From contig NZ_CP026108.1 in assembly GCF_002902965.1 (NCBI RefSeq), positions 682,001 to 746,000 on the forward strand: 64,000 nucleotides of DNA, read 5' to 3'. Position 1 is the first letter of the stretch; the number at the start of each line of letters is the position of its first letter. The position numbers were made by a program, and so were the translations under genes. The notes beneath the pieces were generated by a model. The model made no database searches and was not told the DNA's origin. It worked only from the letters and a program-made list of their open reading frames with translations. This DNA comes from Paraburkholderia hospita. GTDB taxonomy: Bacteria > Pseudomonadota > Gammaproteobacteria > Burkholderiales > Burkholderiaceae. Positions 1 to 64,000 of this stretch are shown here, piece after piece.

Positions 1-186
1 AACGCAATGCCTCAAGGGCCGAAGCTCTCGGGGCCCGGCCAGCCGGCTGCCGATTTCCTGATCCAGGGCACGGCGGCGCATGGGGTGCGCGGGCTCGTGA
101 ATCTGTTCGGCATCGAATCGCCGGGCTTGACGGCGTGCCTCGCGATCGCGCAGCGTAATTGCGAAAACATTCCCGGACCGGCCTGA
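1..186 (+). CDS. C-terminal end of a FAD-dependent oxidoreductase (L-2-hydroxyglutarate oxidase-like)
   Basis: Frame 1 is open from the window edge to TGA at 184-186, so only the last 61 codons are present. The visible tail contains [14 protein letters not shown] and [15 protein letters not shown], which resemble the C-terminal end of DAO-fold flavoenzymes of the LhgO/YgaF type. In those the 'ESPGLT' segment closes the FAD-binding pocket. The known family reaction is oxidation of a 2-hydroxy acid to the 2-oxo acid with electrons passed on through FAD. Catalytic and dinucleotide-binding parts lie outside the window, so the substrate cannot be judged. Confidence 0.7.
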
Positions 187-389
187 GCGGACGAGAGGCG
201 CGGACTCTGGGCGAGGACGAGAGGAGGCGCACATTTGCGGGAGCGGGCCGCGGCGTTACTCTCTTCATTGCAGCGACGGCAGTGCCACAAACGATCTTCG
301 TTGTATGCTGCGCGTTGCCGCCGTCGCAAAACGGCGGCAGTAAAGGTCCCTGCCAAACGGGTCCAACACAACACCTGGAGAATCCCCCA

Positions 390-704
390 ATGAAACAGTC
401 TCGTCGCACGTTTCTGATTACGAGTCTTGGCGCCGCTTCGGCGCTCGCCCTCTCGCGCCAGGCGTTCGCCGATGCACCGCACGTTAGCGAAAGCGACCCG
501 ACCGCGGTAGCGCTCGGCTACAAGGAAGACGCGACCAAGATCGACAAGGCCAAGTACGGGTCGAAGTACGTGGCCGGCTCAATGTGCAGCAACTGCTCGC
601 TGTATTCGGGTAAGGCGGGCGACGCCTTTGGCCCGTGTGCACTGTTTGGCGGAAAGCAAGTCAACGGCAAGGGATGGTGCAGCGGCTATACCAAGAAGGC
701 CTGA
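390..704 (+). CDS. High-potential iron-sulfur protein (HiPIP), Tat-exported
   Basis: A 104-residue protein. Residues 1-28 form a twin-arginine signal (SRRTFL motif, hydrophobic stretch, cleavage near AFA-DA), so the protein is folded with its cluster and then exported to the periplasm. The mature part has four cysteines in HiPIP spacing: CSNC, then PC about 16 residues on, then WC, which would hold one [4Fe-4S] cluster. HiPIPs are small one-electron carriers between the bc1 complex and reaction centres or oxidases. The first in-frame ATG that gives a complete Tat signal was chosen; the reading frame extends upstream to 159 but that part is not protein-like. It looks complete and monocistronic. 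Confidence 0.93.
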   Translation: MKQSRRTFLITSLGAASALALSRQAFADAPHVSESDPTAVALGYKEDATKIDKAKYGSKYVAGSMCSNCSLYSGKAGDAFGPCALFGGKQVNGKGWCSGYTKKA

Positions 705-1510
705 TCTACAGGAAGACTGCACGGGCGCGCATTGAGGATCACATCGAGCATCTGCTCGGCGTTTCGGAATGATCCGAATGATGGGTACCGCGATCGGCGT
801 CGCGGGTGTTCTGGCTTGCGACAGGAGCCGGTTGAGCGCGGCAGGATGACACACGGATTCTTGAGGCCTGTCCGGATCCGTTCGACCCGACCGGATCACA
901 ATCGTGCAGCCGCTAGCGGCCGGAAATGCGGGAGATCACGTGAAGCGTGTCTATACCTGCCACGGCCTGGAAATCCAGGTCAGTGTCGAGACGTTTGCCG
1001 TTAAGGCGCGTTCGGTAAGTACTCAGCCGTTGTCATGCGCTGTGACGGGAAGGGGTACAGTCGGCGGCCGTCATGTCGGGCAACCATCATGACAACCGCG
1101 ATTCGCGGCCCAAAAAGCCGACGCTCGCGCCGGCCGATGGGCGTGTACGGCAGGCTGCTCAATTGGGGTGCAGGTCAGTCTCGATGGGCAAAAGATACAT
1201 GTTGGGGACCGCGACCATTAAGCCGGTCTCGCAGAGTGAGGTTTGGTTGTGTTTGCGGCTTCATCCGCACCGTCAGTCCAGTATTGAACTGGCAAGGCGA
1301 CAAGAACCGTAGCACGTTCGGCGAGTGCGATTCGACGTCCTCTCATGGTCACACGCTGCTTCGAGTAACGACCGTGTCATTCGAAGCAGCCGTACCGACT
1401 GGCCCTTATCGTGGTTCCAACCGGGCAGCAGCAGATTTGCGCTGCCGTGCCCCACATACGCGAGGTCTCAGCGTCCGGACGCAAGTGGGGATTCTCGCAC
1501 GCCTCCCACT
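705..1510. other. No supported gene
   Basis: Several short frames are open on both strands but none has a recognisable product or convincing ribosome binding site. A possible protein-like scrap starts with GTG at 940 (VKRVYTCHGLEIQVSVETF) and stops at 1090. It may be the remains of a small conserved Burkholderia protein, but nothing supports it beyond its look. Confidence 0.5.
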
Positions 1511-2143
1511 TCAACGACCTTTGTAGCTAAGTGTCGCGGGGTCGCTGTTCCTAAAAATCAGGAACCACGGAGACTGTAGCGGACCGCCCACGGAGTTGGC
1601 CGGAACGATGACGTCGCACTGTTTCGTCTTCGTGTCGCAGCGGCGTACCTGCCCCGTTGTCTCAGAAGCGGTTCCCGTAATGGGAATGAATAGCTTTCCA
1701 TCTGGCCTAAAGAGGATTGCCTGTGCGGTGGCTCTGGGGTTGCCGGTTGTCCACAATGAAATTGAGTCCAGAAGACGACCTGTCCTGCCCGAAAGCTTCA
1801 GGATTTTGTCTGTGTCGTTGGGGTCGCTGTTATTGTGAAAGCTCGTAATCCAGAGGTTGCCTTCCCTGTCAAAAACCAGTGCTTCCGGTCGATGCAACTC
1901 GGGCACCGTCTTGTTCGACGCAAACACATCGACGAGCTTCCTTGAAAATGGGTTAAAGCGCAGCAGGTACGCGATGAGCGCGTCATCCGGATTTGTCGAG
2001 ATGGGGCCCCCTCTTGCGGCTACGTAAAGCAGGCCGTCAGGCCCAAAGACTACTCCGCGTGGATAGAACGCGGGCTTGAAATTGCGCCGGTCGTCGGGCA
2101 CTGGCCGCCCCGTAACTCTTCCATCTGCATTGCTTAACAACAT
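1511..2143 (-). pseudogene. Truncated NHL/SMP-30-type beta-propeller protein
   Basis: About 210 residues carry beta-propeller blades with motifs such as GVVFGPDGLLYVAA, ALVFDREGNLWITS and ILFRPDGKLFIP, the 'FGPDG-LYV' signature of NHL or gluconolactonase-like propellers. The family's complete proteins have a signal peptide and further blades first. Here the frame has no signal sequence and upstream codons (2144-2218) run into the 3' end of the next gene. It therefore looks like a 5'-deleted remnant. Any function (calcium or sugar-lactone chemistry, or protein binding) would be lost. The break point is near 2150. Confidence 0.6.
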
Positions 2144-2199
2144 ACTATTCAATCTGCGACTACTCGCAGGACGTGCGGCAATTCGTTGCGGCAACAGGC

Positions 2200-2808
2200 T
2201 TATTGTTCGCTGACCCACCCGTCCTCCGTCTGGACGAGCGGCATGCGCAGAGGCGTGCGCCCTGCTCCAGCGATAAGTTTCCCCATGTCGGGATACGCCT
2301 TCTGGACTGCCGGCTGCCTGACCCAGTCGGGCTGTTCTTCAAGGCGATAATGGTAAGTCACAATCGTCTCGGTCACGCCCGCAGTCGACCAGGGGGTTGT
2401 CCACCCGACAATCTTGTCGAGCGCCAGCCGACCGTAGCAAAGGCGGCCTTTGTCGTCGATAAACCTCTTGCCCGCGTCAGTTTTTTCGAAGCGCTTTCCG
2501 GGCACTCGAACACTCCCTACCTTCACCGTTGTATCCGTCTCGGCGAGTACGCCCGCGCGCGAGAGAGCTTCGAGGCCATCCGGTCCACCCGAAACCCCTC
2601 GCAGTGCTTCTATCTTCGCAACCGGGTACTCTACTGGCAGGTCGTCAATGCGGTAGCACTGGGCGTCGCTGCGCTCAAGCGCGGCAGATACGGCCCTGGC
2701 GAAGTTTTCGGTTGTTGCTTCCTTTTTGCCAGACGAGCAGGCCGAGAGAGCAAGACAAACGCTGGCTAAGCCGGCCGCCAGGATATGTCGTTTGACCATG
2801 GGTTTCAT
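2200..2808 (-). CDS. Lipoprotein of unknown function
   Basis: A 202-residue protein starting MKPMVKRHILAAGL; an alternative start is ATG at 2799. The N-terminus is a lipoprotein signal with lipobox LSAC (Cys at about residue 23), so it should be lipidated and anchored to a membrane. The following region has two further cysteines (DAQCYRID and GRLCYGRL) that could form a disulfide. No catalytic motif is recognised. It is separated from the response regulator at 2954-3595 by about 145 bases and is not clearly co-transcribed. Proteins of this type occur in Burkholderia but I know of no assigned role. Confidence 0.75.
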   Translation of the reverse strand: MKPMVKRHILAAGLASVCLALSACSSGKKEATTENFARAVSAALERSDAQCYRIDDLPVEYPVAKIEALRGVSGGPDGLEALSRAGVLAETDTTVKVGSVRVPGKRFEKTDAGKRFIDDKGRLCYGRLALDKIVGWTTPWSTAGVTETIVTYHYRLEEQPDWVRQPAVQKAYPDMGKLIAGAGRTPLRMPLVQTEDGWVSEQ

Positions 2809-2953
2809 GCGCTCGTGACTGTCGCAAGAATGATACGTCAAACGGGCGTATTCCGGTGCGTCGCATGCGGCCACACGGCGCTGCCAGTCCTTCAGCCTGC
2901 GAGGCAGATATAGCCATCAATATCCGGAGCGACCCTAGCCTCAGTCGTCCCGG

Positions 2954-3595
2954 TCACCTGAGCCGGTAGCCTACGCCGCGCACTGTCACGATCTGCTCCG
3001 CGCCGATCTTGCTTTGCAAATCGTGCACATACGTTTCAACCTTATCGCTGCCGCACGCCTCGCTCGAGCCATCCAGTCTCTCGCTGACTTCCGAGCGCGT
3101 CAGGACGCGCTTCGGTTCCTCGATCAGCGCCTGCAGCAAGTCAAACTCTTGCGGTGCGAGCACAAGCGGCTCCCCTTTAAGCGTCGCTTCCCGCGTAGCC
3201 GGGCGCAACGACAGATCGCCGTGCGAATACACAAGGGCAATCTGCCTGGTGCAGCGGCGCAATGATGCGCGCACCTGCGCAGCGAGTTCGTCGATCCCGA
3301 AAGGTTCGACAAGATAACCGACCTTCTCGAGCCCGGAAATGCGGCTCTCTCCTGCGTCCCGCGCGGTGAGAACGAGCACTGGCATGCTGCAACTGTGCAC
3401 ACGGCGGCGTAGCCCGATGCCGACAGTTTCCAGAAGGCCACCATCGACCAGAAGCAGATCGTAGCCTTCGCGGTCGAGCAACGATTCGGCTTGGGGTCCA
3501 TTACGCGCCCAGTCGATCGCATAGCCCGCTCCATGCATCATCTCCACGATGGGCTCGCCAATCATTTCATCATCTTCGATCAGCAACAAACGCAT
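2954..3595 (-). CDS. OmpR/QseB-type response regulator with degenerate receiver domain
   Basis: A 213-residue protein. Residues 1-110 are a receiver domain (LLLIEDDEMIGE acidic pocket, Asp51 in LLLVD) and about 125-213 a winged-helix DNA-binding domain (TVRGVGYRLR end). Two features are unusual. The segment normally reading GADDYLVKPF is GYLVEPF, so two acidic residues are deleted and the invariant phosphate-contacting Lys is Glu. The loop after Asp51 is GGLLE instead of LGLPG. The threonine in VLTAR remains. Such a receiver is unlikely to respond normally to phosphorylation and may act constitutively or by another input. No histidine kinase gene lies next to it. Confidence 0.88.
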   Translation of the reverse strand: MRLLLIEDDEMIGEPIVEMMHGAGYAIDWARNGPQAESLLDREGYDLLLVDGGLLETVGIGLRRRVHSCSMPVLVLTARDAGESRISGLEKVGYLVEPFGIDELAAQVRASLRRCTRQIALVYSHGDLSLRPATREATLKGEPLVLAPQEFDLLQALIEEPKRVLTRSEVSERLDGSSEACGSDKVETYVHDLQSKIGAEQIVTVRGVGYRLR

Positions 3596-4054
3596 GGCAC
3601 TATCGCTCCCTGGACCGCATCATTGTCGGGAACTCCAGCTTAAGCCCGCCTTAAGCGTCGCTTGGCTCTGATGTGATGGACGACTCCCGCACGCTGGAGC
3701 GCGCTTCGGCACACGAGAGAACAGCCGCAGCGCTTCGTGAACGTTAGCAAGACGCTCGAAGTGAATACGACCGGGTTTGATGCCCTGTTCGCGCGGGTTG
3801 TCCCGACGCCACAACTCGCGGCATACTGGGAATATCAAAGCTCCGCTACTACGGGCTTGACGAAAAGGAAGAACAGTCCAGCCCGGCGCCCTACCACGCA
3901 TGCCTGCTTGTACTTGTCTACCGAACTGTTGAGTAGCGAACAAAATCACCGGTGATTTGTGCGTTCTTCACAGATGTGAAGGAATCGGTTGGTAGCCCTA
4001 GCCATGATTCCGGGCAAACGTATCGTGGCTGGACGCCCCTTCCGGATCGGCGAG
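3596..4054. other. No supported gene
   Basis: The region upstream of the response regulator and downstream of the WD40 gene has only short frames with no recognisable product. It presumably holds the regulator's promoter, but I see no box strong enough to place. Confidence 0.5.
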
Positions 4055-6118
4055 TTACGATCCGCACACATTTTCCCCCTTGCGCCCGCGTATGAGAGAA
4101 AGGGCAGCTTCATCCTCGGTTGTGAGCAGGTTTGCGCCCACGAGCTTCTCCTTGCACACGGCTTCAGCCAGGCTTCGACCTCGATTCTCCATGAGCCATC
4201 GGATAGGCCACACCCGCACGGTCTGATCCGCGGATGCGGTCACCACCCGTCGACCGTCCGGGCTGAAGGCGGCGCACCAAACCGGCCCGTCATGGCCGGT
4301 GAGCTGCGCGATCATCTGTCCGGTCGCCGCGTCCCACACCCGCGCGGTTTTGTCATCGGACGCAGTCACCACCCGCCGGCCGTCCGGGCTGAACGCGGCG
4401 GACCTAACCGGCCCCTGATGCCCGGTGAGCTGCGCGATCATCTGTCCGGTCGCCGCGTCCCACACCCGCGCGGTTTTGTCATCGGACGCGGTCACCAACC
4501 GGCGGCCGTCCGGGCTGAAGGCGGCGGAAGATACTGCCCCCTGATGCCCGCTGAGCAGCGCGATCTGTTTGCCCGTGGACACGTCCCACACCCGCGCAGT
4601 CCAATCCGAGGACGCGGTCACCACCCGCTGGCCGTCCGGACTGAAGGCGGTGGAAGATACTGCCCCCTGATGCCCGCTTAGCAGCGCGATCTGTTTGCCC
4701 GTGGACACGTCCCACACCCGCGCGGCCCTATCACAGGACGCAGTCACCATCCGCTGGCCGTCCGGGCTGAAGGCGGTGGAAACAACCGACCCCTGATGCT
4801 CGCTGAGCGGCAAGATCTGGTTGCCCATCGCCGCGTCCCACGCGCGCGCGGTCCGATCCACGGACACGGTTACCACCCGGTGGCCGTCCGGACTGAAGCT
4901 GGCGGAGTTCACCGGCCCCTGATGTCCGGTGAGCTGCGTGATCACCTGGCCGGTCGCCACATCCCACACCCGCGCGGTTTTATCATCGGACGCAGTCACC
5001 ACCCGCCGGCCGTCGAGGCTGAAGGCGGCGGAGCTCACCGGTCCCTGATGCCCCGTGAGCTGCGCGATCACCCGGCCGGTCGCCGCATCCCACACCCGCG
5101 CGGTACCGTCTGCTGACGCGGTCACCGCCCGCCGGCCGTCCGGGCTGAAGGTGGCGGAATAAACCAGATCCTGATGCCCGCTGAGCTGCACAATCTTTTT
5201 GCCCGTAGCCACGTCCCACACACGCGCGGTCTTGTCCGCGGACGCGGTCACCACCCGCCGGCCGTCCGGGCTGAAAGCGGCGGAGCTCACCGGCTCGTGA
5301 TGCCCGGTGAGCTGCGCGATCACCTGGCCGGTCGACGCATCCCACACCCGCGCGGTCCTGTCTGCGGACGCGGTCACCACCCGCCGGCCGTCCGGGCTGA
5401 AGGCGGCGGTGAAAACCGGTCGCTGATGCCCGGTAAGCTGTGCGATCACCTGACCGGTCGCCGCGTCCCACACACGAGCGGTGCTGTCCGCGGACGCGGT
5501 CACCACGCGCTGGCCGTTCGGACTGAAGGCGGCGGAATAAACCAGATCCTGATGCCCGCTGAGCTTTACAATCTGTTTGCCCGTCTGCGCGTCCCACACA
5601 CGCGCAGTCCTATCCCGCGATGCGGTCACCACACGCTGACCGCCCGGGCTGAATGTCGCGGAATAAACCCACCCCTGATGCCCGCTGAGCAGTGCGATCT
5701 GTTTGCCCGTAGCCGCGTCCCACACGCGCGCGGTTCCGTCCCAGGATGCCGTCACCACCCGCTTACCATCTGGGCTGAAGACGGCGGAATCAACCGCATC
5801 CTGATGCCCGCTGAGCAGCGCAATTTGCATTGATGCATGCGCGCCACGCATCAGTTCCAGCTCTGCTTCTACCGATCCCGGCGAAAGCCAACCCTTCCCC
5901 ATCGCCAGCATGGCGAAACGCATTCCGCGATCATAATTTCCCGCGTCGTTCGCGGTCGCCGCGGCCGACGCCAATACAAGGGAAGTCTGGCGTGCGACCG
6001 TCCGAGTCTGGTGAATGATCCACCCACCCGTCACAATCACAATGACTGCGATTACGCCCAACAGTACCTGGATGCGTCGCTGCGCGCGCCCTGTCCGTAA
6101 CGTACTCATATTTCTCAA
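4055..6118 (-). CDS. Membrane-anchored WD40 repeat protein, 13 repeats
   Basis: A 687-residue protein. A single membrane helix lies at about residues 17-36 ([18 protein letters not shown]). It is followed by the short helical region seen before the propeller in nSTAND NTPase-WD40 proteins, then 13 WD40 repeats of exactly 42 residues at about 98-643 (core [21 protein letters not shown]), and a 40-residue tail. WD40 propellers are protein-binding scaffolds. In bacteria this tail and linker usually follow an NTPase or peptidase domain, and none is present here. The DNA just upstream is transposase debris, so a 5' part may have been lost; alternatively the short anchored form is native. Repeats are so alike that recombination must keep them homogeneous. 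Confidence 0.85.
4190..5827 (-). repeat. 13 tandem 126-bp repeats encoding WD40 blades
   Basis: Thirteen head-to-tail units of 126 bp lie within the WD40 gene. The plus strand shows the same words every 126 bp: 'cacccgccggccgtccgggctga' shortened to its core ccggccgtccgggctga, and tcccacacccgcgcggt. Units vary mainly at a few codons per blade. No unit length changes are seen, so copy-number change by unequal recombination would keep the frame. Confidence 0.9.
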
Positions 6119-6352
6119 CGTGGCTGACGCCCCATTTCACATCGCCGGATGCAGGATCAATGTGCTGTCGCCAGGCGGGTCACACGCGATGCACACTCAT
6201 CTCAACAACTTCCTGAGCGGCGTAACTAGCTGCGCTCGCAAACACGCGCGGACACGATCGATTTTCATGATCCGCGCCCGCAGACGGCCATGATTGACGT
6301 AGGGGCGTACACTGCGGATCAGGTGGTCTTGCCGGTCAGCGAATGCACGTTG

Positions 6353-6502
6353 AATCGTCGTGTGAGCCAGCGACAATCCCCGTTCGGCCATCATCTCGAC
6401 CGGATCGCGTAGGCTGAGCTTGTAGCGGAGATACCAGCGAACACACAGAATGATGATCTCCCGATCAACATGGCGTCCACCGAACAGCTCATCCCGGGTC
6501 AT
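6353..6502 (-). pseudogene. IS6-family transposase, N-terminal fragment
   Basis: Fifty codons (MTRDELFGGRHVDREI through LSLAHTTI) match the N-terminal helix-turn-helix part of IS6/IS26-type DDE transposases. After HTTI the frame continues to 6197 with unrelated sequence, so the DDE catalytic domain is gone. It abuts the 5' side of the WD40 gene. No terminal inverted repeat was recognised. Confidence 0.8.
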
Positions 6503-6564
6503 CAGTTCGTTTTGCTCCGACAACTGTAACCGATTCGCCGATCCCATTTGCACCAGAACCAGCG

Positions 6565-6825
6565 AAGGCAGTGCGCGAATTCCGCACCTATATCGGGGCC
6601 AACCAGGCGTTCATTCCGAACTACGGCGCATGCTACCGGCACGATGAGACGATTTCCACGACGTTTGTCAGGTAGAGCGTAAACGATGTGGTCAGCAAGC
6701 GCTTTGCGAAAAAGCAGCAGATGCGTTGGACCCAGCGCGGCGCGCATCTGCTGCTGCAATCCCGCGTGCAGGTCCTGAACGACGATCTCCGGAAAACCTC
6801 CGTTCGCCGGTTTCCCGAAATGAGA
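6565..6825 (+). pseudogene. Transposase C-terminal fragment (ISKra4-like)
   Basis: In one frame the DNA reads KAVREFRTYIGANQAFIPNY, then a short run to TTFVR, a TAG at 6673-6675, then SVNDVVSKRFAKKQQMRW and GAHLLLQSRVQVLNDDL. This pattern (IPNYG...ESAVNQVVSKRMVKKQQMRW...GAHLLLQ) is the C-terminal end of a transposase family that I recall as ISKra4-like. The family name is less certain than the fact of homology. The N-terminal catalytic part is missing and an amber codon interrupts what is left. Confidence 0.65.
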
Positions 6826-7230
6826 GGCGGACTACCCGCTATCTCGAGCGCGGCCTGTGGCAGGAGGTCAAGGACTACATCGCAGCGATGGACACGGATC
6901 GGACCCGCGGGCACTGTCACCGCGTGCGGTCGCATGGCTCTTCACGCCGCTGTATCTGGGCGGCCTGCGCATCGCCGGGATCGGCGGAAATACCATGGCC
7001 AGTTCTTTCTGCGGCGAGCTACCGACGGGACGATGCGCTGGTGGCTGACCGTGCACGGCAAGGGAAATAAGGAAAAACTGGTCCCCGCCACCCGCGAGCT
7101 GATGACGGAACTCTCACGCTTCCGGCAATACCTGGGGATGAGCGTCCTGCCTTCGCCCCATGAGGAAACGCCCATTGTCCTCTCGGCAGGCGGCATACAC
7201 AGCCGGTCACACCGGTCGCTGACCTTTTGA
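6826..7230 (+). pseudogene. Fragment of a tyrosine integrase related to the gene at 29337-30599
   Basis: The segment reads TRYLERGLWQEVKDYIAAMD in one frame and TDGTMRWWLTVHGKGNKEKL then VPATRELMTELSRFRQYLGM in another. These match residues about 178-290 of the complete integrase encoded at 29337-30599. At least two frame changes separate the matching blocks, and the catalytic HxxR...Y half is absent. It is a dead copy of the same integrase type and shows that this element family has been here more than once. Confidence 0.8.
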
Positions 7231-7456
7231 CGCGCTGTGACGCGTTGCCACTCATTTCACCACCCGGCGTCACGGCTTCATTGGTAGGGCTTTAGCGGAG
7301 ACTCAGGATCGTCAGACCGGATCGTTACTGTCGCATTGTGCTAACCGCTCGGCGGGTGCATGCTTGGTTTGGCCTGTGTGGTAGTACGCACATGACGGAA
7401 CGCCTTCGCGATGCCACCCGTTGGCGTGGCGTTACAGAACACATCGAGCCTTGTCC

Positions 7457-7840
7457 ATGATCACCCTCACCTGTTCCGAACTCGGGCTGTTACTACAAAG
7501 GCTCTGCGAGCGCCGTCGTGAGCTGCTGGCAACGCTGCACGGCGAATACGGTGATCTCGCTGGAGCACGGCCGCCCGAAGAGCTGGGCCCCGAGTCGCAT
7601 CCCGACGAGACCGCATCGCGCAAAGCGAGCGATCAGTTGCGCACTGCGCTCGCGCGGCACGATTTCGACGAACTGCAGCAGATCGACGCGGCGCTGGCAC
7701 GCATCGCCGCCGGCCGCTACGGGGCATGCGTCGATTGCGGCGACCCGATCGGTTATGAGCGGCTTGTCGCCGCGCCCTACACGGCCCGCTGCGTTTCATG
7801 CCAGACGGCGTTCGAACAACACCGCGTCACCCGTCAATAG
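7457..7840 (+). CDS. DksA/TraR-family zinc-finger protein
   Basis: A 127-residue protein. A helical N-terminal half (residues 1-85) precedes a C4 zinc finger CVDCGDPIGYERL...CVSCQ at about 92-118, the hallmark of DksA/TraR C4-type proteins. DksA-like proteins insert into the secondary channel of RNA polymerase and alter promoter output, often with ppGpp. The coiled-coil tip residues are not clearly DksA-like, so the regulatory effect is uncertain. The ATG at 7457 was chosen over the upstream frame start at 7421 because family members begin just before the LTCSELG-type helix. No operon partners. Confidence 0.85.
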   Translation: MITLTCSELGLLLQRLCERRRELLATLHGEYGDLAGARPPEELGPESHPDETASRKASDQLRTALARHDFDELQQIDAALARIAAGRYGACVDCGDPIGYERLVAAPYTARCVSCQTAFEQHRVTRQ

Positions 7841-8323
7841 GAAACCCATCAGGTCAACGTCCCCTTGTCGCGATAGACGCAGTAGCCCGTCGCACCCATC
7901 GATGCGTGCGCGCGAAAATTCGCAAGATCTAAATCGGTCCAGGTCTTTTGTATTGGCGCTCAATCTCCTGGCCTGTTGCAACCCGGCATACCCTGCGTGC
8001 ACAGCCAATTCATTGGCATCCGGAAACCCCATCGGTGTGGGCACCGCCGGAAACGGCGAAGTGAGGCGCGTTTTCACTCATACGGACATCGGCATTCGGG
8101 CTCCCGATGGACTGTGAAGTATTGCCAATCGGCAAAGTCACCTTTGTGTAGAACGTCGACGCCCGGATGTGAAGCGCCCCGCTCGCCGCCATTGGGGCCC
8201 GTCGTTCAACCAGATCGCCTCGCGCGATGTCCGGACTTGTCTGGCAGGCGTCTGTCGTCGCGCTCAAACACAAGATTAGACCTGCAGAAGCAGACGGATC
8301 GCCATCGGGCAGCTCACGCGAAT
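7841..8323. other. No supported gene
   Basis: Open frames on both strands are shadows without recognisable product. This is the region downstream of the convergent ParDE operon and the DksA-like gene. Confidence 0.45.
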
Positions 8324-8626
8324 TCAGGGAAAAAGGATCGCGGCGTAGTTGCGCGCGCTGTGCAGGATGTGAATGACGTCGACGCGCTCGGGAGGCTCGC
8401 CAACGACACGATAGAAAACCTGGTGACCGCCGTGAACCCGGTGACGCACGCCATGGTCTTCGTAGCGCGGCACGATTGGGAATGCGACGTACATGTCGGC
8501 AAGGCGAGTGCACTCCTCGCGCAACTCGCGTACGAAACTCCGGGCGCGACGGGGATTGTCGCGGGCCATGTAATCGCCGATCGCCTCAAGATCGGCCTCG
8601 GCATCAGGAAGGATCTGGACAATCAT
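8324..8626 (-). CDS. parE: ParE/RelE-superfamily toxin
   Basis: A 100-residue protein with the ParE fold signature: LPDAEADLEAIGDYMARDNP at the start, RELREECTRLADM in the second helix, and the C-terminal strand VFYRVV...VDVIHILHSARNY. ParE toxins poison DNA gyrase; RelE relatives cut mRNA at the ribosome. The sequence (IGDYIA..NP and R-R-F at the helices) favours ParE. It overlaps the antitoxin gene upstream by 4 bp, so both are made from one transcript, and expression is expected to be repressed by the antitoxin complex. Length is normal and the gene looks intact. Confidence 0.88.
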   Translation of the reverse strand: MIVQILPDAEADLEAIGDYMARDNPRRARSFVRELREECTRLADMYVAFPIVPRYEDHGVRHRVHGGHQVFYRVVGEPPERVDVIHILHSARNYAAILFP

Positions 8627-8886
8627 CGCTTGGCGCCCGCCATTGCATGATATTTTGTTTCAAGCCGGTCAAACACGTCCTCGGCGAGGTTGCCCCGTCC
8701 CGCCTCCGAATCGCCAATGCCGCGCTCGATGACCGCATCCAGCGCGGTGAGCTGCATTTCGCGATCCTGAATGAGCTTCACGCCTTCGCGCAAAACCTCG
8801 CTTTCCGAGCCGTAGCGCCCCGACTCGACCAACTTCGCGACGTAGGCCTCAAGCTGTTGCCCAAGATCTGCATTGATCATAGCCAT
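8623..8886 (-). CDS. parD: ParD-family antitoxin
   Basis: An 87-residue protein with a ribbon-helix-helix start (residues 1-45, DLGQQLEAYVAKLVESGRYGSESEVLREGVK split across two helices) and an acidic flexible C-terminal tail that would bind the ParE toxin. ParD proteins neutralise ParE and repress their own operon. The stop overlaps the toxin start (ATGA). The pair stabilises replicons or mobile regions, which fits the IS-rich surroundings. Confidence 0.88.
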   Translation of the reverse strand: MAMINADLGQQLEAYVAKLVESGRYGSESEVLREGVKLIQDREMQLTALDAVIERGIGDSEAGRGNLAEDVFDRLETKYHAMAGAKR

Positions 8887-9506
8887 ACCCCGGAATGTTC
8901 ATGCGCCCAGACCGCCCAATAAATATTATAAGGCGATGCGGCCCAGCCGGATCTGGTCGAATTCGGGGCACGCGACGGAGGCAAGCCGCGTTGCACATGC
9001 CGACAACCACCGACAACAAATGATTCCAAGGTTGGCCGACGACTTTTTCAACAGAACCGCGGCAAGCCTTTCGCCTTCTTCGGCCCCTCCAGAGTGGCAA
9101 AACAAAGAAACGGGCAATTTCCCCCGGACCTCTCGCGCGAACCAATTCCGGCGGCACCGGTATCGGCCAATGAAACGCTAATGCTGAACAATCTCGGATT
9201 AACCCAAATAGACACCAAATGCAGCACAAGCGCGGGCTCCGTCTCGTTGCGGACCAGCAACTGATACAGCGTGCAACCGCTAGGCGGGCCGACCGAGTCC
9301 CAACCCGCTTTGCTTCTCCGCAGGCCTTGCATTAGCTGGTTGCAGATCGCCACGCTCGTGCCCTTCTACTTTCGAGTGCGCCGACGGCTATCATGAGAGC
9401 ATCGACATGTATTGCATCCGCAGACGCTCTTGACGCTCCAGTACGACGCCACGACCGGACTCGCGTCCGTGGGGCAACGAATATGTCTTGGGGGTAATAG
9501 CCATGC
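8887..9506. other. No supported gene
   Basis: About 600 bases upstream of parD without a credible coding frame on either strand. The antitoxin promoter should lie just above 8886, but no clear boxes were identified. Confidence 0.45.
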
Positions 9507-9725
9507 TTGACCTGTACATCCGAAAATGCATGGCACGGCACAAAGAACATCGCGTCGATACAAGCTCACGCGCAGACGTCAGCGCTCAGCAAGCTGTCAC
9601 GCTGGCTGGTTGCGCGCGCGCTAATCGGAAGCGCGGTCGCGGCAGTCGCGATCGTCACCGGCCTGCCAGCCACCGGACTTGCGATTTACCTGATGTTGAC
9701 ACTGCCGTTCGTGCTCTTCGCCTGA
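9507..9725 (+). CDS. Possible small membrane protein
   Basis: The 72-codon frame ends in SRWLVARALIGSAVAAVAIV and TGLPATGLAIYLMLTLPFVL, two hydrophobic helices joined by a Gly-Leu-Pro turn. The better ribosome site (ggggg) precedes an ATG at 9503 that lies in a different frame, which reads LDLYIRKCMARHKEHR. The gene may therefore be frameshifted between these two parts, or the 9507 start may be used. No family is recognised. Confidence 0.35.
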   Translation: MTCTSENAWHGTKNIASIQAHAQTSALSKLSRWLVARALIGSAVAAVAIVTGLPATGLAIYLMLTLPFVLFA

Positions 9726-9877
9726 CCGAGCCTAATGCGCAGCGGCCCTTACCGAGCGGCGAAAATTATGGGTCCAGGCCGGGTAGCCAGCGAGTCGTCC
9801 GATGAAGGCACACCTTGGCGCAACAGCAGCCACTTGTCGACTGCGACGTGGTGGTGTCGCGCTAGCACCTCTCAATT

Positions 9878-10430
9878 GTAAGCGGTAATGCCGGCTCGTC
9901 TGGAACCGGTGTGTGAGAAGGAACAAGATTGCGTCCGCAGCTAACCACATTGCGGACGCAGCTTATGACTGACCTACAAACTGACTTTGACTTCCTGCCC
10001 CTGCGGGTGATCGGTAAATCGGCCGACGGCAAGAACAGGTACGACCGTGAGGGCAAGCGCAAGCTGATCGAGGCGTGCCAGAAGCCCGGAGCTTCCGTGG
10101 CCGGGCTGGCACTGAAGGCCGGCGTGAACGCCAACCAGCTTCGCAAGTGGATTGGCCTGGAGCGCAAACGGACACGTCCCCGACGTGCACGGCAGTCGGC
10201 ACCAGCCAGTACGCCGGCGTTCGTCCCTGTTCTGGAAGTGGTTGATGGCGGTCCGGCGTACTTGCCGCCACGGCCGTCCCTGGCCGACACCCAGCCAACT
10301 ACAGCACGGCGTGAGACGACGATGCGCCCCTCGCAACGCCCGCCGTTGCCTTCACGCCTGGTGGCGCAGTTGCCCAACGGGGTGAGTCTTGAACTTGAAT
10401 GTGCGCAACAGGATACGGCGCTGCTCAAGG
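9878..10430 (+). mobile_element. Remnant of an IS66-family element (left end and tnpA)
   Basis: The left end is recognisable as gtaagcggtaatgccgg at 9878-9894, in the style of IS66-family termini, which begin GTAAGCG. It is followed by the accessory gene tnpA. After about 10430 the sequence leaves IS66; tnpB and the DDE transposase tnpC are missing, so the element cannot move by itself. Confidence 0.7.
9930..9960 (+). promoter_or_regulatory. Inverted repeat in front of IS66 tnpA
   Basis: TGCGTCCGCA at 9930-9939 and TGCGGACGCA at 9951-9960 form a perfect 10-bp inverted repeat with an 11-base loop, ending 4 bases before the tnpA start codon at 9965. In RNA it would fold over the ribosome binding region and could limit translation. 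This is inference from position. Confidence 0.5.
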
Positions 10431-10537
10431 ATCGAACGCTTACTCCAGGGTCCGCGCGTCGCGTTCGCGTACTACGGCAAGAGCGACAGAGGATCGTTGG
10501 TTCTCTCATACCTGCCGTTAGACAGCAATCCGCGTGA
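9965..10537 (+). pseudogene. tnpA: IS66 accessory protein TnpA, truncated
   Basis: The first ~155 codons match IS66 TnpA/OrfA: DRYDREGKRKLIEAC-type start, helix-turn-helix around ASVAGLALKAGVNANQLRKW, and the C-terminal LPNGVSLELEC. After about 10430 (ALLK) the frame carries unrelated residues to a stop at 10537. TnpA is needed with TnpB for IS66 transposition. The loss of the last residues and of tnpB/tnpC makes this a remnant. Confidence 0.75.
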
Positions 10538-10784
10538 GCGTCGGGAACGGGTCGATGCGAGCCATCGGCCCGACGATCCGCACGCAGCGTGAGCGTATCG
10601 TTGAAAAGCAACAGGCTGTCGATTTCGAAAAGCAACAGCCGCTTGCGACAGCCTTGTTGCGCAAGCGTTTGAAGGGCAACAAGTGGCGAGGTGCCTACTT
10701 GTATTTTATCTCGTACGACCATACGCCGTGCTCGGGGGGCGGGCGCCAAGTGTCGCTAGCGACGGCTCGATCCGCACGGGAATT

Positions 10785-11024
10785 TCACTCATCCTCGTCG
10801 CGCCATCTGATCGGCGGGTGCAGCGGCTGGGTCGTATCTATCCCGGCCATTTGCAGCGCCGCATCGATCTCGGCCAGTTCTGCACTAAAGTTAAGCTCCC
10901 ACGTCTCACCCTCAGCGCTGCACATCTTCCTGTCGTGGATCACCAGCATGTAGCGCGCGAGCAGCAGGGCGTCAATCAGCTTTGCCTCGCGCTTGGCCTG
11001 ATCAATGAATGCCTTGGCTTTCAT
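10785..11024 (-). CDS. Hypothetical protein, 79 residues
   Basis: The ATG at 11024 has a strong ribosome site, ggaggt, seven bases upstream. The product MKAKAFIDQAKREAKLIDAL... is mostly helical and ends in an acidic tail (RDEDE). No family or motif is recognised. The good start region and coherent composition support a real gene. It lies alone between IS66 debris and the small-gene cluster at 11.2-12.2 kb. Confidence 0.6.
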   Translation of the reverse strand: MKAKAFIDQAKREAKLIDALLLARYMLVIHDRKMCSAEGETWELNFSAELAEIDAALQMAGIDTTQPLHPPIRWRDEDE

Positions 11025-11187
11025 GGTTGCACCTCCGCCTCAGCGCCGCGCGCACGAATCGCGCCACCGGTGTTCGATACCCAAGCCTACACGCAGTTTG
11101 GCAATTCGGTCGTGGTGCCGGTCACGAAGCCGTCTCGGAGCTGGCGTGCTCGCGACTTCTTAAGGTGCGCGCAGCAGAGGCAGCGCG

Positions 11188-11626
11188 TCATTTATTTTTC
11201 GTTACGCGACTCAAGTAACGGGTAAATGCTGCATCGTCATCTCCAAAGGACTGCACAACGCCGCGATCCGCCCACCAGATTAGCCGTTCAAGCACGGCGC
11301 GTTTGGGCACGCCGTAATGCGCCTCCAGACGCTGGAGGGAAAAGAACTCGCGGCCGTTCATCGTCACCACCAGCCGCTTATCATCCGATTCCGCCTCGTC
11401 CGCTGGCACCGGCTTCGCTAAGACCGTCGGGACAGCTGGCTCGGCCGCCATCCGATCACGTGACCTTGCGATCTCGTGACGAGCCTGCGCCAACTGCTTT
11501 GTGCAGCCGCTCACAGTCGAGGGCAAGCGCATCATACTCAGTTTTCTTCACAGTAACGGGTTTTTCGTCCGTCCACGTCGGCCCCGGAGGCTGATGCAAT
11601 CGCTCACGCCCCGGGGCCAGTCTCAT
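11188..11626 (-). pseudogene. Frameshifted hypothetical protein
   Basis: Two frames together give one coherent protein. It starts at ATG 11626 as MRLAPGRERLHQPPGPTW, continues to TVKKTEYDALALDCERLHK, then a one-base insertion in an A-run (11498-11500 on the plus strand, TTT) shifts the frame. It resumes as QLAQARHEIARSRDRMAA and ends in RLEAHYGVPKRAVLERLIWW...SRVTKNK. The C-terminal part resembles small plasmid or phage DNA-binding proteins with a 'R-L-A-x-H-Y-G-V-x-x-R-x-V-L' helix. The start overlaps the upstream gene by 22 bp. The frameshift could be real or a homopolymer sequencing error. Confidence 0.6.
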
Positions 11627-11921
11627 CGTGGCTGTTCACAACCGGTGCCGGTGCAGTGTGGACCGATGCCACCACCACCCACGTCTGTGTGCTCAGCCGC
11701 CTTGCGATTTCGGCCAGGTCCGCGGGTGAAACGGCCCCTAACATGACCGTCACTTCGTCGAAGTTGTGCTTTTTGTTGTGATGAAACCGCGTGCGTTTCG
11801 CCTGCGCGGCGTGCGGTCCCAAAGCCTGCCAGACTGGAATGACCCGCAGTTGACCTGCGACAGTTCGCACTGTGATGCTCGACGACGGGGCATCGGCCCG
11901 ATGCTTGTCTGGATATGTCAT
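11604..11921 (-). CDS. Hypothetical protein, 105 residues
   Basis: The product starts MTYPDKHRADAPSSSITVRT and contains a charged centre (AKRTRFHHNKKHNFDEVTVM) and a helix VSPADLAEIARRLSTQ. No known domain is recognised. The ATG at 11921 was chosen because residues before it are not coherent. It overlaps the following gene by 22 bp and follows the small membrane protein at 12081-12239, so the three probably form one operon. Confidence 0.55.
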   Translation of the reverse strand: MTYPDKHRADAPSSSITVRTVAGQLRVIPVWQALGPHAAQAKRTRFHHNKKHNFDEVTVMLGAVSPADLAEIARRLSTQTWVVVASVHTAPAPVVNSHDETGPGA

Positions 11922-12080
11922 AGCAGTGATTCCAGGTCGACGGTTGCCCGTCGCCTGATGACTGTGGTCGCCCGCGCATCGCGCCGGCAATTGATGGAAC
12001 GCAGTTCACGCCCGCTGTCGGGCGACCGCCCGGATCGCCGTTTCTCGACGCCACGAGCGCACCTACCAGACAGACGGCGG

Positions 12081-12239
12081 TCACTGCCGACGCCGCATCA
12101 CGTCCCAGCAGTGATGATGGTCCATCCGCCTGAGCAACCGCTCCCGCAGATGTTCGCGACGATAGTGGCCAATGACCAGCGTCGCTACGATTGCGAGCAC
12201 AAACGAACCAACAATCACGCCCACCCAGGGATCGATCAT
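12081..12239 (-). CDS. Small single-pass membrane protein, 52 residues
   Basis: ATG at 12239 is preceded by aaaggag at ideal spacing. The product is MIDPWVGVIVGSFVLAIVAT followed by LVIGHYRREHLRERLLRR and a His-rich stretch MDHHHCWDV. One membrane helix (residues 6-24) is followed by a strongly basic cytoplasmic segment. Such proteins are easily missed. No function can be given; the HHHC cluster could bind a metal, which is speculation. It heads the small-gene cluster running to 11188. Confidence 0.6.
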   Translation of the reverse strand: MIDPWVGVIVGSFVLAIVATLVIGHYRREHLRERLLRRMDHHHCWDVMRRRQ

Positions 12240-12312
12240 GGCGAACTCCTTTCTGCATGCGAGTGCCCATTAAAGTTCAGTGTAGACGGCCACCCCCGGA
12301 ACTCGCAATACA

Positions 12313-12558
12313 TCATCTGGCATTCTTCAGCGCATTGGTAAAGCCGTCCAGCTTCATCAACAATACTGAAGCCTGCGCAACGGTAGTTCTCGAGACGGCC
12401 TGTCTAGCCAGCAATGCATTGATCCGGTTCCGCCAGTATTCACGTTGCACGACGGGAAGTTCCACGCTGACGTCATCACTGATCTGTACCAGGCGCTCAC
12501 GTTCAAGCACCATATTCCGGATATGCAAGAACTCCTGCCGCTCATCGTCATGCATCAT
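12313..12558 (-). CDS. Hypothetical protein, 81 residues
   Basis: Tandem ATG codons at 12558 and 12555 follow a ggagg site. The product (HDDERQEFLHIRNMVLERE...) is all-helical and rich in charged residues, with a Leu/Ala-rich C-terminal helix. It may be a small dimeric regulatory or structural protein, but no family is recognised. It is separated from the gene at 12239 by about 75 bases and may be in the same transcript. Confidence 0.55.
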   Translation of the reverse strand: MMHDDERQEFLHIRNMVLERERLVQISDDVSVELPVVQREYWRNRINALLARQAVSRTTVAQASVLLMKLDGFTNALKNAR

Positions 12559-12812
12559 TGACTGCCTCCGACAGCTCTTCTCCGCATTTCTCGTGTTGGG
12601 TGTGCAAGCGATTCAGGCGATGCATATTGAATTAAGCTTAAGGCCTCAATGTTGCGGGGCCTATGAAAAAACTCACGGCATCGATGTTCCCTTACCACTT
12701 GTTGCGGTACCGGTCGGCGCAGCACATTGGTCGATCTTTTTCAGATTACGGCGTCGCCGGACCCATGTCGTTCTTCGGGACGATTTGAGCGCGCGGAAAC
12801 GCGACGCCGCCG

Positions 12813-12850
12813 GTCATCGCCACAATCGAATGACCGTTTGTGGCGATGAC
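12813..12850 (-). terminator. Strong stem-loop downstream of phaB
   Basis: A perfect 13-bp inverted repeat (12813-12825 with 12838-12850, gtcatcgccacaa / ttgtggcgatgac) with a 12-base loop begins 23 bases after the phaB stop. There is no T-run beyond it, so it could act as a factor-assisted terminator or as a 3'-end stabiliser of the pha mRNA. Confidence 0.55.
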
Positions 12851-12873
12851 GCCGCGACCTCAAGGCCAGCCGC

Positions 12874-13617
12874 TCACTCCATATGCTGGCCGCCGTTGAT
12901 CGCAAGGTTCGCCCCGGTGATGAACGCTGCCTCGTCCGAACACAGGAACGCAACGAGCGCCGCCACTTCCTGCGGTTTGCCCAGACGGCCGGCGGGAATT
13001 TGCGGCAGGATCTTCGTTTCCAGGATGTCCTGCGGGATCGCGGTCACCATTTTTGTCGCGAGATAGCCCGGCGAGATCGTATTGACCGTTACGCCCTTGC
13101 GAGCAACCTCGAGTGCAAGCGATTTCGTGAAGCCGTGCATGCCCGCCTTGGCCGCCGCATAGTTGGCCTGGCCGATGGCCCCTTTCGAACCGTTGACCGA
13201 CGAAATATTGACAATGCGGCCCCAGCCGCGCGCAACCATACCTTCGTACAGCGGTTTAGTCATGTTGAACACCGAATCCAGATTGGTTCGGATGACCGCG
13301 TCCCAGTCGACCTTGTCCATTTTTTTGAGCGTCATGTCCCGCGTGACCCCTGCGTTGTTCACCAGGATGTCGAGCGGGCCAACCTCAACCTGAATCTTCG
13401 CCGCACAGTGCTGACACGAGTCATAGTCGGCCACGTCCACAGGATAGGCGCGAAACCTGTAGCCCTGGGATTCCATTCTGGCCAGCCAGTCATTTGCGCC
13501 GGCATTGCTTGGTGAGTATGTGACTACCACCGCGCAATCCGCATCGTGCAGTTTCATGCTGATCGCTTCTCCAAGGCCGCCCATACCGCCCGTCACTACC
13601 GCGATTCGCTTCGTCAT
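12874..13617 (-). CDS. phaB: Acetoacetyl-CoA reductase (PhaB)
   Basis: A 247-residue short-chain dehydrogenase, the usual length for PhaB. It has the nucleotide-binding start RIAVVTGGMGGLGEAI, the NNAGVTRD motif, the catalytic triad Ser in NISSVNG and Tyr/Lys in YAAAKAG, and the PhaB-type end NLAINGGQHME. It reduces acetoacetyl-CoA to (R)-3-hydroxybutyryl-CoA with NADPH, the second step of polyhydroxybutyrate synthesis in the cytoplasm. The ATG at 13617 is the family start; the longer frame upstream is not coding. phaA lies 240 bases upstream on the same strand; no phaC synthase is in the window. Confidence 0.96.
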   Translation of the reverse strand: MTKRIAVVTGGMGGLGEAISMKLHDADCAVVVTYSPSNAGANDWLARMESQGYRFRAYPVDVADYDSCQHCAAKIQVEVGPLDILVNNAGVTRDMTLKKMDKVDWDAVIRTNLDSVFNMTKPLYEGMVARGWGRIVNISSVNGSKGAIGQANYAAAKAGMHGFTKSLALEVARKGVTVNTISPGYLATKMVTAIPQDILETKILPQIPAGRLGKPQEVAALVAFLCSDEAAFITGANLAINGGQHME

Positions 13618-13857
13618 CCTACTTATCCTTGATGTTACTTTCTGCGAGAGTTGTGAGTTTTCAATGGCAGCGCTGCATCTACCACCACTGTCTTGCAGCA
13701 ATGCGTTGCCGCCGCCGGCTGGACCGAAGATTACGGACTCGACATTGCTCAAATCGCACGATTGCTTGTTGGCTTCGAATATCGCGCGAATGGAGAGCAG
13801 TTCGTCTGCGCGCCAGAGTACGCGTCGCAAACGCACCGCTTCACATGAGTTGAATGA

Positions 13858-15039
13858 TTAGACGCGCTCGACTGCGAGCGCCACGCCCATGCCGCCGCCG
13901 ATACACAGCGAAGCCAGGCCCTTCTTCGCATCGCGCTTCTGCATTTCGTGCAGCAGCGTGACGAGGATACGGGCGCCCGACGCGCCGATCGGGTGACCGA
14001 TCGCGATCGCCCCGCCGTTCACGTTGATCTTCGACGTGTCCCAGCCCATCTGCTTGTGCACGGCCAGCGCCTGCGCCGCGAATGCCTCGTTGATTTCCAT
14101 CAGGTCGAGGTCGTTCACGCCCCAGCCCGCACGCTCCAGACAACGGCGCGATGCCGGCACCGGGCCCATGCCCATCACCTTCGGATCGACGCCCGCGTTC
14201 GCGTACGCCTTGATACGCGCGAGCGGCGTGAGACCCAGCGCCTCAGCCTTCTTCGCCGACATCACGACAACCGCCGCCGCGCCGTCGTTCAGCCCCGACG
14301 CGTTCGCCGCCGTCACCGTGCCTTCCTTCGAGAAGGCCGGCTTCAGTCCCGCCAGCGATTCAGCCGTGACGCCGTGGCGCACGAATTCATCCGTTGCGAA
14401 CGACAGCGGATCGCCCTTTCGCTGCGGAATCTGGATCGGCACGATTTCATCATCGAAGCGACCGGCCTTCTGTGCGGCTTCCGCCTTGTTCTGCGAAAGC
14501 GCCGCGAACTTGTCCTGGTCTTCGCGTGAAATGCCGTGTTCCTTCGCAACGTTCTCAGCCGTCACGCCCATGTGGTACTGGTTGTACACGTCCCACAGGC
14601 CGTCGACGATCATGCTGTCGATCAGCTTCGCGTCGCCCATGCGGAAGCCGTCGCGCGAGCCCGGCAGCACGTGCGGCGCCGCGCTCATGTTTTCCTGGCC
14701 GCCCGCGATGACGATGTCCGCGTCGCCCGCGATGATCGCGTTGGCGGCCAGCATCACGGCCTTCAGGCCCGAGCCGCACACCTTGTTGATGGTCATGCCG
14801 GGCACTGCCATCGGCAGACCGGCCTTGATCAGCGACTGACGCGCCGGGTTCTGTCCCGAGCCCGCCGTCAGCACCTGACCCAGGATCACTTCGTTCACCT
14901 GCTCAGGCTTGAGGCCCGAGTGCTCCAGCACGGCGCGGATCACCGTGGCGCCCAGTTCCGGCGCTGCAATCTTCGCCAGCGACCCACCAAATTTACCAAC
15001 GGCCGTACGGGCCGCCGATACGATCACAACATCAGTCAT
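13858..15039 (-). CDS. phaA: Acetyl-CoA acetyltransferase (beta-ketothiolase, PhaA)
   Basis: A 393-residue thiolase, exactly the family length. Catalytic Cys near residue 89 in [10 protein letters not shown], the NEAFA motif, His in [15 protein letters not shown], and the second Cys in LCIGGGMG are all present. It condenses two acetyl-CoA to acetoacetyl-CoA, supplying PhaB. The ATG at 15039 follows aaggag with six-base spacing; an in-frame GTG two codons earlier is less likely. It is intact, although the phasin gene upstream is frameshifted. Confidence 0.96.
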
Positions 15040-15289
15040 TTCCACTCCTTAGATGACAATACGCAACCTTGAATTGCTCTAACCATTACGCTGGACTTGC
15101 CGTGGCACGTCATTGCGCGTAGTCAGGTCCCCCGAGAACTGGGCAACGGAATCAACATGGAACTTGCAACGCTGCCAGCTGAGTGCGCGAAGCGCGCGAC
15201 ATGACTTTCCGAACCGGTTTATTGGATCAGCCAGTCAGGGCATAAAAACGCTTGAGTGGCGCAACGGGCAACCTGTCGCGGTTCAACCC

Positions 15290-15848
15290 TTACTGCTTCG
15301 CTGCGCGCGACATCTGCGCGGGGGCCTGCTGGCCAGCCTTCGAGGCAGCGGCACTCGTAGCGGCAAGGTTGCTTTGCGTTAATTCAATGGCTTGCGTGGC
15401 AGCCTTGCGCACCGTTTCATACGTGAGGCTGGCTGTCGAGAACGCCGATTTCAGCACTGTGATGGCGGCTTCGGCACCGGCGGGTGCGCTCGTCGCAAAA
15501 CTGTCGACGAGCGTTTGCGCGTCGCGGTTCTGCTGCTCGTGCCGCGCCTGCGAGACTTTCAGCAATTCTGCTTGTGTACCCGAAGCGATTTCATACAGGT
15601 GGCGGTTATATGACAACATCTTCTCGGCCGCGACCTGCATTGCGTTGATCTGACTCGTGACGATCGCCTCCGTGGGCTGGCCAGAGAGCGCTTCTTTCCA
15701 GCTTACTTCGCCTTCTGCAAGCGCAGACCTGAGCAGATTCAGTGCGGCCACTTTCTGTAACCCTTGGAATGCCTGATTCGTCAGCGCGAACAGGGTGATG
15801 ACATTGCCCTTGTTGCAAAGGAACCAGTTGTTCTGTGAAAACGCTCAT
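15290..15848 (-). pseudogene. phaP: Phasin (PHB granule-associated protein), frameshifted
   Basis: The N-terminal frame from ATG 15848 reads MSVFTEQLVPLQQG. The rest of the phasin (NVITLFALTNQAFQGLQ, then AALNLLRSALAEGEVSWKEA, YNRHLYEIASGTQAELLKV, ending SRAAKQ) lies in another frame. The shift is at a three-base G run (CCC at 15807-15809 on the plus strand); with one base fewer, LQQGNVIT reads through. Phasins coat polyhydroxybutyrate granules. Its place next to phaA fits. The lesion may be a real loss or a sequencing error, as every other position is phasin-like. Confidence 0.8.
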
Positions 15849-16205
15849 TAAGATCGCCTATTCATTTAGCATAACGAAACGCCCGTCCGTCATTGCGTCA
15901 CCACAAGCAATGAGAAGTGCGAACCCTAGCCGCCTAACACGGCATGGTGCGATGCATCAATTGAGGAATCATTCTAATATAGCGCATCTAATATTTGGGA
16001 TGACACTACGTAGGTGATTACCCGTACGTCGGTCGGCCTGATTAATTACTCCAGGGCAGCATGCGCAACTGCTTCGAAATTGATGCCCGTCAGGTATTGA
16101 TTGATACCTAAAACAGCGTTGAACGCCACTTCAGAACCGCGCCGACCGAGATGTTGCTCCCGCGAGGCGCGGCTATCATCGCCAAGTATCGTCGCGCCGT
16201 GGCGA

Positions 16206-16547
16206 TCATCGCCCGGTCAGCATGCGGAGGATTTTCTGTACGATGCACTCATGCTGCTCCAGCGCCTCATCGAGCGTACGTGCTCCGTAGCTCTCGTTGT
16301 CCCGCTCCTGCATTCCGGCAACACGGGTCACGAACAGCAGGGCCTCCCCGTTACCCGCTTCGGATACACCGCGGAAGCGGGTCGTGACTGTCACGCCGGA
16401 TTCCTCCATCAATGTGCGGCGAAAGATCAGGTCGTTCTCAGACATCCAGCGCGACCACTCGCTGAAGTCGAACACCTCGACCGGCCTGTTCTTCCCATCG
16501 AGGACGTACAGGCGTTTGCGTTTGCGTGGGACGGTGCCGGGTTTCAT
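16206..16547 (-). CDS. Hypothetical protein, 113 residues
   Basis: The product begins MKPGTVPRKRKRLYVLDGKN and continues with PVEVFDFSEWSRWMSENDLI, RTLMEESGVTVTTRFRGV, GEALLFVTRVAGM and a C-terminal ALEQHECIVQKI. The order 'YVLD-x-x-P-V-E...W-x-x-W...V-S-T-x-F-x-G-V...P-L-L-F-E-T-M' is familiar from a family of small phage or plasmid proteins of unknown function. It starts 4 bases after the stop of the hydrolase pseudogene and was probably co-transcribed with it. Confidence 0.6.
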   Translation of the reverse strand: MKPGTVPRKRKRLYVLDGKNRPVEVFDFSEWSRWMSENDLIFRRTLMEESGVTVTTRFRGVSEAGNGEALLFVTRVAGMQERDNESYGARTLDEALEQHECIVQKILRMLTGR

Positions 16548-16550
16548 ATT

Positions 16551-17314
16551 TCAATAAGGTGGCGTGAGCAGGAAGCTGATCGCCTCCCGCCACCAGGTCT
16601 CGTCGACGCGCCCGATCCAGTCGTTGTGCTCCGCCGCCTTTACGACTATCAGCTGTCTCGGACCGGCCAGCGCGTTGTAGAGCGCCTCGCCGAAACGCGC
16701 GGGAACGATGCTGTCGCTTTCCGCCACCACGACGAGAACCGGGCGGTCGAACGACGCCAGGCAGGTCACGCTGTCGTATCGGTCGCGCAGCAGCCATTTC
16801 ACGGGCAGCCACGGATAGTGGTGAGCGGCGACGTGCTCAAGCCGATCCCATGGCGTGATGAGCAGCAAGCCTGTGACCTTGTCGCGTTCGCGCGAGCCAG
16901 TCGAAGCCGCGACGCCGGCCCGAGCGATTCACCGATGAGCACCAGCGGCGCGCCGTATAAGCGATGGGCGAGCGCGATGGTCTGTTGGGCATCGGCCACC
17001 AGAGTCTCTTCGCCGGGCGCGCCGTCGCGGGGCCCGTAGCCCGGATATTCGGCGAGGATGACCCGCAGCCCGAGCCGGGTGAGCACCCCGGCGTAGAACG
17101 AACGGTGTCCGGCGTGCCCTGCATTGCCGTGAAAGACGATGGCCGTGCCGCGCGCCTCTGCGGCCGGGCTGGCCACGAGGCCCCGAAACGCCTCGGGCGT
17201 CGGCCAGGCGCGAAGTCCGCCGGAAACGAGGTCCTCGATTCGGGCTTTCTCGGGGAAGTAGAGAAAACGATCCTGCAAGATGGCGGCTCCCGCGACTACG
17301 ATCAGACACGACAC
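16551..17314 (-). pseudogene. Alpha/beta hydrolase, frameshifted after the nucleophile
   Basis: The first frame (to 16799) has an N-terminal membrane-like stretch LIVVAGAAILQDRFLYFPEKA, the oxyanion motif FHGNAGHAGHR, and the nucleophile elbow GESLG. A missing base near 16920 then shifts the frame; the second frame resumes with LLLITPWDRL and carries the acid loop and the catalytic His in AAEHNDW, ending at 16551. Combined, it is a bem46-like serine hydrolase of about 255 residues with an N-terminal anchor. Only GTG starts are available at the 5' end. As it stands the product would lose its Asp and His. Confidence 0.75.
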
Positions 17315-17380
17315 GCGGCGGTGAAATGCGGCATCGACCTGGTGATTGTGATCGCCTCAGGCCCGACTGATCTAGCACCG

Positions 17381-17668
17381 CTACAGCGATGCAATGAATA
17401 CGTCCCACGGCGTTGCCTGCATGGTCTCGGTGGCGGCGTGTCCGCCGCCGCGGATGATCAGCGCCGCCCGCTCACGCTGTTTCAGATCATTCGACTCAGC
17501 AACATCGACGACGTCGAAGCGACCGAGTGTCGGATAGCTGTCCTTCCAGGTGACAGCGGGGCATTCGGCCTTGATCTTCCCGGCCACTGTGGCGGCGAGT
17601 TGCTTCAGATCCATGGGATCCTTGAACGCGTCAGAAGCGAGACGGCTGAGGATGACGTACGTAGCAAT
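17381..17668 (-). CDS. GYD-domain protein with an ATT start codon
   Basis: Reading from ATT at 17666-17668, the frame gives (I)ATYVILSRLASDAFKDPMDL and then KQLAATVAGKIKAEC, TLGRFDVVDVAE and a C-terminal ATPWDVFIASL. That is a complete 95-residue GYD protein, family start normally MATYVILSRL. A ggagg site sits six bases before the ATT. The only ATG nearby (17674) is out of frame and too close to the ribosome site. The next in-frame ATG, at 17614, would remove the first strand. ATT is a rare but possible start codon; otherwise this is an ATG to ATT start-loss mutation. GYD proteins are small, often dimeric, of unclear function. Confidence 0.75.
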   Translation of the reverse strand: MATYVILSRLASDAFKDPMDLKQLAATVAGKIKAECPAVTWKDSYPTLGRFDVVDVAESNDLKQRERAALIIRGGGHAATETMQATPWDVFIASL

Positions 17669-17786
17669 GGCATACCTCCGTGTAGGATATTGCTGCGCAA
17701 TCAGGCACGGCAGTCACTCGGAAGCAGATGGCCGCGCACCGAGCGGAGCCGTTGCCGCGCGTCCTGGCGGCGCTGAAGTGACAATT

Positions 17787-17809
17787 GCCCCGGCGGATTG
17801 GACCGGGGC
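17787..17809 (-). terminator. Possible terminator after the coiled-coil gene
   Basis: GCCCCGG (17787-17793) pairs with CCGGGGC (17803-17809) around a 9-base loop, 12 bases beyond the stop of the gene at 17821-18147. No T-run follows, so the call is tentative. Confidence 0.35.
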
Positions 17810-17820
17810 TGTCGGTCAGG

Positions 17821-18147
17821 TCAGTGGAATTGACGCTTCAGGTCAGTAAGTTCCGAATGCATCGTACTGACTGCATCCTTGATCCTGGCGTCGAGACTAC
17901 CGACCTGCTGGCAAGCGCGCTCTGCACGATCGCCTATCCGTTCGAGATCATCGACACACTGCCGGATCCGATCCTCATCGTTGGACGCCATGACCTTCTT
18001 TGCTGATTTGCACTCCTTATCAAGTTCGTCCATCCGGTTCATCAAATCAGCTGGGATCGTCTTGTCAGCATGGCATGTCCGTGATGCATCGCTGATGGTT
18101 TGCTGCAGATGAGTAAAGCGCTTTTGGATTTCACTGGCTTGCAACAT
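17821..18147 (-). CDS. Coiled-coil hypothetical protein, 108 residues
   Basis: ATG at 18147 is preceded by aaggggg. The product is helical throughout with heptad-like leucines (MLQASEIQKRFTHLQQTISD, MDELDKECKSAKKVM, DRIRQCVDDLERIGD) and four cysteines. Similar small proteins are common in Burkholderia but have no assigned role. It looks intact and monocistronic. Confidence 0.7.
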   Translation of the reverse strand: MLQASEIQKRFTHLQQTISDASRTCHADKTIPADLMNRMDELDKECKSAKKVMASNDEDRIRQCVDDLERIGDRAERACQQVGSLDARIKDAVSTMHSELTDLKRQFH

Positions 18148-18713
18148 GATGCCCCCTTTTCTTGAACATCAGTTCCAGATGAATTTCAGGCAGCAGTAGT
18201 AACGTGTTGCCCGTGCCCCGTCATTTGCGCGCTTGAACGGGCCACGTTGCATTGCGTCAACGCGGCCCCGGGCACGCGAATGATGCTCTTCCAGTGTAGG
18301 CCAGATCTCTTGGCTGCTCCCACGTGTCCCTGCGACCAGCTTGGCGCCTTGTTCGAGCCTTTACGGCAGGAACACGCCAAACTCTGCAGCAATCCATGCA
18401 CCTTTGCGCGGAAGGGTCAAACTCGAGATCCCGAAGGTTTGCTACATGCGGCTTGACGCCTTTCTGCCGCAGAACCGTGATCGACTACTCGCGCCTCCCC
18501 TTGTCCTGAGGTATGCCCCCAATTGAAATCGATAGCTTATCCAGCTGATCGACCGACAATAGATGCTCTGACCTCCGGATTAGAAAAGGGGAAGTAAGAC
18601 AGCGACAGGGGATTGACGGCAGGAGCAGGATCGCGAACGGCGCAATCCGGGACGTTTCGCATATTGACGCCCTTGCGCCGCAAGCCCCAGACGTGGACCT
18701 CCCGAGACTGCGT
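18148..18713. other. No supported gene
   Basis: Short frames only. Nothing recognisable between the coiled-coil gene and the end of the histidine kinase pseudogene. Confidence 0.45.
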
Positions 18714-20108
18714 TTAGCCTGGTCTGGACACCAGTGGCAGGCGCACCTGGAAGGTCGTTTGTCCCGGGCGTGAACTGACAAGAAGCGCACCGCGGTGCCG
18801 GTTGACGACCGTCTGATACGAGATGTCGAGGCCCAGGCCCGTACCTTGACCCGGCGGCTTGGTGCTGAAAAAAGGCTCGAACAGATGCGGCATGACATCG
18901 TCTGCGATGCCGGTCCCGTTGTCGGTGAACTCGACCACTGCCTAGTCCATCTCGCGGTAAGTCCGCACAACGATCTCGCCTTTGCCACTCATGGCATCAA
19001 TGGCGTTGTCGATCAGGTTGGTCCATACCTGATTGAGTTCGCTGCCATACAGGCTCAGATGCGGCAGGCTGTGATCGTACTCACGATGCACGGTGACACC
19101 CTGCCTGAGCCGGTGTTGCATGATGATGAGGGTATCTTCAATGCCTTCATGGATGTCCACATCCTGCTGCGGCGACTGGTCCATGTGCGAGTAGGATTTC
19201 ATCGCCCGGATGATCCCTGAAATCCGGACCGACCCAACGCGGATGTCTTCCATCAGCGCGTTGAGTTCCAGTGTCGACGCGAGCCAGTGGATGGCGGCGG
19301 CAAACTGCTCCCTGTTCAGGGTGACGGCAAGCGAGTCAAGTTCCTCCTGCAGGATTCCCGCGCTGACAAGGCATGGCGCCAGGAGCCACGCCTTCCCGAC
19401 ACCCTGTGCGAGCAGCCAGTCGCTGAGCGCGTCCGCTGCCTGATTCCGCTTCAGGGCATCGATAGCCGACATCACGTTGGTCAGTCCCTGGCGTTCGCCC
19501 AGACTCTCGAGGATTTTCATTGCATCGACAGGAATCGAGCTATCCCTCAACTCGATGTGCGCAACCTTCAGCGTTGCGAGTGCGGCCAGCGCACGGTCCG
19601 CCGTGCGCACCAGTGCAGCCGCAGGATTATTTAATTCGTGCGCGAGGCCCGCGGCGAGCGTGCCGAGGGCAGCCAGTTTTTCCCGGTTACGCAGCGTCGC
19701 CTCCAGGTTCATCAGGCGATCAAAGGAGCTGTGGAAGATCAGCCGGCAGAAGGTCTCCGAGCCGACCAGCAATTCGCGGAACGCGCGTTCCGGCAGCAGC
19801 GCCACGCGCCCGTCGGTGACCGCTTTGAGCGTGCCAGGCGCGGGCGTTCCCGAGAGCAGCGAGACTGCCCCGAAGTAGCTGGGCGCAATGAACCGGGACG
19901 TGGGAATCTGCTGCCCGCGGGAAAGCTTTGTCGCGGCGACTTCACCCTGCAGCACGACGTAAAAGTGGGACCTCGTTTCGCCTTCACGGGCAAGGACCTC
20001 CCCTGCCGTGATGCTGACTTCCGTCAGCTGTTCGCGCAGCCACTGCAAAAGCGCTTCTGACAGATCCCTGAAGAGCGGATGCCCGCGCAGTTCGTCCAGC
20101 TGGATCAT
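18714..20108 (-). pseudogene. Cyclic-nucleotide-binding-domain histidine kinase interrupted by an amber codon
   Basis: The reading frame would encode 464 residues: a cNMP/Crp-type sensor domain at about 10-120, a HisKA domain with the H box GLAHELNNP (His157), and an HATPase domain. A TAG at 18942-18944 stops it after YREMD, between the N box (NLIDNAIDAM) and the G1 box (FTDNGTGI, GTGLGLDISY). These boxes follow in the same frame and run to the stop at 18714. The truncated 388-residue product lacks the ATP-lid motifs and should have no kinase activity, unless the codon is suppressed. Such kinases in Burkholderia often sit next to a thioredoxin-reductase-like gene, absent here. Confidence 0.85.
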
Positions 20109-20117
20109 GAGGCCGGC

Positions 20118-20240
20118 CTACGGGTTGAACAGCATGAATCTTGTGTGAAGCAGGTGTTCACGACACATCGTGACTCCGGACGGCGGCTTCAGAACGAATT
20201 GTAGTGCCTGCTCGTCGGCCGCCGTGTTCCCGTGTTCCAT
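20118..20240 (-). CDS. Possible 40-residue small protein
   Basis: ATG at 20240 follows gagaggcgg. The product is MEHGNTAADEQALQFVLKPP then SGVTMCREHLLHTRFMLFNP, stopping 10 bases before the start of the kinase gene. Tight spacing to the kinase start and a fair ribosome site favour translation. It is too short for homology arguments and could be a leader peptide. Confidence 0.3.
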   Translation of the reverse strand: MEHGNTAADEQALQFVLKPPSGVTMCREHLLHTRFMLFNP

Positions 20241-20364
20241 TAGCCGCCTCTCTGGTTGTCGTCGCCGTCCATCGCCGGATCAGCCGTGGGGTGCGGGAAC
20301 GGAAGACTCGCGGGCAATTGAGCCCGCCAGGTATGCTTCCATCAGTTGGGCAAGCACCGCGGAT

Positions 20365-20754
20365 TCAACTGATGATCTCGCCGGTCCACCGGTCGCGATG
20401 GGCCCAGAATGGGCACAGCGGACAGGTTTCGCCTTCCGGATAGTCGATGCCTTCCTCATGCGGACACCCGATGATGCGATCGATGGCGGCGACCGAGCGC
20501 GCCCCATGCTGTTCAATGAACCGGACGATCTGTTCGGTGACTGCCGGATCGGTTCTCGCATCGGACGTTTCACAGAACCACCGCTCAACCGGGTCAGCAT
20601 CTGCGCCTTCGTGCGTGACAATGCCCACCGACACCTTCGTCGCCCGCGTGTCGTCGGGCCCATAAAAGGCCACCGTTGCGACCGGGTAGCCGCAGAAGCC
20701 CTGACGACTTTTTTTCGCGAGCTTGTCCCGGTACCACTGCGCCTTCAATGACAT
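20365..20754 (-). CDS. Conserved hypothetical protein with a cysteine cluster
   Basis: A 129-residue protein starting MSLKAQWYRDKLAKKSRQGF. It has a beta-rich core (GYPVATVAFYGPDD, VSVGIVTHEG), a helical middle, and a C-terminal cluster RIIGCPHEEGIDYPEGETCPLC that could bind zinc through Cys/His. I recall close relatives across proteobacteria, always uncharacterised. It probably heads the transcript leading to the broken histidine kinase about 250 bases downstream. Confidence 0.75.
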   Translation of the reverse strand: MSLKAQWYRDKLAKKSRQGFCGYPVATVAFYGPDDTRATKVSVGIVTHEGADADPVERWFCETSDARTDPAVTEQIVRFIEQHGARSVAAIDRIIGCPHEEGIDYPEGETCPLCPFWAHRDRWTGEIIS

Positions 20755-20827
20755 GTCGCCTCCGTGCCTGCGCCCGACTTCTCCATGTGACGACGTCAGC
20801 GATGATCACAGCCGGTGGTCGTCATCC

Positions 20828-21040
20828 TCACCGGTGCTGCACTTTTCGTGTTGCCATGTACGCCTCGAACAGACCCGCATGCAACCGGCTGAATTCCTGA
20901 CGCAGACTGACCAGTTCGTGCTGGTCGCCTTCGTGCTCCCGCCGCAGGATCTCACCCAGCAGGGCCGTTGCGCGTGACGCCGGCTCGCCATGCTGCACGC
21001 GCGCCTCGCTGAGGCGCTCCGCGAGCGCCGGCTTGACCAC
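20828..21040 (-). CDS. Possible truncated hypothetical protein
   Basis: Seventy codons beginning with a GTG (VKPALAERLSEARVQHGEPA, then LLGEILRREHEGDQHELVSL and LHAGLFEAYMATRKVQHR) look coding by composition, with a coherent helical C-terminus. The frame stays open upstream to about 21090 without a good start. The recombinase operon begins at 21126 on the other strand, so the 5' end may have been removed when that element entered. Confidence 0.35.
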   Translation of the reverse strand: MVKPALAERLSEARVQHGEPASRATALLGEILRREHEGDQHELVSLRQEFSRLHAGLFEAYMATRKVQHR

Positions 21041-21125
21041 CAGCAGCCAGGCCGTATGCGCAAGCCAAGAACGATTCCATGATACTCGCAGGCTGTGTTA
21101 AAGAGGCCGCCCACTCGAACACAGC

Positions 21126-22589
21126 ATGAGGATCTGGGCGATGACAGCAAGACGAACCACCATCCGGCAACTGCCGTTGACCGAGGTTGTTGACCGCGAC
21201 ACACCCGGCGCGACGCCGGTCAGCATCACCACGCCCGAGGGCGGCGCCATCTACCACACGGTCCTGCTCGCAGACCCGGACACCAGCAGGAGGCGCGACT
21301 CCCGTCCGCAGTCGATCGCAGGTACCTTCCCACTTTTCCCTGTTGTCCGACTCGCGGACGGCACGCCGTGGGCTGAGGCGAACATCTGGCTCATCGATAT
21401 GATGGAGTCGAAGTCGTCGCCCAACATGCTGACCTTCGCCAGCATCGCAGACGATCTGGTGGCGTTCCGTCGTTATCTGGATGACGAGGGCATCGACTGG
21501 CTGGTGTTCCCCGTGAACAAGCGGCAACGTCCGACCTACCGCTATAGCGCCTCGATCAAGCTGGCCGTGCAGGCAGGCGAACTGTCTCCGAGCGTCGCCA
21601 GGCGTCGTATGGGCACTATCGTGCGCTTCTATCGCTGGCTAATGACCGAAGCAGGCTTCAAGCCCGTGAACGCGCCGTGGGTCGAATCTGACCGGTTCAT
21701 CGAGTTCAAGGACCAGAAGGGCTTCAGCAGCGTGATCGAGGTCAAGACCACCGACCTGTCGATCAGTGGTCGGCGCGCAGAAGACCCGTGGGACGACCGC
21801 ATTCAGGACGGCGCTCGCCTGCGCCCGCTCCCCTCTTCCGAGCAGTCGGTACTGCTTGAATCGTTAGCCGCTCTCGGCAACACCGAGATGACGCTCGTTC
21901 ATCTGTTCGCACTGTTGACGGGCGCTCGGATCCAGACGGTACTGACCATGCGCGCGAAACACGTGATGCGCAAGCCGGGCGAGTTTCACGGCGACGACAT
22001 CCGTCTCGCCTGCGGACCGGGTACGGGCATCGACACGAAGGGCGGTGTCAAGGGCGTGTTGCATCTGCCGCGCGGTTTCTACGAGCGGCTGTACATCTAT
22101 ATGCACAGCGATCGTGCGCGCAAGCGTCGCCAACTGGCAGACGGCGGCGATCACTTCGACCAGCCGCTCTTTCTGAGCCATCGCGGTGCGCCGCTCTACG
22201 AGGACCGCGCGTCGCGCGCCCCGGTCAGCACTGGCCCGCACGTACGCCGTCACCTCAAGACGGGGCAGGCCGTACGCCAGTTCATCAGGGACGAACTGTT
22301 GCCCATGATGCGCGTACAGCTCGGCAACCCCAGGTACGAGTTCAGCTTCCACGACCTGCGCGCGACCTACGGGCTGAACATGGTCGACACGATGACAGCG
22401 AATGAGACTAAGTACACCCGGGCACTCGATCAGTTGCGGCAGTTGATGTGGCACGCCCGGCCGTCCACGACCGAGATTTACCTCGGCTACCGCGAGAACC
22501 GCAAGCTCTTCGACGCTGTGCAGGACGGCTGGGGCACGCACCTGTCGGCACTGGTCACGCGCGCCCTCGACACTGCGGTGGCAGCATGA
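21126..22589 (+). CDS. Tyrosine recombinase, first of three
   Basis: A 487-residue site-specific recombinase. A core-binding domain lies at about 90-200 and a catalytic domain at about 235-475. Expected residues are visible: Arg in LTGARIQTVL, His and Arg in FHDLRATYG, His/Trp in LMWHARPSTTE, and the nucleophile Tyr in EIYLGY. It should be catalytically competent, breaking DNA through a 3'-phosphotyrosine. Its stop overlaps the next gene (ATGA). The three-recombinase operon recalls Tn554 TnpA/TnpB and RIT (recombinase-in-trio) elements. ATG at 21126 is the frame start; a second ATG at 21141 is also possible. Confidence 0.88.
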   Translation: MRIWAMTARRTTIRQLPLTEVVDRDTPGATPVSITTPEGGAIYHTVLLADPDTSRRRDSRPQSIAGTFPLFPVVRLADGTPWAEANIWLIDMMESKSSPNMLTFASIADDLVAFRRYLDDEGIDWLVFPVNKRQRPTYRYSASIKLAVQAGELSPSVARRRMGTIVRFYRWLMTEAGFKPVNAPWVESDRFIEFKDQKGFSSVIEVKTTDLSISGRRAEDPWDDRIQDGARLRPLPSSEQSVLLESLAALGNTEMTLVHLFALLTGARIQTVLTMRAKHVMRKPGEFHGDDIRLACGPGTGIDTKGGVKGVLHLPRGFYERLYIYMHSDRARKRRQLADGGDHFDQPLFLSHRGAPLYEDRASRAPVSTGPHVRRHLKTGQAVRQFIRDELLPMMRVQLGNPRYEFSFHDLRATYGLNMVDTMTANETKYTRALDQLRQLMWHARPSTTEIYLGYRENRKLFDAVQDGWGTHLSALVTRALDTAVAA

Positions 22590-24466
22590 GCCGCCTTTAT
22601 GAGGAAGTGTGCATGCCGCTCGCGGAGGGCACAACGCTGCTGCACCCCGAACGCGCGTTGCTCAAGTGGGAAGGCCTTGCCAGCAGGTCCGATATCGGGC
22701 GGATCTGCTACCTGACGCGTGATACGTCGAGCCGGCAGCGCACGCGACGCACTTTCGACCAAACAAGCTTCAGCAGCGAACGGGCCAAGGTCGTACGCCT
22801 GCTGGTGGCGCAGCTTTCCGGGCGTATGACCCTTGGCGCGATGCGTCCGAAGACGGTCTACGGTGCTCTGCGCGTCATGCTTGACTTCGTCAACTGGGCC
22901 GACATGCAGGGCCTGCATCAGGTGCTCTGTGACGAGAAGGCTACCGCGGACGCGGTTCATCGCTACTTCCGTGAGAAGCGCGAACAGGTCTCATTGGGCA
23001 GCCTGCACCGCAATTCCGTCGCCCGCTATCAGCGCAATCTGCTGTCGATGCTACGTGAGCTCTTCAGAGACGACGACTTCTGTACCGATGCGAGGGTGCT
23101 GCGCAGCCAAGAGGCTGCTTCTGTGCCAACGGCTGTGCCAGATGCCGAAGCACAAGCCTCCCTGCTCGCATGGGCTGACGCACTCTTCAACAGCATCACC
23201 ACGCTCGTACTCGATTTCAAGCCGTACCCGATGCACGTGACCACGGCACGAGGCGAGCATCTTTGCCTTGTTCCGCACCCATTTGGCCGTAATAAAGGCG
23301 ACGACTCGCGCGGCCTGCTTGGCTGGAATCTGGAGACGGGAGAGCCGCGCACTCGCGAAGAACTCACGACGCGCATGGCTGGGGCAGGAGCTAAAAATCC
23401 TCGAACGAGTTCGTGGAGCATCGCCAGGCTAACGGCTAAAAATCTTGCGGCGGCGAACGCGGACGCGCAGTCTCCGATCCGCCGCTCGCACGCTTCGATA
23501 GCGGTCTCCTGTTTCGCCGCGCTGTTTCTCGCCGAAACAGGCATCAATCTCGCGCAACTGCTGGCCATGAAGTGGAGCCCGGGGCTCGCCGCGAGCCTGC
23601 AGGATGCGTCAGTTGCACGTCAGAAGTTTCGCGAGGTCAAGTACCGTGCAGCCGGGAAGGACGTAACGTTTACCGTCTCGTTGGGTTTCATGCCGAAGCT
23701 CAAGACGTATCTGGCGCTGCGCGAGTATCTGGTGCAGGACGCAGACTGCGACGGGTTATTCATCGTAGTCGGGAATCAGGTACAGCTACGACGGCCAATC
23801 GGTCTCCCAACCGAATTTCTGACTCTGCTTTACGCGCGGCTCAACAAGCTCGGGATCGTGCTGCCGCGAATTAGCGCACGTCAGTGGCGCGCGGCGAAGC
23901 AGGATTGGGCGGTGAGCAACCACGGCCCCATCGTCGCAGCGAAGCTGATGGGGCACTCGCTGGCCACGGCACTGCGTTCATACTCGAACGGCACGGACGC
24001 CGCACACAAGGCAGAGATGGGCGCGTTCCTCGCTTTGGTGGAGAAGACCGTGCTCAAGCCCGTCAACGACCCGGCGGGCAGCATCAGGAGTGCGGTGGGT
24101 GTCTGCATCGAGTTCAACAAGCCTGCGCCAATCGCGGCATCGGTCACCGTACAGCCTGATTGCCGCTCGACCGAAGGGTGTCTCTTCTGCGACCAGTACC
24201 GCGTACACGCTGACGTCGCCGACATCCGCAAGCTGCTGAGCTGTCGTCACTGCGTCAGGCTCGTGAGCGGACGTGCCGACTCGATTGAGCAGTACGACAG
24301 TTCGTTCGGTGCCGTGCTGCGGCGCGTTGACTTCCTGCTGGATGAACTGCGCAAGCGCGACGCCGCGTTGGTCCATCAGATTGAGCAGGACGTTGACATC
24401 GAAGGGAATCTGGACACTTTCTGGTTGGCCAAGCTCAACCAGCTTTTCGAATTGGGAGTGGCATGA
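22586..24466 (+). CDS. Tyrosine recombinase-like protein, second of three, catalytic residues altered
   Basis: A 626-residue protein whose ATG overlaps the upstream stop. The C-terminal half aligns in style with tyrosine recombinases: LAETGINLAQLLAMKW, ISARQWRAAK, KLMGHSLATALRSY. Where Arg I is expected the sequence is GIN, and the His of the HxxR box is replaced (ARQWR), while the second His and Tyr remain. It is therefore probably a DNA-binding or architectural partner rather than a full catalyst. A C-terminal CLFC...CRHC cluster may bind zinc. Its stop overlaps the start of the third gene. Confidence 0.82.
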   Translation: MSRLYEEVCMPLAEGTTLLHPERALLKWEGLASRSDIGRICYLTRDTSSRQRTRRTFDQTSFSSERAKVVRLLVAQLSGRMTLGAMRPKTVYGALRVMLDFVNWADMQGLHQVLCDEKATADAVHRYFREKREQVSLGSLHRNSVARYQRNLLSMLRELFRDDDFCTDARVLRSQEAASVPTAVPDAEAQASLLAWADALFNSITTLVLDFKPYPMHVTTARGEHLCLVPHPFGRNKGDDSRGLLGWNLETGEPRTREELTTRMAGAGAKNPRTSSWSIARLTAKNLAAANADAQSPIRRSHASIAVSCFAALFLAETGINLAQLLAMKWSPGLAASLQDASVARQKFREVKYRAAGKDVTFTVSLGFMPKLKTYLALREYLVQDADCDGLFIVVGNQVQLRRPIGLPTEFLTLLYARLNKLGIVLPRISARQWRAAKQDWAVSNHGPIVAAKLMGHSLATALRSYSNGTDAAHKAEMGAFLALVEKTVLKPVNDPAGSIRSAVGVCIEFNKPAPIAASVTVQPDCRSTEGCLFCDQYRVHADVADIRKLLSCRHCVRLVSGRADSIEQYDSSFGAVLRRVDFLLDELRKRDAALVHQIEQDVDIEGNLDTFWLAKLNQLFELGVA

Positions 24467-26352
24467 ACAACACGCTGATTGCGCCGATCGCTGAGCGTCC
24501 CGACTGGTATCGGGTAGAGGACGATACGGTCGTCACGCACGATACGGCTGGGAACACTGTTTCGCTGTTTGGTGACGACGCCTGGGACATCCGTGCATAC
24601 ATGGTTGGGCCACGCAGCACCCATCTCTATTTCAGGGGTCACTCGCCTGACGGCGTGAGCCGCGCGCTTTCAGAAGCGACTACGCGTCAATGGAAGCAGG
24701 TCATGTACTTTCTGATGCACGAAGCGACCGATACGGTACCGGCGTCCGGCACGCTTCAGGCTCGTTCAATGTACCTGAGGGAGTTCATGTTCTTTGCCGC
24801 CGCACTTCAGCTTACGCTCTACGAGGGCCTGTCCAACATCGCCGTTGTTCTGGACTATGCGGCGCAAGCCGGGATGGAGGCGAAGGCCCAACGCCTTCAT
24901 TCGATTCTGGTGAAGCTTCACCGTCTGGGGGTCGAGACCACAGGGCTGCGCGTACCGCTGGCCCAACTGCATAGGCCTCTGCTTGAACGCTGGGCGCAAC
25001 ACGCTGGATACTCGCAATACCCTGTCATCCCGACGCGGATCTACCAGCACTTCCTGTCGACCTGTCAGCATGACCTCGGCATCGCTGAGGGCGTCGCTGA
25101 CGTTCTGTCGGACTACCTCGCACGCGGGTACGCTGGCGAGAGTCCTGGCGTCTCTGCGGCACTGGTAAGGGCTGCCGCGCACTTCCGGTGCAAGGACCGC
25201 CGTTACGTCGTGTCGTCGCTTGTCGCGTCAATTAGCGCGCTATGTCAGCTTGTCATCGTGTCGTTCACCGGCATGCGCGCGGCGGAAGCGGAGAACCTGC
25301 CGTACGACTGCCTGAGCGAGACCCGTCTCGATGGCGTGACGCACTACACCATCGAGGGTGTCACGACCAAGCTGTCGGGCGGGCGTCCCAGGCGCGCATG
25401 CTGGGTGACCGGTCCGCTCGCTGCTCGCGCCGTCAGGCTCGCGCAACGGCTGTCGGGCGAGGCGCACCGGGCACACGGCGCGCAAGGCTACGCCGAATCG
25501 ACGGACGGTTCGCACCTGCTGTTCTGCCGGATGGGTCTGAATCTGAGTTATGGGTACGTGGCAAACCGGGCGGCGAGTAACGTACATGACGATATCGAAG
25601 CCTTTCGTGAGCGTGTCTTCCCGACGATCACGGTCGAGGACATCGCTGAGCTGAAGCGTGTCGACATGCACCGCGCCTGGGAAGACGAGCCGAAGTACGC
25701 GGCCGGGCAACAGTGGCCGTTCACGCGCCATCAGCTTCGCCGCACGCTCGCGCTGTACGCGCACCGCAGCGGTCTCGTAACGCTGCCGACGCTCAAGCGT
25801 CAGTTGCAGCACATCACGCAGGAGATGAGCATGTACTACGCTCGTGGCTCGGCATTCGCGAAAGGCTTCATCGACACCGACAAGACCCACTTCGCGAAGG
25901 AATGGGCCGAGGCACAGGGCCTGTCCGAGTACCTTGCGTACGCCGAGCAGGTGCTGTTCTCTGACGGGCGGCTATTCGGCGGGCATGCAGCGTGGACGCA
26001 GAGCCGTGCCGTGCAGGCCTCGCCTGTGTCGGTCTACTCGCGCGAGCAGACGATCAGGATGTTCGAGAAGGGCGAGCTGGCGTACCGCGAGACAGTGCTA
26101 GGCGGCTGTGCCAGCGTCGAACAGTGCAAGTCGACGCCGCTCGACTGGATGCGTCTGGATTGCCTTGAATCGGACTGCCGTAACCTCGTGGTTGTGCCGT
26201 CAAAGCTTCAGCGCGTGATCAAGGCGCAGCAGGCTACGGTCGAGAAGCTGCGCGCTGTCGATGAGGCTAGCGTCGAATACCGTATCGAAGCACAGACGCT
26301 GCAACGACTGCTTGTCGCGCAAGAGAACCTGATCAACCCGGAGACAGCATGA
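24463..26352 (+). CDS. Tyrosine recombinase, third of three
   Basis: A 629-residue protein translated from an ATG overlapping the previous stop. Catalytic motifs are present: Arg in FTGMRAAEAENL, His and Arg in FTRHQLRRTLAL, His in QLQHITQEM and Tyr in MSMYYARGS. The N-terminal ~190 residues form the arm and core DNA-binding part. Together with the first gene it gives two potentially active recombinases. Strict translational coupling suggests fixed stoichiometry in one complex. Codon use matches its neighbours in the operon. Confidence 0.86.
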   Translation: MNNTLIAPIAERPDWYRVEDDTVVTHDTAGNTVSLFGDDAWDIRAYMVGPRSTHLYFRGHSPDGVSRALSEATTRQWKQVMYFLMHEATDTVPASGTLQARSMYLREFMFFAAALQLTLYEGLSNIAVVLDYAAQAGMEAKAQRLHSILVKLHRLGVETTGLRVPLAQLHRPLLERWAQHAGYSQYPVIPTRIYQHFLSTCQHDLGIAEGVADVLSDYLARGYAGESPGVSAALVRAAAHFRCKDRRYVVSSLVASISALCQLVIVSFTGMRAAEAENLPYDCLSETRLDGVTHYTIEGVTTKLSGGRPRRACWVTGPLAARAVRLAQRLSGEAHRAHGAQGYAESTDGSHLLFCRMGLNLSYGYVANRAASNVHDDIEAFRERVFPTITVEDIAELKRVDMHRAWEDEPKYAAGQQWPFTRHQLRRTLALYAHRSGLVTLPTLKRQLQHITQEMSMYYARGSAFAKGFIDTDKTHFAKEWAEAQGLSEYLAYAEQVLFSDGRLFGGHAAWTQSRAVQASPVSVYSREQTIRMFEKGELAYRETVLGGCASVEQCKSTPLDWMRLDCLESDCRNLVVVPSKLQRVIKAQQATVEKLRAVDEASVEYRIEAQTLQRLLVAQENLINPETA

Positions 26353-26711
26353 GCGGCGCCATGACCGACTACTACGCCGCCCTTGAACGGCTGAAAAAGC
26401 GCAAGAATGCGCGTATCAACAACGACACCGTAGCGATCGAGGCGGGCCGCAAGAAGGGCAGCATCAAGAAGTCGCGCCCGCAGTTCGCTGAACTGATCGA
26501 AGCGATCGACGCGGCCAACGCAGTAGCCGAGCGCCCGAAGCGCGAACTGACCGACCGTCTGAACCGCGCGAAGGGCGACGCGAAGGATCTGCAGGCACAG
26601 CTTGACGAGTCGCTGGCTCGTGAACTCGCACTGCTGCGGCAGGTGTTCGGCCTGCGCAAAGAACTGGCCGCGCTGCGTGGCGGTAGCGTCCTGCCCTTGC
26701 AGCCGCGCTAG
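26349..26711 (+). CDS. Small coiled-coil protein of the recombinase operon
   Basis: A 120-residue protein starting MSGAMTDYYAALERLKKRKN; the second Met (26361) is an alternative start. Residues 25-50 are basic (RKKGSIKKSRP) and residues 60-110 form a coiled coil. In Tn554 the third gene tnpC has a similar size and role as an accessory DNA-binding factor, and gamma-mobile-trio elements also add a small protein to two recombinases. The ATGA overlap with the third recombinase ties it to the same unit. Confidence 0.72.
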   Translation: MSGAMTDYYAALERLKKRKNARINNDTVAIEAGRKKGSIKKSRPQFAELIEAIDAANAVAERPKRELTDRLNRAKGDAKDLQAQLDESLARELALLRQVFGLRKELAALRGGSVLPLQPR

Positions 26712-26855
26712 ATCGAGGCGGACGTCTTCGCTCGAAACGGGCGCTTGGGCTGTTTCGCTTGCGTCGATTTGATGTTCGGGAAGATTCCCGGTACGGCTCA
26801 CCCCGCGTAATGACGCATCAAATTCGATCGTGGTTCTGTGAGACCGCTGAACGGG

Positions 26856-26957
26856 TCAAGGGCGGGCGAAGCCCGGCGAAGTGAACCCTTGATGCGCGGT
26901 GGTTTGACACCCTCTAGCATGGTTGGACGCCCGGCTTTATCGGGCTTCCAACCATGC
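26856..26957. ncRNA. Two consecutive strong hairpins, orphan IS110-type end
   Basis: First structure: tcaaggg (26856-26862) with cccttga (26886-26892), enclosing cgggc/gcccg around gaa. Second: an 11-bp outer stem (26917-26927 with 26947-26957), one mismatch, then gcccg (26929-26933) with cgggc (26941-26945) and a 7-base loop. The same order and outer stem sequence occur upstream of the IS110-family transposase at 39142-39244, both followed by accatgcg(g/a)aac. No transposase adjoins this copy. It may be the non-coding end of a lost element. Confidence 0.5.
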
Positions 26958-27780
26958 GGAACTTGCTGCGAAAGATGGACACTCCGACGGTCGTGCTGTC
27001 CACTTTTTCGGCTGATCTGATGGACACCTCGCAGACAGCTGATCCCAGTATTTTCAAGGCTCCGGGCGATGTCCATTGTTTTTCTCTTGCGCGTAACGCC
27101 GGGAACCACGCGTAATCGTCGACCTCGCCCGTGCCGGGAAACTCCGCATCGAAACGCCGGCGCAGCGTGTCAAGCGACGCGTCGCCCAGCGCGGACACTA
27201 ACGCCGCAAACCGTGCCGGCGCCAGCCACGCCAGTTCCGCAAGCAGCGGCCACGCGGCATCCAGCCCCTCGGCCCGGTAGCGGGCCTCGGTCATCCACGC
27301 AAGGGGTACCGGGATGCGCCACCACGATTCAATGCGCTCGATCGCGTCACTCGCGGCCCTCCACTCGCCTGCCAGCAGCCACAGGGGTACGGCATGACTG
27401 CCGGCATCGTTGCCGCGAAAGGCCAGGGCCGCCGCCCGCGCGGCGAGCGCTCGCCAGCACGGTGCGAGCCACGCGTGAACAGTCTGGGCGGGCAGCGCCC
27501 GCCGGGCGGCCGGGACCACCTCGTCCTCCAGATGACGGCGGGCGCTGGCCAGCGCCGCGTGATCCGCAAAGGGCGTTGTGGCACCACCTTCGAGTTCACG
27601 GACCAGCATGGTCATCGCGGACAGCGCGCCGTCGTCGGGGTATTCGCCGGCGAGCCGTTCCAGTGCCGTACGCGCGGCCGTCGCATCACGCCGCTGCAAC
27701 TGCTCCAGTACGTCATTGCGCAGCATCACGTCACGGCTGTCGGCAAAGATATCCAGTTGCTGCACGCTCTGCATGGTCAT
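26914..27780 (-). pseudogene. Third gene of the KfrA-like operon, 3' end replaced
   Basis: Codons from 27780 (MTMQSVQQLDIFADSRDVML) to about 27080 (DDYAWFPALRARE) encode a coherent, Trp- and Ala-rich helical protein of about 235 residues with TPR-like texture. After 27080 the frame enters unrelated DNA carrying repeated tggaca/tgtcca words, which supplies a foreign tail to 26914. The start lies 5 bases after the stop of the small gene upstream, so it belongs to the KfrA-like operon. Function unknown; relatives occur beside KfrA-like and integrase genes in Burkholderiales. Confidence 0.65.
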
Positions 27781-27785
27781 CGCGC

Positions 27786-28028
27786 TCAGAAAAGTTGCTC
27801 TTCAGGACGGGCCAGATTAGCCCACTTCACCGTGCTGCGGAAGGTGCGACCGTCTTCATCCACCGACTCGATGATCACGCGCTGGCCGCTGGCTTCGGCA
27901 ATCACCCGCACGGTGCGCTCGCCGTAGCGCATCAGCGCGCCGATCGGTGGGCAGGCCGGGGCGTTGCGCCGGTTTCGCCCTGCTCGCCCGGCTTGTCCCT
28001 TGCGCGGGCGACTGCTGTTTTCCATCAT
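27786..28028 (-). CDS. Hypothetical protein, 80 residues, KfrA-like operon
   Basis: The start overlaps the KfrA-like stop (ATGATG, 4 bp). The N-terminal 30 residues are basic (SSRPRKGQAGRAGRNRRN) and the rest (MRYGERTVRVIAEASGQRVI, FRSTVKWANLARPE) is a compact beta-rich unit. It looks intact. No family is recognised; its place suggests a role with the KfrA-like DNA-binding protein and the integrase. Confidence 0.65.
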   Translation of the reverse strand: MMENSSRPRKGQAGRAGRNRRNAPACPPIGALMRYGERTVRVIAEASGQRVIIESVDEDGRTFRSTVKWANLARPEEQLF

Positions 28029-29110
28029 GCCTGGCCCCGCTTCTTGCGGCGTGCCGCCATCTTGCCGGATGGCGTCGAGGCGGCCGGGATCTTGCGCGCC
28101 GGACCCGGTGTCCGCGCCGGGCGCGTCGCGGCGGACTTTGCGCGAACCGGTCGCGCCTCGTGCGTATCGGCCTCGCGCATTGCCGCGAGCTGCTGCTGCA
28201 GCGTCGCGTTCGTCGCCTGCACGGCATCGAGGCGCCCCTGCAGCACCCCCGCCTGGTGGCGTGCGTCTCCGAGCTGTGCCTGCAGTGCCTCGACCGCGCG
28301 ACGATGGTCGGCCTCGCGCCGGTCGGCCCGCTTCGAGGTCTCGTCGACTTCCTTCTGCAGCTTCACGGCGGCACCCCGCTCGCGATCGATCTCGAGCAGC
28401 GCCCGCTTCTCGGTCGCACGCAGGCGCTCCTCCGCGCGCTCCGCCGTCTCGCGCAGCTTGTCGAGATCCCGTGAGAAGCCTTCTCGCACCCTGGCGAGTT
28501 CACGGTCGCGCTCCGCCGCCCCGGCCTTCAGTCGTGAGATTTCGGCGTCCAGCGCCTTACGCGCCGCGTGCCCCTCGGCCTGCGCCTTCTCCAGTTCGCG
28601 GACCTCGACCTGCGCGGCGAGCAGGGCGGCCGTGCGCTGCTCGAGCGCGGTTTCCGTCCGCTCCAGTTCGCCGCGCGCGGCCGCAACACGCTGTTCCGCT
28701 TCGGTGCGCTCGCCCTCCACTTCCGCGCGCAGCGCCTCGAGCTCTGCCTGTGCGGAGGCGGTCGCGCGCGTCCACAGCGTTGCGACGAGCTCGCCGGCCG
28801 CGGCGCCGAGATCGGCCGGCAGGTCCGGATGTTCGATGCGCACGCGGCTCTTTTCCCGGAGCTCCGCCCAGAACTCGCCGAGCACCGACGCGGGCGTGCC
28901 CATGCTGCCGCGCTTCACCAGCTGGTACAGGCGGTTCGCAGTCGGCGTCTGGCCGAAGCGGAAGAACAGCAGCGCGCACACCTCGCGGTACAGCTCGCGC
29001 GTTTTCGGGAATTCGGCTTTCAGGCGGTCGATGTCGGCCGCAAGGCGCGCCTCATCGGACGGCAGATCGGGTGGAATGGCGGACGAAACAGCGGACAGAT
29101 CACCGGACAT
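28025..29110 (-). CDS. KfrA-like DNA-binding coiled-coil protein
   Basis: A 361-residue protein. Residues about 15-120 form the KfrA-type N-terminal DNA-binding domain (REVCALLFFRFGQTPTANRLYQL, VLGEFWAELREKSRV), about 120-310 a long coiled coil rich in Glu/Arg/Ala, and the tail is Pro/Ala/Lys-rich and basic. KfrA proteins bind their own operator, repress transcription and support plasmid segregation. The ATG at 29110 gives the domain-start context SGDLSAVSS; the frame upstream encodes only repeated Ser-Ile from a hexanucleotide repeat. It heads a three-gene operon, divergent from the integrase at 29337. Confidence 0.82.
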   Translation of the reverse strand: MSGDLSAVSSAIPPDLPSDEARLAADIDRLKAEFPKTRELYREVCALLFFRFGQTPTANRLYQLVKRGSMGTPASVLGEFWAELREKSRVRIEHPDLPADLGAAAGELVATLWTRATASAQAELEALRAEVEGERTEAEQRVAAARGELERTETALEQRTAALLAAQVEVRELEKAQAEGHAARKALDAEISRLKAGAAERDRELARVREGFSRDLDKLRETAERAEERLRATEKRALLEIDRERGAAVKLQKEVDETSKRADRREADHRRAVEALQAQLGDARHQAGVLQGRLDAVQATNATLQQQLAAMREADTHEARPVRAKSAATRPARTPGPARKIPAASTPSGKMAARRKKRGQA

Positions 29111-29144
29111 GGAGATGGAGATGGAGATGGAGATGGAGATGGAT
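29109..29144 (+). repeat. Hexanucleotide tandem repeat at the KfrA-like start codon
   Basis: Five copies of atggag followed by atggat. On the coding (minus) strand this is catctc repeated directly upstream of, and touching, the ATG at 29110. It occupies the ribosome binding region. Changes in copy number could alter spacing between promoter or ribosome site and start codon. Confidence 0.85.
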
Positions 29145-29210
29145 AGACGTTCAGATAGATTAATAATACAACGTAAAACGCATAATATCCAATTACATAA
29201 CGCCAGTAAT

Positions 29211-29240
29211 TTGACATTAACCCCATAATGTCGAAATAAT
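29211..29240 (+). promoter_or_regulatory. Integrase promoter overlapped by an operator-like inverted repeat
   Basis: TTGACA at 29211-29216 and AATAAT at 29235-29240 form a sigma-70-like promoter with an 18-base spacer, reading toward the integrase at 29337. Within the spacer, GACATTA (29213-29219) and TAATGTC (29226-29232) form a perfect inverted repeat around ACCCCA. A repressor bound there would block the promoter. The divergent KfrA-like protein is the natural candidate. The whole 29145-29240 interval is AT-rich compared with its surroundings. Confidence 0.6.
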
Positions 29241-29336
29241 TGGGGCAACGGGCTGCTGTCCAATCTGCCAGGGACAGATGGCGGCCGGCCTGCTCCCGGA
29301 AACGCTCACCCTTCCCGAAAAAGCTCACCTTTTTTC

Positions 29337-30599
29337 ATGCCGCCCTCGCACAACCTGGTCGCGCTGCACCCCGCCCCACTCGAGGCACTCGCCATTCCCG
29401 CCGAGCTCGACGGCCGCGCGGGGACCAACCGCGCAACGGGCAGCCACGCGCAGATTGCGGCAACGAATGATCTCGATGCCATCCGTGCGTGGCTTGCGCG
29501 CTTCGCCGTCAAGCCGGCGACCTTCGACAGCTACCGCAAGGAGGCCGAGCGGCTGCTGCTCTGGTCGCTGGTGGAGCTGGGCAAGCCGCTGTCGTCGCTC
29601 ACACACGAGGATTGCCTGCGCTACCGGCACTTCCTCGCGGATCCGCAACCTGCGGCAACGTGGGTCGCGGGCGGCGGTGCGGGCGGCGGCCGCAAGCATC
29701 CACGGGGCGACGCCCGCTGGCGGCCCTTTCACGGCCCGCTGTCGCCCACCAGCATCCGCCAGGCGATGGTGATCCTGAATGTGCTGTTTTCGTGGCTGGT
29801 GCAGGCCGGCTATCTCGCGGGCAACCCGCTCGCGCTCTCGCGCCAGCGCACCCCAAAAGCCGCCCCGCGCATCACCCGCTATCTGGAGCCCGGCCTGTGG
29901 CAGGAGGTCAAGGACTTCATTGCGTCGATGCCGCAGGAGACCGCCCGGGACCGCGCGCACTATCATCGCGTGCGATGGCTGTTCACGCTGCTGTATCTGG
30001 GCGGGCTGCGCATCGCCGAGGCCGGCGGCAATTCGATGGGCCAGTTCTTCGTGCGGCGCGACGCCGACGGGACGATGCGCTGGTGGCTCACCGTGCACGG
30101 CAAGGGTGACAGGGACCGCCTCGTGCCGGCAACCCGCGAACTGATGACGGAACTGTCACGCTACCGGCAGCACCTGGGGATGACGGCCCTGCCCTCACCG
30201 AACGAGACGACGCCGCTCGTCCTCCCCATAGGAAGTACGGCGGGACGAACCGCAGGACGCACAACGGGACCGGACCGGACGACAACTGAAGGCCCGTCAC
30301 GCCGGCCGCTGACCCGGGCCGCCCTGCACACGATCGTCAAGGATGTCTTTGCGGGTGCCGCCGGCCGGCTGCGCGAACGCGGCGAGGCCTTTGCGGCCCG
30401 CGCGGACCTGCTCGACCAGGCCTCGGCGCACTGGCTGCGGCACAGCGCCGGTTCGCACATGGCCGACAATCAGGTCGATCTGCGCCTGGTGCGTGACAAC
30501 CTCGGTCACGCGTCGCTGACCACGACGAGCCTTTACCTGCACGTCGACGACGATCGCCGCCATCACGAGACCGACGAGAAGCATCGCATCGACTGGTGA
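29337..30599 (+). CDS. XerC-type tyrosine integrase
   Basis: A 420-residue recombinase. A SAM-like core-binding domain lies at about 45-165 (FDSYRKEAERLLLWSLVE, SIRQAMVILNVLFSWLV). The catalytic domain at about 180-400 has Arg in YLGGLRIAEAG, Lys in VHGKGDRDRL, His/Arg in AHWLRHSAG, His in LGHASLTTT and Tyr in SLYLHVDD, so it should be active. A dead fragment of a close relative lies at 6826-7230. It is divergently transcribed from the KfrA-like operon across a shared regulatory region. Such integrases act on plasmid dimers or move the module itself. Confidence 0.9.
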   Translation: MPPSHNLVALHPAPLEALAIPAELDGRAGTNRATGSHAQIAATNDLDAIRAWLARFAVKPATFDSYRKEAERLLLWSLVELGKPLSSLTHEDCLRYRHFLADPQPAATWVAGGGAGGGRKHPRGDARWRPFHGPLSPTSIRQAMVILNVLFSWLVQAGYLAGNPLALSRQRTPKAAPRITRYLEPGLWQEVKDFIASMPQETARDRAHYHRVRWLFTLLYLGGLRIAEAGGNSMGQFFVRRDADGTMRWWLTVHGKGDRDRLVPATRELMTELSRYRQHLGMTALPSPNETTPLVLPIGSTAGRTAGRTTGPDRTTTEGPSRRPLTRAALHTIVKDVFAGAAGRLRERGEAFAARADLLDQASAHWLRHSAGSHMADNQVDLRLVRDNLGHASLTTTSLYLHVDDDRRHHETDEKHRIDW

Positions 30600-30753
30600 C
30601 GCCCGCCCTGCCCGGATTCTGTCAGGCGGCCGGTCAACGTTCCACCCCACTTTTCCGTTATATAGGGCACCCGGTACGATCCGATATTCAAACCGCATCG
30701 CGTATGCAAAAATCCGTGTGACGCACCCCGAAGCGTTGACTGCCTGACCGCCC

Positions 30754-31023
30754 ATGGAAACTGTTGAACTCGAACCCCAGGTGCTTTCCGACCGCCGCGG
30801 CGTGGCGTTCGGTCTCGTGCGCCCGAACGGCCCGGTTGAATGCGTGATCACGATCGCGACACTGGAAGCGTATTTCTGGCTCGAACCCCGGGCCAGCGAC
30901 GCCCGCATCCTGAAGACCTTCCGCGATGGGTACGGGCGCATCCGCGCGATTGCCGAGCGCAGGCTGCTCGCCCATCCGGCCACGCGCCTCGAACTGACGT
31001 CGGACGATTTCGCGCGTCCCTGA
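30754..31023 (+). CDS. DUF1488-family protein
   Basis: An 89-residue protein starting METVELEPQVLSDRRGVAFG. The order of a short beta-sheet (FGLVRPNGPVECVITIATLE), a helix with Phe/Trp, and a C-terminal helix ending in LTSDDF matches the small DUF1488 family common in Burkholderia. Its function is not known. ATG at 30754 is the frame start and the gene looks complete. Confidence 0.6.
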   Translation: METVELEPQVLSDRRGVAFGLVRPNGPVECVITIATLEAYFWLEPRASDARILKTFRDGYGRIRAIAERRLLAHPATRLELTSDDFARP

Positions 31024-31386
31024 CGGCTTCACCACAGGTCCGGCAATCCGAATGACCACGATCAGCATACCGAACCATCTCTCCCGCCATTGAGGATTGT
31101 CGCTGACGCGAAATGGTTAGCACGCCCGGATACGCCTCGCGAGTTCGTGAGGGGGAGCGGGTAGTCAGCCGTCCCGGCAAGGCCCGGTTCCGGCCTCCTG
31201 ACTTCGGTCGCATCGCCTTGCAGATGGCTGTTTTTACGTAGGCGCCGTCGTGACAGTCAAAGCCCACAAACCTCGTGTGGCGAAAATGTCAAAATCCAAT
31301 GGTCGCATTTTTGAAATGTATTTTTTGAGTGCCACCATAGGACAACGAGCCTTGAATCAGGTTTGCAGGCAAACAGGGGGCATCTC

Positions 31387-31719
31387 ATGGGCAGCGCGCT
31401 GGTTTGGGCAGCGATCCCTCACAACGGCGATGGGGTCGTGTTCCAGGTTCGCGTGATTCGCGGACTTCAACGTTTTCATATCCCACGCCGGGTGCTTGAG
31501 GAGGCTTTCGACCTGCCACCTCATGCATCGGATGCAGGGCAGCTCGAACTCTTTTATCGGCTCGCGACCCACACCCTGAGCCGGGCCATGCACAAACGTC
31601 CGATCGCGGGCGCTGACACTGCTGCATTTCAGACTTTGGATTTCGCCCCTGTCGTGGAGGTAGCACAGGGCGCAACGGCGCTCCCGTCGGAAACGCAAGG
31701 CTATCTGGCTTCAAACTGA
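31387..31719 (+). CDS. Hypothetical protein, 110 residues
   Basis: The product begins MGSALVWAAIPHNGDGVVFQ, continues VRVIRGLQRFHIPRRVLEEA and FYRLATHTLSRAMHKRP, and ends PSETQGYLASN. The layout resembles DUF1488-like proteins in its central 'F-x-I-P-R-x-V-L-E' element, but the match is weak. ATG 31387 was preferred to 31363 because the preceding residues are not coherent. No partner genes. Confidence 0.5.
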   Translation: MGSALVWAAIPHNGDGVVFQVRVIRGLQRFHIPRRVLEEAFDLPPHASDAGQLELFYRLATHTLSRAMHKRPIAGADTAAFQTLDFAPVVEVAQGATALPSETQGYLASN

Positions 31720-32085
31720 AGCGCTGTGACGGGTGAGAACCGTCGTTGGAGTGCGGGAAAGTCGAACGTATCGCGTTCACGTATGGGTAACGCGCACAAC
31801 GTTTGGCAGCGCATTCCGCCATCACTACACGTCGGGCTCGAAAAAAAGCCCAACGTCCTGTCGGGACGGTGGGCCTCAACACGCACCAAAAGTCAGGGAT
31901 CACCGCTATAACTTCTGGAACCTTGAACGTTACATTACAGCGTGCTGTCTATCAATCCGAACATACAAAAACAACGATGGGGTTATGCCTTATCAGGATG
32001 TTGCGTCAACAACCGATCTGATCAGGCAACGCTGCCGATCGGATGTTACGCACACCGGACCACTCATGCGGCATTCACGGCATCG
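31720..32085. other. No supported gene
   Basis: Short frames only. The interval lies between the hypothetical gene at 31387 and the 3' end of the group II intron remnant. Confidence 0.45.
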
Positions 32086-32199
32086 CCGGGTAGCAGCGGC
32101 GCATTGCTGCGCCGCCGCCCCCTCAGAACGGAGCGTGCAAGTTTCCCCGCACAGTATGTGGGTAAGCACATTCCGCACTCCGCTCAAGCTTTTCAAAGC
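32086..32199 (-). ncRNA. 3' RNA part of a group II intron remnant
   Basis: On the minus strand the DNA after the HNH fragment contains the block ...ggggaaacttgcacgctc, cgttctgaggggg and a GC-rich hairpin, and ends in ctacccgg at 32093-32086. This is the pattern of the intron RNA downstream of a group II intron ORF (domains IV-VI, with the intron end near CTACCC). The 5' two-thirds of the intron are missing. Confidence 0.6.
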
Positions 32200-32400
32200 C
32201 TATAAGGAATAAGCCGGTTCCACAACTGAGTGTCTGAGAGCACGCGCGTTCCGGTGGCAGTCCGGATGTAGCATCTTCAGGTTACCGACCGCATCCGTGC
32301 CACCGTCGATTTTACGAATCTCGTGGAACAGACGCCACCCACTGGATTTCGTAATCATCTGACAGCAAACTGGACAGGCCCGGTCCTGTGCGAGCCACAA
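32200..32400 (-). pseudogene. HNH-endonuclease end of a group II intron-encoded protein
   Basis: Sixty-six codons starting at a codon for LWLAQDRACPVCCQMITKSS and continuing with GWRLFHEIRKIDGGTDAVGN and LKMLHPDCHRNARALRHS. These carry the CxxC, the His cluster and the LHPDCH motif of the C-terminal En/HNH domain of group II intron reverse transcriptases. The reverse transcriptase and maturase parts are absent. It directly abuts the 3' end of the HU gene. Confidence 0.8.
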
Positions 32401-32405
32401 CCGGA

Positions 32406-32651
32406 TCAGCCGCGTCCGGCCTCGGTTTTCACTGCCGGAATGGTGATGGTCTCGCCCGTCGACGGATTGCGACCCATGCGTTCGGCGCAGGCGCCGGTCG
32501 AAAAAGAACCGAAGCCGATCAGCTGAACGGTATCGCCACGCGTGACCGCCGCCGTCACGGCCTCGAGAATGGCATCAATGGCTTCGCCCGTGCTGGCCTT
32601 GCTTTCACCCGTGCCGGCGGCAACCGCATCGATGAGTTCCTGTTTGTTCAT
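32406..32651 (-). CDS. HU-family DNA-binding protein, C-terminally truncated
   Basis: An 81-residue product starting [20 protein letters not shown]. It has the normal HU helices and the arm segment [20 protein letters not shown], including the GRNPxTGE arm tip. HU proteins are about 90 residues and end with the helix ...FTAGKAFKDAVN. Here the sequence changes after IPAVKT to EAGRG and stops, at the junction with the group II intron remnant. The last helix that packs against the arms is missing, so folding or dimer stability may suffer. It lies divergent to the SET-domain gene. Confidence 0.8.
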
Positions 32652-32970
32652 GTGTGAGCTCCGTCTGAGAAAAATGCCCGCGCATCGCGGGACAGGACCC
32701 ACCCTTTCGCAGCTGTACCGCACCCGGCAACCCGCCAGGCTCCAGAAAGACATTGCCGCGCTTTCCGGGCGTTGCGTATCCTTGCGCGAGCGATCCAGTG
32801 GTCACTCCTTGTTGGCGGGGTTTGGCGAAGCTGGGCAAGCGTGGATGAATCCCAGACCGTTAGTTGCGGGCAACAAAATTTGAATCGTTGAATACGCACG
32901 ACGGCAGCGATATGCTTCGCACCTAAACGGGAATGACGAAGACAGAGACGTATCGAAGGGAAACGAAAAC

Positions 32971-33408
32971 ATGCGACTGCGACGTATCACCGCACGACGT
33001 TCCTCCGTGCATGGCACGGGACTGTTTGCGCTTCAGCCAATCGCCGCAGGCGAGCGGCTCATCGAGTACAAGGGTGAAGTGACCAGCTGGCGGCGGGCAG
33101 CGGCACGCCAGCGATCGGAGGCCGGCCATACGTTCGTGTTCGGTCTGTCTGACGGTCGCGTCATCGATGGCAGCCGCGGCGGGAACAGCGCCCGTTTCCT
33201 GAACCATGCGTGCGCACCCAACTGCGAGGCGATCGAGACAGGCGATCGCGTCTTCATCCACGCCCTCACCGGCATCAGGCCTGGCGATGAACTTTTCATC
33301 GACTACGGTCTCGCGATCGACGGCGAGATGACCGAAGACATCCGTGCGCAGTACGCGTGTCATTGCGGCCATTCCGCCTGCCGCAGATCAATGCTTGGCA
33401 GTGCATGA
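32971..33408 (+). CDS. SET-domain protein lysine methyltransferase
   Basis: A 145-residue protein. SET signatures are clear: GTGLFALQPIAAGERLIEY at the start, RFLNHACAPNCEA (the NHS-x-PNC pseudoknot), ELFIDYG (the catalytic Tyr motif), and a post-SET CHCGHSAC zinc site. The family transfers a methyl group from S-adenosylmethionine to protein lysines. The bacterial target is unknown; in chlamydiae a SET protein acts on histone-like proteins. The HU gene lies 320 bases away on the other strand. The ribosome site is gaaggg upstream of ATG 32971. Complete by length. Confidence 0.9.
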   Translation: MRLRRITARRSSVHGTGLFALQPIAAGERLIEYKGEVTSWRRAAARQRSEAGHTFVFGLSDGRVIDGSRGGNSARFLNHACAPNCEAIETGDRVFIHALTGIRPGDELFIDYGLAIDGEMTEDIRAQYACHCGHSACRRSMLGSA

Positions 33409-34183
33409 CCGCGACGTAAGTGCAGCGTTGCCCACACGCATATGGCCCACTGCATGACGATTCCTGGCTTGTGTAAGTCGGCAGCACTTGTTTGCATTTT
33501 GCGCTCCCAGCAGACGTGCGTCGCTGGGCACGTACCGTTGGTTGTCGTCAGATCCGCAACGGACGGTATGGGACGTCGGGCAAACGCTCGACATCTCCAC
33601 TCAATGACAAAACATCGGCCTCAGCGGTCGTTGGTCCCTCAGGGGTTCAATGGCTGAATTGGGTTCCTCAGCTGACGATGGGCGCCAATTCGGGTGGACG
33701 GCCGCTTTGACCGTCGCCGAGCGGCAGTACACGACCCAGAAGGGACAGCGCACATTCCTCGAAGCGGTCACTCAATGTGCCGCTGCAGGTGGTGCCTATT
33801 CAACGCATCAAGAAACGAACCGGGCACTGGTTTGATCTCGCCTTCAGGCCCCTACCACATGAATCTCCGTATCAGGCTCGGTGATACGCAGAGAGTCAGC
33901 CGCGCCGGCCTGGAGCATTGTTAGCATCCAACCGACTTGCAAAGTCTCGCCGGAGCGAAATCGTTCACGGTCCGAGACACGTTGCTCGGAAAATCGCTTC
34001 AACCAACTGATTTCCTATGCGGCAATCGCACAATCGGAAACCTGAAATTGGAACTCCGGATGATCAAACTTTTTGCAATCGACGGTTCTATGAACGGAAC
34101 CGTTTGGCTGCTGCTGCGCAGCTTGCCCCGAGCCGGCCGACCGAAATAGTGCCTCCTGCATTTCAAGAGTGGCACTGCGCATG
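33409..34183. other. No supported gene
   Basis: About 775 bases with only short shadows on both strands. It is the intergenic region between the convergent SET and histidine kinase genes. I see no repeats or RNA genes. Confidence 0.5.
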
Positions 34184-35782
34184 CTAGTGCTCCCGGTGGG
34201 TGGGCAGCGTGAAGTGAAAAATGGCACCTCGGGGCAGATTGGCGGTCACCCACAACCGCCCCCGATGGGCCTCGATGATCGACCGGCAAATCGACAGTCC
34301 CATCCCCATCCCGTGCACCTTGGTCGTAAACTGCGGTGTGAATATCAGATCGACAGCGCTCGGGTCGACACCCCTCCCCACGTCTTCGACCGACACCATC
34401 AGACTGCCGGAGTCGTAGACTTTCGACCTTAAGGAAATTACCCGGTCCCCATCTTCAGTGGCCATTGAATCGATCGCGTTCGTGATCAAATTCACGAGCA
34501 GCTGCTGCAGCTGAACCTGGTTGCCCTCTATCGGTGGGAGCGATTGGTCGTAGTCGGTTTGAACCGCTACCCGATGCGTCTGCAGGTCGTCGCGCACGAG
34601 CGCCAGAGCTTCGCGGATCAGATTGTTGACGTCGAGCGAGGTCCGGGTTCGCGCATCCCTCTTGAAGAGCGTCCGAATATTCTCGATCACCGCGCCCGCA
34701 CGGTGCCCGTCTTTCACGATCAGCTGTAATCCGGCTTTGGCCTCATCGATGTTGGGCGTCGCGCAATCAAGCCAGCGCAGGGTCGCACTGGCGTTCACAA
34801 TCATCGCCGACAATGGCTGCTTGATCTCGTGCGCAACGGTGGCTGCGACCGCGTCCCCCGTCAGCAGACGCGCCTCGCGCTCCCGGCGTTGGGCAAGGAC
34901 TGCGCGCAGCAGTTCACCGTATAGCATCGTCACTTCTTTTATCAGGATGAGCAGCACAAAGCTGCCGGAAAGCACGCCGTAAACTCGCCCGGCATACCAG
35001 CCGACGCTAAAGCGGTACGGGATGGGAAAGGCGGTGAGGGAGATCTCGATGATGTATGCGAACAAGACCAACATCAGCCAGAGATCGAGCACCGAGCGGT
35101 GCCGCAGCCATAGCAAGACAAGCGCGCCGACGAATAATGCCGCCATCGGTCCGACCACGTAGTACCAGAGAGAGGAAACCTGCGCCGTGTCGAGCATGAT
35201 GCGCGGGAGGAGCGCATGGCCTGTTGTAACGAAAACTGTTGCGCAGCAGACCACCGCAGTAACTGATCCGACAGTCGTAAGGACCCTCGATCGAATGGAG
35301 CGTGGCGACAGCCACTCCATTGGATCGGCATCCTTCAGCAGTATATAGACGATCGCGAACAGGGCGAAGCCCACGTGTGACAGGACATAGAGCCAAACCG
35401 TACTCTGGAGGCCGCCGCCAAGGCCGCCCTCCGGCGCCAATACGCCTGGAAATGTGAGCGTCCAAGGAATTGCGATGAGCGCCGTCAGGAAATAGCCACT
35501 CGCCAGTGCGAGGAGCGCATGCGAGCGTAGGACGGAAAACTGCGAGAAGAGCAGGGCTGCGGTGATAGAGTCGATGACGAAAATCGCAGTGCCGTAGGCG
35601 GGTACAAAGGCGTCAACCCGCCTCAGCGGCAGGCCCGAGAGCGGGCCTGCCAAGATGACAAAGACAACGAGCAGCACTAGCACAACGCAAAGCGCGAACC
35701 GCCTTTGACCGACGCTGGGGGAAAGATTCGAGAGTACAAACTCATGCGCCTGCAATCCGGCCGCTGACCTTTCCATGAACAT
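34184..35782 (-). CDS. MASE4-type membrane sensor histidine kinase
   Basis: A 532-residue protein from ATG 35782, preceded by gaggcg. Residues about 25-290 hold eight predicted membrane helices in the style of the MASE4 sensor domain (VPAYGTAIFVIDSITAALLF, ALLALASGYFLTALIAIPW). The HisKA H box is TVAHEIKQPL, and the HATPase domain has N box NLITNAIDSM, G1 VEDVGRGVD and G2 GMGMGLSI. It should phosphorylate a partner regulator, but none is adjacent. The signal sensed is unknown. Intact; the longer frame to 35818 is not needed. Confidence 0.88.
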   Translation of the reverse strand: MFMERSAAGLQAHEFVLSNLSPSVGQRRFALCVVLVLLVVFVILAGPLSGLPLRRVDAFVPAYGTAIFVIDSITAALLFSQFSVLRSHALLALASGYFLTALIAIPWTLTFPGVLAPEGGLGGGLQSTVWLYVLSHVGFALFAIVYILLKDADPMEWLSPRSIRSRVLTTVGSVTAVVCCATVFVTTGHALLPRIMLDTAQVSSLWYYVVGPMAALFVGALVLLWLRHRSVLDLWLMLVLFAYIIEISLTAFPIPYRFSVGWYAGRVYGVLSGSFVLLILIKEVTMLYGELLRAVLAQRREREARLLTGDAVAATVAHEIKQPLSAMIVNASATLRWLDCATPNIDEAKAGLQLIVKDGHRAGAVIENIRTLFKRDARTRTSLDVNNLIREALALVRDDLQTHRVAVQTDYDQSLPPIEGNQVQLQQLLVNLITNAIDSMATEDGDRVISLRSKVYDSGSLMVSVEDVGRGVDPSAVDLIFTPQFTTKVHGMGMGLSICRSIIEAHRGRLWVTANLPRGAIFHFTLPTHREH

Positions 35783-36030
35783 ATTCGCCTCACGTCGAAA
35801 GCCCGCTCTGGGCGGCAATTTCGAGTTCGCCGGCCTCTAATTCGAAATCAGACTTCCAGAACGTGGTACCTTTCCTACCCACCATTTGCCCGACGGATCG
35901 TCCGATCTCACTAGCCCGAAGTCGCATGGCGCCTCGACCCCAGTCTAATGCTAGCGATTACTTTCGCCAATGCCGGCACGACGCGAGTGCAATTGAGCGA
36001 TATGGACGTCTCTCTGATCTAACCCTGCCG
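35783..36030. other. Intergenic region upstream of the MASE4 kinase
   Basis: No gene seen. It separates the kinase start from the degraded gene at 36031-36557. Confidence 0.4.
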
Positions 36031-36557
36031 AAAGATGCGCCGCCCACTAATGAAGTTGAGTGGAAAAGACCCCGGATGCGTCCCGAAGGGAGGGCGATGT
36101 CCATTCCTTCGGAAAATACGTCGGCTCCGGACGCCTGCCAGACCAGATCGCCATGTAGTGACAGGCGTGCAATTTCCAGTTCCCCGTGCGAAATGAGGGC
36201 AGCCCGCTCGCTGTCCCAGTAGACACAAAAGCGCGTCGCGGTATCGACCCGAGTTGATCAGATTAACTGATAGGGTCACACCAACGACATGCACGCCAGA
36301 TGATCACCGACAGCCAAGTAAACTTTGTCGTCAATCACCAACGCTGAACGCTCATGCACCGCGGAGCATCCTCCACCGGCACCAGCGACCGTAATGCCGC
36401 TGCCGTTTAACTCGACACCATGGATAGACGTCAGCGAGCCGTTCGTAAGACGCACTTCAAGCGGGTACGAATGCACATTGTCTTGTGACTCGAACGAGTA
36501 TGTTGGCTCATTCACAACTCTCAGCGAGCCATATTGCGAGTCTATTTTCGTATGCAC
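36031..36557 (-). pseudogene. Conserved hypothetical protein with two in-frame TGA codons
   Basis: From ATG 36557 the frame reads MHTKIDSQYGSLRVVNEPTY, FESQDNVHSYPLEVRLTNG, VIDDKVYLAVGDHLACMSL. Two TGA codons follow in the same frame (36276-36278 and 36258-36260), after which it continues STRVDTATRFCVYWDSERAA, ISHGELEIARLSLHGD and DVFSEGMDI. I recall relatives reading '...YQLIW' at the second TGA, so a Trp codon became a stop. The 3' limit is approximate. It is a small beta-propeller-like conserved protein of unknown role, now non-functional as written. Confidence 0.65.
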
Positions 36558-36785
36558 TCTCCGTTCTCATTTGCTGATCAGGAGGTCGCCGTCTCGGGGC
36601 GATTGTCAGCGAATTCAGCGGCGACGTCGAACGGCCGCTCCTGGCCGATCACGGTCCGACGAAGGAGGGACTCGGTGAGCCAACGGCAATGCTGCATGCA
36701 AACGGCATAAGCAGACCCATTCCGGCATACACAGCTTCTCTAACACGACGGCCGCTCGTGAGAAACATTAAAGTCGCGCTGGTTT

Positions 36786-37778
36786 TCAGAGGGTTTGCGC
36801 GGTTGGGGTAATCTGGAAGCCAAGCGCCGTGGCGCGGCGCCTGAGTGCCTCGATGCTGCGCTGGCGCTGCTGCTCCTCATAGCGCTGCTGCCCCTGGTCA
36901 ACGAAGGCCTCGCCACGCGTGAGCATGAAGTACACCATGCGGGCGAGCTTGTGGGCGACCGCCGTGTTGGCGCGCGGCTTGTCCATACGCGCGCACAACC
37001 GCCGGTAGAATGCACCAATCGCCGAGTCGTTGCGCGACAGGCTCATGGCGGCGAGCTTCAGCGCCTGACGCACCCGGTTCGCCGAGCGGCGCGTGCGCGC
37101 GCTCAGGACCTTGCCGCCGCTGATCTTCGTGCCCGGACACAGACCCAGCCACGAGCAGAAGTGTTTCACGCTGGCAAAGCGGCTCAGGTCCGGACCAATC
37201 TCGGAGAGGATCGTCATCACCGTTGTCACGGACAGCCCGTTGATACGTGTGAGGTCGACGCCCGCCCAGCGCGCAAGCGCCGTCCGTGCATCAAACTGCG
37301 GCGTGTTCTTGCCGCAGCGCTTGCCGGGACCTGACAGTTTGACGTCGTGAACCCCAAGTGGCCTGAGCAGCGCCTCGATCTTCTCATCGCATTCGACGAC
37401 GCGTTGAGCCAGACTGTCGTACATCGCAAGCGCCTGCTGCAGCACGAACAGGTGCTCGTCACGCCAGTTGCCGGTCAGCGCCCGTTCGATTTCGGCCGCA
37501 CTGGCCTTGACGCGGCCGTGGCGATGACTGGCCAGTACTTTCGGATCGCGCTCGCCGGCGACAATCGCGCGCACGATCGCCTGCCCGGTCATGCCCATCA
37601 CATCCGTGAGCACCTCGGTGAGCTGGAGATTCATCTGCACCAGCGCCTTCTGCATGCGCAGCACCCAGCTGGCCTGCTCGGTGAGCAGCACCTCGCGGTG
37701 GCGCGCCACCGCGCGCACCACGCAGACCTCGTCGCCAGGGCGCCAGGCCGCTCGCAGCAGCCCCAGGCTCATGAGCTT
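36786..37778 (-). pseudogene. IS110-family transposase ISA copy 1, C-terminal half
   Basis: The frame encodes KLMSLGLLRAAWRPGDEVCV to QITPTAQTL, the C-terminal two-thirds of an IS110-family transposase including the transposase_20 domain (INGLSVTTVMTILSEIGPDL, SWLGLCPGTKISGG). The N-terminal DEDD half lies at 39408-39746 on the same strand; joining both at ...QWLQ|K|LMSL restores the gene. The interruption is the 1.6-kb element ISB. IS110 enzymes catalyse recombination through a DEDD/Ser site. Confidence 0.88.
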
Positions 37779-38048
37779 TATATGGACGCCTCCCGTTTGC
37801 AAAGGGTTTCGAGCGATCTGACGTGACAGGAACGGCTGCAGCTTTATATGCGGCCTTGTTGCAGCTGGCATTTCCCGCTGCGGGCCCCTATGGAATCCGC
37901 TGACTCGCACCTCATTTCTGCAACGAGCTCGAAGCTCTTACAGCTCATTCAGGTTTGGCGAGTCCCCGGTCCGACCTGTTTTGCCATCACTCCCGATTCC
38001 CAGCGCAACCATTTGACGTTCCATCGGTTCATACGCAACGCTACTCGC

Positions 38049-39068
38049 TCATGCAGGCTTGGTGCTCACGTATCCCCTCTGATAAGGCCGGTCGTGGGCC
38101 AATACCGCCCAGATGGTCCGTGCCATCTTGTTGGCCAGCGCAACGACCACCACATTCGGTGGCCGTCGCTTCTTCATCTGCTCGATCCAGGGATCAGGCT
38201 GTTTCGCGTTCGTGATAACACTGCGTGCACCGTGAATGAGCAGCGTGCGCAAATAGGTGTCGCCGCGCTTGCTGATCCCATGCAGCTTCACCTTGCCACC
38301 CGAACCTGTTTGTTTCGGTACGAGCCCGATGCAGGCGGCAAACTCGCGGCCGGAGCGGAACGCTTTTGCGTCGCCTATCGTCGCGACTGCGGCTGTCGCC
38401 GTCAGCAGCCCGACGCCAGGAATCTCGCTGATCGCCTTGACCTCCTGGTCTTCCTTTTTCCATTCGCGCATCCGTCGCTCGATCGTGGCGATCTGCTCGT
38501 CCAGGCCGGTCAATCCGTTCCACTGCTCGCGCAGCGTGTCGATCAGTGCCGCTGGCAAGCGATCGGCAACCCGGGCCAGCACGTCGGGCATTGCCCTGTC
38601 CAGCGGCGCTCGGCCCTTGGCCATGACTTCGCCGTACTCCGTAAGCAGTCCGCGCAGCGCGTTGATCTGCATCGTGCGGAACTTCACGAGCTGCTCGCGT
38701 GTACGGTGCAGCGCCAGCATCGCCTGCTGCATCTCGGTCTTGATCGCGACGGGCTTGCTCGGCTGCTGTACCGCCAGCCAGATCGCCCGGGCGTCGGCGG
38801 GATCCTTCTTGTTGCGGATGTTAAACGCCTTCACGTATTCCCCGGGCATCAGTTTTACCTGATGGCCCATCCTGGTGAGCTGCCTTGCCCAGTGATGCGC
38901 ACCGCCACACGCTTCCATGCCGATCAGGCACGGTGCACGGTTGACGAAGTACTCGAGAAACTTCGCCCGCTTGATCGGCTTGTTCACGATTTCACCGGTC
39001 TCCTCGTCGATGTGATGCACCTGAAAGACGTTTTTTGCAATGTCGATACCAACTGGAGTCAGCTTCAT
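38049..39068 (-). CDS. ISB transposase (IS110 family)
   Basis: A 339-residue transposase with intact ends. The DEDD (RuvC-like) domain starts KLTPVGIDIAKNVFQVHHID with Asp8/Asp10 region, has the Glu in LIGMEACGGAHHWA, and DPADARA downstream. The transposase_20 domain near 200-330 has ISEIPGVGLLTATAAVA and the conserved region FAACIGLVPKQTGSGGK. IS110 recombinases work with a bridge RNA encoded in the element's non-coding end to choose target and donor DNA. ATG 39068 is the family start; the frame upstream to 40172 merely runs into the ISA N-terminal half. This is the only apparently active transposase in the cluster. Confidence 0.93.
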   Translation of the reverse strand: MKLTPVGIDIAKNVFQVHHIDEETGEIVNKPIKRAKFLEYFVNRAPCLIGMEACGGAHHWARQLTRMGHQVKLMPGEYVKAFNIRNKKDPADARAIWLAVQQPSKPVAIKTEMQQAMLALHRTREQLVKFRTMQINALRGLLTEYGEVMAKGRAPLDRAMPDVLARVADRLPAALIDTLREQWNGLTGLDEQIATIERRMREWKKEDQEVKAISEIPGVGLLTATAAVATIGDAKAFRSGREFAACIGLVPKQTGSGGKVKLHGISKRGDTYLRTLLIHGARSVITNAKQPDPWIEQMKKRRPPNVVVVALANKMARTIWAVLAHDRPYQRGYVSTKPA

Positions 39069-39135
39069 GACGCCCTCCTGTGAAGATCTCCATGATCTTC
39101 CAACTTGAGCACTTTGCCCCCGTCCAGGGGAGATC

Positions 39136-39250
39136 TGACGGGTCAAGGGCCCGGGCGTCAGCCCGGGAGTGCAGCGTCCCTTGACGCGGGGAGCGGTTCG
39201 CCATGCTGTGCTCCGGTCGCAAGCGCCGGGCAGGCGCTTGCGACCATGCG
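39136..39250 (-). ncRNA. Structured non-coding end of ISB (candidate bridge RNA)
   Basis: Upstream of the transposase two strong structures occur. GTCAAGGG (39142-39149) pairs with CCCTTGAC (39178-39185), enclosing CCCGGGC/GCCCGGG around a 4-base loop. A 12-bp perfect stem follows (39216-39227 with 39233-39244) with a 5-base loop. The same pair is kept in the second ISB copy and, with different sequence, at 26856-26957. Position and folding agree with bridge RNAs of IS110 elements. The RNA would be read on the transposase strand; its limits are not determined. Confidence 0.6.
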
Positions 39251-39407
39251 AAACCAGCTCCCTGATGTCGTCGTCTGATGCCGTCGTCAAGACCGCGACG
39301 TCCCATGCCATCGTTCGTTTCCGACTTGGCCACGTGATAGCACCTTCCTTAACTCTCCTCATTGCGACCACCTCCGCTATTCGTCGCGTTGGGAGGCGTC
39401 CATACCA

Positions 39408-39746
39408 TTTCTGCAACCACTGGCAATCCTGCACATCGCTCTTGCGCCCCGGCACATACTTCATCTGCCGCGCGTCGACCAGCCAGACCGTCAACCCGCG
39501 CTGCTCCAGCACTTCATACACGGGTATCCAGAATACGCCGGTCGATTCGAGGGCGACCGTGTCAACTCCGCATGCCAGCAGCCAGTCCGCCATCTCGTGC
39601 AGATCGTCGGTCATCGTGCCAAATTCGCGTACCGGCTCTTCAGCCGCCCCTTTGGGCACCGCGACCCAGTGACTCGAGCCGCCAATATCGATCCCCGCCG
39701 CGTTCGGAAACACCTCAGGGCTGTCTTCGCGCTTGCGCATCGCCAT
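39408..39746 (-). pseudogene. IS110-family transposase ISA copy 1, N-terminal half
   Basis: Codons from ATG 39746 (MAMRKREDSPEVFPNAAGID; a second ATG at 39740) to ...DVQDCQWLQK at 39408 encode the N-terminal DEDD part of the ISA transposase: Asp in GIDIGGSSHW, Glu in VALESTGVFW. It is cut by the ISB insertion, and its continuation is at 36786-37778. The uninterrupted protein would be about 440 residues. Confidence 0.88.
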
Positions 39747-40053
39747 CGCTGACCTCATGATCGTGGGTGGACGGCAGCGCCCTGGGATGCGTCGAAATTG
39801 ACTCGATCTCGTGAACGGGATGCAGCTCGCGCTGCTCACCACTGTCGCCGACGAATCCCGGACCATGCTCTCAAGCGGGCTCACTTCGCGGCGGGCAGGC
39901 CGCCAGTGCGCACCATTGGTCTGTCGGTCATCGCGGCGCCGCCGTCCGCCTTTATACCGCGTCTCTTGCGTCGTCCCGTTTCTCCGCACACGCCGGCCCC
40001 GGCACGGGGTTGAATTGCTCTCGAGAAACATCGCATGGAAGTACGCGTGGTTT
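39747..40053. other. Non-coding upstream end of ISA copy 1
   Basis: Lies between the ISA copy 1 start and the stop of ISA copy 2. The sequence around 40025-40065 (ctcgagaaacat...tggttttcag) matches the region beyond the ISA copy 1 stop (36745-36790), so it contains the right end of ISA copy 2. The remainder probably holds the left non-coding end of copy 1. No gene seen. Confidence 0.5.
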
Positions 40054-40494
40054 TCAGGCCGTTTTCGTGTCGGGAGTGATCTGGAAACCAAGCGCGGACG
40101 CGCGGCGTCTGAGCGCCGCGATGCTGCGCTGGCGCTGCTGTTCCTTGTAGTGCTGCTGATCCTGGTCGACAAAGGCTTCGCCGCGCGTGAGCATTAAGTA
40201 CACCATGCGCGCAAGCTTGTGGGCGACAGCGGTGTTGGCGCGCGGCATGTCCATGCGGGCGCACAGCCGGCGGTAGAACGCGCCGAGCGCGGAATCGTTG
40301 CGTGACAGGCTCATTGCGGCAAGGTGCTCAGCGCGCGCACCCGGCGCTCCGCCAACCGCGTGCGCGCGCTGAGCACCTTGCCGCCGCTGATCTTCGTGCC
40401 GGGGCACCGCCCCAGCCATGAACAGAAGTGCTTGATGCTGGCAAAGCGGCTCAGGTCCGGGCCGATCTCAGAGAGGATCGTCATCACATTCGGT
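40054..40494 (-). pseudogene. ISA copy 2 transposase, C-terminal remnant
   Basis: Codons from about 40494 (MTILSEIGPDLSRFASIKHF) to the stop at 40054 (QITPDTKTA) match the C-terminal 145 residues of ISA copy 1, differing at roughly one residue in ten. The frame is broken at 40321-40379, where a perfect inverted repeat has replaced part of the gene. Its 5' side is fused to the ISB copy 2 transposase near 40494. Confidence 0.85.
40321..40379. repeat. Perfect 20-bp inverted repeat inside ISA copy 2
   Basis: 40321-40340 is the exact reverse complement of 40360-40379, with a 19-base spacer. The right arm matches ISA copy 1 well, while the left arm does not. Copy 1 has only an imperfect palindrome here. 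This is what a template-switch that copies one arm onto the other produces. It shifts the reading frame of ISA copy 2. Confidence 0.85.
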
Positions 40495-41400
40495 GGCCGT
40501 CGCTTCTTCATCTGCTCTATCCAGGGATCAGGCTGTTTCGCGTTCGTGATAACACTGCGTGCACCGTGAATAAGCAGCGTGCGCAAATAGGTGTCGCCGC
40601 GCTTGCTGATCCCATGCAGCTTCACCTTGCCACCCGAACCTGTTTGTTTCGGTACGAGCCCGATGCAGGCGGCAAACTCGCGGCCGGAGCGGAACGCTTT
40701 TGCGTCGCCTATCGTGGCGACTGCCGCTGTCGCCGTCAGCAGCCCGACGCCAGGAATCTCGCTGATCGCCTTGACCTCCTGGTCTTCCTTTTTCCATTCG
40801 CGCATCCGTCGCTCGATCGTGGCGATCTGCTCGTCCAGGCCGGTCAATCCGTTCCACTGTTCGCGCAGCGTGTCGATCAGTGCCGCTGGCAAGCGATCGG
40901 CAACCCGGGCCAGCACGTCGGGCATTGCCCTGTCCAGCGGCGCTCGGCCCTTGGCCATGACTTCGCCGTACTCCGTAAGCAGTCCGCGCAGCGCGTTGAT
41001 CTGCATCGTGCGGAACTTCACGAGCTGCTCACGTGTACGGTGCAGCGCCAGCATCGCCTGCTGCATCTCGGTCTTGATCGCCACGGGCTTGCTCGGCTGC
41101 TGTACCGCCAGCCAGATCGCCCGGGCGTCGGCGGGATCCTTCTTGTTGCGGATGTTAAACGCCTTCACGTATTCCCCGGGCATCAGTTTTACCTGATGGC
41201 CCATCCTGGTGAGCTGCCTTGCCCAGTGATGCGCACCGCCACACGCTTCCATGCCGATCAGGCAGAGTGCGCGGTTGACGAAGTACTCGAGAAACTTCGC
41301 CCGCTTGATCGGCTTGTTCACGATTTCCGGTCTCCTCGTCGATGTGATGCACCTGAAAGACGTGTTTTGCAATGTCGATACCAACTGGAGTCAGCTTCAT
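40495..41400 (-). pseudogene. ISB copy 2 transposase, frameshifted and 3'-truncated
   Basis: Starting at ATG 41400 (MKLTPVGIDIAKHVFQVHHI) the gene matches ISB copy 1 almost base for base. Two bases are missing after EETG (near 41328), shifting the frame; the second frame runs EIVNKPIKRAKF... to ...KKRRPPNV at about 40495 and is then fused in frame to the ISA copy 2 tail. The ISB 3' end and its left inverted repeat are lost by this recombination. The product cannot be an active transposase. Confidence 0.88.
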
Positions 41401-41504
41401 GACGCCCTCCTGGTTTGCCTGTGAAGATCTCCATGATCTTCCAACTTAGGCCACTTTAATGCTTGGTGCCGGGACCGCGTCCAGGTGGACGACAACGTCT
41501 GACG

Positions 41505-41620
41505 GGTCAAGGGCCCGGGCGTCAGTCCGGGAGTGCAGCGTCCCTTGACGCGGGGAGCGGTTCGCCATGCTGTGTTCTGGTCGCAAGCGCGGCATTCAGG
41601 CGCTTGCGACCATGCGAAAC
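41505..41620 (-). ncRNA. Structured non-coding end of ISB copy 2
   Basis: Same two-hairpin arrangement as at 39136-39250: gtcaaggg/cccttgac outer stem with a ccgggc inner stem (one base changed, so one pair is weakened), then a second stem gtcgcaagcg/cgcttgcgac with a larger loop. The changes lie mostly in loops, and the outer stems are kept. Confidence 0.5.
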
Positions 41621-41717
41621 CAGCTCCCTGATATTGCCGTCTGATGCCGTCGTCAATACCGCGACGCCCATGCCATCGTTCGTTACCCATTCCGACCACC
41701 TCCGCTATTCGCGCGGT

Positions 41718-41772
41718 GGGAGGCGTCCATACCATTTCTGCAGCCACTGGCAATCCATCACATCGCTCTGCT
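41718..41772 (-). mobile_element. Right terminus of ISB copy 2 and abutting ISA copy 2 fragment
   Basis: GGGAGGCGTCCATA at 41718-41731 is the ISB inverted repeat. Directly beyond it, about 40 bases encode SDVMDCQWLQ on the minus strand, the ISA transposase up to the same codon at which ISB copy 1 is inserted. The ISA residues differ from copy 1 (SDVQDCQW there), so this is a separate ISA copy. Upstream of 41772 the ISA sequence ends. Confidence 0.8.
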
Positions 41773-42150
41773 ATGGCCGAGTGCAGCTTCATGCAATGAG
41801 CATACGTGGTCTTCAATCTCGCAAGGCTGCGATCGGCAGCACGCGACCCCATATAGCGGACGGTCGCGTCTTATGAAAGCGGTCGCTGGCGAATTGTCCA
41901 ATCATCCAGGAATGATCGCTCAGCGTTACATAGATATCGGCGCGTTCGCGAGCCCGTCAAAGCCTTGAGATCGGGTAGTGATCCGCCAAGGTAGCTCAGC
42001 GGCCTAGACCTTACTGGAGTATCTCCCGCCGCCTATGCACGTGTAGGGCGTTTGCCCATCCTTCGGCATGGCAGTGCGACCAGGGAGAGGTTGCCACAGC
42101 CCGTGCTAACATCATTTGTTATTCGATCCCGTATTCCAATGACTCGAGCA
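41773..42150. other. No supported gene; region upstream of hemC
   Basis: Contains no coding frame I can support. The hemC promoter should lie here. A string resembling a tRNA D-arm (ggtagctcagcgg near 41990) is not part of a foldable tRNA. Confidence 0.5.
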
Positions 42151-43134
42151 ATGAATTCCGAGACACTTGCGCCCACGCCGCCCGCCACGCTTGTGATCGC
42201 GTCGCGGGAAAGCCGGCTTGCCATGTGGCAGGCCGAGCATGTGCGAGTTGCGCTGCACAAATTATATCCATCTTGTGACGTAAAAATCCTCGGAATGAGG
42301 ACGCGCGGCGATCAGATTCTCGATCGCACGTTGTCGAAGGTCGGCGGCAAGGGGCTGTTCGTGAAAGAGCTGGAAAACGCGCTTGCCGACGGCCGCGCCG
42401 ATCTCGCCGTTCACTCGCTGAAAGACGTGCCGATGGAAATTCCCGAGGGCTTCGCGCTGTCGACCATTATGGAGCGCGAAGATCCGCGCGATGCGTTCGT
42501 CTCGAATCAATATGATTCACTGGCCGAGCTGCAGCCCGGCAGCGTGGTCGGCACGTCGAGCCTGCGCCGCGAAGCGATGCTGCGCGCGCGTTATCCCGAA
42601 CTGGTTGTGAAGCCGCTGCGCGGCAATCTCGACACGCGGCTCAGCAAACTCGATCACGGCGACTACGCGGCCATCATTCTCGCTGCGGCGGGCCTCAAGC
42701 GTCTGGGTCTCGGCGACCGGATCCGCTCACTGCTGGATCCCAACGAAAGCCTCCCAGCGGCGGGCCAAGGCGCCCTCGGCATCGAGATTCGCGCCGGACG
42801 AGCCGATCTCGCTGCGTGGCTCGCGCCGCTGCATCACGAACACACAGCGGCCGCGGTCGAAGCCGAGCGCATGGTGTCGCGCGCGCTGGGCGGCAGCTGC
42901 GAAGTGCCGCTCGCTGCGTATGCGACATGGCACGACGGCGCGCTGCACCTGCGCGGCGTCGTCGCGACGCCGGACGGCCAGCGCGTGCTTAGCGCCCGCG
43001 CATCGGCGACCGCGGCAACCACAGACGCCGCGCTCGAACTGGGCCGCGAGGTGGCAAGCGAGCTTGAAGCGCAAGGCGCGCTCGACATCGTGCGTGCGCT
43101 CTCAACGGCGAGCGGCCCGGCGATGGGCTCGTGA
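42151..43134 (+). CDS. hemC: Hydroxymethylbilane synthase (porphobilinogen deaminase)
   Basis: A 327-residue enzyme with all family motifs: [47 protein letters not shown] (catalytic Asp), [21 protein letters not shown], and GGSCEVPLA with the Cys that holds the dipyrromethane cofactor. It joins four porphobilinogen molecules into hydroxymethylbilane in haem synthesis. ATG 42151 ([13 protein letters not shown]) matches Burkholderia starts; ATG 42139 is an alternative. Normally hemD and hemX follow; here hemD is cut after its first codons (see 43134). The gene itself is intact. Confidence 0.95.
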
Positions 43135-43241
43135 TGGCGGTCGACTCACACCCGACATCCGCCGGCGCAGGCGCGTCACGAGTGGCGAACTGGCGATTGA
43201 CAGCAACGACATCGGCCGTTGCGAATGGTGTTAGCGCGTGA
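43134..43241 (+). pseudogene. hemD: First codons of hemD (uroporphyrinogen-III synthase), truncated
   Basis: ATG 43134 overlaps the hemC stop (TGATG), as hemD does in Burkholderia. The frame begins [16 protein letters not shown], similar in style to Burkholderia HemD N-termini, then turns into unrelated residues and stops at 43241 after 35 codons. The hemD body and hemX are absent. Homology rests on position and a dozen residues, so this is tentative. Confidence 0.45.
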
Positions 43242-43266
43242 GCGGCTTATGTTTGATAGCGTGGCA

Positions 43267-44107
43267 TTAGTCGTGGGCTGCGCTACCATCGCGCATCGAT
43301 TGACGGTAGGTGGACGAGTCGCAACGCAAGGCATCTGCCGACGGGATGTCGTCTTCGAAGAAGCCTAAATATGCTGGAGTCTGTGCCGCGCCCAGAGATT
43401 GCCTGACACACCCAGCGTTCGCACCGATCGAGAGCAACGTGGTGAGCGTCATTGAGCGATTCGTGATAAAGCGCCATGGATGCGGCGAACGCGGTTCCGA
43501 ATCGTCAAGCGGCGCAGTGGCTTGCTTCGCCGTCCGCAGCGCCGCTTCGAGGCGCGAGCGTTCCGGCCCATAGACAGTGAAACCTTCGTTAGCCAGGGCG
43601 GCGGTGTCGTATCAGAGCAGCGCACACAGGCACGTCTTGGCGACACGGTCGCGTTCGTCGGCCTCACGCGACTGTGCGATGAACGCTATCTCGGCATTTG
43701 TAATTTGGCCCGCGCGCATGAATACCGGATTGGCGTCGGACCACGCGTCGGAACGGCAGGCCTTTGCAGCTGGATCAAGCGGCAGGAATGGGTTAACTTC
43801 TGCGGGATAGATGCGACACACGCGTGGGCGCCGATCGTAGGCGCCGCAGGCCGTGTCCGGGAAGGTTGGGGCACGGTCCCACGAACGCGGCGACGAGCGT
43901 CACTGTTACGCGGACCAGCAATGTCCCGCTTTGCGCTGGGAATGACCGGCGGCGTCGGTGTTGGGCGAGACCATCGCTCACGGGCGGATCTTGCGGCCAA
44001 ACGATAGCATCGCAAAAGAGCTGGACATCGCCTCCGTGCTCAATCCATCCGAGTGCTTCGTCAATCGAGAGTGGCAAACGCAAATCGTGGCAGCAACGAC
44101 CGCACAT
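43267..44107 (-). pseudogene. YkgJ-family cysteine-cluster protein, frameshift and TGA
   Basis: The N-terminal frame from 44107 reads MCGRCCHDLRLPLSIDEALG and ...AFVGPCPNL. An extra base near 43858 shifts the frame, which resumes as CGAYDRRPRVCRIYPAEVNP and ...LDPAAKACRSDAW. A TGA at 43612-43614 interrupts it after LCALL, but the frame continues with YDTAALANEGFTVYGPERSR to a stop at 43267. The Cys pattern CGRCC...CPNL...CGAY..R-P-x-x-C-R is that of YkgJ proteins, thought to bind a metal or Fe-S centre. Two lesions make it non-functional as written. Confidence 0.8.
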
Positions 44108-44587
44108 GGTGATGAAACGTGAGTCGACATTGGCAGGCCTCGGCGAACGGTGATCGGCAGGTCAAGTTAATTCATCGGGCAGTCACTTTGGCTACACCGT
44201 TGCAAACTGTTGGGATCGGCTATTTTTGCTGCCGTGACGGTCAGTTTCGCTCAATGCTCGTGTTGCCGGCGGTACGCAACACCGGGGGCGGAGCTGTTCG
44301 ACTTACGCCACGCTCTCGCAATTACTTGCACGCTCAATTGCGGTACAGGCGCAAAGCCATCGGCGCACGAGTTTTAGTCCAAGCAGAACGCGCAACCTCC
44401 GTGGCGTTAGGCGCGCTGGACTGACTGCGGTCCCCGGACCGCATTGAAATGACTCGGTAGGTCTGTCATAACAACTATTGCTCCACCTGAAAATCGTGTC
44501 TTAGAACACGTCGGGCGTCAGTGCCTAGCGTTTAGTAGCGAAACCGTTGCACTGCGCACGCGCAACGAACCACCGCATCCGGTTCGC
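44108..44587. other. No supported gene
   Basis: About 480 bases with shadow frames only, between the YkgJ pseudogene start and the DUF3331 gene end. Confidence 0.45.
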
Positions 44588-44998
44588 CTACTCGGCATGG
44601 CGTCCGACTGTTCCGTATACAACAGAGGCGAGAATCATGGCTTGCGAGTTTTGTGGCTCGACACTTGTGTAGGCAGGCCGGTAGACCTCATCGCCTTCCC
44701 GGATGACAGAGTGGCTGAATGCGCAACGACCAGCGAGTCGCGCTTTGGTGGCGCGCCAAGATTGATGACCGTAGAAGCACCGACCTGGATCGCTCCAAAG
44801 AACGATGAGAGTGGAATTGGTCGGTCGTTCGAGAATACGAACCTGCACTTTGTTGCCTGCGCGGTACGCCGATGACGTGTTTGGTTCCGCGGTAATGATG
44901 CTTCGAACTCTGTCGTGCCTGTCATCACCACCGGACGACAGCATCTCGAGAGTTCGATGCCACGCTTGGCTGCCCCCTACGTTGTCACTGCTATACAT
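44588..44998 (-). CDS. DUF3331-family protein
   Basis: A 136-residue protein. The second half carries the DUF3331 pattern: VQVRILERPTNSTLIVLWSD, PGRCFYGHQSWRATKARLAG, RCAFSHSVIREGDEVYRP and NSQAMILASVV. The conserved cysteines could bind a metal, as the 'C-x-x-S-G-x-x-I-x-x-G-D-x-V-Y-x-P' segment resembles zinc-ribbon knuckles. The family is largely confined to Burkholderia and has no known function. The product looks complete. Confidence 0.75.
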   Translation of the reverse strand: MYSSDNVGGSQAWHRTLEMLSSGGDDRHDRVRSIITAEPNTSSAYRAGNKVQVRILERPTNSTLIVLWSDPGRCFYGHQSWRATKARLAGRCAFSHSVIREGDEVYRPAYTSVEPQNSQAMILASVVYGTVGRHAE

Positions 44999-45500
44999 AT
45001 TTTCCTTACTGTTGCTACGCCAGGACGTCTACCGCTCCGTTTTCGTTGACTGCGTGCAGACGACCAAAATCAATACGGCGACTAAAGATACGGTCGCGAT
45101 ACAGATCCTCCAAGATACGAGCGCGAAGGGGCGAAAGACTCGTCATGCCAGTCTTCAATTCTCTTTGCTATTCAGTGCAAGCCTTCAATTTCTTGGCCCA
45201 AAAAGGCAACTCGAACGGACGAGTGCCCCCCCTTTGCAGTCGTTGCGTGCTATATGGCGGATGTCTAGGGCCCGGTGCCCCGGAAGTCTTTCCGCTTTTG
45301 AACTTGTTATTGTAATTTCGAGACACGTCAGAGGAAAGGTCCAAGAATGAACATATCTTCTATACCAAGATCCGACGCGCACACGTCTCTTAATCTGACC
45401 CAATCTATCTGCGAAGACGCCGTTGGCCGAGCATATTTCTTTTACGGTACATCCCACCCCAGAGAGGTAACTGAGCCCGCAGCTAACGCTCCAATCGCGA
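44999..45500. other. No supported gene
   Basis: Lower GC than its surroundings (45.0-45.5 kb) and no credible coding frame. It lies between the DUF3331 gene start and the nitroreductase stop. The base composition suggests acquired or decayed DNA. Confidence 0.45.
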
Positions 45501-46232
45501 TCAGGATAGCCAACTTGAAAACTCATCCTCTGATTTTTTTAAGCCACCGAAGCGGGGCACAGTGCAACCGTCGGCGGGGAATCCCGTAACCAAAAGCAAA
45601 AATGGCTTTTCTGATGCCGGTCTTCCACAGATATCGTTGAGGAACCCCATTGGGCTTGGCGTATGGGTCATGGTCGCCAAACCCGCTTCATGCAGAGCCG
45701 CGATCAAAAAACCGGTCGCGATGCCGGTTGAGTGGGGAACGTAGTAGTGTTTGACACGGCGACCATCATCCAAGCTCGTATGATTAACGGAAAACACTGC
45801 TATCAGAACGGGCGCAATCTCCAAAAAGGGCTTGCTTTCGTCGGTGCCTAGCGGCTTCAGCGCATCCAGCCATTCCTGCGGCGCTCTGCTTCGATAGAAA
45901 GCTCTCTCCTCCTCTTCAGCGGCCACTCTTATACGTCGTTTCAAAGCTGGATCTTTCAATACGACAAAATGCCATGGCTGAAGGTTGGCGCCCGAGGGTG
46001 CTGTTGCCGCTGCCCGCAATGCTAGTCGAATCACCTCGTCAGGCACCGGCTCCGCCGAAAAATCGCGCACGGTCCGTCGCCGGCAAATGCTCTCATAAAA
46101 GGCCCGTGCATGAGACTCCATCTCAGCCAACGGGCGGCGACTATATCCATTCAGATCATCAAACTGTGGCTCCCGTCCTATATACGATGGGAGGTAATCT
46201 CGGAACTCCATCTTTACGTCCGCTGTTGACAT
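45501..46232 (-). CDS. Nitroreductase-family flavoprotein (iodotyrosine deiodinase-like)
   Basis: A 243-residue FMN enzyme. [20 protein letters not shown] (FMN phosphate binding), [57 protein letters not shown] and the C-terminal [10 protein letters not shown] are typical of the bacterial iodotyrosine deiodinase/BluB-like branch of nitroreductases. Members reduce halogenated phenols or nitro compounds with NAD(P)H; the substrate here is unknown. The active-site lid ([11 protein letters not shown]) is kept. Intact, and single on its transcript. Confidence 0.88.
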
Positions 46233-46853
46233 TTTTGATTCACCTAGGTTGGTATTAATCTGATCCCATTAAACGGGAAAGCACGTACTTCTAACGCGTA
46301 CGTGGCAGTGCTTTTCCAAGTGTCGCTTTGTCGTACGCCGTCCAACTTCGCTCACGTTGCCAGAGAGCGGTTGCTGGGAAAAAGAGATTTGTCAGCGTCT
46401 GTTCGATGCGTTTATAAAGCCGGCGCGGCGTACGGCTGTCCGTGCATGACAGACGCTGCCGCCGCTCCTGTTCGGACGCTCGAGCACCAACTCCCTGATG
46501 TCGCACTGGCCCGCGCGATAGCCTCTCGGCCGCCAGAAGGGCTGGTGACGGCTTCGACATTGCGCGCGAGTGCCCGCCGGAGCACCCAACTGGACGCTTC
46601 AGCGCGACCGAACCAAGCGCGAAACGCACATACGGCGTCAGGAGATTCCCGCCGGCGCGCAACCTCGTCGCGATGAAAGTCACCCGGCCCACCCTTCATG
46701 ACGTCAAAGGCGCGCGCACAGCCCGCATCCACACACGATATCGATTCACTGGGGTGACCAGAAGGGTCAAAAAACCATCTCGGGACTGGGCCATGTCAGT
46801 TCAGGCGTGCAGTGTCAGAATCGTATGTATCGCCTACGCTCCGCGCGCGGACC
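46233..46853. other. No supported gene
   Basis: Shadow frames only. The segment lies between the nitroreductase start and an IS6 remnant and may be decayed IS DNA. Confidence 0.4.
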
Positions 46854-47062
46854 ATGAGTACCCTGACAGGCATCGACAGGCTGTTCACCGTCCGCCACTT
46901 CAACGCCGAAGTCATCGTCCTGCGCGTGCGTTGATACCTGAGTTACAAGCGCAGCTTTCCGAAACTGGTAGAAATAATGGCCGAGCGCAGACAATCGCGG
47001 CCGAACACGACAATCGTGCGGTGGGTCATACGCTTCCGAAATTCGTAAAGCGCTGGGGCCGG
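46854..47062 (+). pseudogene. IS6-family transposase, degraded N-terminal part
   Basis: From ATG 46854 the frame reads MSTLTGIDRLFTVRHFNAEV, IVLRVR, a TGA in place of the usual Trp (R-W-Y-L), then YLSYKRSFPKLVEIMAERRQ, NTTIVRWVIRF and a further stop. It matches the IS6 N-terminal region (FAGRHF...LCVRWYLRY...EMMAERGLSLAHTTI). The DDE domain is absent. It borders the secretion operon on its downstream side. Confidence 0.75.
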
Positions 47063-47132
47063 TTTGAAAAATCAGTTTATGGAACTTTACCTACCGCCGT
47101 CCCCGATTTGCACCGGAGCCATCCAACGTTGG

Positions 47133-47663
47133 TCACGGACGTCTCGCTATGCCGACGCTGGGCGCCCGCGCCACTGCGGGGAAGCGCGCGACGAAAATCC
47201 AGTCTGCGTAGTGCTGCATGTCGTCGAATCCCCGAAACTCCGCAGCAAAATGAGCAAGCTTGATGGGATGCGAGCTGGACGCACTGTGTATGCCGACGAT
47301 CAACTGTCCATCGGGCGATTTGACCAGCACCCAATCGACTTTCCCCGTCAGTGGATCGTCGTAGAGCTTGCGCAGGTGCCGCATGGGATTCGGATAGCGC
47401 GGGTCGCGCAAAAGATCGTCGAGCGTGCGCGGCTGGGTCGGCTGGCCCGATGGCGTAGCAAGGGCGTAGCTGAGCAGCGCACGCTGAAATTCACTGCCGA
47501 CGAACAGCAGTTCCTCTTCGGCCATCCGCCGCTGATAGATGCCGCCAAGCTGGGCAACGGCTGCCGCCGCAGCGCCGATGATAGCTATCAGAATCAGCAG
47601 CGCCAGATACGCGTAGCCGCTTTGCGCCTTTCGCACGTGATGTCTTTGCGGTCGTCGTTTCAT
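47133..47663 (-). CDS. Pseudopilin-like protein, atypical leader
   Basis: A 176-residue protein, last gene of the secretion operon. The N-terminus is basic then GYAYLALLILIAIIGAAAAAV, a prepilin-like hydrophobic helix preceded by SG. The usual G-F-T-L-x-E cleavage motif is replaced by G-Y-A-Y-L-A, lacking Glu5. The rest (QRRMAEEELLFVGSEFQRAL, RTLDDLLRDPRYPNPMRHLR, GKVDWVLVKSPDGQLIV) resembles GspG-like minor pseudopilins. Lacking Glu5, it may sit at a pilus tip or not be incorporated. The start overlaps the upstream stop by 4 bp. Confidence 0.7.
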   Translation of the reverse strand: MKRRPQRHHVRKAQSGYAYLALLILIAIIGAAAAAVAQLGGIYQRRMAEEELLFVGSEFQRALLSYALATPSGQPTQPRTLDDLLRDPRYPNPMRHLRKLYDDPLTGKVDWVLVKSPDGQLIVGIHSASSSHPIKLAHFAAEFRGFDDMQHYADWIFVARFPAVARAPSVGIARRP

Positions 47664-48049
47664 AACGCTCCGTATGGCTGGCCAGCGAGCGTCGAGCCGG
47701 ATGCCCCACTCTTGATGTCATAGACCTTGCCGGGCATTTGCTCGTCGGGCGGAGCCACCATCACCCACGTCGTCGCGCTGTCCGAAACGGGATCGAATGG
47801 CAGCGCGCGCAAATAGTGCTTGTCGACAAGTTCCTCGAGAGAGTCCGGGTAGCGACCCACGTCGCCATAGAATTTGTCGATGGCGTCGCGCGTCACCAGC
47901 AGGTTCTCCGCGAGGATTTTTTCCTTCGACGCATCGATCGAATGAAAATATTGCGGCAACGCCAGTGTGAGCAGCAATGAAACAATGGTTAGCACGAGCA
48001 GCAGTTCGATGAGCGTAAAGCCCCGGGTCTTGCGCAAGCGATTTCTCAT
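47660..48049 (-). CDS. GspG-like pseudopilin
   Basis: A 129-residue prepilin starting [20 protein letters not shown]: basic leader, Gly-Phe cleavage site and Glu5, followed by an N-methylated helix. The C-terminal part (YGDVGRYPDSLEELVDKHYL, PFDPVSDSATTWVM) follows the GspG pattern without the calcium-site ending. ATG 48049 was chosen (4 bases after the upstream stop); the frame reaches 48079. A prepilin peptidase is required for maturation and is not in this window. Confidence 0.85.
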   Translation of the reverse strand: MRNRLRKTRGFTLIELLLVLTIVSLLLTLALPQYFHSIDASKEKILAENLLVTRDAIDKFYGDVGRYPDSLEELVDKHYLRALPFDPVSDSATTWVMVAPPDEQMPGKVYDIKSGASGSTLAGQPYGAL

Positions 48050-48053
48050 CGCG

Positions 48054-48593
48054 TCACCATCTACGGTAGGGGATGCCATTGAGCCCGACGCCTTTGGAAA
48101 GCGTATACACGTCGTACACGTCGTCGCCTTCCTGAGGGTCGTCTGCTTCGCTTGCGTAGCTGCGCTTGCCCCACGTGGCTGCGTCGGTGAGCGCGAGATC
48201 GTCGTTCATTGGATCGCGCGGAATGCGGCGCAAAAAGTAGAGCTTGTGCCCTTTCGGATCGGTCTTGTCCTGCACACCATCGACCAGCAAGTCCAGTTTC
48301 GGCGGATACCCCGTCGCGCCGGCGTCCACGGTGACGCGCCCATCCCTTGCAGCCGTCTTGTAGGCGTCGATCGCGTAGCGGATTTCGTGCAAGGCCTGAC
48401 GCAGCTGTTGCTCGCGCTCGCGTTGGCGCATGACCTGCGCGACAGGCACCGTCATGCACGCGAGAACGCCGAGAATGGCAAGCGTCACCAGCAGTTCGAT
48501 TAGCGTAAAGCCCGGCGATTCGCGTGCGAGCCCATCGCTCGATGCACGGTCGCACCGCCCGCCCGCCGCCGTGCGGCCAAGGCCGCGCGTCAT
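48054..48593 (-). CDS. GspG-like pseudopilin with long leader
   Basis: A 179-residue product. A 27-residue leader ends [20 protein letters not shown], a normal prepilin cleavage site with Glu5. After the helix come [38 protein letters not shown] and [12 protein letters not shown], typical of GspG/PulG-like proteins, and a long extension ([20 protein letters not shown]). ATG 48593 overlaps the secretin stop. It would be a subunit of the pseudopilus that pushes substrate through the secretin. Confidence 0.85.
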
Positions 48594-51121
48594 TGCGCCC
48601 CCACCACGCCGAAGGTGTACGCCGACGGCGGCGCCATCGTGACGGGCATGCCGCTCACGCCGATCACGGAGCCGGGCTGAATCTGAATCGATGTCTGCGA
48701 GGCCGAGGCCAGCGCCTTGAAGCTCAGCACCGCATATGTGCCTGGCGAAGACGCGCCCGTGCTGCCTTGGACCGAGTCGCTCAGAACTAGTCGCCCGCCC
48801 TGCGCAAGACGGTTGGAAAAGCTGGTCGGAGCGCCGCCCTGCTTGAAGAAGTCACCTTCCGTCACGCCAATGAACTGCAATTTCGCGGTGTCGAAGCTCA
48901 CGCTCGACGACACGCTCGTGACAGGCTGGTCGGCCTGCATCGTCACCGCGACGCTCACCGAATCGCCGACCTTTACCAGGGGCGGCCCTTGCATCGTCAT
49001 CTGGGCGGTGCCCACGCCGCCCGATGTGCCGCCGACAGCGCCTCCCAAGTAGGGCGCACCGTCGCCGCCATAGTACGATCCCGTGCCGGCACCGTAAGCT
49101 CCGTTCGCGCCATAGGCCCCGCCCGCGCCATAGGCTCCGTTCGCCCCGTACGCGCCGCCCGTCCCGTTGCCCGCCCCATAGCTGCCGTTGTTACCATTGC
49201 GCGAAGCGTTCGCCGCCGCACGCGCTGCTTCGTCACCCGTCGACGAAGCGTTGAGCGTGGGCGATGCGGCGGGAAGCCCGTTCGACTGGATCATGCTGCG
49301 CATGTTCGATTCCGTACCGGACGTGAAGTACGCGAGATCGGCGTCAGGACGCTGGATATTGCGAACCAGATGCGGCGTAATCGACAGCACGATCTCGGTG
49401 TTCTTGTCGTCATCCGTAGTCGCGCCGAACAGACGGCCGAGGACAGGAAGCTGTCCAAGGCCCGGCAGCTTGTTGCCCGAGGTGCGTTCCTGATTGTCGA
49501 TCAAACCGGCGAGCACGTCTGTCTCGCCGTTTTTTAACTGCAGCACGGTGCTAGCTGTACGCGTTCCGATTTCGTATGCGGTCGTGCCCGACGCGCCGGA
49601 GACCTGATTGAGCAGGCTGCTGACCTCGAGTGAAACCTTGATGCCAACTGAGTCGTCGAGGTAGATCGACGGCTCCACGCTCAATGTCAGACCGATGTCG
49701 AGATAGTTGACCGACTGTGAGACGAAGCCTGTCGAGGTAGCTGTCGACGTGATGTTCGGCACGCGCTCGCCAATCAGAATCTTCGCCTTCTCGTGGTTGT
49801 GCACGCGGATGCGTGGGTTGGTCAGTAGCTTTGCATCGGAATCCTGCAGGTTCGTACTGACGGTCGCCTGCAACGACGACAGCCCGAGCGTGCGCGACGT
49901 CTGGTTCAGCAAATCGTGCAACGTCAACGACGGAGACGCGCCTGTCGACGACGTGGAACCGAACGATCCCCCGTTGATGCCGCCGAACGTGCTCCCCGGA
50001 CTGCCTCCGTTAACAACGGGACTGACGACGCTGCCGACGGGCAACGGCGTCACCGTGACCGAGCCCGGCCAGGCGATACCCAGATGCTGAAGTCTCGTTC
50101 GCTGCACTTCGAGTACCTCGACTTCGAGCATCACCTCGGGCTCGGCGACGTCCTGGAGCGCGACGAGCTTTTCCGCCATCCGGATCGCGTCGGGCGTGTC
50201 ACGCACGATGACCATATTGAGCTTCTCGTCCGCTACCACATCGTGAGATTTCACGATCGTTTTGAGCGTGTTGGCGACCGTCTTTGCATCGGCGTTGGAC
50301 AAAAAGAACGTGCGTACCGCCAGCTCCTGGTAGTCCTTGAGCTTCGGAGTCGTTGCGGGGTAAATCAATACCGTGTTCTCGTCAAGCACCTGCTGCGCGA
50401 GCTGATTTGTCGCGAGGACGTAGCGCACGGTAGCGTCGATGGAGCTGTTCTTCAGAAAGATCGAGGTGCGCTGGTCCGTCTTCACATCCTTATCGAACAG
50501 GAAGTTCAGCCCTGAGCTGTGTGAGATGACTTCGAAAATCTGCTTGAGCGGTGCGTCCCTGAAATCGATGCGGATCGGCTTGCGGTAGGCGACGGCCAGC
50601 GCCGTCTCGACCCGCGCAGCGCCAGTATCGGCGTTGAGCCGACGCTTCAGTGCTAGGGCGCGCCGGTTGGCGGGAGCTTCCGTCAGCACGACATTGAGTA
50701 TGCGGCGCGCTTCGTCGGGCTGCTGCCTTGCGGCGAGCGCCTCCGCCCGGCCGAGCATGCCGTCGATCCGCGCGCCGCTTTCGAGCGCCGCGACGCCGGC
50801 CAGGGCGCGCTCGTTATTCGGCTCAATGGCAAGCGCGTGATCATACATCTTGCGGGCGGCGTCGCGCGCACCGCTTACAGCGAAGCGGTCGCCTTGCTCG
50901 TCATAACGCACCAGCGCCTTCTCGCGCTCCGCGATCCAGGTGGCGCGGTAGCTCGCGTCTTGCGGCTCCTGCTTGACGGCCTCTTCGAGTTTGGCGAGCC
51001 CTTCGTCGACCTTGCCCTGTGCTACAAACTGCTGGCCGTCGCGCCAAGCTTTTTGTGCCGCGCAGCCGGCCAAGAGCACGGGCAAACCGACTACCAGCGC
51101 GCACCGCAGTATGTCGCACAT
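48590..51121 (-). CDS. Secretin (GspD/PilQ/MshL-like) with TPR start and C-terminal cohesin-like domain
   Basis: An 843-residue outer-membrane lipoprotein from ATG 51121; the frame reaches 51175. The signal ends VLLAGC. TPR-like helices cover about 25-170 ([18 protein letters not shown]). An STN/N0 domain at about 185-260 ([20 protein letters not shown]) and an N1 domain at about 265-340 follow. The secretin core at about 345-600 has [20 protein letters not shown] and [21 protein letters not shown] Gly/Ala/Tyr/Asn repeat ([12 protein letters not shown]) at about 670-710 leads to a cohesin-like beta domain at about 720-840 ([18 protein letters not shown]). It forms the exit channel. Confidence 0.9.
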
Positions 51122-51211
51122 TGCGAAGCTGCCTCTTGCACCACGTGTGTTTCGTGTAGGGAATAGCGTACGCAACAGTTGTTTCCTCTGTATTTCTTCT
51201 TGCCGCGCCTG

Positions 51212-51736
51212 TCAATCGGCGCTGCCGATATCTAGCGTCTGGACCAGCCTGGTTGGCAGATACACCAGCGTCAGGGTCGGGGGGGCGATCGTTTCGATTC
51301 GATATGTTCCGTCGATGATCGTCTGCTCGCGCACAATCAGCGTTTCGTCACCGCGCGCCAGGTAGACCTCCCATCGGCCATTGGCCGCCTGTTTGCCGAG
51401 ATACGCAAAGGGGATGTCGGGCGCAGGCGGCGCAGTAGGCAGCGGTGGAATGTCCGTGCCTGCGGGCGCTGCCGAAGGCAGCGGCGGCGCGAGCGATAGC
51501 GCGCCGAACAACGCACGACGCCTGTCGCCGCCTGCGGCTCCGGCCCGCTCCCCGCGTGCGTGCAGTGACGCAATCGTCACGACGGACGACGCGACGCCCG
51601 AACTGACAGCCAGGGGGACGGCATGCTTGCGCGGCGCGGCTTCGACGACCTCTTCGGCAGGGGTGCGGCCCGTGAATGCGAGAATGGCCGCGCTCCCCGC
51701 GAACAGCGCACCGAGCACGATGTGCTTGCGTTTCAT
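51212..51736 (-). CDS. PilP/GspC-like inner-membrane linker protein
   Basis: A 174-residue protein: a membrane helix near the start (HIVLGALFAGSAAILAF), a Pro/Ala-rich periplasmic linker (PPLPSAAPAGTDIPPLPT), and a small C-terminal beta domain (AYLGKQAANGRWEVYLARGD, IDGTYRIETIAPPTLTLVYL), the layout of PilP or GspC homology-region proteins that contact the secretin N0 domain. Start overlaps the upstream stop (ATGA). It links the inner platform to the secretin encoded next. Confidence 0.78.
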   Translation of the reverse strand: MKRKHIVLGALFAGSAAILAFTGRTPAEEVVEAAPRKHAVPLAVSSGVASSVVTIASLHARGERAGAAGGDRRRALFGALSLAPPLPSAAPAGTDIPPLPTAPPAPDIPFAYLGKQAANGRWEVYLARGDETLIVREQTIIDGTYRIETIAPPTLTLVYLPTRLVQTLDIGSAD

Positions 51737-52569
51737 CGCCGCACCTCGGCTGCGGGCGCTCGTGTGTGCAAGGAAGCGGAAAGCGTCGGCACCGCTGACG
51801 ACGCTGGTACCGATGCGGATTTCGCTGTGGCCGCCATCGATGGCGGCAATGGCGGCGGCAGCTGCAAGTGCACCACCGCCGATGACGGTACCGGCGCGGA
51901 TACGGATGGCGATGCCGTTGCAGATGTCATCACGGAAGGCACTGCCGAAGCGGGCACCGGCGCCGATACGGGCATCGAAATCAGCGCCCTTTCCGCCACC
52001 GGCTCCCATGTGGCGGTGCGCAAGAACGCGGTGAAACGCAGATTCGCCTCGATAGCCTGATCGCTTGCCGAGTTGCGCTTGAAACGCATGTCGTCGAGCG
52101 CGGTGTACGGCACGTTGGCGAGAACGATCGCGCTGAAGCGCCGCAAGCTCGAATAGTCACCTTTCACGGGCATCACGATCGTATAGGTGTCGAAGCGGCC
52201 CGCGACATCGTGAGCCGGCTTGTACTCCGCCTTGTCCAGCACGACGCCCGTCTGCGCAGCCGCTTCGAACAGTTGCGACACGATCTCCTCCGTGTGCGCG
52301 CCGTCGCCGAGCGACGAGTAGAAGGCGTTAAGCCGCTGCGACGCGATCGCCGGCGCAGACACAAACAACTTCGGCGCGGGCATCGACCGTGCATGCGCCA
52401 AAGCGCGCTCGCGTCCATCGACACGCGCTGATATCCCCGGCAATACCAGGGTCCATAGCAGAATGGCTGCAAGCAAAAGCGCGCCTGCCGTCAGAGCGCC
52501 GGTGCCCGATCGCCCAAGTGCGAGACACAGCCGTAACACGGCACGCACAAGCTTTGGCAGAACGGTCAC
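51733..52569 (-). CDS. PilO/GspM-like platform protein
   Basis: A 278-residue protein from GTG 52569, overlapping the upstream stop (GTGA). One membrane helix (ALTAGALLLAAILLWTLVLP) is followed by a coiled region and a ferredoxin-like PilO domain (FYSSLGDGAHTEEIVSQLFE, YTIVMPVKGDYSSLRRFSAI). The last ~60 residues are a Ser/Pro/Val/Ala-rich low-complexity tail. It would pair with the PilN-like protein to form the inner-membrane platform. Confidence 0.8.
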   Translation of the reverse strand: MTVLPKLVRAVLRLCLALGRSGTGALTAGALLLAAILLWTLVLPGISARVDGRERALAHARSMPAPKLFVSAPAIASQRLNAFYSSLGDGAHTEEIVSQLFEAAAQTGVVLDKAEYKPAHDVAGRFDTYTIVMPVKGDYSSLRRFSAIVLANVPYTALDDMRFKRNSASDQAIEANLRFTAFLRTATWEPVAERALISMPVSAPVPASAVPSVMTSATASPSVSAPVPSSAVVHLQLPPPLPPSMAATAKSASVPASSAVPTLSASLHTRAPAAEVRR

Positions 52570-53117
52570 CACGTTATCTCCCGCCAATGCATCTCTATGC
52601 CAAAGCGAATGACGCTGTCCTGACCGTCTTTGGACAGCTCGTGCTTGACCAAATTGACGGCCCCGAACAGCGGCTGCCGTCCGAGCGACGTCAGGTAGTC
52701 GATCATCCCCTTGCTGTCGCCACATTCAGCCTCAATCCTGATCAGCGCGCGGCCCGGTTCAGGCGTGATCGACAACAGCACGACCTGCGATGGCGTGGCC
52801 GCTTCGACTGCATCGAGCAGCGCGTCCCACGGCAAGTTCAAACGCGCCACGGCTGCGTTGACGGCCGCGCCCTGCTTCGTGTCGACCGGTTCGCTCCTCA
52901 CACTCGTCGATGTACGTGCGGCTCGCTCAGCGCGCGCTGCAAGCCGCTCGCCTTCACGGTCGAGCGAATCGAGCCGCAGCATGCGCTCGTGTATCCGAAG
53001 CCCGGCGAGCGCGCACAGCAGCAATCCCAACAACGCCAGCATGCGCGCAAGCGGGCGCACCCGATGGAATTCGCGCCGCATGGTGAGTGGAGCGAGATCG
53101 ATAGGCAGACGCTTCAT
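52566..53117 (-). CDS. PilN/GspL-type platform protein
   Basis: A 183-residue protein: short cytoplasmic start (KRLPIDLAPLTMRREFHRVR), one membrane helix (LALLGLLLCALAGLRI), a coiled stretch, and a ferredoxin-like periplasmic domain (QVVLLSITPEPGRALIRIEA, MIDYLTSLGRQPLFGAVNLV). Matches PilN or the periplasmic half of GspL. It bridges the PilM-like protein and the PilO-like protein. Start and stop overlap neighbours by 4 bp. Confidence 0.82.
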   Translation of the reverse strand: MKRLPIDLAPLTMRREFHRVRPLARMLALLGLLLCALAGLRIHERMLRLDSLDREGERLAARAERAARTSTSVRSEPVDTKQGAAVNAAVARLNLPWDALLDAVEAATPSQVVLLSITPEPGRALIRIEAECGDSKGMIDYLTSLGRQPLFGAVNLVKHELSKDGQDSVIRFGIEMHWREITW

Positions 53118-53989
53118 GATGTCGCGCCCTTCCCCGCGAAGCGCGAGAGGCGAGAGAAGATCGATGCACCACGGCCTTTACGGGTATGCGGGGCAGCGCC
53201 GGACTCGTGCCAATGCACGTTCATGCCCGCTTCGCCAGGCGATGCGGAACCCGGATGCCATCCGTCGATCTGCGGACCGTGAATGTGTAGCACGTCCGGC
53301 GCCGTCACGTCGTCGAGCAACGCGGCGCGTGCGACGCGTTCGCGCAGCCACGGCAGAGGCGGCACCGGCTCGGGCAGCACCAGCGTGCGCACGCTCGCGA
53401 GGCGAGGCTTCGGCGCATTCACAACGAGGCCGAGCGTCAGCGCCCCGTCACGCAGCGTCGCCAGCCACGCATTCGCGCCGAGCTCTCCGCGCGAAGTGTT
53501 CCAGGCATTCACGAAGCAGGGCGTCACCGCGACGAGGCACCCGCCGCCCGGCGCTACGGCCAGCCGCAACGCCGTCAAGACATTGCGCCAAACAGCGCAC
53601 GCAAGAAACGGCTCGGCGGCCTGCCAGTCAGCGGTCAATTGCCACGCTGCCTCGGTGTCGCCATAGAGCGTCTGGAAACGCACTGCCGCGGCGGCGCGCA
53701 GATCCTGCATGCGCGCCGCGTTGGCGGGCGGTGTAACGATGAAGTAGCGCACCAGCTCGTCGCCGAGCGTGACGTAGACAGGCAATCCGTTGCCGCCCGC
53801 CTCATCGAGCGCTGAGGCGATCTGCGACGCGAGTGTGTCGGCATTCGGCATGTCCGCCAGCATGCCCAGCGGCCCGATGACGGTCGCCGCCGTACGCGAA
53901 GCGCCCACGCGTTGCACCGAAACGGATTCTTGCGACAAAACCACCCGGCAGTGTCCGCGCAGCCTGAGACGTGTGAGCAGATCACGCAT
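53114..53989 (-). CDS. PilM/GspL-cytoplasmic-like protein
   Basis: A 291-residue protein without membrane helix. It shows the actin-like PilM/GspL texture: VSVQRVGASRTAATVIGPLG, LPVYVTLGDELVRYFIVTPP, ACAVWRNVLTALRLAVAPGG and SVRTLVLPEPVPPLPWLRER, although ATP-binding motifs are weak. It would recruit the GspE ATPase to the platform. The first codons overlap the end of gspE by 8 bases. Confidence 0.72.
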   Translation of the reverse strand: MRDLLTRLRLRGHCRVVLSQESVSVQRVGASRTAATVIGPLGMLADMPNADTLASQIASALDEAGGNGLPVYVTLGDELVRYFIVTPPANAARMQDLRAAAAVRFQTLYGDTEAAWQLTADWQAAEPFLACAVWRNVLTALRLAVAPGGGCLVAVTPCFVNAWNTSRGELGANAWLATLRDGALTLGLVVNAPKPRLASVRTLVLPEPVPPLPWLRERVARAALLDDVTAPDVLHIHGPQIDGWHPGSASPGEAGMNVHWHESGAAPHTRKGRGASIFSRLSRFAGKGATS

Positions 53990-55667
53990 TGAGGGTCACC
54001 CGCTTGACTTCGGCCAGCGTAGTCTCGCCGCGCCTGACAACACCCAGCGCCACCTCGCGCAATTGGCGCGTGCCGTTCTTGCGAGCGGCCTCCTTGATGA
54101 CGCGGATCGGCTGCTTTTCAACCACCATGTCGCGGATCTCGTCGTCGAGAATCAGAATCTCCGCGATCGCGCGCCGCCCACGATACCCCGTGCCACGGCA
54201 GTCGCCGCAGCCGGTGCCTTGGCGAAACGCGAAGCCGGCGACATCGGCGTGGCTGAGTCCGAGCCGCGCCAGTTCGGCATCGCCCGGAGCATACGGCGCG
54301 GCGCAGTGCGTGCAGTTCACGCGCAATAGCCGTTGCGCCCAGATGCCGTTCAGCGCCGACACGAACGCATACGGATCGATGCCCATATGACTGAAACGGC
54401 CGAACACGTCGAACACGTTGTTCGCGTGCACGGTCGTCAGCACGAGGTGGCCGGTTAGCGCGGATTGCACGGCGATTTCCGCCGTTTCACGATCGCGGAT
54501 CTCGCCCACCATGATCTTGTCCGGGTCGTGCCGGAGGATCGAGCGCAAGCCCCGCGCGAACGTGAGCCCTTTCTTCTCGTTAACAGGAATCTGCAGAATG
54601 CCGGGCAATTGATACTCGACGGGGTCTTCGATCGTGATGATCTTGTCGCGCCCGTTATGAATCTCCGTCAACGCCGCATAGAGCGTCGTCGTCTTGCCCG
54701 AGCCTGTGGGGCCCGTCACGAGCAGCATGCCGTAGGGCTCTTCGGCCAGCGAACGCAGCGCGGCGAGCGAGTCGCTGTCGTAGCCGAGCGCTTCGAGCGT
54801 GAGCGAGCCATAGGCCTCGATCATCGCGCGCTTGTCGAGAATCCGGATCACAGCATCCTCGCCGTGAATGCTCGGCATGATCGACACACGCAAGTCGATG
54901 TCGCGGCCACCCGCTGCCACGCGGAAGCTTCCATCCTGCGGCACGCGCCGCTCGGCGATGTCGAGTTCCGCCAGCACCTTTAGCCGTGATATCACCTGCT
55001 CCGCCGTTTCGACACCGTGCAGCGTGGCGGCCGCGTCGAGCACGCCGTCCACGCGGTACTTCAACGCGAGACCCGTCGCGGTGCTCTCCAGGTGAATATC
55101 GGAAGCGCCTGCTTTCAGCGCGTCGTACAGCGTCGAATTGACGAGCTTGACGGCCGGGCTCCCGGCCTCGTTGACCGTCTGGAACGACAGCACCTCTGCC
55201 GTTCGCGCGCCGGTCTGCGCCTCTCCGCCCGTGGTCACAAGACTGTCGATGGCGCGCGCCGACTCCTCCATGCGGATGTGATACGCCTGCAGGTCGGAGG
55301 GCAGCGCGAGCCTCATCTCGATCTCGCCGCCCGCCTGAGCGGCGAGCCAGGTTTGCAGATCGAGATCGAACGGGCTCGTCACCACACCGACCAGCGCACC
55401 CTCGTTGCGCAGCAACGCACAGCGGCGCTGCATCGCCCGCGAAAGCGGCACGCGCTCGAACGCCGGCTCGAGCGCGTACATCGCGGCCGTTTCGATGACC
55501 TCCATCGCAAGCTGCTGTGCGAGCGACTGCAGCAACTGGCGCGGCTCGATGCCCGTCAGCACCTCCAGTTCGGCCACGATATGACGATGGTTGGCCGCCG
55601 CCAGCGCGCGTGCGCGGGCAAGCGTATCGGCATCGAAAATCGGCGCGGTCGTGTCTCGCGTTGTCAT
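53982..55667 (-). CDS. gspE: GspE/PilB-type secretion ATPase
   Basis: A 561-residue AAA+ secretion ATPase. N1E domain at about 20-150, N2 domain with SDIHLESTATGLALKYRVDG, Walker A GPTGSGKTT near 325, Asp box IITIEDPVEYQL, Walker B region ILRHDPDKIMVGEIRDRETA, His box LTGHLVLTTVHANN, and the tetra-Cys zinc site CTHC...CGDCRGTGYRGR. It hydrolyses ATP to drive pseudopilus assembly. All motifs are intact. It overlaps gspF and the PilM-like gene at its two ends. Confidence 0.95.
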   Translation of the reverse strand: MTTRDTTAPIFDADTLARARALAAANHRHIVAELEVLTGIEPRQLLQSLAQQLAMEVIETAAMYALEPAFERVPLSRAMQRRCALLRNEGALVGVVTSPFDLDLQTWLAAQAGGEIEMRLALPSDLQAYHIRMEESARAIDSLVTTGGEAQTGARTAEVLSFQTVNEAGSPAVKLVNSTLYDALKAGASDIHLESTATGLALKYRVDGVLDAAATLHGVETAEQVISRLKVLAELDIAERRVPQDGSFRVAAGGRDIDLRVSIMPSIHGEDAVIRILDKRAMIEAYGSLTLEALGYDSDSLAALRSLAEEPYGMLLVTGPTGSGKTTTLYAALTEIHNGRDKIITIEDPVEYQLPGILQIPVNEKKGLTFARGLRSILRHDPDKIMVGEIRDRETAEIAVQSALTGHLVLTTVHANNVFDVFGRFSHMGIDPYAFVSALNGIWAQRLLRVNCTHCAAPYAPGDAELARLGLSHADVAGFAFRQGTGCGDCRGTGYRGRRAIAEILILDDEIRDMVVEKQPIRVIKEAARKNGTRQLREVALGVVRRGETTLAEVKRVTLNA

Positions 55668-56851
55668 GAAAGGCTTTCCGCGAGATCGAAAATGGGCATA
55701 TACAGCAGAACGACGATCGTGCCGACGACGATTCCGATCGCCGACATCAGCAGCGGCTCGAACATCCGCGTGAAGCGGTCGATCCAGCGACTGATCTCGC
55801 CGTCGTAGAACGCAGCCGACTGGGTAAGCATCGCGCCCATTTCGCCTGAGCGTTCACCGACGCGAAGCATGCGCAACGAGATGGGCGTCGTCAGTTCCTG
55901 GGCCTGAAATGCAGCCGACAGTGATTGTCCCGACTGCACAGCAGCGCACGCTCGTATCATCCTTTCGCGCATGGCCGGCGTGAGCGTACCACCCGCCGTC
56001 TCCATCGCGGCGATGATGGGAATGCCACCGTCGAGCAGCATGCCAAGCGTCAAATAGAGCCGCGACAACTGATAGATCCGCAGGTGCGGCCCCAGCAAGG
56101 GAACGCGTCCGAGCAGGGTCGCGAAGCCTATCTTCGTAATGGCCGCGCGCGCCGCCATGCCTGCGACGATGACGACGCAGAGGGCCCCCACGAAGAGCGG
56201 CAAGCCATGCGCAGCGGCAAATTTTCCCCAGTCGAGCAGCACCTGCGACATCCACGGCAGCGGATGCCCCGTGCCTTCGTAAACCGCGGCGAAGCGCGGC
56301 ACGACAAACGCGATCAGAAACGCCGACACGCCGCCGCCCACAACGAGCAGGATGCTCGGATAAATCGCCGCGCTGACGAGCTTGTTGCGCACCATGTCGA
56401 TACGTGCCTGATAGTCGACGTAGCGTTGTAGCGCGCGCGGCAGATCACTCGTTCCCTCGGCCGCGCGAACGATGCCGACGTAAAGGGGCGGAAATACATC
56501 AGGTTGGCCCGAAAGCAGATTGGAGAACCGCTTGCCTTCGCGCAGGCCCCCGAGCAGCCGCTCCAGAATGCCGCGCAGCCTGGCCCCGCCCTCGCGTTCG
56601 AGCAGCGCTTCGAGCCCCTCGACGATGGACAGTCCCGCCATCAGGAGCGCCAGCAGTTCCTGGCTGAACAGCACGACCGAGATGCGGCCGTGCGAGCCGG
56701 ACGCGCGCCTGAAGGTTCGCACGGGGGCAAGCCGTGTCGGATAAAGACCTTGGGCTTCGACCTGCGCACGAGCACCGGCTTCGTCCTGCGCATCGACGAC
56801 AAGGGCGATGATCTCGTTCTCTGGCGAGAGCGCTTTCACTTCGTATTGCAT
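55664..56851 (-). CDS. gspF: GspF/PilC-type inner-membrane platform protein
   Basis: A 395-residue protein with two T2SSF domains (about 65-190 and 265-390) and three membrane segments (SAAIYPSILLVVGGGVSAFL, PLFVGALCVVIVAGMAARAA, SAIGIVVGTIVVLLYMPIFD). LFSQELLALLMAGLSIVEGL is the family start motif. GspF is the multispanning core of the assembly platform and contacts GspE. Its length is typical. It overlaps gspE by 4 bp and follows gspG by about 75 bases. Confidence 0.93.
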   Translation of the reverse strand: MQYEVKALSPENEIIALVVDAQDEAGARAQVEAQGLYPTRLAPVRTFRRASGSHGRISVVLFSQELLALLMAGLSIVEGLEALLEREGGARLRGILERLLGGLREGKRFSNLLSGQPDVFPPLYVGIVRAAEGTSDLPRALQRYVDYQARIDMVRNKLVSAAIYPSILLVVGGGVSAFLIAFVVPRFAAVYEGTGHPLPWMSQVLLDWGKFAAAHGLPLFVGALCVVIVAGMAARAAITKIGFATLLGRVPLLGPHLRIYQLSRLYLTLGMLLDGGIPIIAAMETAGGTLTPAMRERMIRACAAVQSGQSLSAAFQAQELTTPISLRMLRVGERSGEMGAMLTQSAAFYDGEISRWIDRFTRMFEPLLMSAIGIVVGTIVVLLYMPIFDLAESLS

Positions 56852-56925
56852 GGTGCTGTGCTATGTGTCGCGGCTGCGTGGCGCGTGCGTTGTCGGGACA
56901 GGACGCCGCGCACTGTCTCATGGTG

Positions 56926-57357
56926 TCATTCGCTACTAATGTCGGCGTCTTCCCCGGCGCCGCCTGGCTGACCGTCGCGTCCATAGGAAATCACCGCGTA
57001 GTCGCCCTTGGTACCCGGCACCTGATACACGTAGGGATGTCCCCACGGATCGAGCGGAACCTCCTTCTTAAGATAAGGGCCAACCCACTTGTCCGAGCTC
57101 GCCGGCTTGACGACAAGTGCCTGCAGTCCTTCTTCCGTAGTCGGATACCGGCCCACGTCCAGCCGGAAGTTGTCGATTGCCTTGGTGAGGACGTCGATCT
57201 GTGCGCGGGCCACGGTCGTCTGAGACTTGCCCAGTTGCGAGAAGTAGCGCGGCCCCACGATCGCCGCGAGCATGCCAATAATGACGAGCACCACCAGCAA
57301 TTCGAGCAGCGTGAAGCCCCGTGCCTTGCGTGTGCCCCATGCGCCTCGCCTGTTCAT
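56926..57357 (-). CDS. gspG: GspG major pseudopilin
   Basis: A 143-residue prepilin from ATG 57357 (the frame reaches 57378). Leader MNRRGAWGTRKARG is cut before FTLLELLVVLVIIGMLAAIV, with Glu5 present. The C-terminal part is canonical GspG: DVGRYPTTEEGLQALVVKPA, WGHPYVYQVPGTKGDYAVIS and GRDGQPGGAGEDADI, including the calcium-binding end. It is the main subunit of the pseudopilus. It is the first secretion gene, 86 bases after the stop of the giant glycoside hydrolase gene. Confidence 0.94.
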   Translation of the reverse strand: MNRRGAWGTRKARGFTLLELLVVLVIIGMLAAIVGPRYFSQLGKSQTTVARAQIDVLTKAIDNFRLDVGRYPTTEEGLQALVVKPASSDKWVGPYLKKEVPLDPWGHPYVYQVPGTKGDYAVISYGRDGQPGGAGEDADISSE

Positions 57358-57443
57358 CCTTTCCTTCCGATACCGCATCGATACATCCTCAAAAAATGGG
57401 GCGCCCGTTTCGCATTGCCTGCCGCGCTCGACTCAAGCGGACA

Positions 57444-64000
<6,557 letters not shown>

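Follow-up and report, generated by a model that had tools for sequence, protein, structure and literature searches.

The window, a 64,000-nucleotide stretch of Paraburkholderia hospita DNA, contains two copies of one insertion sequence, here called ISB, which lie at the same site in two copies of another, ISA. The question raised by this locus is whether that site was chosen and, if so, by what. We propose that ISB is very probably an IS1111-group element whose predicted 3' RNA guides insertion into the codons of the ISA transposase, in at least two events, as judged from sequence comparison.

Two ISB copies at one ISA site

ISB copy 1 splits the IS110-type transposase gene of ISA after the WLQ codons and before those of K-LMSL; another, uninterrupted ISA copy in the same genome reads CTGCAGAAACTCATGAGT at the junction site. 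The features are as follows, all on the minus strand.

36755..40022, minus: ISA1 (IS110-type) carrying ISB1, a nested unit of 3268 bp
36786..37778, minus: 3' part of the ISA1 transposase gene
37768..37778, minus: right half of the ISA target, AAGCTCATGAG, at the ISB copy 1 junction
37779..39410, minus: ISB copy 1, IS1111-group insertion sequence, 1632 bp, ends by the 7-bp/3-bp rule
37782..37794, minus: right subterminal inverted repeat, GGGAGGCGTCCAT, separated from the element end by 3 bp
38049..39068, minus: ISB transposase, 339 aa, with DEDD_Tnp_IS110 and Transposase_20 domains (domain search)
39391..39403, minus: left subterminal inverted repeat, ATGGACGCCTCCC, separated from the element end by 7 bp
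39408..39416, minus: left half of the ISA target, TTGCAGAAA, at the ISB copy 1 junction
40023..40487, minus: ISA2 3' remnant, apparently abutting ISA1
40311..41384, minus: open frame created by a deletion, the N-terminal part of ISB fused to the C-terminal part of ISA
40482..41737, minus: ISB copy 2, comprising left end, 5' region and about 920 coding bases; right end and guide region gone
41735..41768, minus: ISA2 left-flank remnant, GAGCGATGTGATGGATTGCCAGTGGCTGCAGAAA

The ends and the site were read directly from the sequence, and the original coordinates of copy 1, 37779-39410 within the ISA transposase gene, agree with the repeat positions and the end rule. The AAA of the left target half belongs to the element end by the 7-bp rule, yet is also present in the uninterrupted ISA site. 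ISB has subterminal repeats 7 bp from its left and 3 bp from its right end, an N-terminal DEDD (RuvC-like) and a C-terminal Transposase_20 domain and, in translation, the IS1111 motif GL-P----S(t)G as GLVPKQTGSG. The original prediction of RNA-guided choice by an IS110-family element is supported as to the choice and corrected as to the group: ISB belongs to the IS1111 group, so its guide region is expected 3' of the transposase gene. The DEDD and Transposase_20 domains of the IS110 group were found in ISA (copy on contig C1); the ISA1 unit ends at 40022 and its frame starts near 39760.

The left repeat of copy 2 lies at 41730-41718, inside an ISA copy reading SDVMDCQW, and a deletion joining ISB to ISA near 40482-40487 has removed the right end and guide region, so that the site comparison for this copy covers the left junction. 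There, copy 2 does abut the same ISA codon as had been claimed. Over the 34 bases compared on this side, its ISA flank has 3 differences from ISA1 (one lies 6 bases away from the element end) and a single difference from the ISA on contig C1. ISB1 and ISB2 are near-identical in diverged ISA copies, as had also been noted: their coding parts match at 907 of 919 bases (1.3% difference), while the 3' parts of ISA1 and ISA2 are 80-86% identical, varying with the stretch and the aligner (14-20% difference). The two insertions look separate in these comparisons, because the ISA flanks are far more diverged than ISB.

One alternative is that ISB entered ISA once, and that copy 2 arose by duplication or gene conversion of another ISA copy. 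Such copying has certainly occurred: the whole nested unit recurs at C4:363371-366638 with three base differences from window positions 36755-40022 and with other flanks, and the third ISB of the genome (C4:364395-366026), lying within it, is on this evidence a copy of copy 1 and no separate insertion. The coding parts of both window copies are also 98.7% identical, and the lost right side of copy 2 leaves room for conversion from there. A duplication predicts even divergence, however, and not 14-20% in ISA against 1.3% in ISB coding sequence. The ISB 5' regions, too, differ at 24 of 300 bases (276 identical) with 7 gaps, and 6 bases away from the ISB end copy 2 has a base belonging to another ISA lineage, so that a conversion tract would have had to stop there. 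We consider a single entry unlikely. The duplicated segment named beforehand as a refutation therefore accounts for the third copy and fails for copy 2; the claim of two separate insertions agrees with how they look, with gene conversion as the reservation.

Across 144 genus genomes, we detected the left ISA-ISB junction, allowing up to 3 mismatches, in this genome alone, at three places; two other genomes gave the remaining matches, three junctions whose flanks differ. As the junction occurs in no other genome of this set, ISB itself provides at most two independent events. We envisage at least two ISB insertions in this genome, into ISA copies that would already have diverged; the first nested unit would later have been carried in one piece to a second position on this contig, or have originated at that position. 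This order of events is our reconstruction.

Could ISA simply be a tolerated landing pad, where insertion sequences pile up without specific targeting? Nested insertion sequences are common in IS-rich replicons, which gives the idea some ground. Against it, ISB lies at the same base position and in the same orientation twice, and the 16-base target TGCAGAARCTCATGAG occurs without mismatch at only two other places in the 11.5 Mb genome, C1:3983024 and C5:463038, both inside uninterrupted ISA copies. Sites with two mismatches number 12, which is chance level (a reversed control pattern gave 9 with up to two mismatches). Such a coincidence is hardly credible.

The predicted guide region

The non-coding regions of ISB measure about 270 nt at the 3' side, similar to its relatives, and 335 nt at the 5' side, where the median of 84 elements is 121. 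The 3' region contains the following predicted features, again on the minus strand.

37827..38016, minus: predicted structured part, seekRNA/bridge-RNA-like (64 related regions aligned)
37841..37859, minus: putative donor-binding loop, ACAAGGCCGCATATAAAGC, role assigned by interpretation
37902..37964, minus: predicted target-binding stem-loop, whose outer stem GACTCGC/GCGAGTC covaries
37915..37923, minus: guide 2, TTGCAGAAA, same sequence as the left target half (9/9)
37942..37949, minus: guide 1, AATGAGCT, reverse complement against the right half of the target (7/8 in the scored 8-base segment)

The loop pairing with both strands of the target that had been anticipated is thus found at 37942-37949 and 37915-37923, where opposite strands are matched. 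The CATATA of the putative donor-binding loop is also present at the right end of ISB.

The alignment retained 64 of 67 picked regions (L090, L100 and L101 were excluded). In the predicted 21-pair structure, 98.7% of cells are paired and 14 pairs have changed on both sides, as have 6 of the 7 pairs of the outer stem. None of 500 shuffles scored as high on any of five measures, bearing in mind that related sequences can exceed shuffles without any structure; slid controls keep the relatedness, and the structure itself was derived from the same 64 sequences. When the ISB 3' region is folded singly, its fold does not stand out (z -1.42, with 20 of 200 shuffles doing equally well), and the structural argument therefore rests on the alignment. 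An Rfam scan of positions 36000-42500 (E up to 1) returned no bridge-RNA family; four matches at 40311-40390 were to microRNA families, all below their gathering scores, and were rejected.

We infer from these elements the following mechanism. The DEDD transposase of ISB most probably has as its partner a short RNA that is produced from the 3' non-coding region and bound by the protein; pairing of this RNA with the target would determine the choice of site. The target would be the codons WLQ-K-LMS within the catalytic (DEDD) domain of the ISA transposase gene, a location that would lead ISB to insert there in one orientation.

Guides and landing sites in related elements

Of 144 genus genomes, 103 contained an ISB-related match (E <=1e-100); in the family set, 67 of 398 did. 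Up to 30 of the listed matches per search were taken, with 76 named loci among the matches listed. Of 58 elements, 52 could be parsed, and the 49 unique ones among these entered a first permutation test; for the second, 91 elements with ends gave 72 parsed and 69 unique ones. Before the second test, 23 entries without recognisable ends and 11 without a full transposase were excluded and copies with identical flanks were merged; parsing removed 19 with a misfitting loop or left end and 3 duplicates.

Guides match the flanks of their own element. In the 69 elements, which are non-independent observations, the mean left match is 6.80/9 (shuffles at most 4.35) and the mean right match 7.22/8 (at most 4.48), values that none of 20,000 shuffles reached on either side; in the set of 49, none of 10,000 shuffles was as high. 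At two to three positions of the left score the base is nearly always A, which lifts real and shuffled values together; when the left guide is slid by 1-6 bases, its score drops to 2.2-2.8. Poor fits occur at the left in 7 of 69 elements (<=5/9) and at the right in 9 of 69 (<=5/8). The ISB guides reach a sum of 16 on their own ISA site; on the sites of the 68 remaining elements, the best sum is 12.

The relatives, whose transposases are about 50-88% identical to that of ISB, have targets that differ from the ISA site. Unrelated targets had been named as a possible refutation; the targets do differ, but on average the loops match their own flanks, as expected of a programmable guide. The same observation bears on a further alternative, in which the transposase protein itself recognises the site and the loop resemblance is incidental. 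Most insertion sequences do choose their sites without RNA, and added protein contacts may well exist here. Protein recognition leaves aside, however, that relatives with such similar transposases have different targets with loops matching their own flanks, and that the loop matches lie on opposite strands, the left one at a fixed register. RNA-guided choice in this family has, moreover, been shown by two studies (PMC11187229, PMC11208160). We regard protein recognition as very improbable. The guide match, the covarying fold and the relatives' guide-flank match together support programmed, RNA-guided choice of a rival transposase gene by ISB, as originally predicted.

ISB shares its left guide with three sister elements, two of which sit in an IS21-like transposase gene. 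From the transposase tree, which has long branches (L148, L046 and some others), some of them from damaged frames, we used only the fork around ISB. The shared left guide and differing sites of the sisters suggest half-guide retargeting, so that a probable route of target change may be readable from sequence. In part of the ISB-type clade, the apparent target is the stretch from ribosome site to start codon. Pfam searches on 40 of 56 right-flank frames assigned 13 to transposase or integrase-core families, a share that may be inflated by IS-rich neighbourhoods, and 9 to other families, with no match in 18; L077 and L081 (transposase/integrase-core) and L050 (other) had matches below the cut-off.

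A separate IS1111 lineage, here called ISC, may target the donor loop in the guide regions of other IS1111 elements. It was sampled by searches of the 398 family and 144 genus genomes (overlapping sets), plus three ISC copies neighbouring ISB-type hits. Among 20 distinct right junctions, 13 right flanks match ISB-type guide regions, two of them weakly (E 0.003); so do 9 of 12 available left flanks, and in 9 of 12 left flanks an IS1111-type transposase match ends 204-264 bases upstream. Without the three ISB-neighbour copies, these counts become 11 of 17, 6 of 9 and 6 of 9. In a comparison by eye with the flanks, the first of the two ISC guides gave the better fit.

We give an even chance to a broader hypothesis, that IS110/IS1111 elements form a network of mutual RNA-guided attacks, their guides directed to the best-conserved regions of competing elements: IS110 catalytic-domain codons, the IS21-like gene, gene starts and donor loops. 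If so, an ISC insertion would be expected to switch off the guide RNA of its rival.

Comparison with known RNA-guided elements

RNA-guided insertion sequences were described in 2024. The passages of Siddiquee et al. 2024 (PMC11187229) on seekRNA describe its use by the IS1111-family elements ISEc11, ISKpn4, ISPst6 and ISPa11. With these, ISB shares a DEDD transposase, subterminal repeats 7 bp and 3 bp from the ends and a 3' non-coding region in which the top-strand match lies 5' of the bottom-strand match; the order of its two guides is that reported for IS1111 seekRNAs. The same work reports that targets have changed naturally from one relative to another (ISEc11/ISXne4). As targets, these passages name integron attC sites, REP sequences and one short linear site, whereas that of ISB consists of conserved transposase codons of another element.

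IS621 and other IS110 elements use a bridge RNA, according to the sections of Durrant et al. 2024 (PMC11208160) concerned with it. There, as in the ISB prediction, target- and donor-binding loops lie in one RNA, and IS1111 members have this RNA mostly in the right end, as predicted for ISB. Unlike ISB, the IS110 group has it mostly in the left end, and the target of IS621 is REP elements; REP sequences also appear as targets of IS110 elements in the relevant parts of PMC3281130 and PMC1525189. The mechanism is already published. In a literature search conducted mostly outside subscription papers, we came across no account of IS1111 elements that naturally target transposase codons, the starts of genes or, as the side lineage here would do, the guide-RNA regions of other IS1111 elements; this class of target may be what is new.

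IS884, annotated in a plasmid record of Cupriavidus necator H16, is 77.8% identical over 77% of the ISB query. ISB would carry a natural guide aimed at conserved codons of a competitor's transposase gene, and conserved coding motifs of mobile elements, being multi-copy and host-dispensable, would be good landing sites. Reportedly, IS4321/IS5075 insert in the terminal repeats of the Tn21 family (Partridge and Hall 2003), and IS1383 is said to lie in the inverted repeats of IS1384 (Muller et al. 2001). As far as the accounts of these elements go, they are, like ISB, of IS110/IS1111 type with a mobile element as target; theirs are terminal repeats, whereas that of ISB is the coding sequence of a catalytic domain, with a matching guide.

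Two probably separate ISB insertions at one ISA codon

The window (G000:C4:682001-746000) comes from a genome of 11.5 Mb in six contigs. It contains one copy of ISB with both ends and one truncated copy. By the features tested, ISB is a member of the IS1111 group, with predicted RNA guidance. Each copy interrupts the transposase gene of an IS110-type element, ISA (ISA1 and ISA2 for copies 1 and 2).

Nested elements in the window and elsewhere on contig C4
37779-39410, minus strand: ISB copy 1, 1632 bp
36755-40022, and G000:C4:363371-366638: nested ISA+ISB unit
C4:364395: third ISB, inside a full copy of ISA1+ISB1 that has other flanks and differs at 3 of 3268 bases

Copy 1 carries subterminal repeats ATGGACGCCTCCC and GGGAGGCGTCCAT, 7 and 3 bases inside its ends, and a transposase of 339 codons with DEDD_Tnp_IS110 and Transposase_20 domains. 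At 39124-39380 its 5' region is unusually long: 335 nt separate left repeat and start codon, where the median for 84 elements is 121 and L150 (369) is the only other to exceed 150. The extra part of this 5' region appears by eye to contain palindromes.

The insertion separates the ISA codons WLQ and K-LMSL. Two ISA relatives unbroken at this point are present in the same genome (contigs C1 and C5), 79-85% identical over the aligned parts. The C5 match is only partial; the C1 frame, about 35 residues shorter than ISA1 by comparison, has both IS110 domains and places WLQK at residues 161-164, within the DEDD match (68-212). Searches of this genome found no full-length uninterrupted ISA match.

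The original prediction held that ISB had entered two diverged ISA copies separately at an identical site, and the comparison bears this out. Copy 2 starts at the same ISA codon and comprises the ISB 5' region plus some 920 bases of coding sequence, followed by a deletion fusion to the 3' part of ISA2. In that 3' part ISA1 and ISA2 diverge by 14-20%, whereas the ISB coding parts differ by 1.3% (8% in the 5' regions of ISB, with 7 gaps in addition); around copy 2, the ISA lineage is 1/34 bases off the C1 copy versus 3/34 off ISA1. The alternative, that the junctions derive from one duplicated segment, does apply to the third copy, a duplication of the nested unit flanked at its C4 site by GGAGA and AATGAAGAC, but probably not to copy 2. 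As judged from these divergences, two ISB insertions stand for the window.

The nested unit was copied recently despite its split ISA transposase. Through the deletion in copy 2, ISB transposase and the C-terminal part of ISA are joined in one open frame (40311-41384), in which two stretches match Transposase_20. Elsewhere in the window, a 687-residue frame (4055-6118) consists mostly of 42-residue repeats (126-bp spacing), WD40-like by eye, and a very long frame of 2184 residues (57444-63998) contains repeated modules of discoidin- and Ig-like appearance, again by eye.

Predicted guide region and match to the target

We aligned the region 3' of the transposase gene in 64 related elements, from 67 picked regions. 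RNAalifold predicted 31 pairs, 15 of which had both partners altered in one or more sequences. A set of 21 pairs forming the two guide-loop domains, selected after inspection of this fold, was paired in 98.7% of cells, with both-side changes in 14 pairs; all 500 shuffles fell short on each of the five measures, and sliding the partner by 1-3 columns lowered the paired share to 26-38%. The internal loop between the stems varies across relatives. In ISB, the loop segments are AATGAGCT and TTGCAGAAA.

Ninety-one elements had recognisable ends; the loop was parsed in 72, 69 of them unique, although these 69 related elements are not independent events. The left guide matched its own flank at a mean of 6.80/9 (highest of 20,000 shuffles, 4.35), falling to 2.2-2.8 after a slide of 1-6 bases. 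The right guide, at the best of 7 offsets, averaged 7.22/8 (top shuffle, 4.48; equal windows farther out, 3.5-3.8). Fits were poor (5 or less) on the left in 7 elements and on the right in 9. Where relatives have a target in common, the shuffled means would be expected to go up rather than down. Guided targeting, as originally proposed for ISB, is supported by these matches beyond all shuffles and by ISB itself: TTGCAGAAA equals the left target half in ISA at 9/9 scored positions, and AATGAGCT, reverse complemented, fits the right half at 7/8.

Target classes and probable retargeting

Among the 40 of 56 right-flank frames scanned against Pfam, 13 matched transposase or integrase-core families, 9 other families and 18 none (raw counts, with no background rate). 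An ATG lies 6-15 bases into the right side in 43/69 targets, versus 7-15/69 in five equal windows farther out, and a Shine-Dalgarno-like motif occurs in the last 12 left bases in 24/69, versus 2-9 in four upstream windows; motif and start codon of a frame of at least 50 residues coincide in 19/69. By these counts, part of the ISB-type clade targets the interval that separates ribosome site from start codon. Examples of insertion between motif and start codon are L148, L153, L154, L166 and L164, at genes for OsmC, a MazE-like antitoxin, HIUase, FAA hydrolase and one without family match. At L069 (1196-2212 and upstream), an ISB-type element lies immediately ahead of the start codon for an IS110-family transposase of the same kind as its own; the element's right guide agrees at 5/8 positions only.

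In an 86-row tree, ISB clusters with L145, L039 and L146 (support 100/98), which themselves form a clade (100/100). The left guides of all four contain TGCAGAAA, and their right guides differ, with AATGAGCT in ISB, GAGATGGCG in L145 and L146, and GAGAGCGCG in L039. The gene at the L039 and L146 flanks, which we read as IS21-like, has a Mu-transposase C-terminal match at or slightly over the Pfam cut-off. L145 has the guide of L146 at a different location, where the site likewise fits. Retargeting likely proceeded by alteration of one half-guide, a change that may have been possible because LQK codons occur in both target genes.

Elements within guide regions and comparison with known systems

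Members of a separate IS1111 lineage, ISC (about 40% identity to ISB), sit within the putative donor loops in guide regions of ISB-type elements.

ISC copies in or near a donor loop
L059:2333-3665
L094:3730-5061
L112:3722-5052
L193, L200, L206, L207, L210, L222 and others: further copies

Because the first copies were found as neighbours of ISB-type matches, we searched directly with ISC, which gave 10 places in 8/398 genomes of the family (E 1e-150) and 27 places in 21/144 genomes of the genus (E 1e-80). Both searches and the three copies found first together provided 20 distinct right junctions. Flanks matched ISB-type guide regions (E ≤0.01) at 13/20 right and 9/12 left junctions; on the right side, L222 and L224 match weakly (E 0.003). 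An IS1111-type transposase match ended 204-264 bases upstream in 9/12 left flanks. Leaving out the three earlier copies gives 11/17, 6/9 and 6/9. Six of the 20 junctions lack a flank match to these regions (L195, L199, L206, L207, L215, L223), although an IS1111-type gene is present upstream at L206 and L207. Of 19 readable first guides in ISC, 18 have the reverse complement CGGATATAT and one has CGGATGTAT; the 20 right flanks read GGATATA (11), GAATGTA or GAATATA (5) or differently (4). Compared by eye, the first guide resembles this donor loop. Another IS1111 element (L120:3728-5121, 43% to ISB), found solely as a neighbour of an ISB-type match, adjoins the same conserved donor-loop box.

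RNA-guided target choice is established in the IS110/IS1111 families (Siddiquee et al. 2024, PMC11187229; Durrant et al. 2024, PMC11208160), and titles cited in both papers indicate that terminal repeats of other mobile elements are known targets. Literature listings showed no case in which the targets were transposase codons, gene starts or guide-RNA regions. With the families known to be RNA-guided and no report found for this target class, ISB is, by the features tested, an IS1111-group member whose apparent novelty lies in its target rather than in its predicted mechanism.
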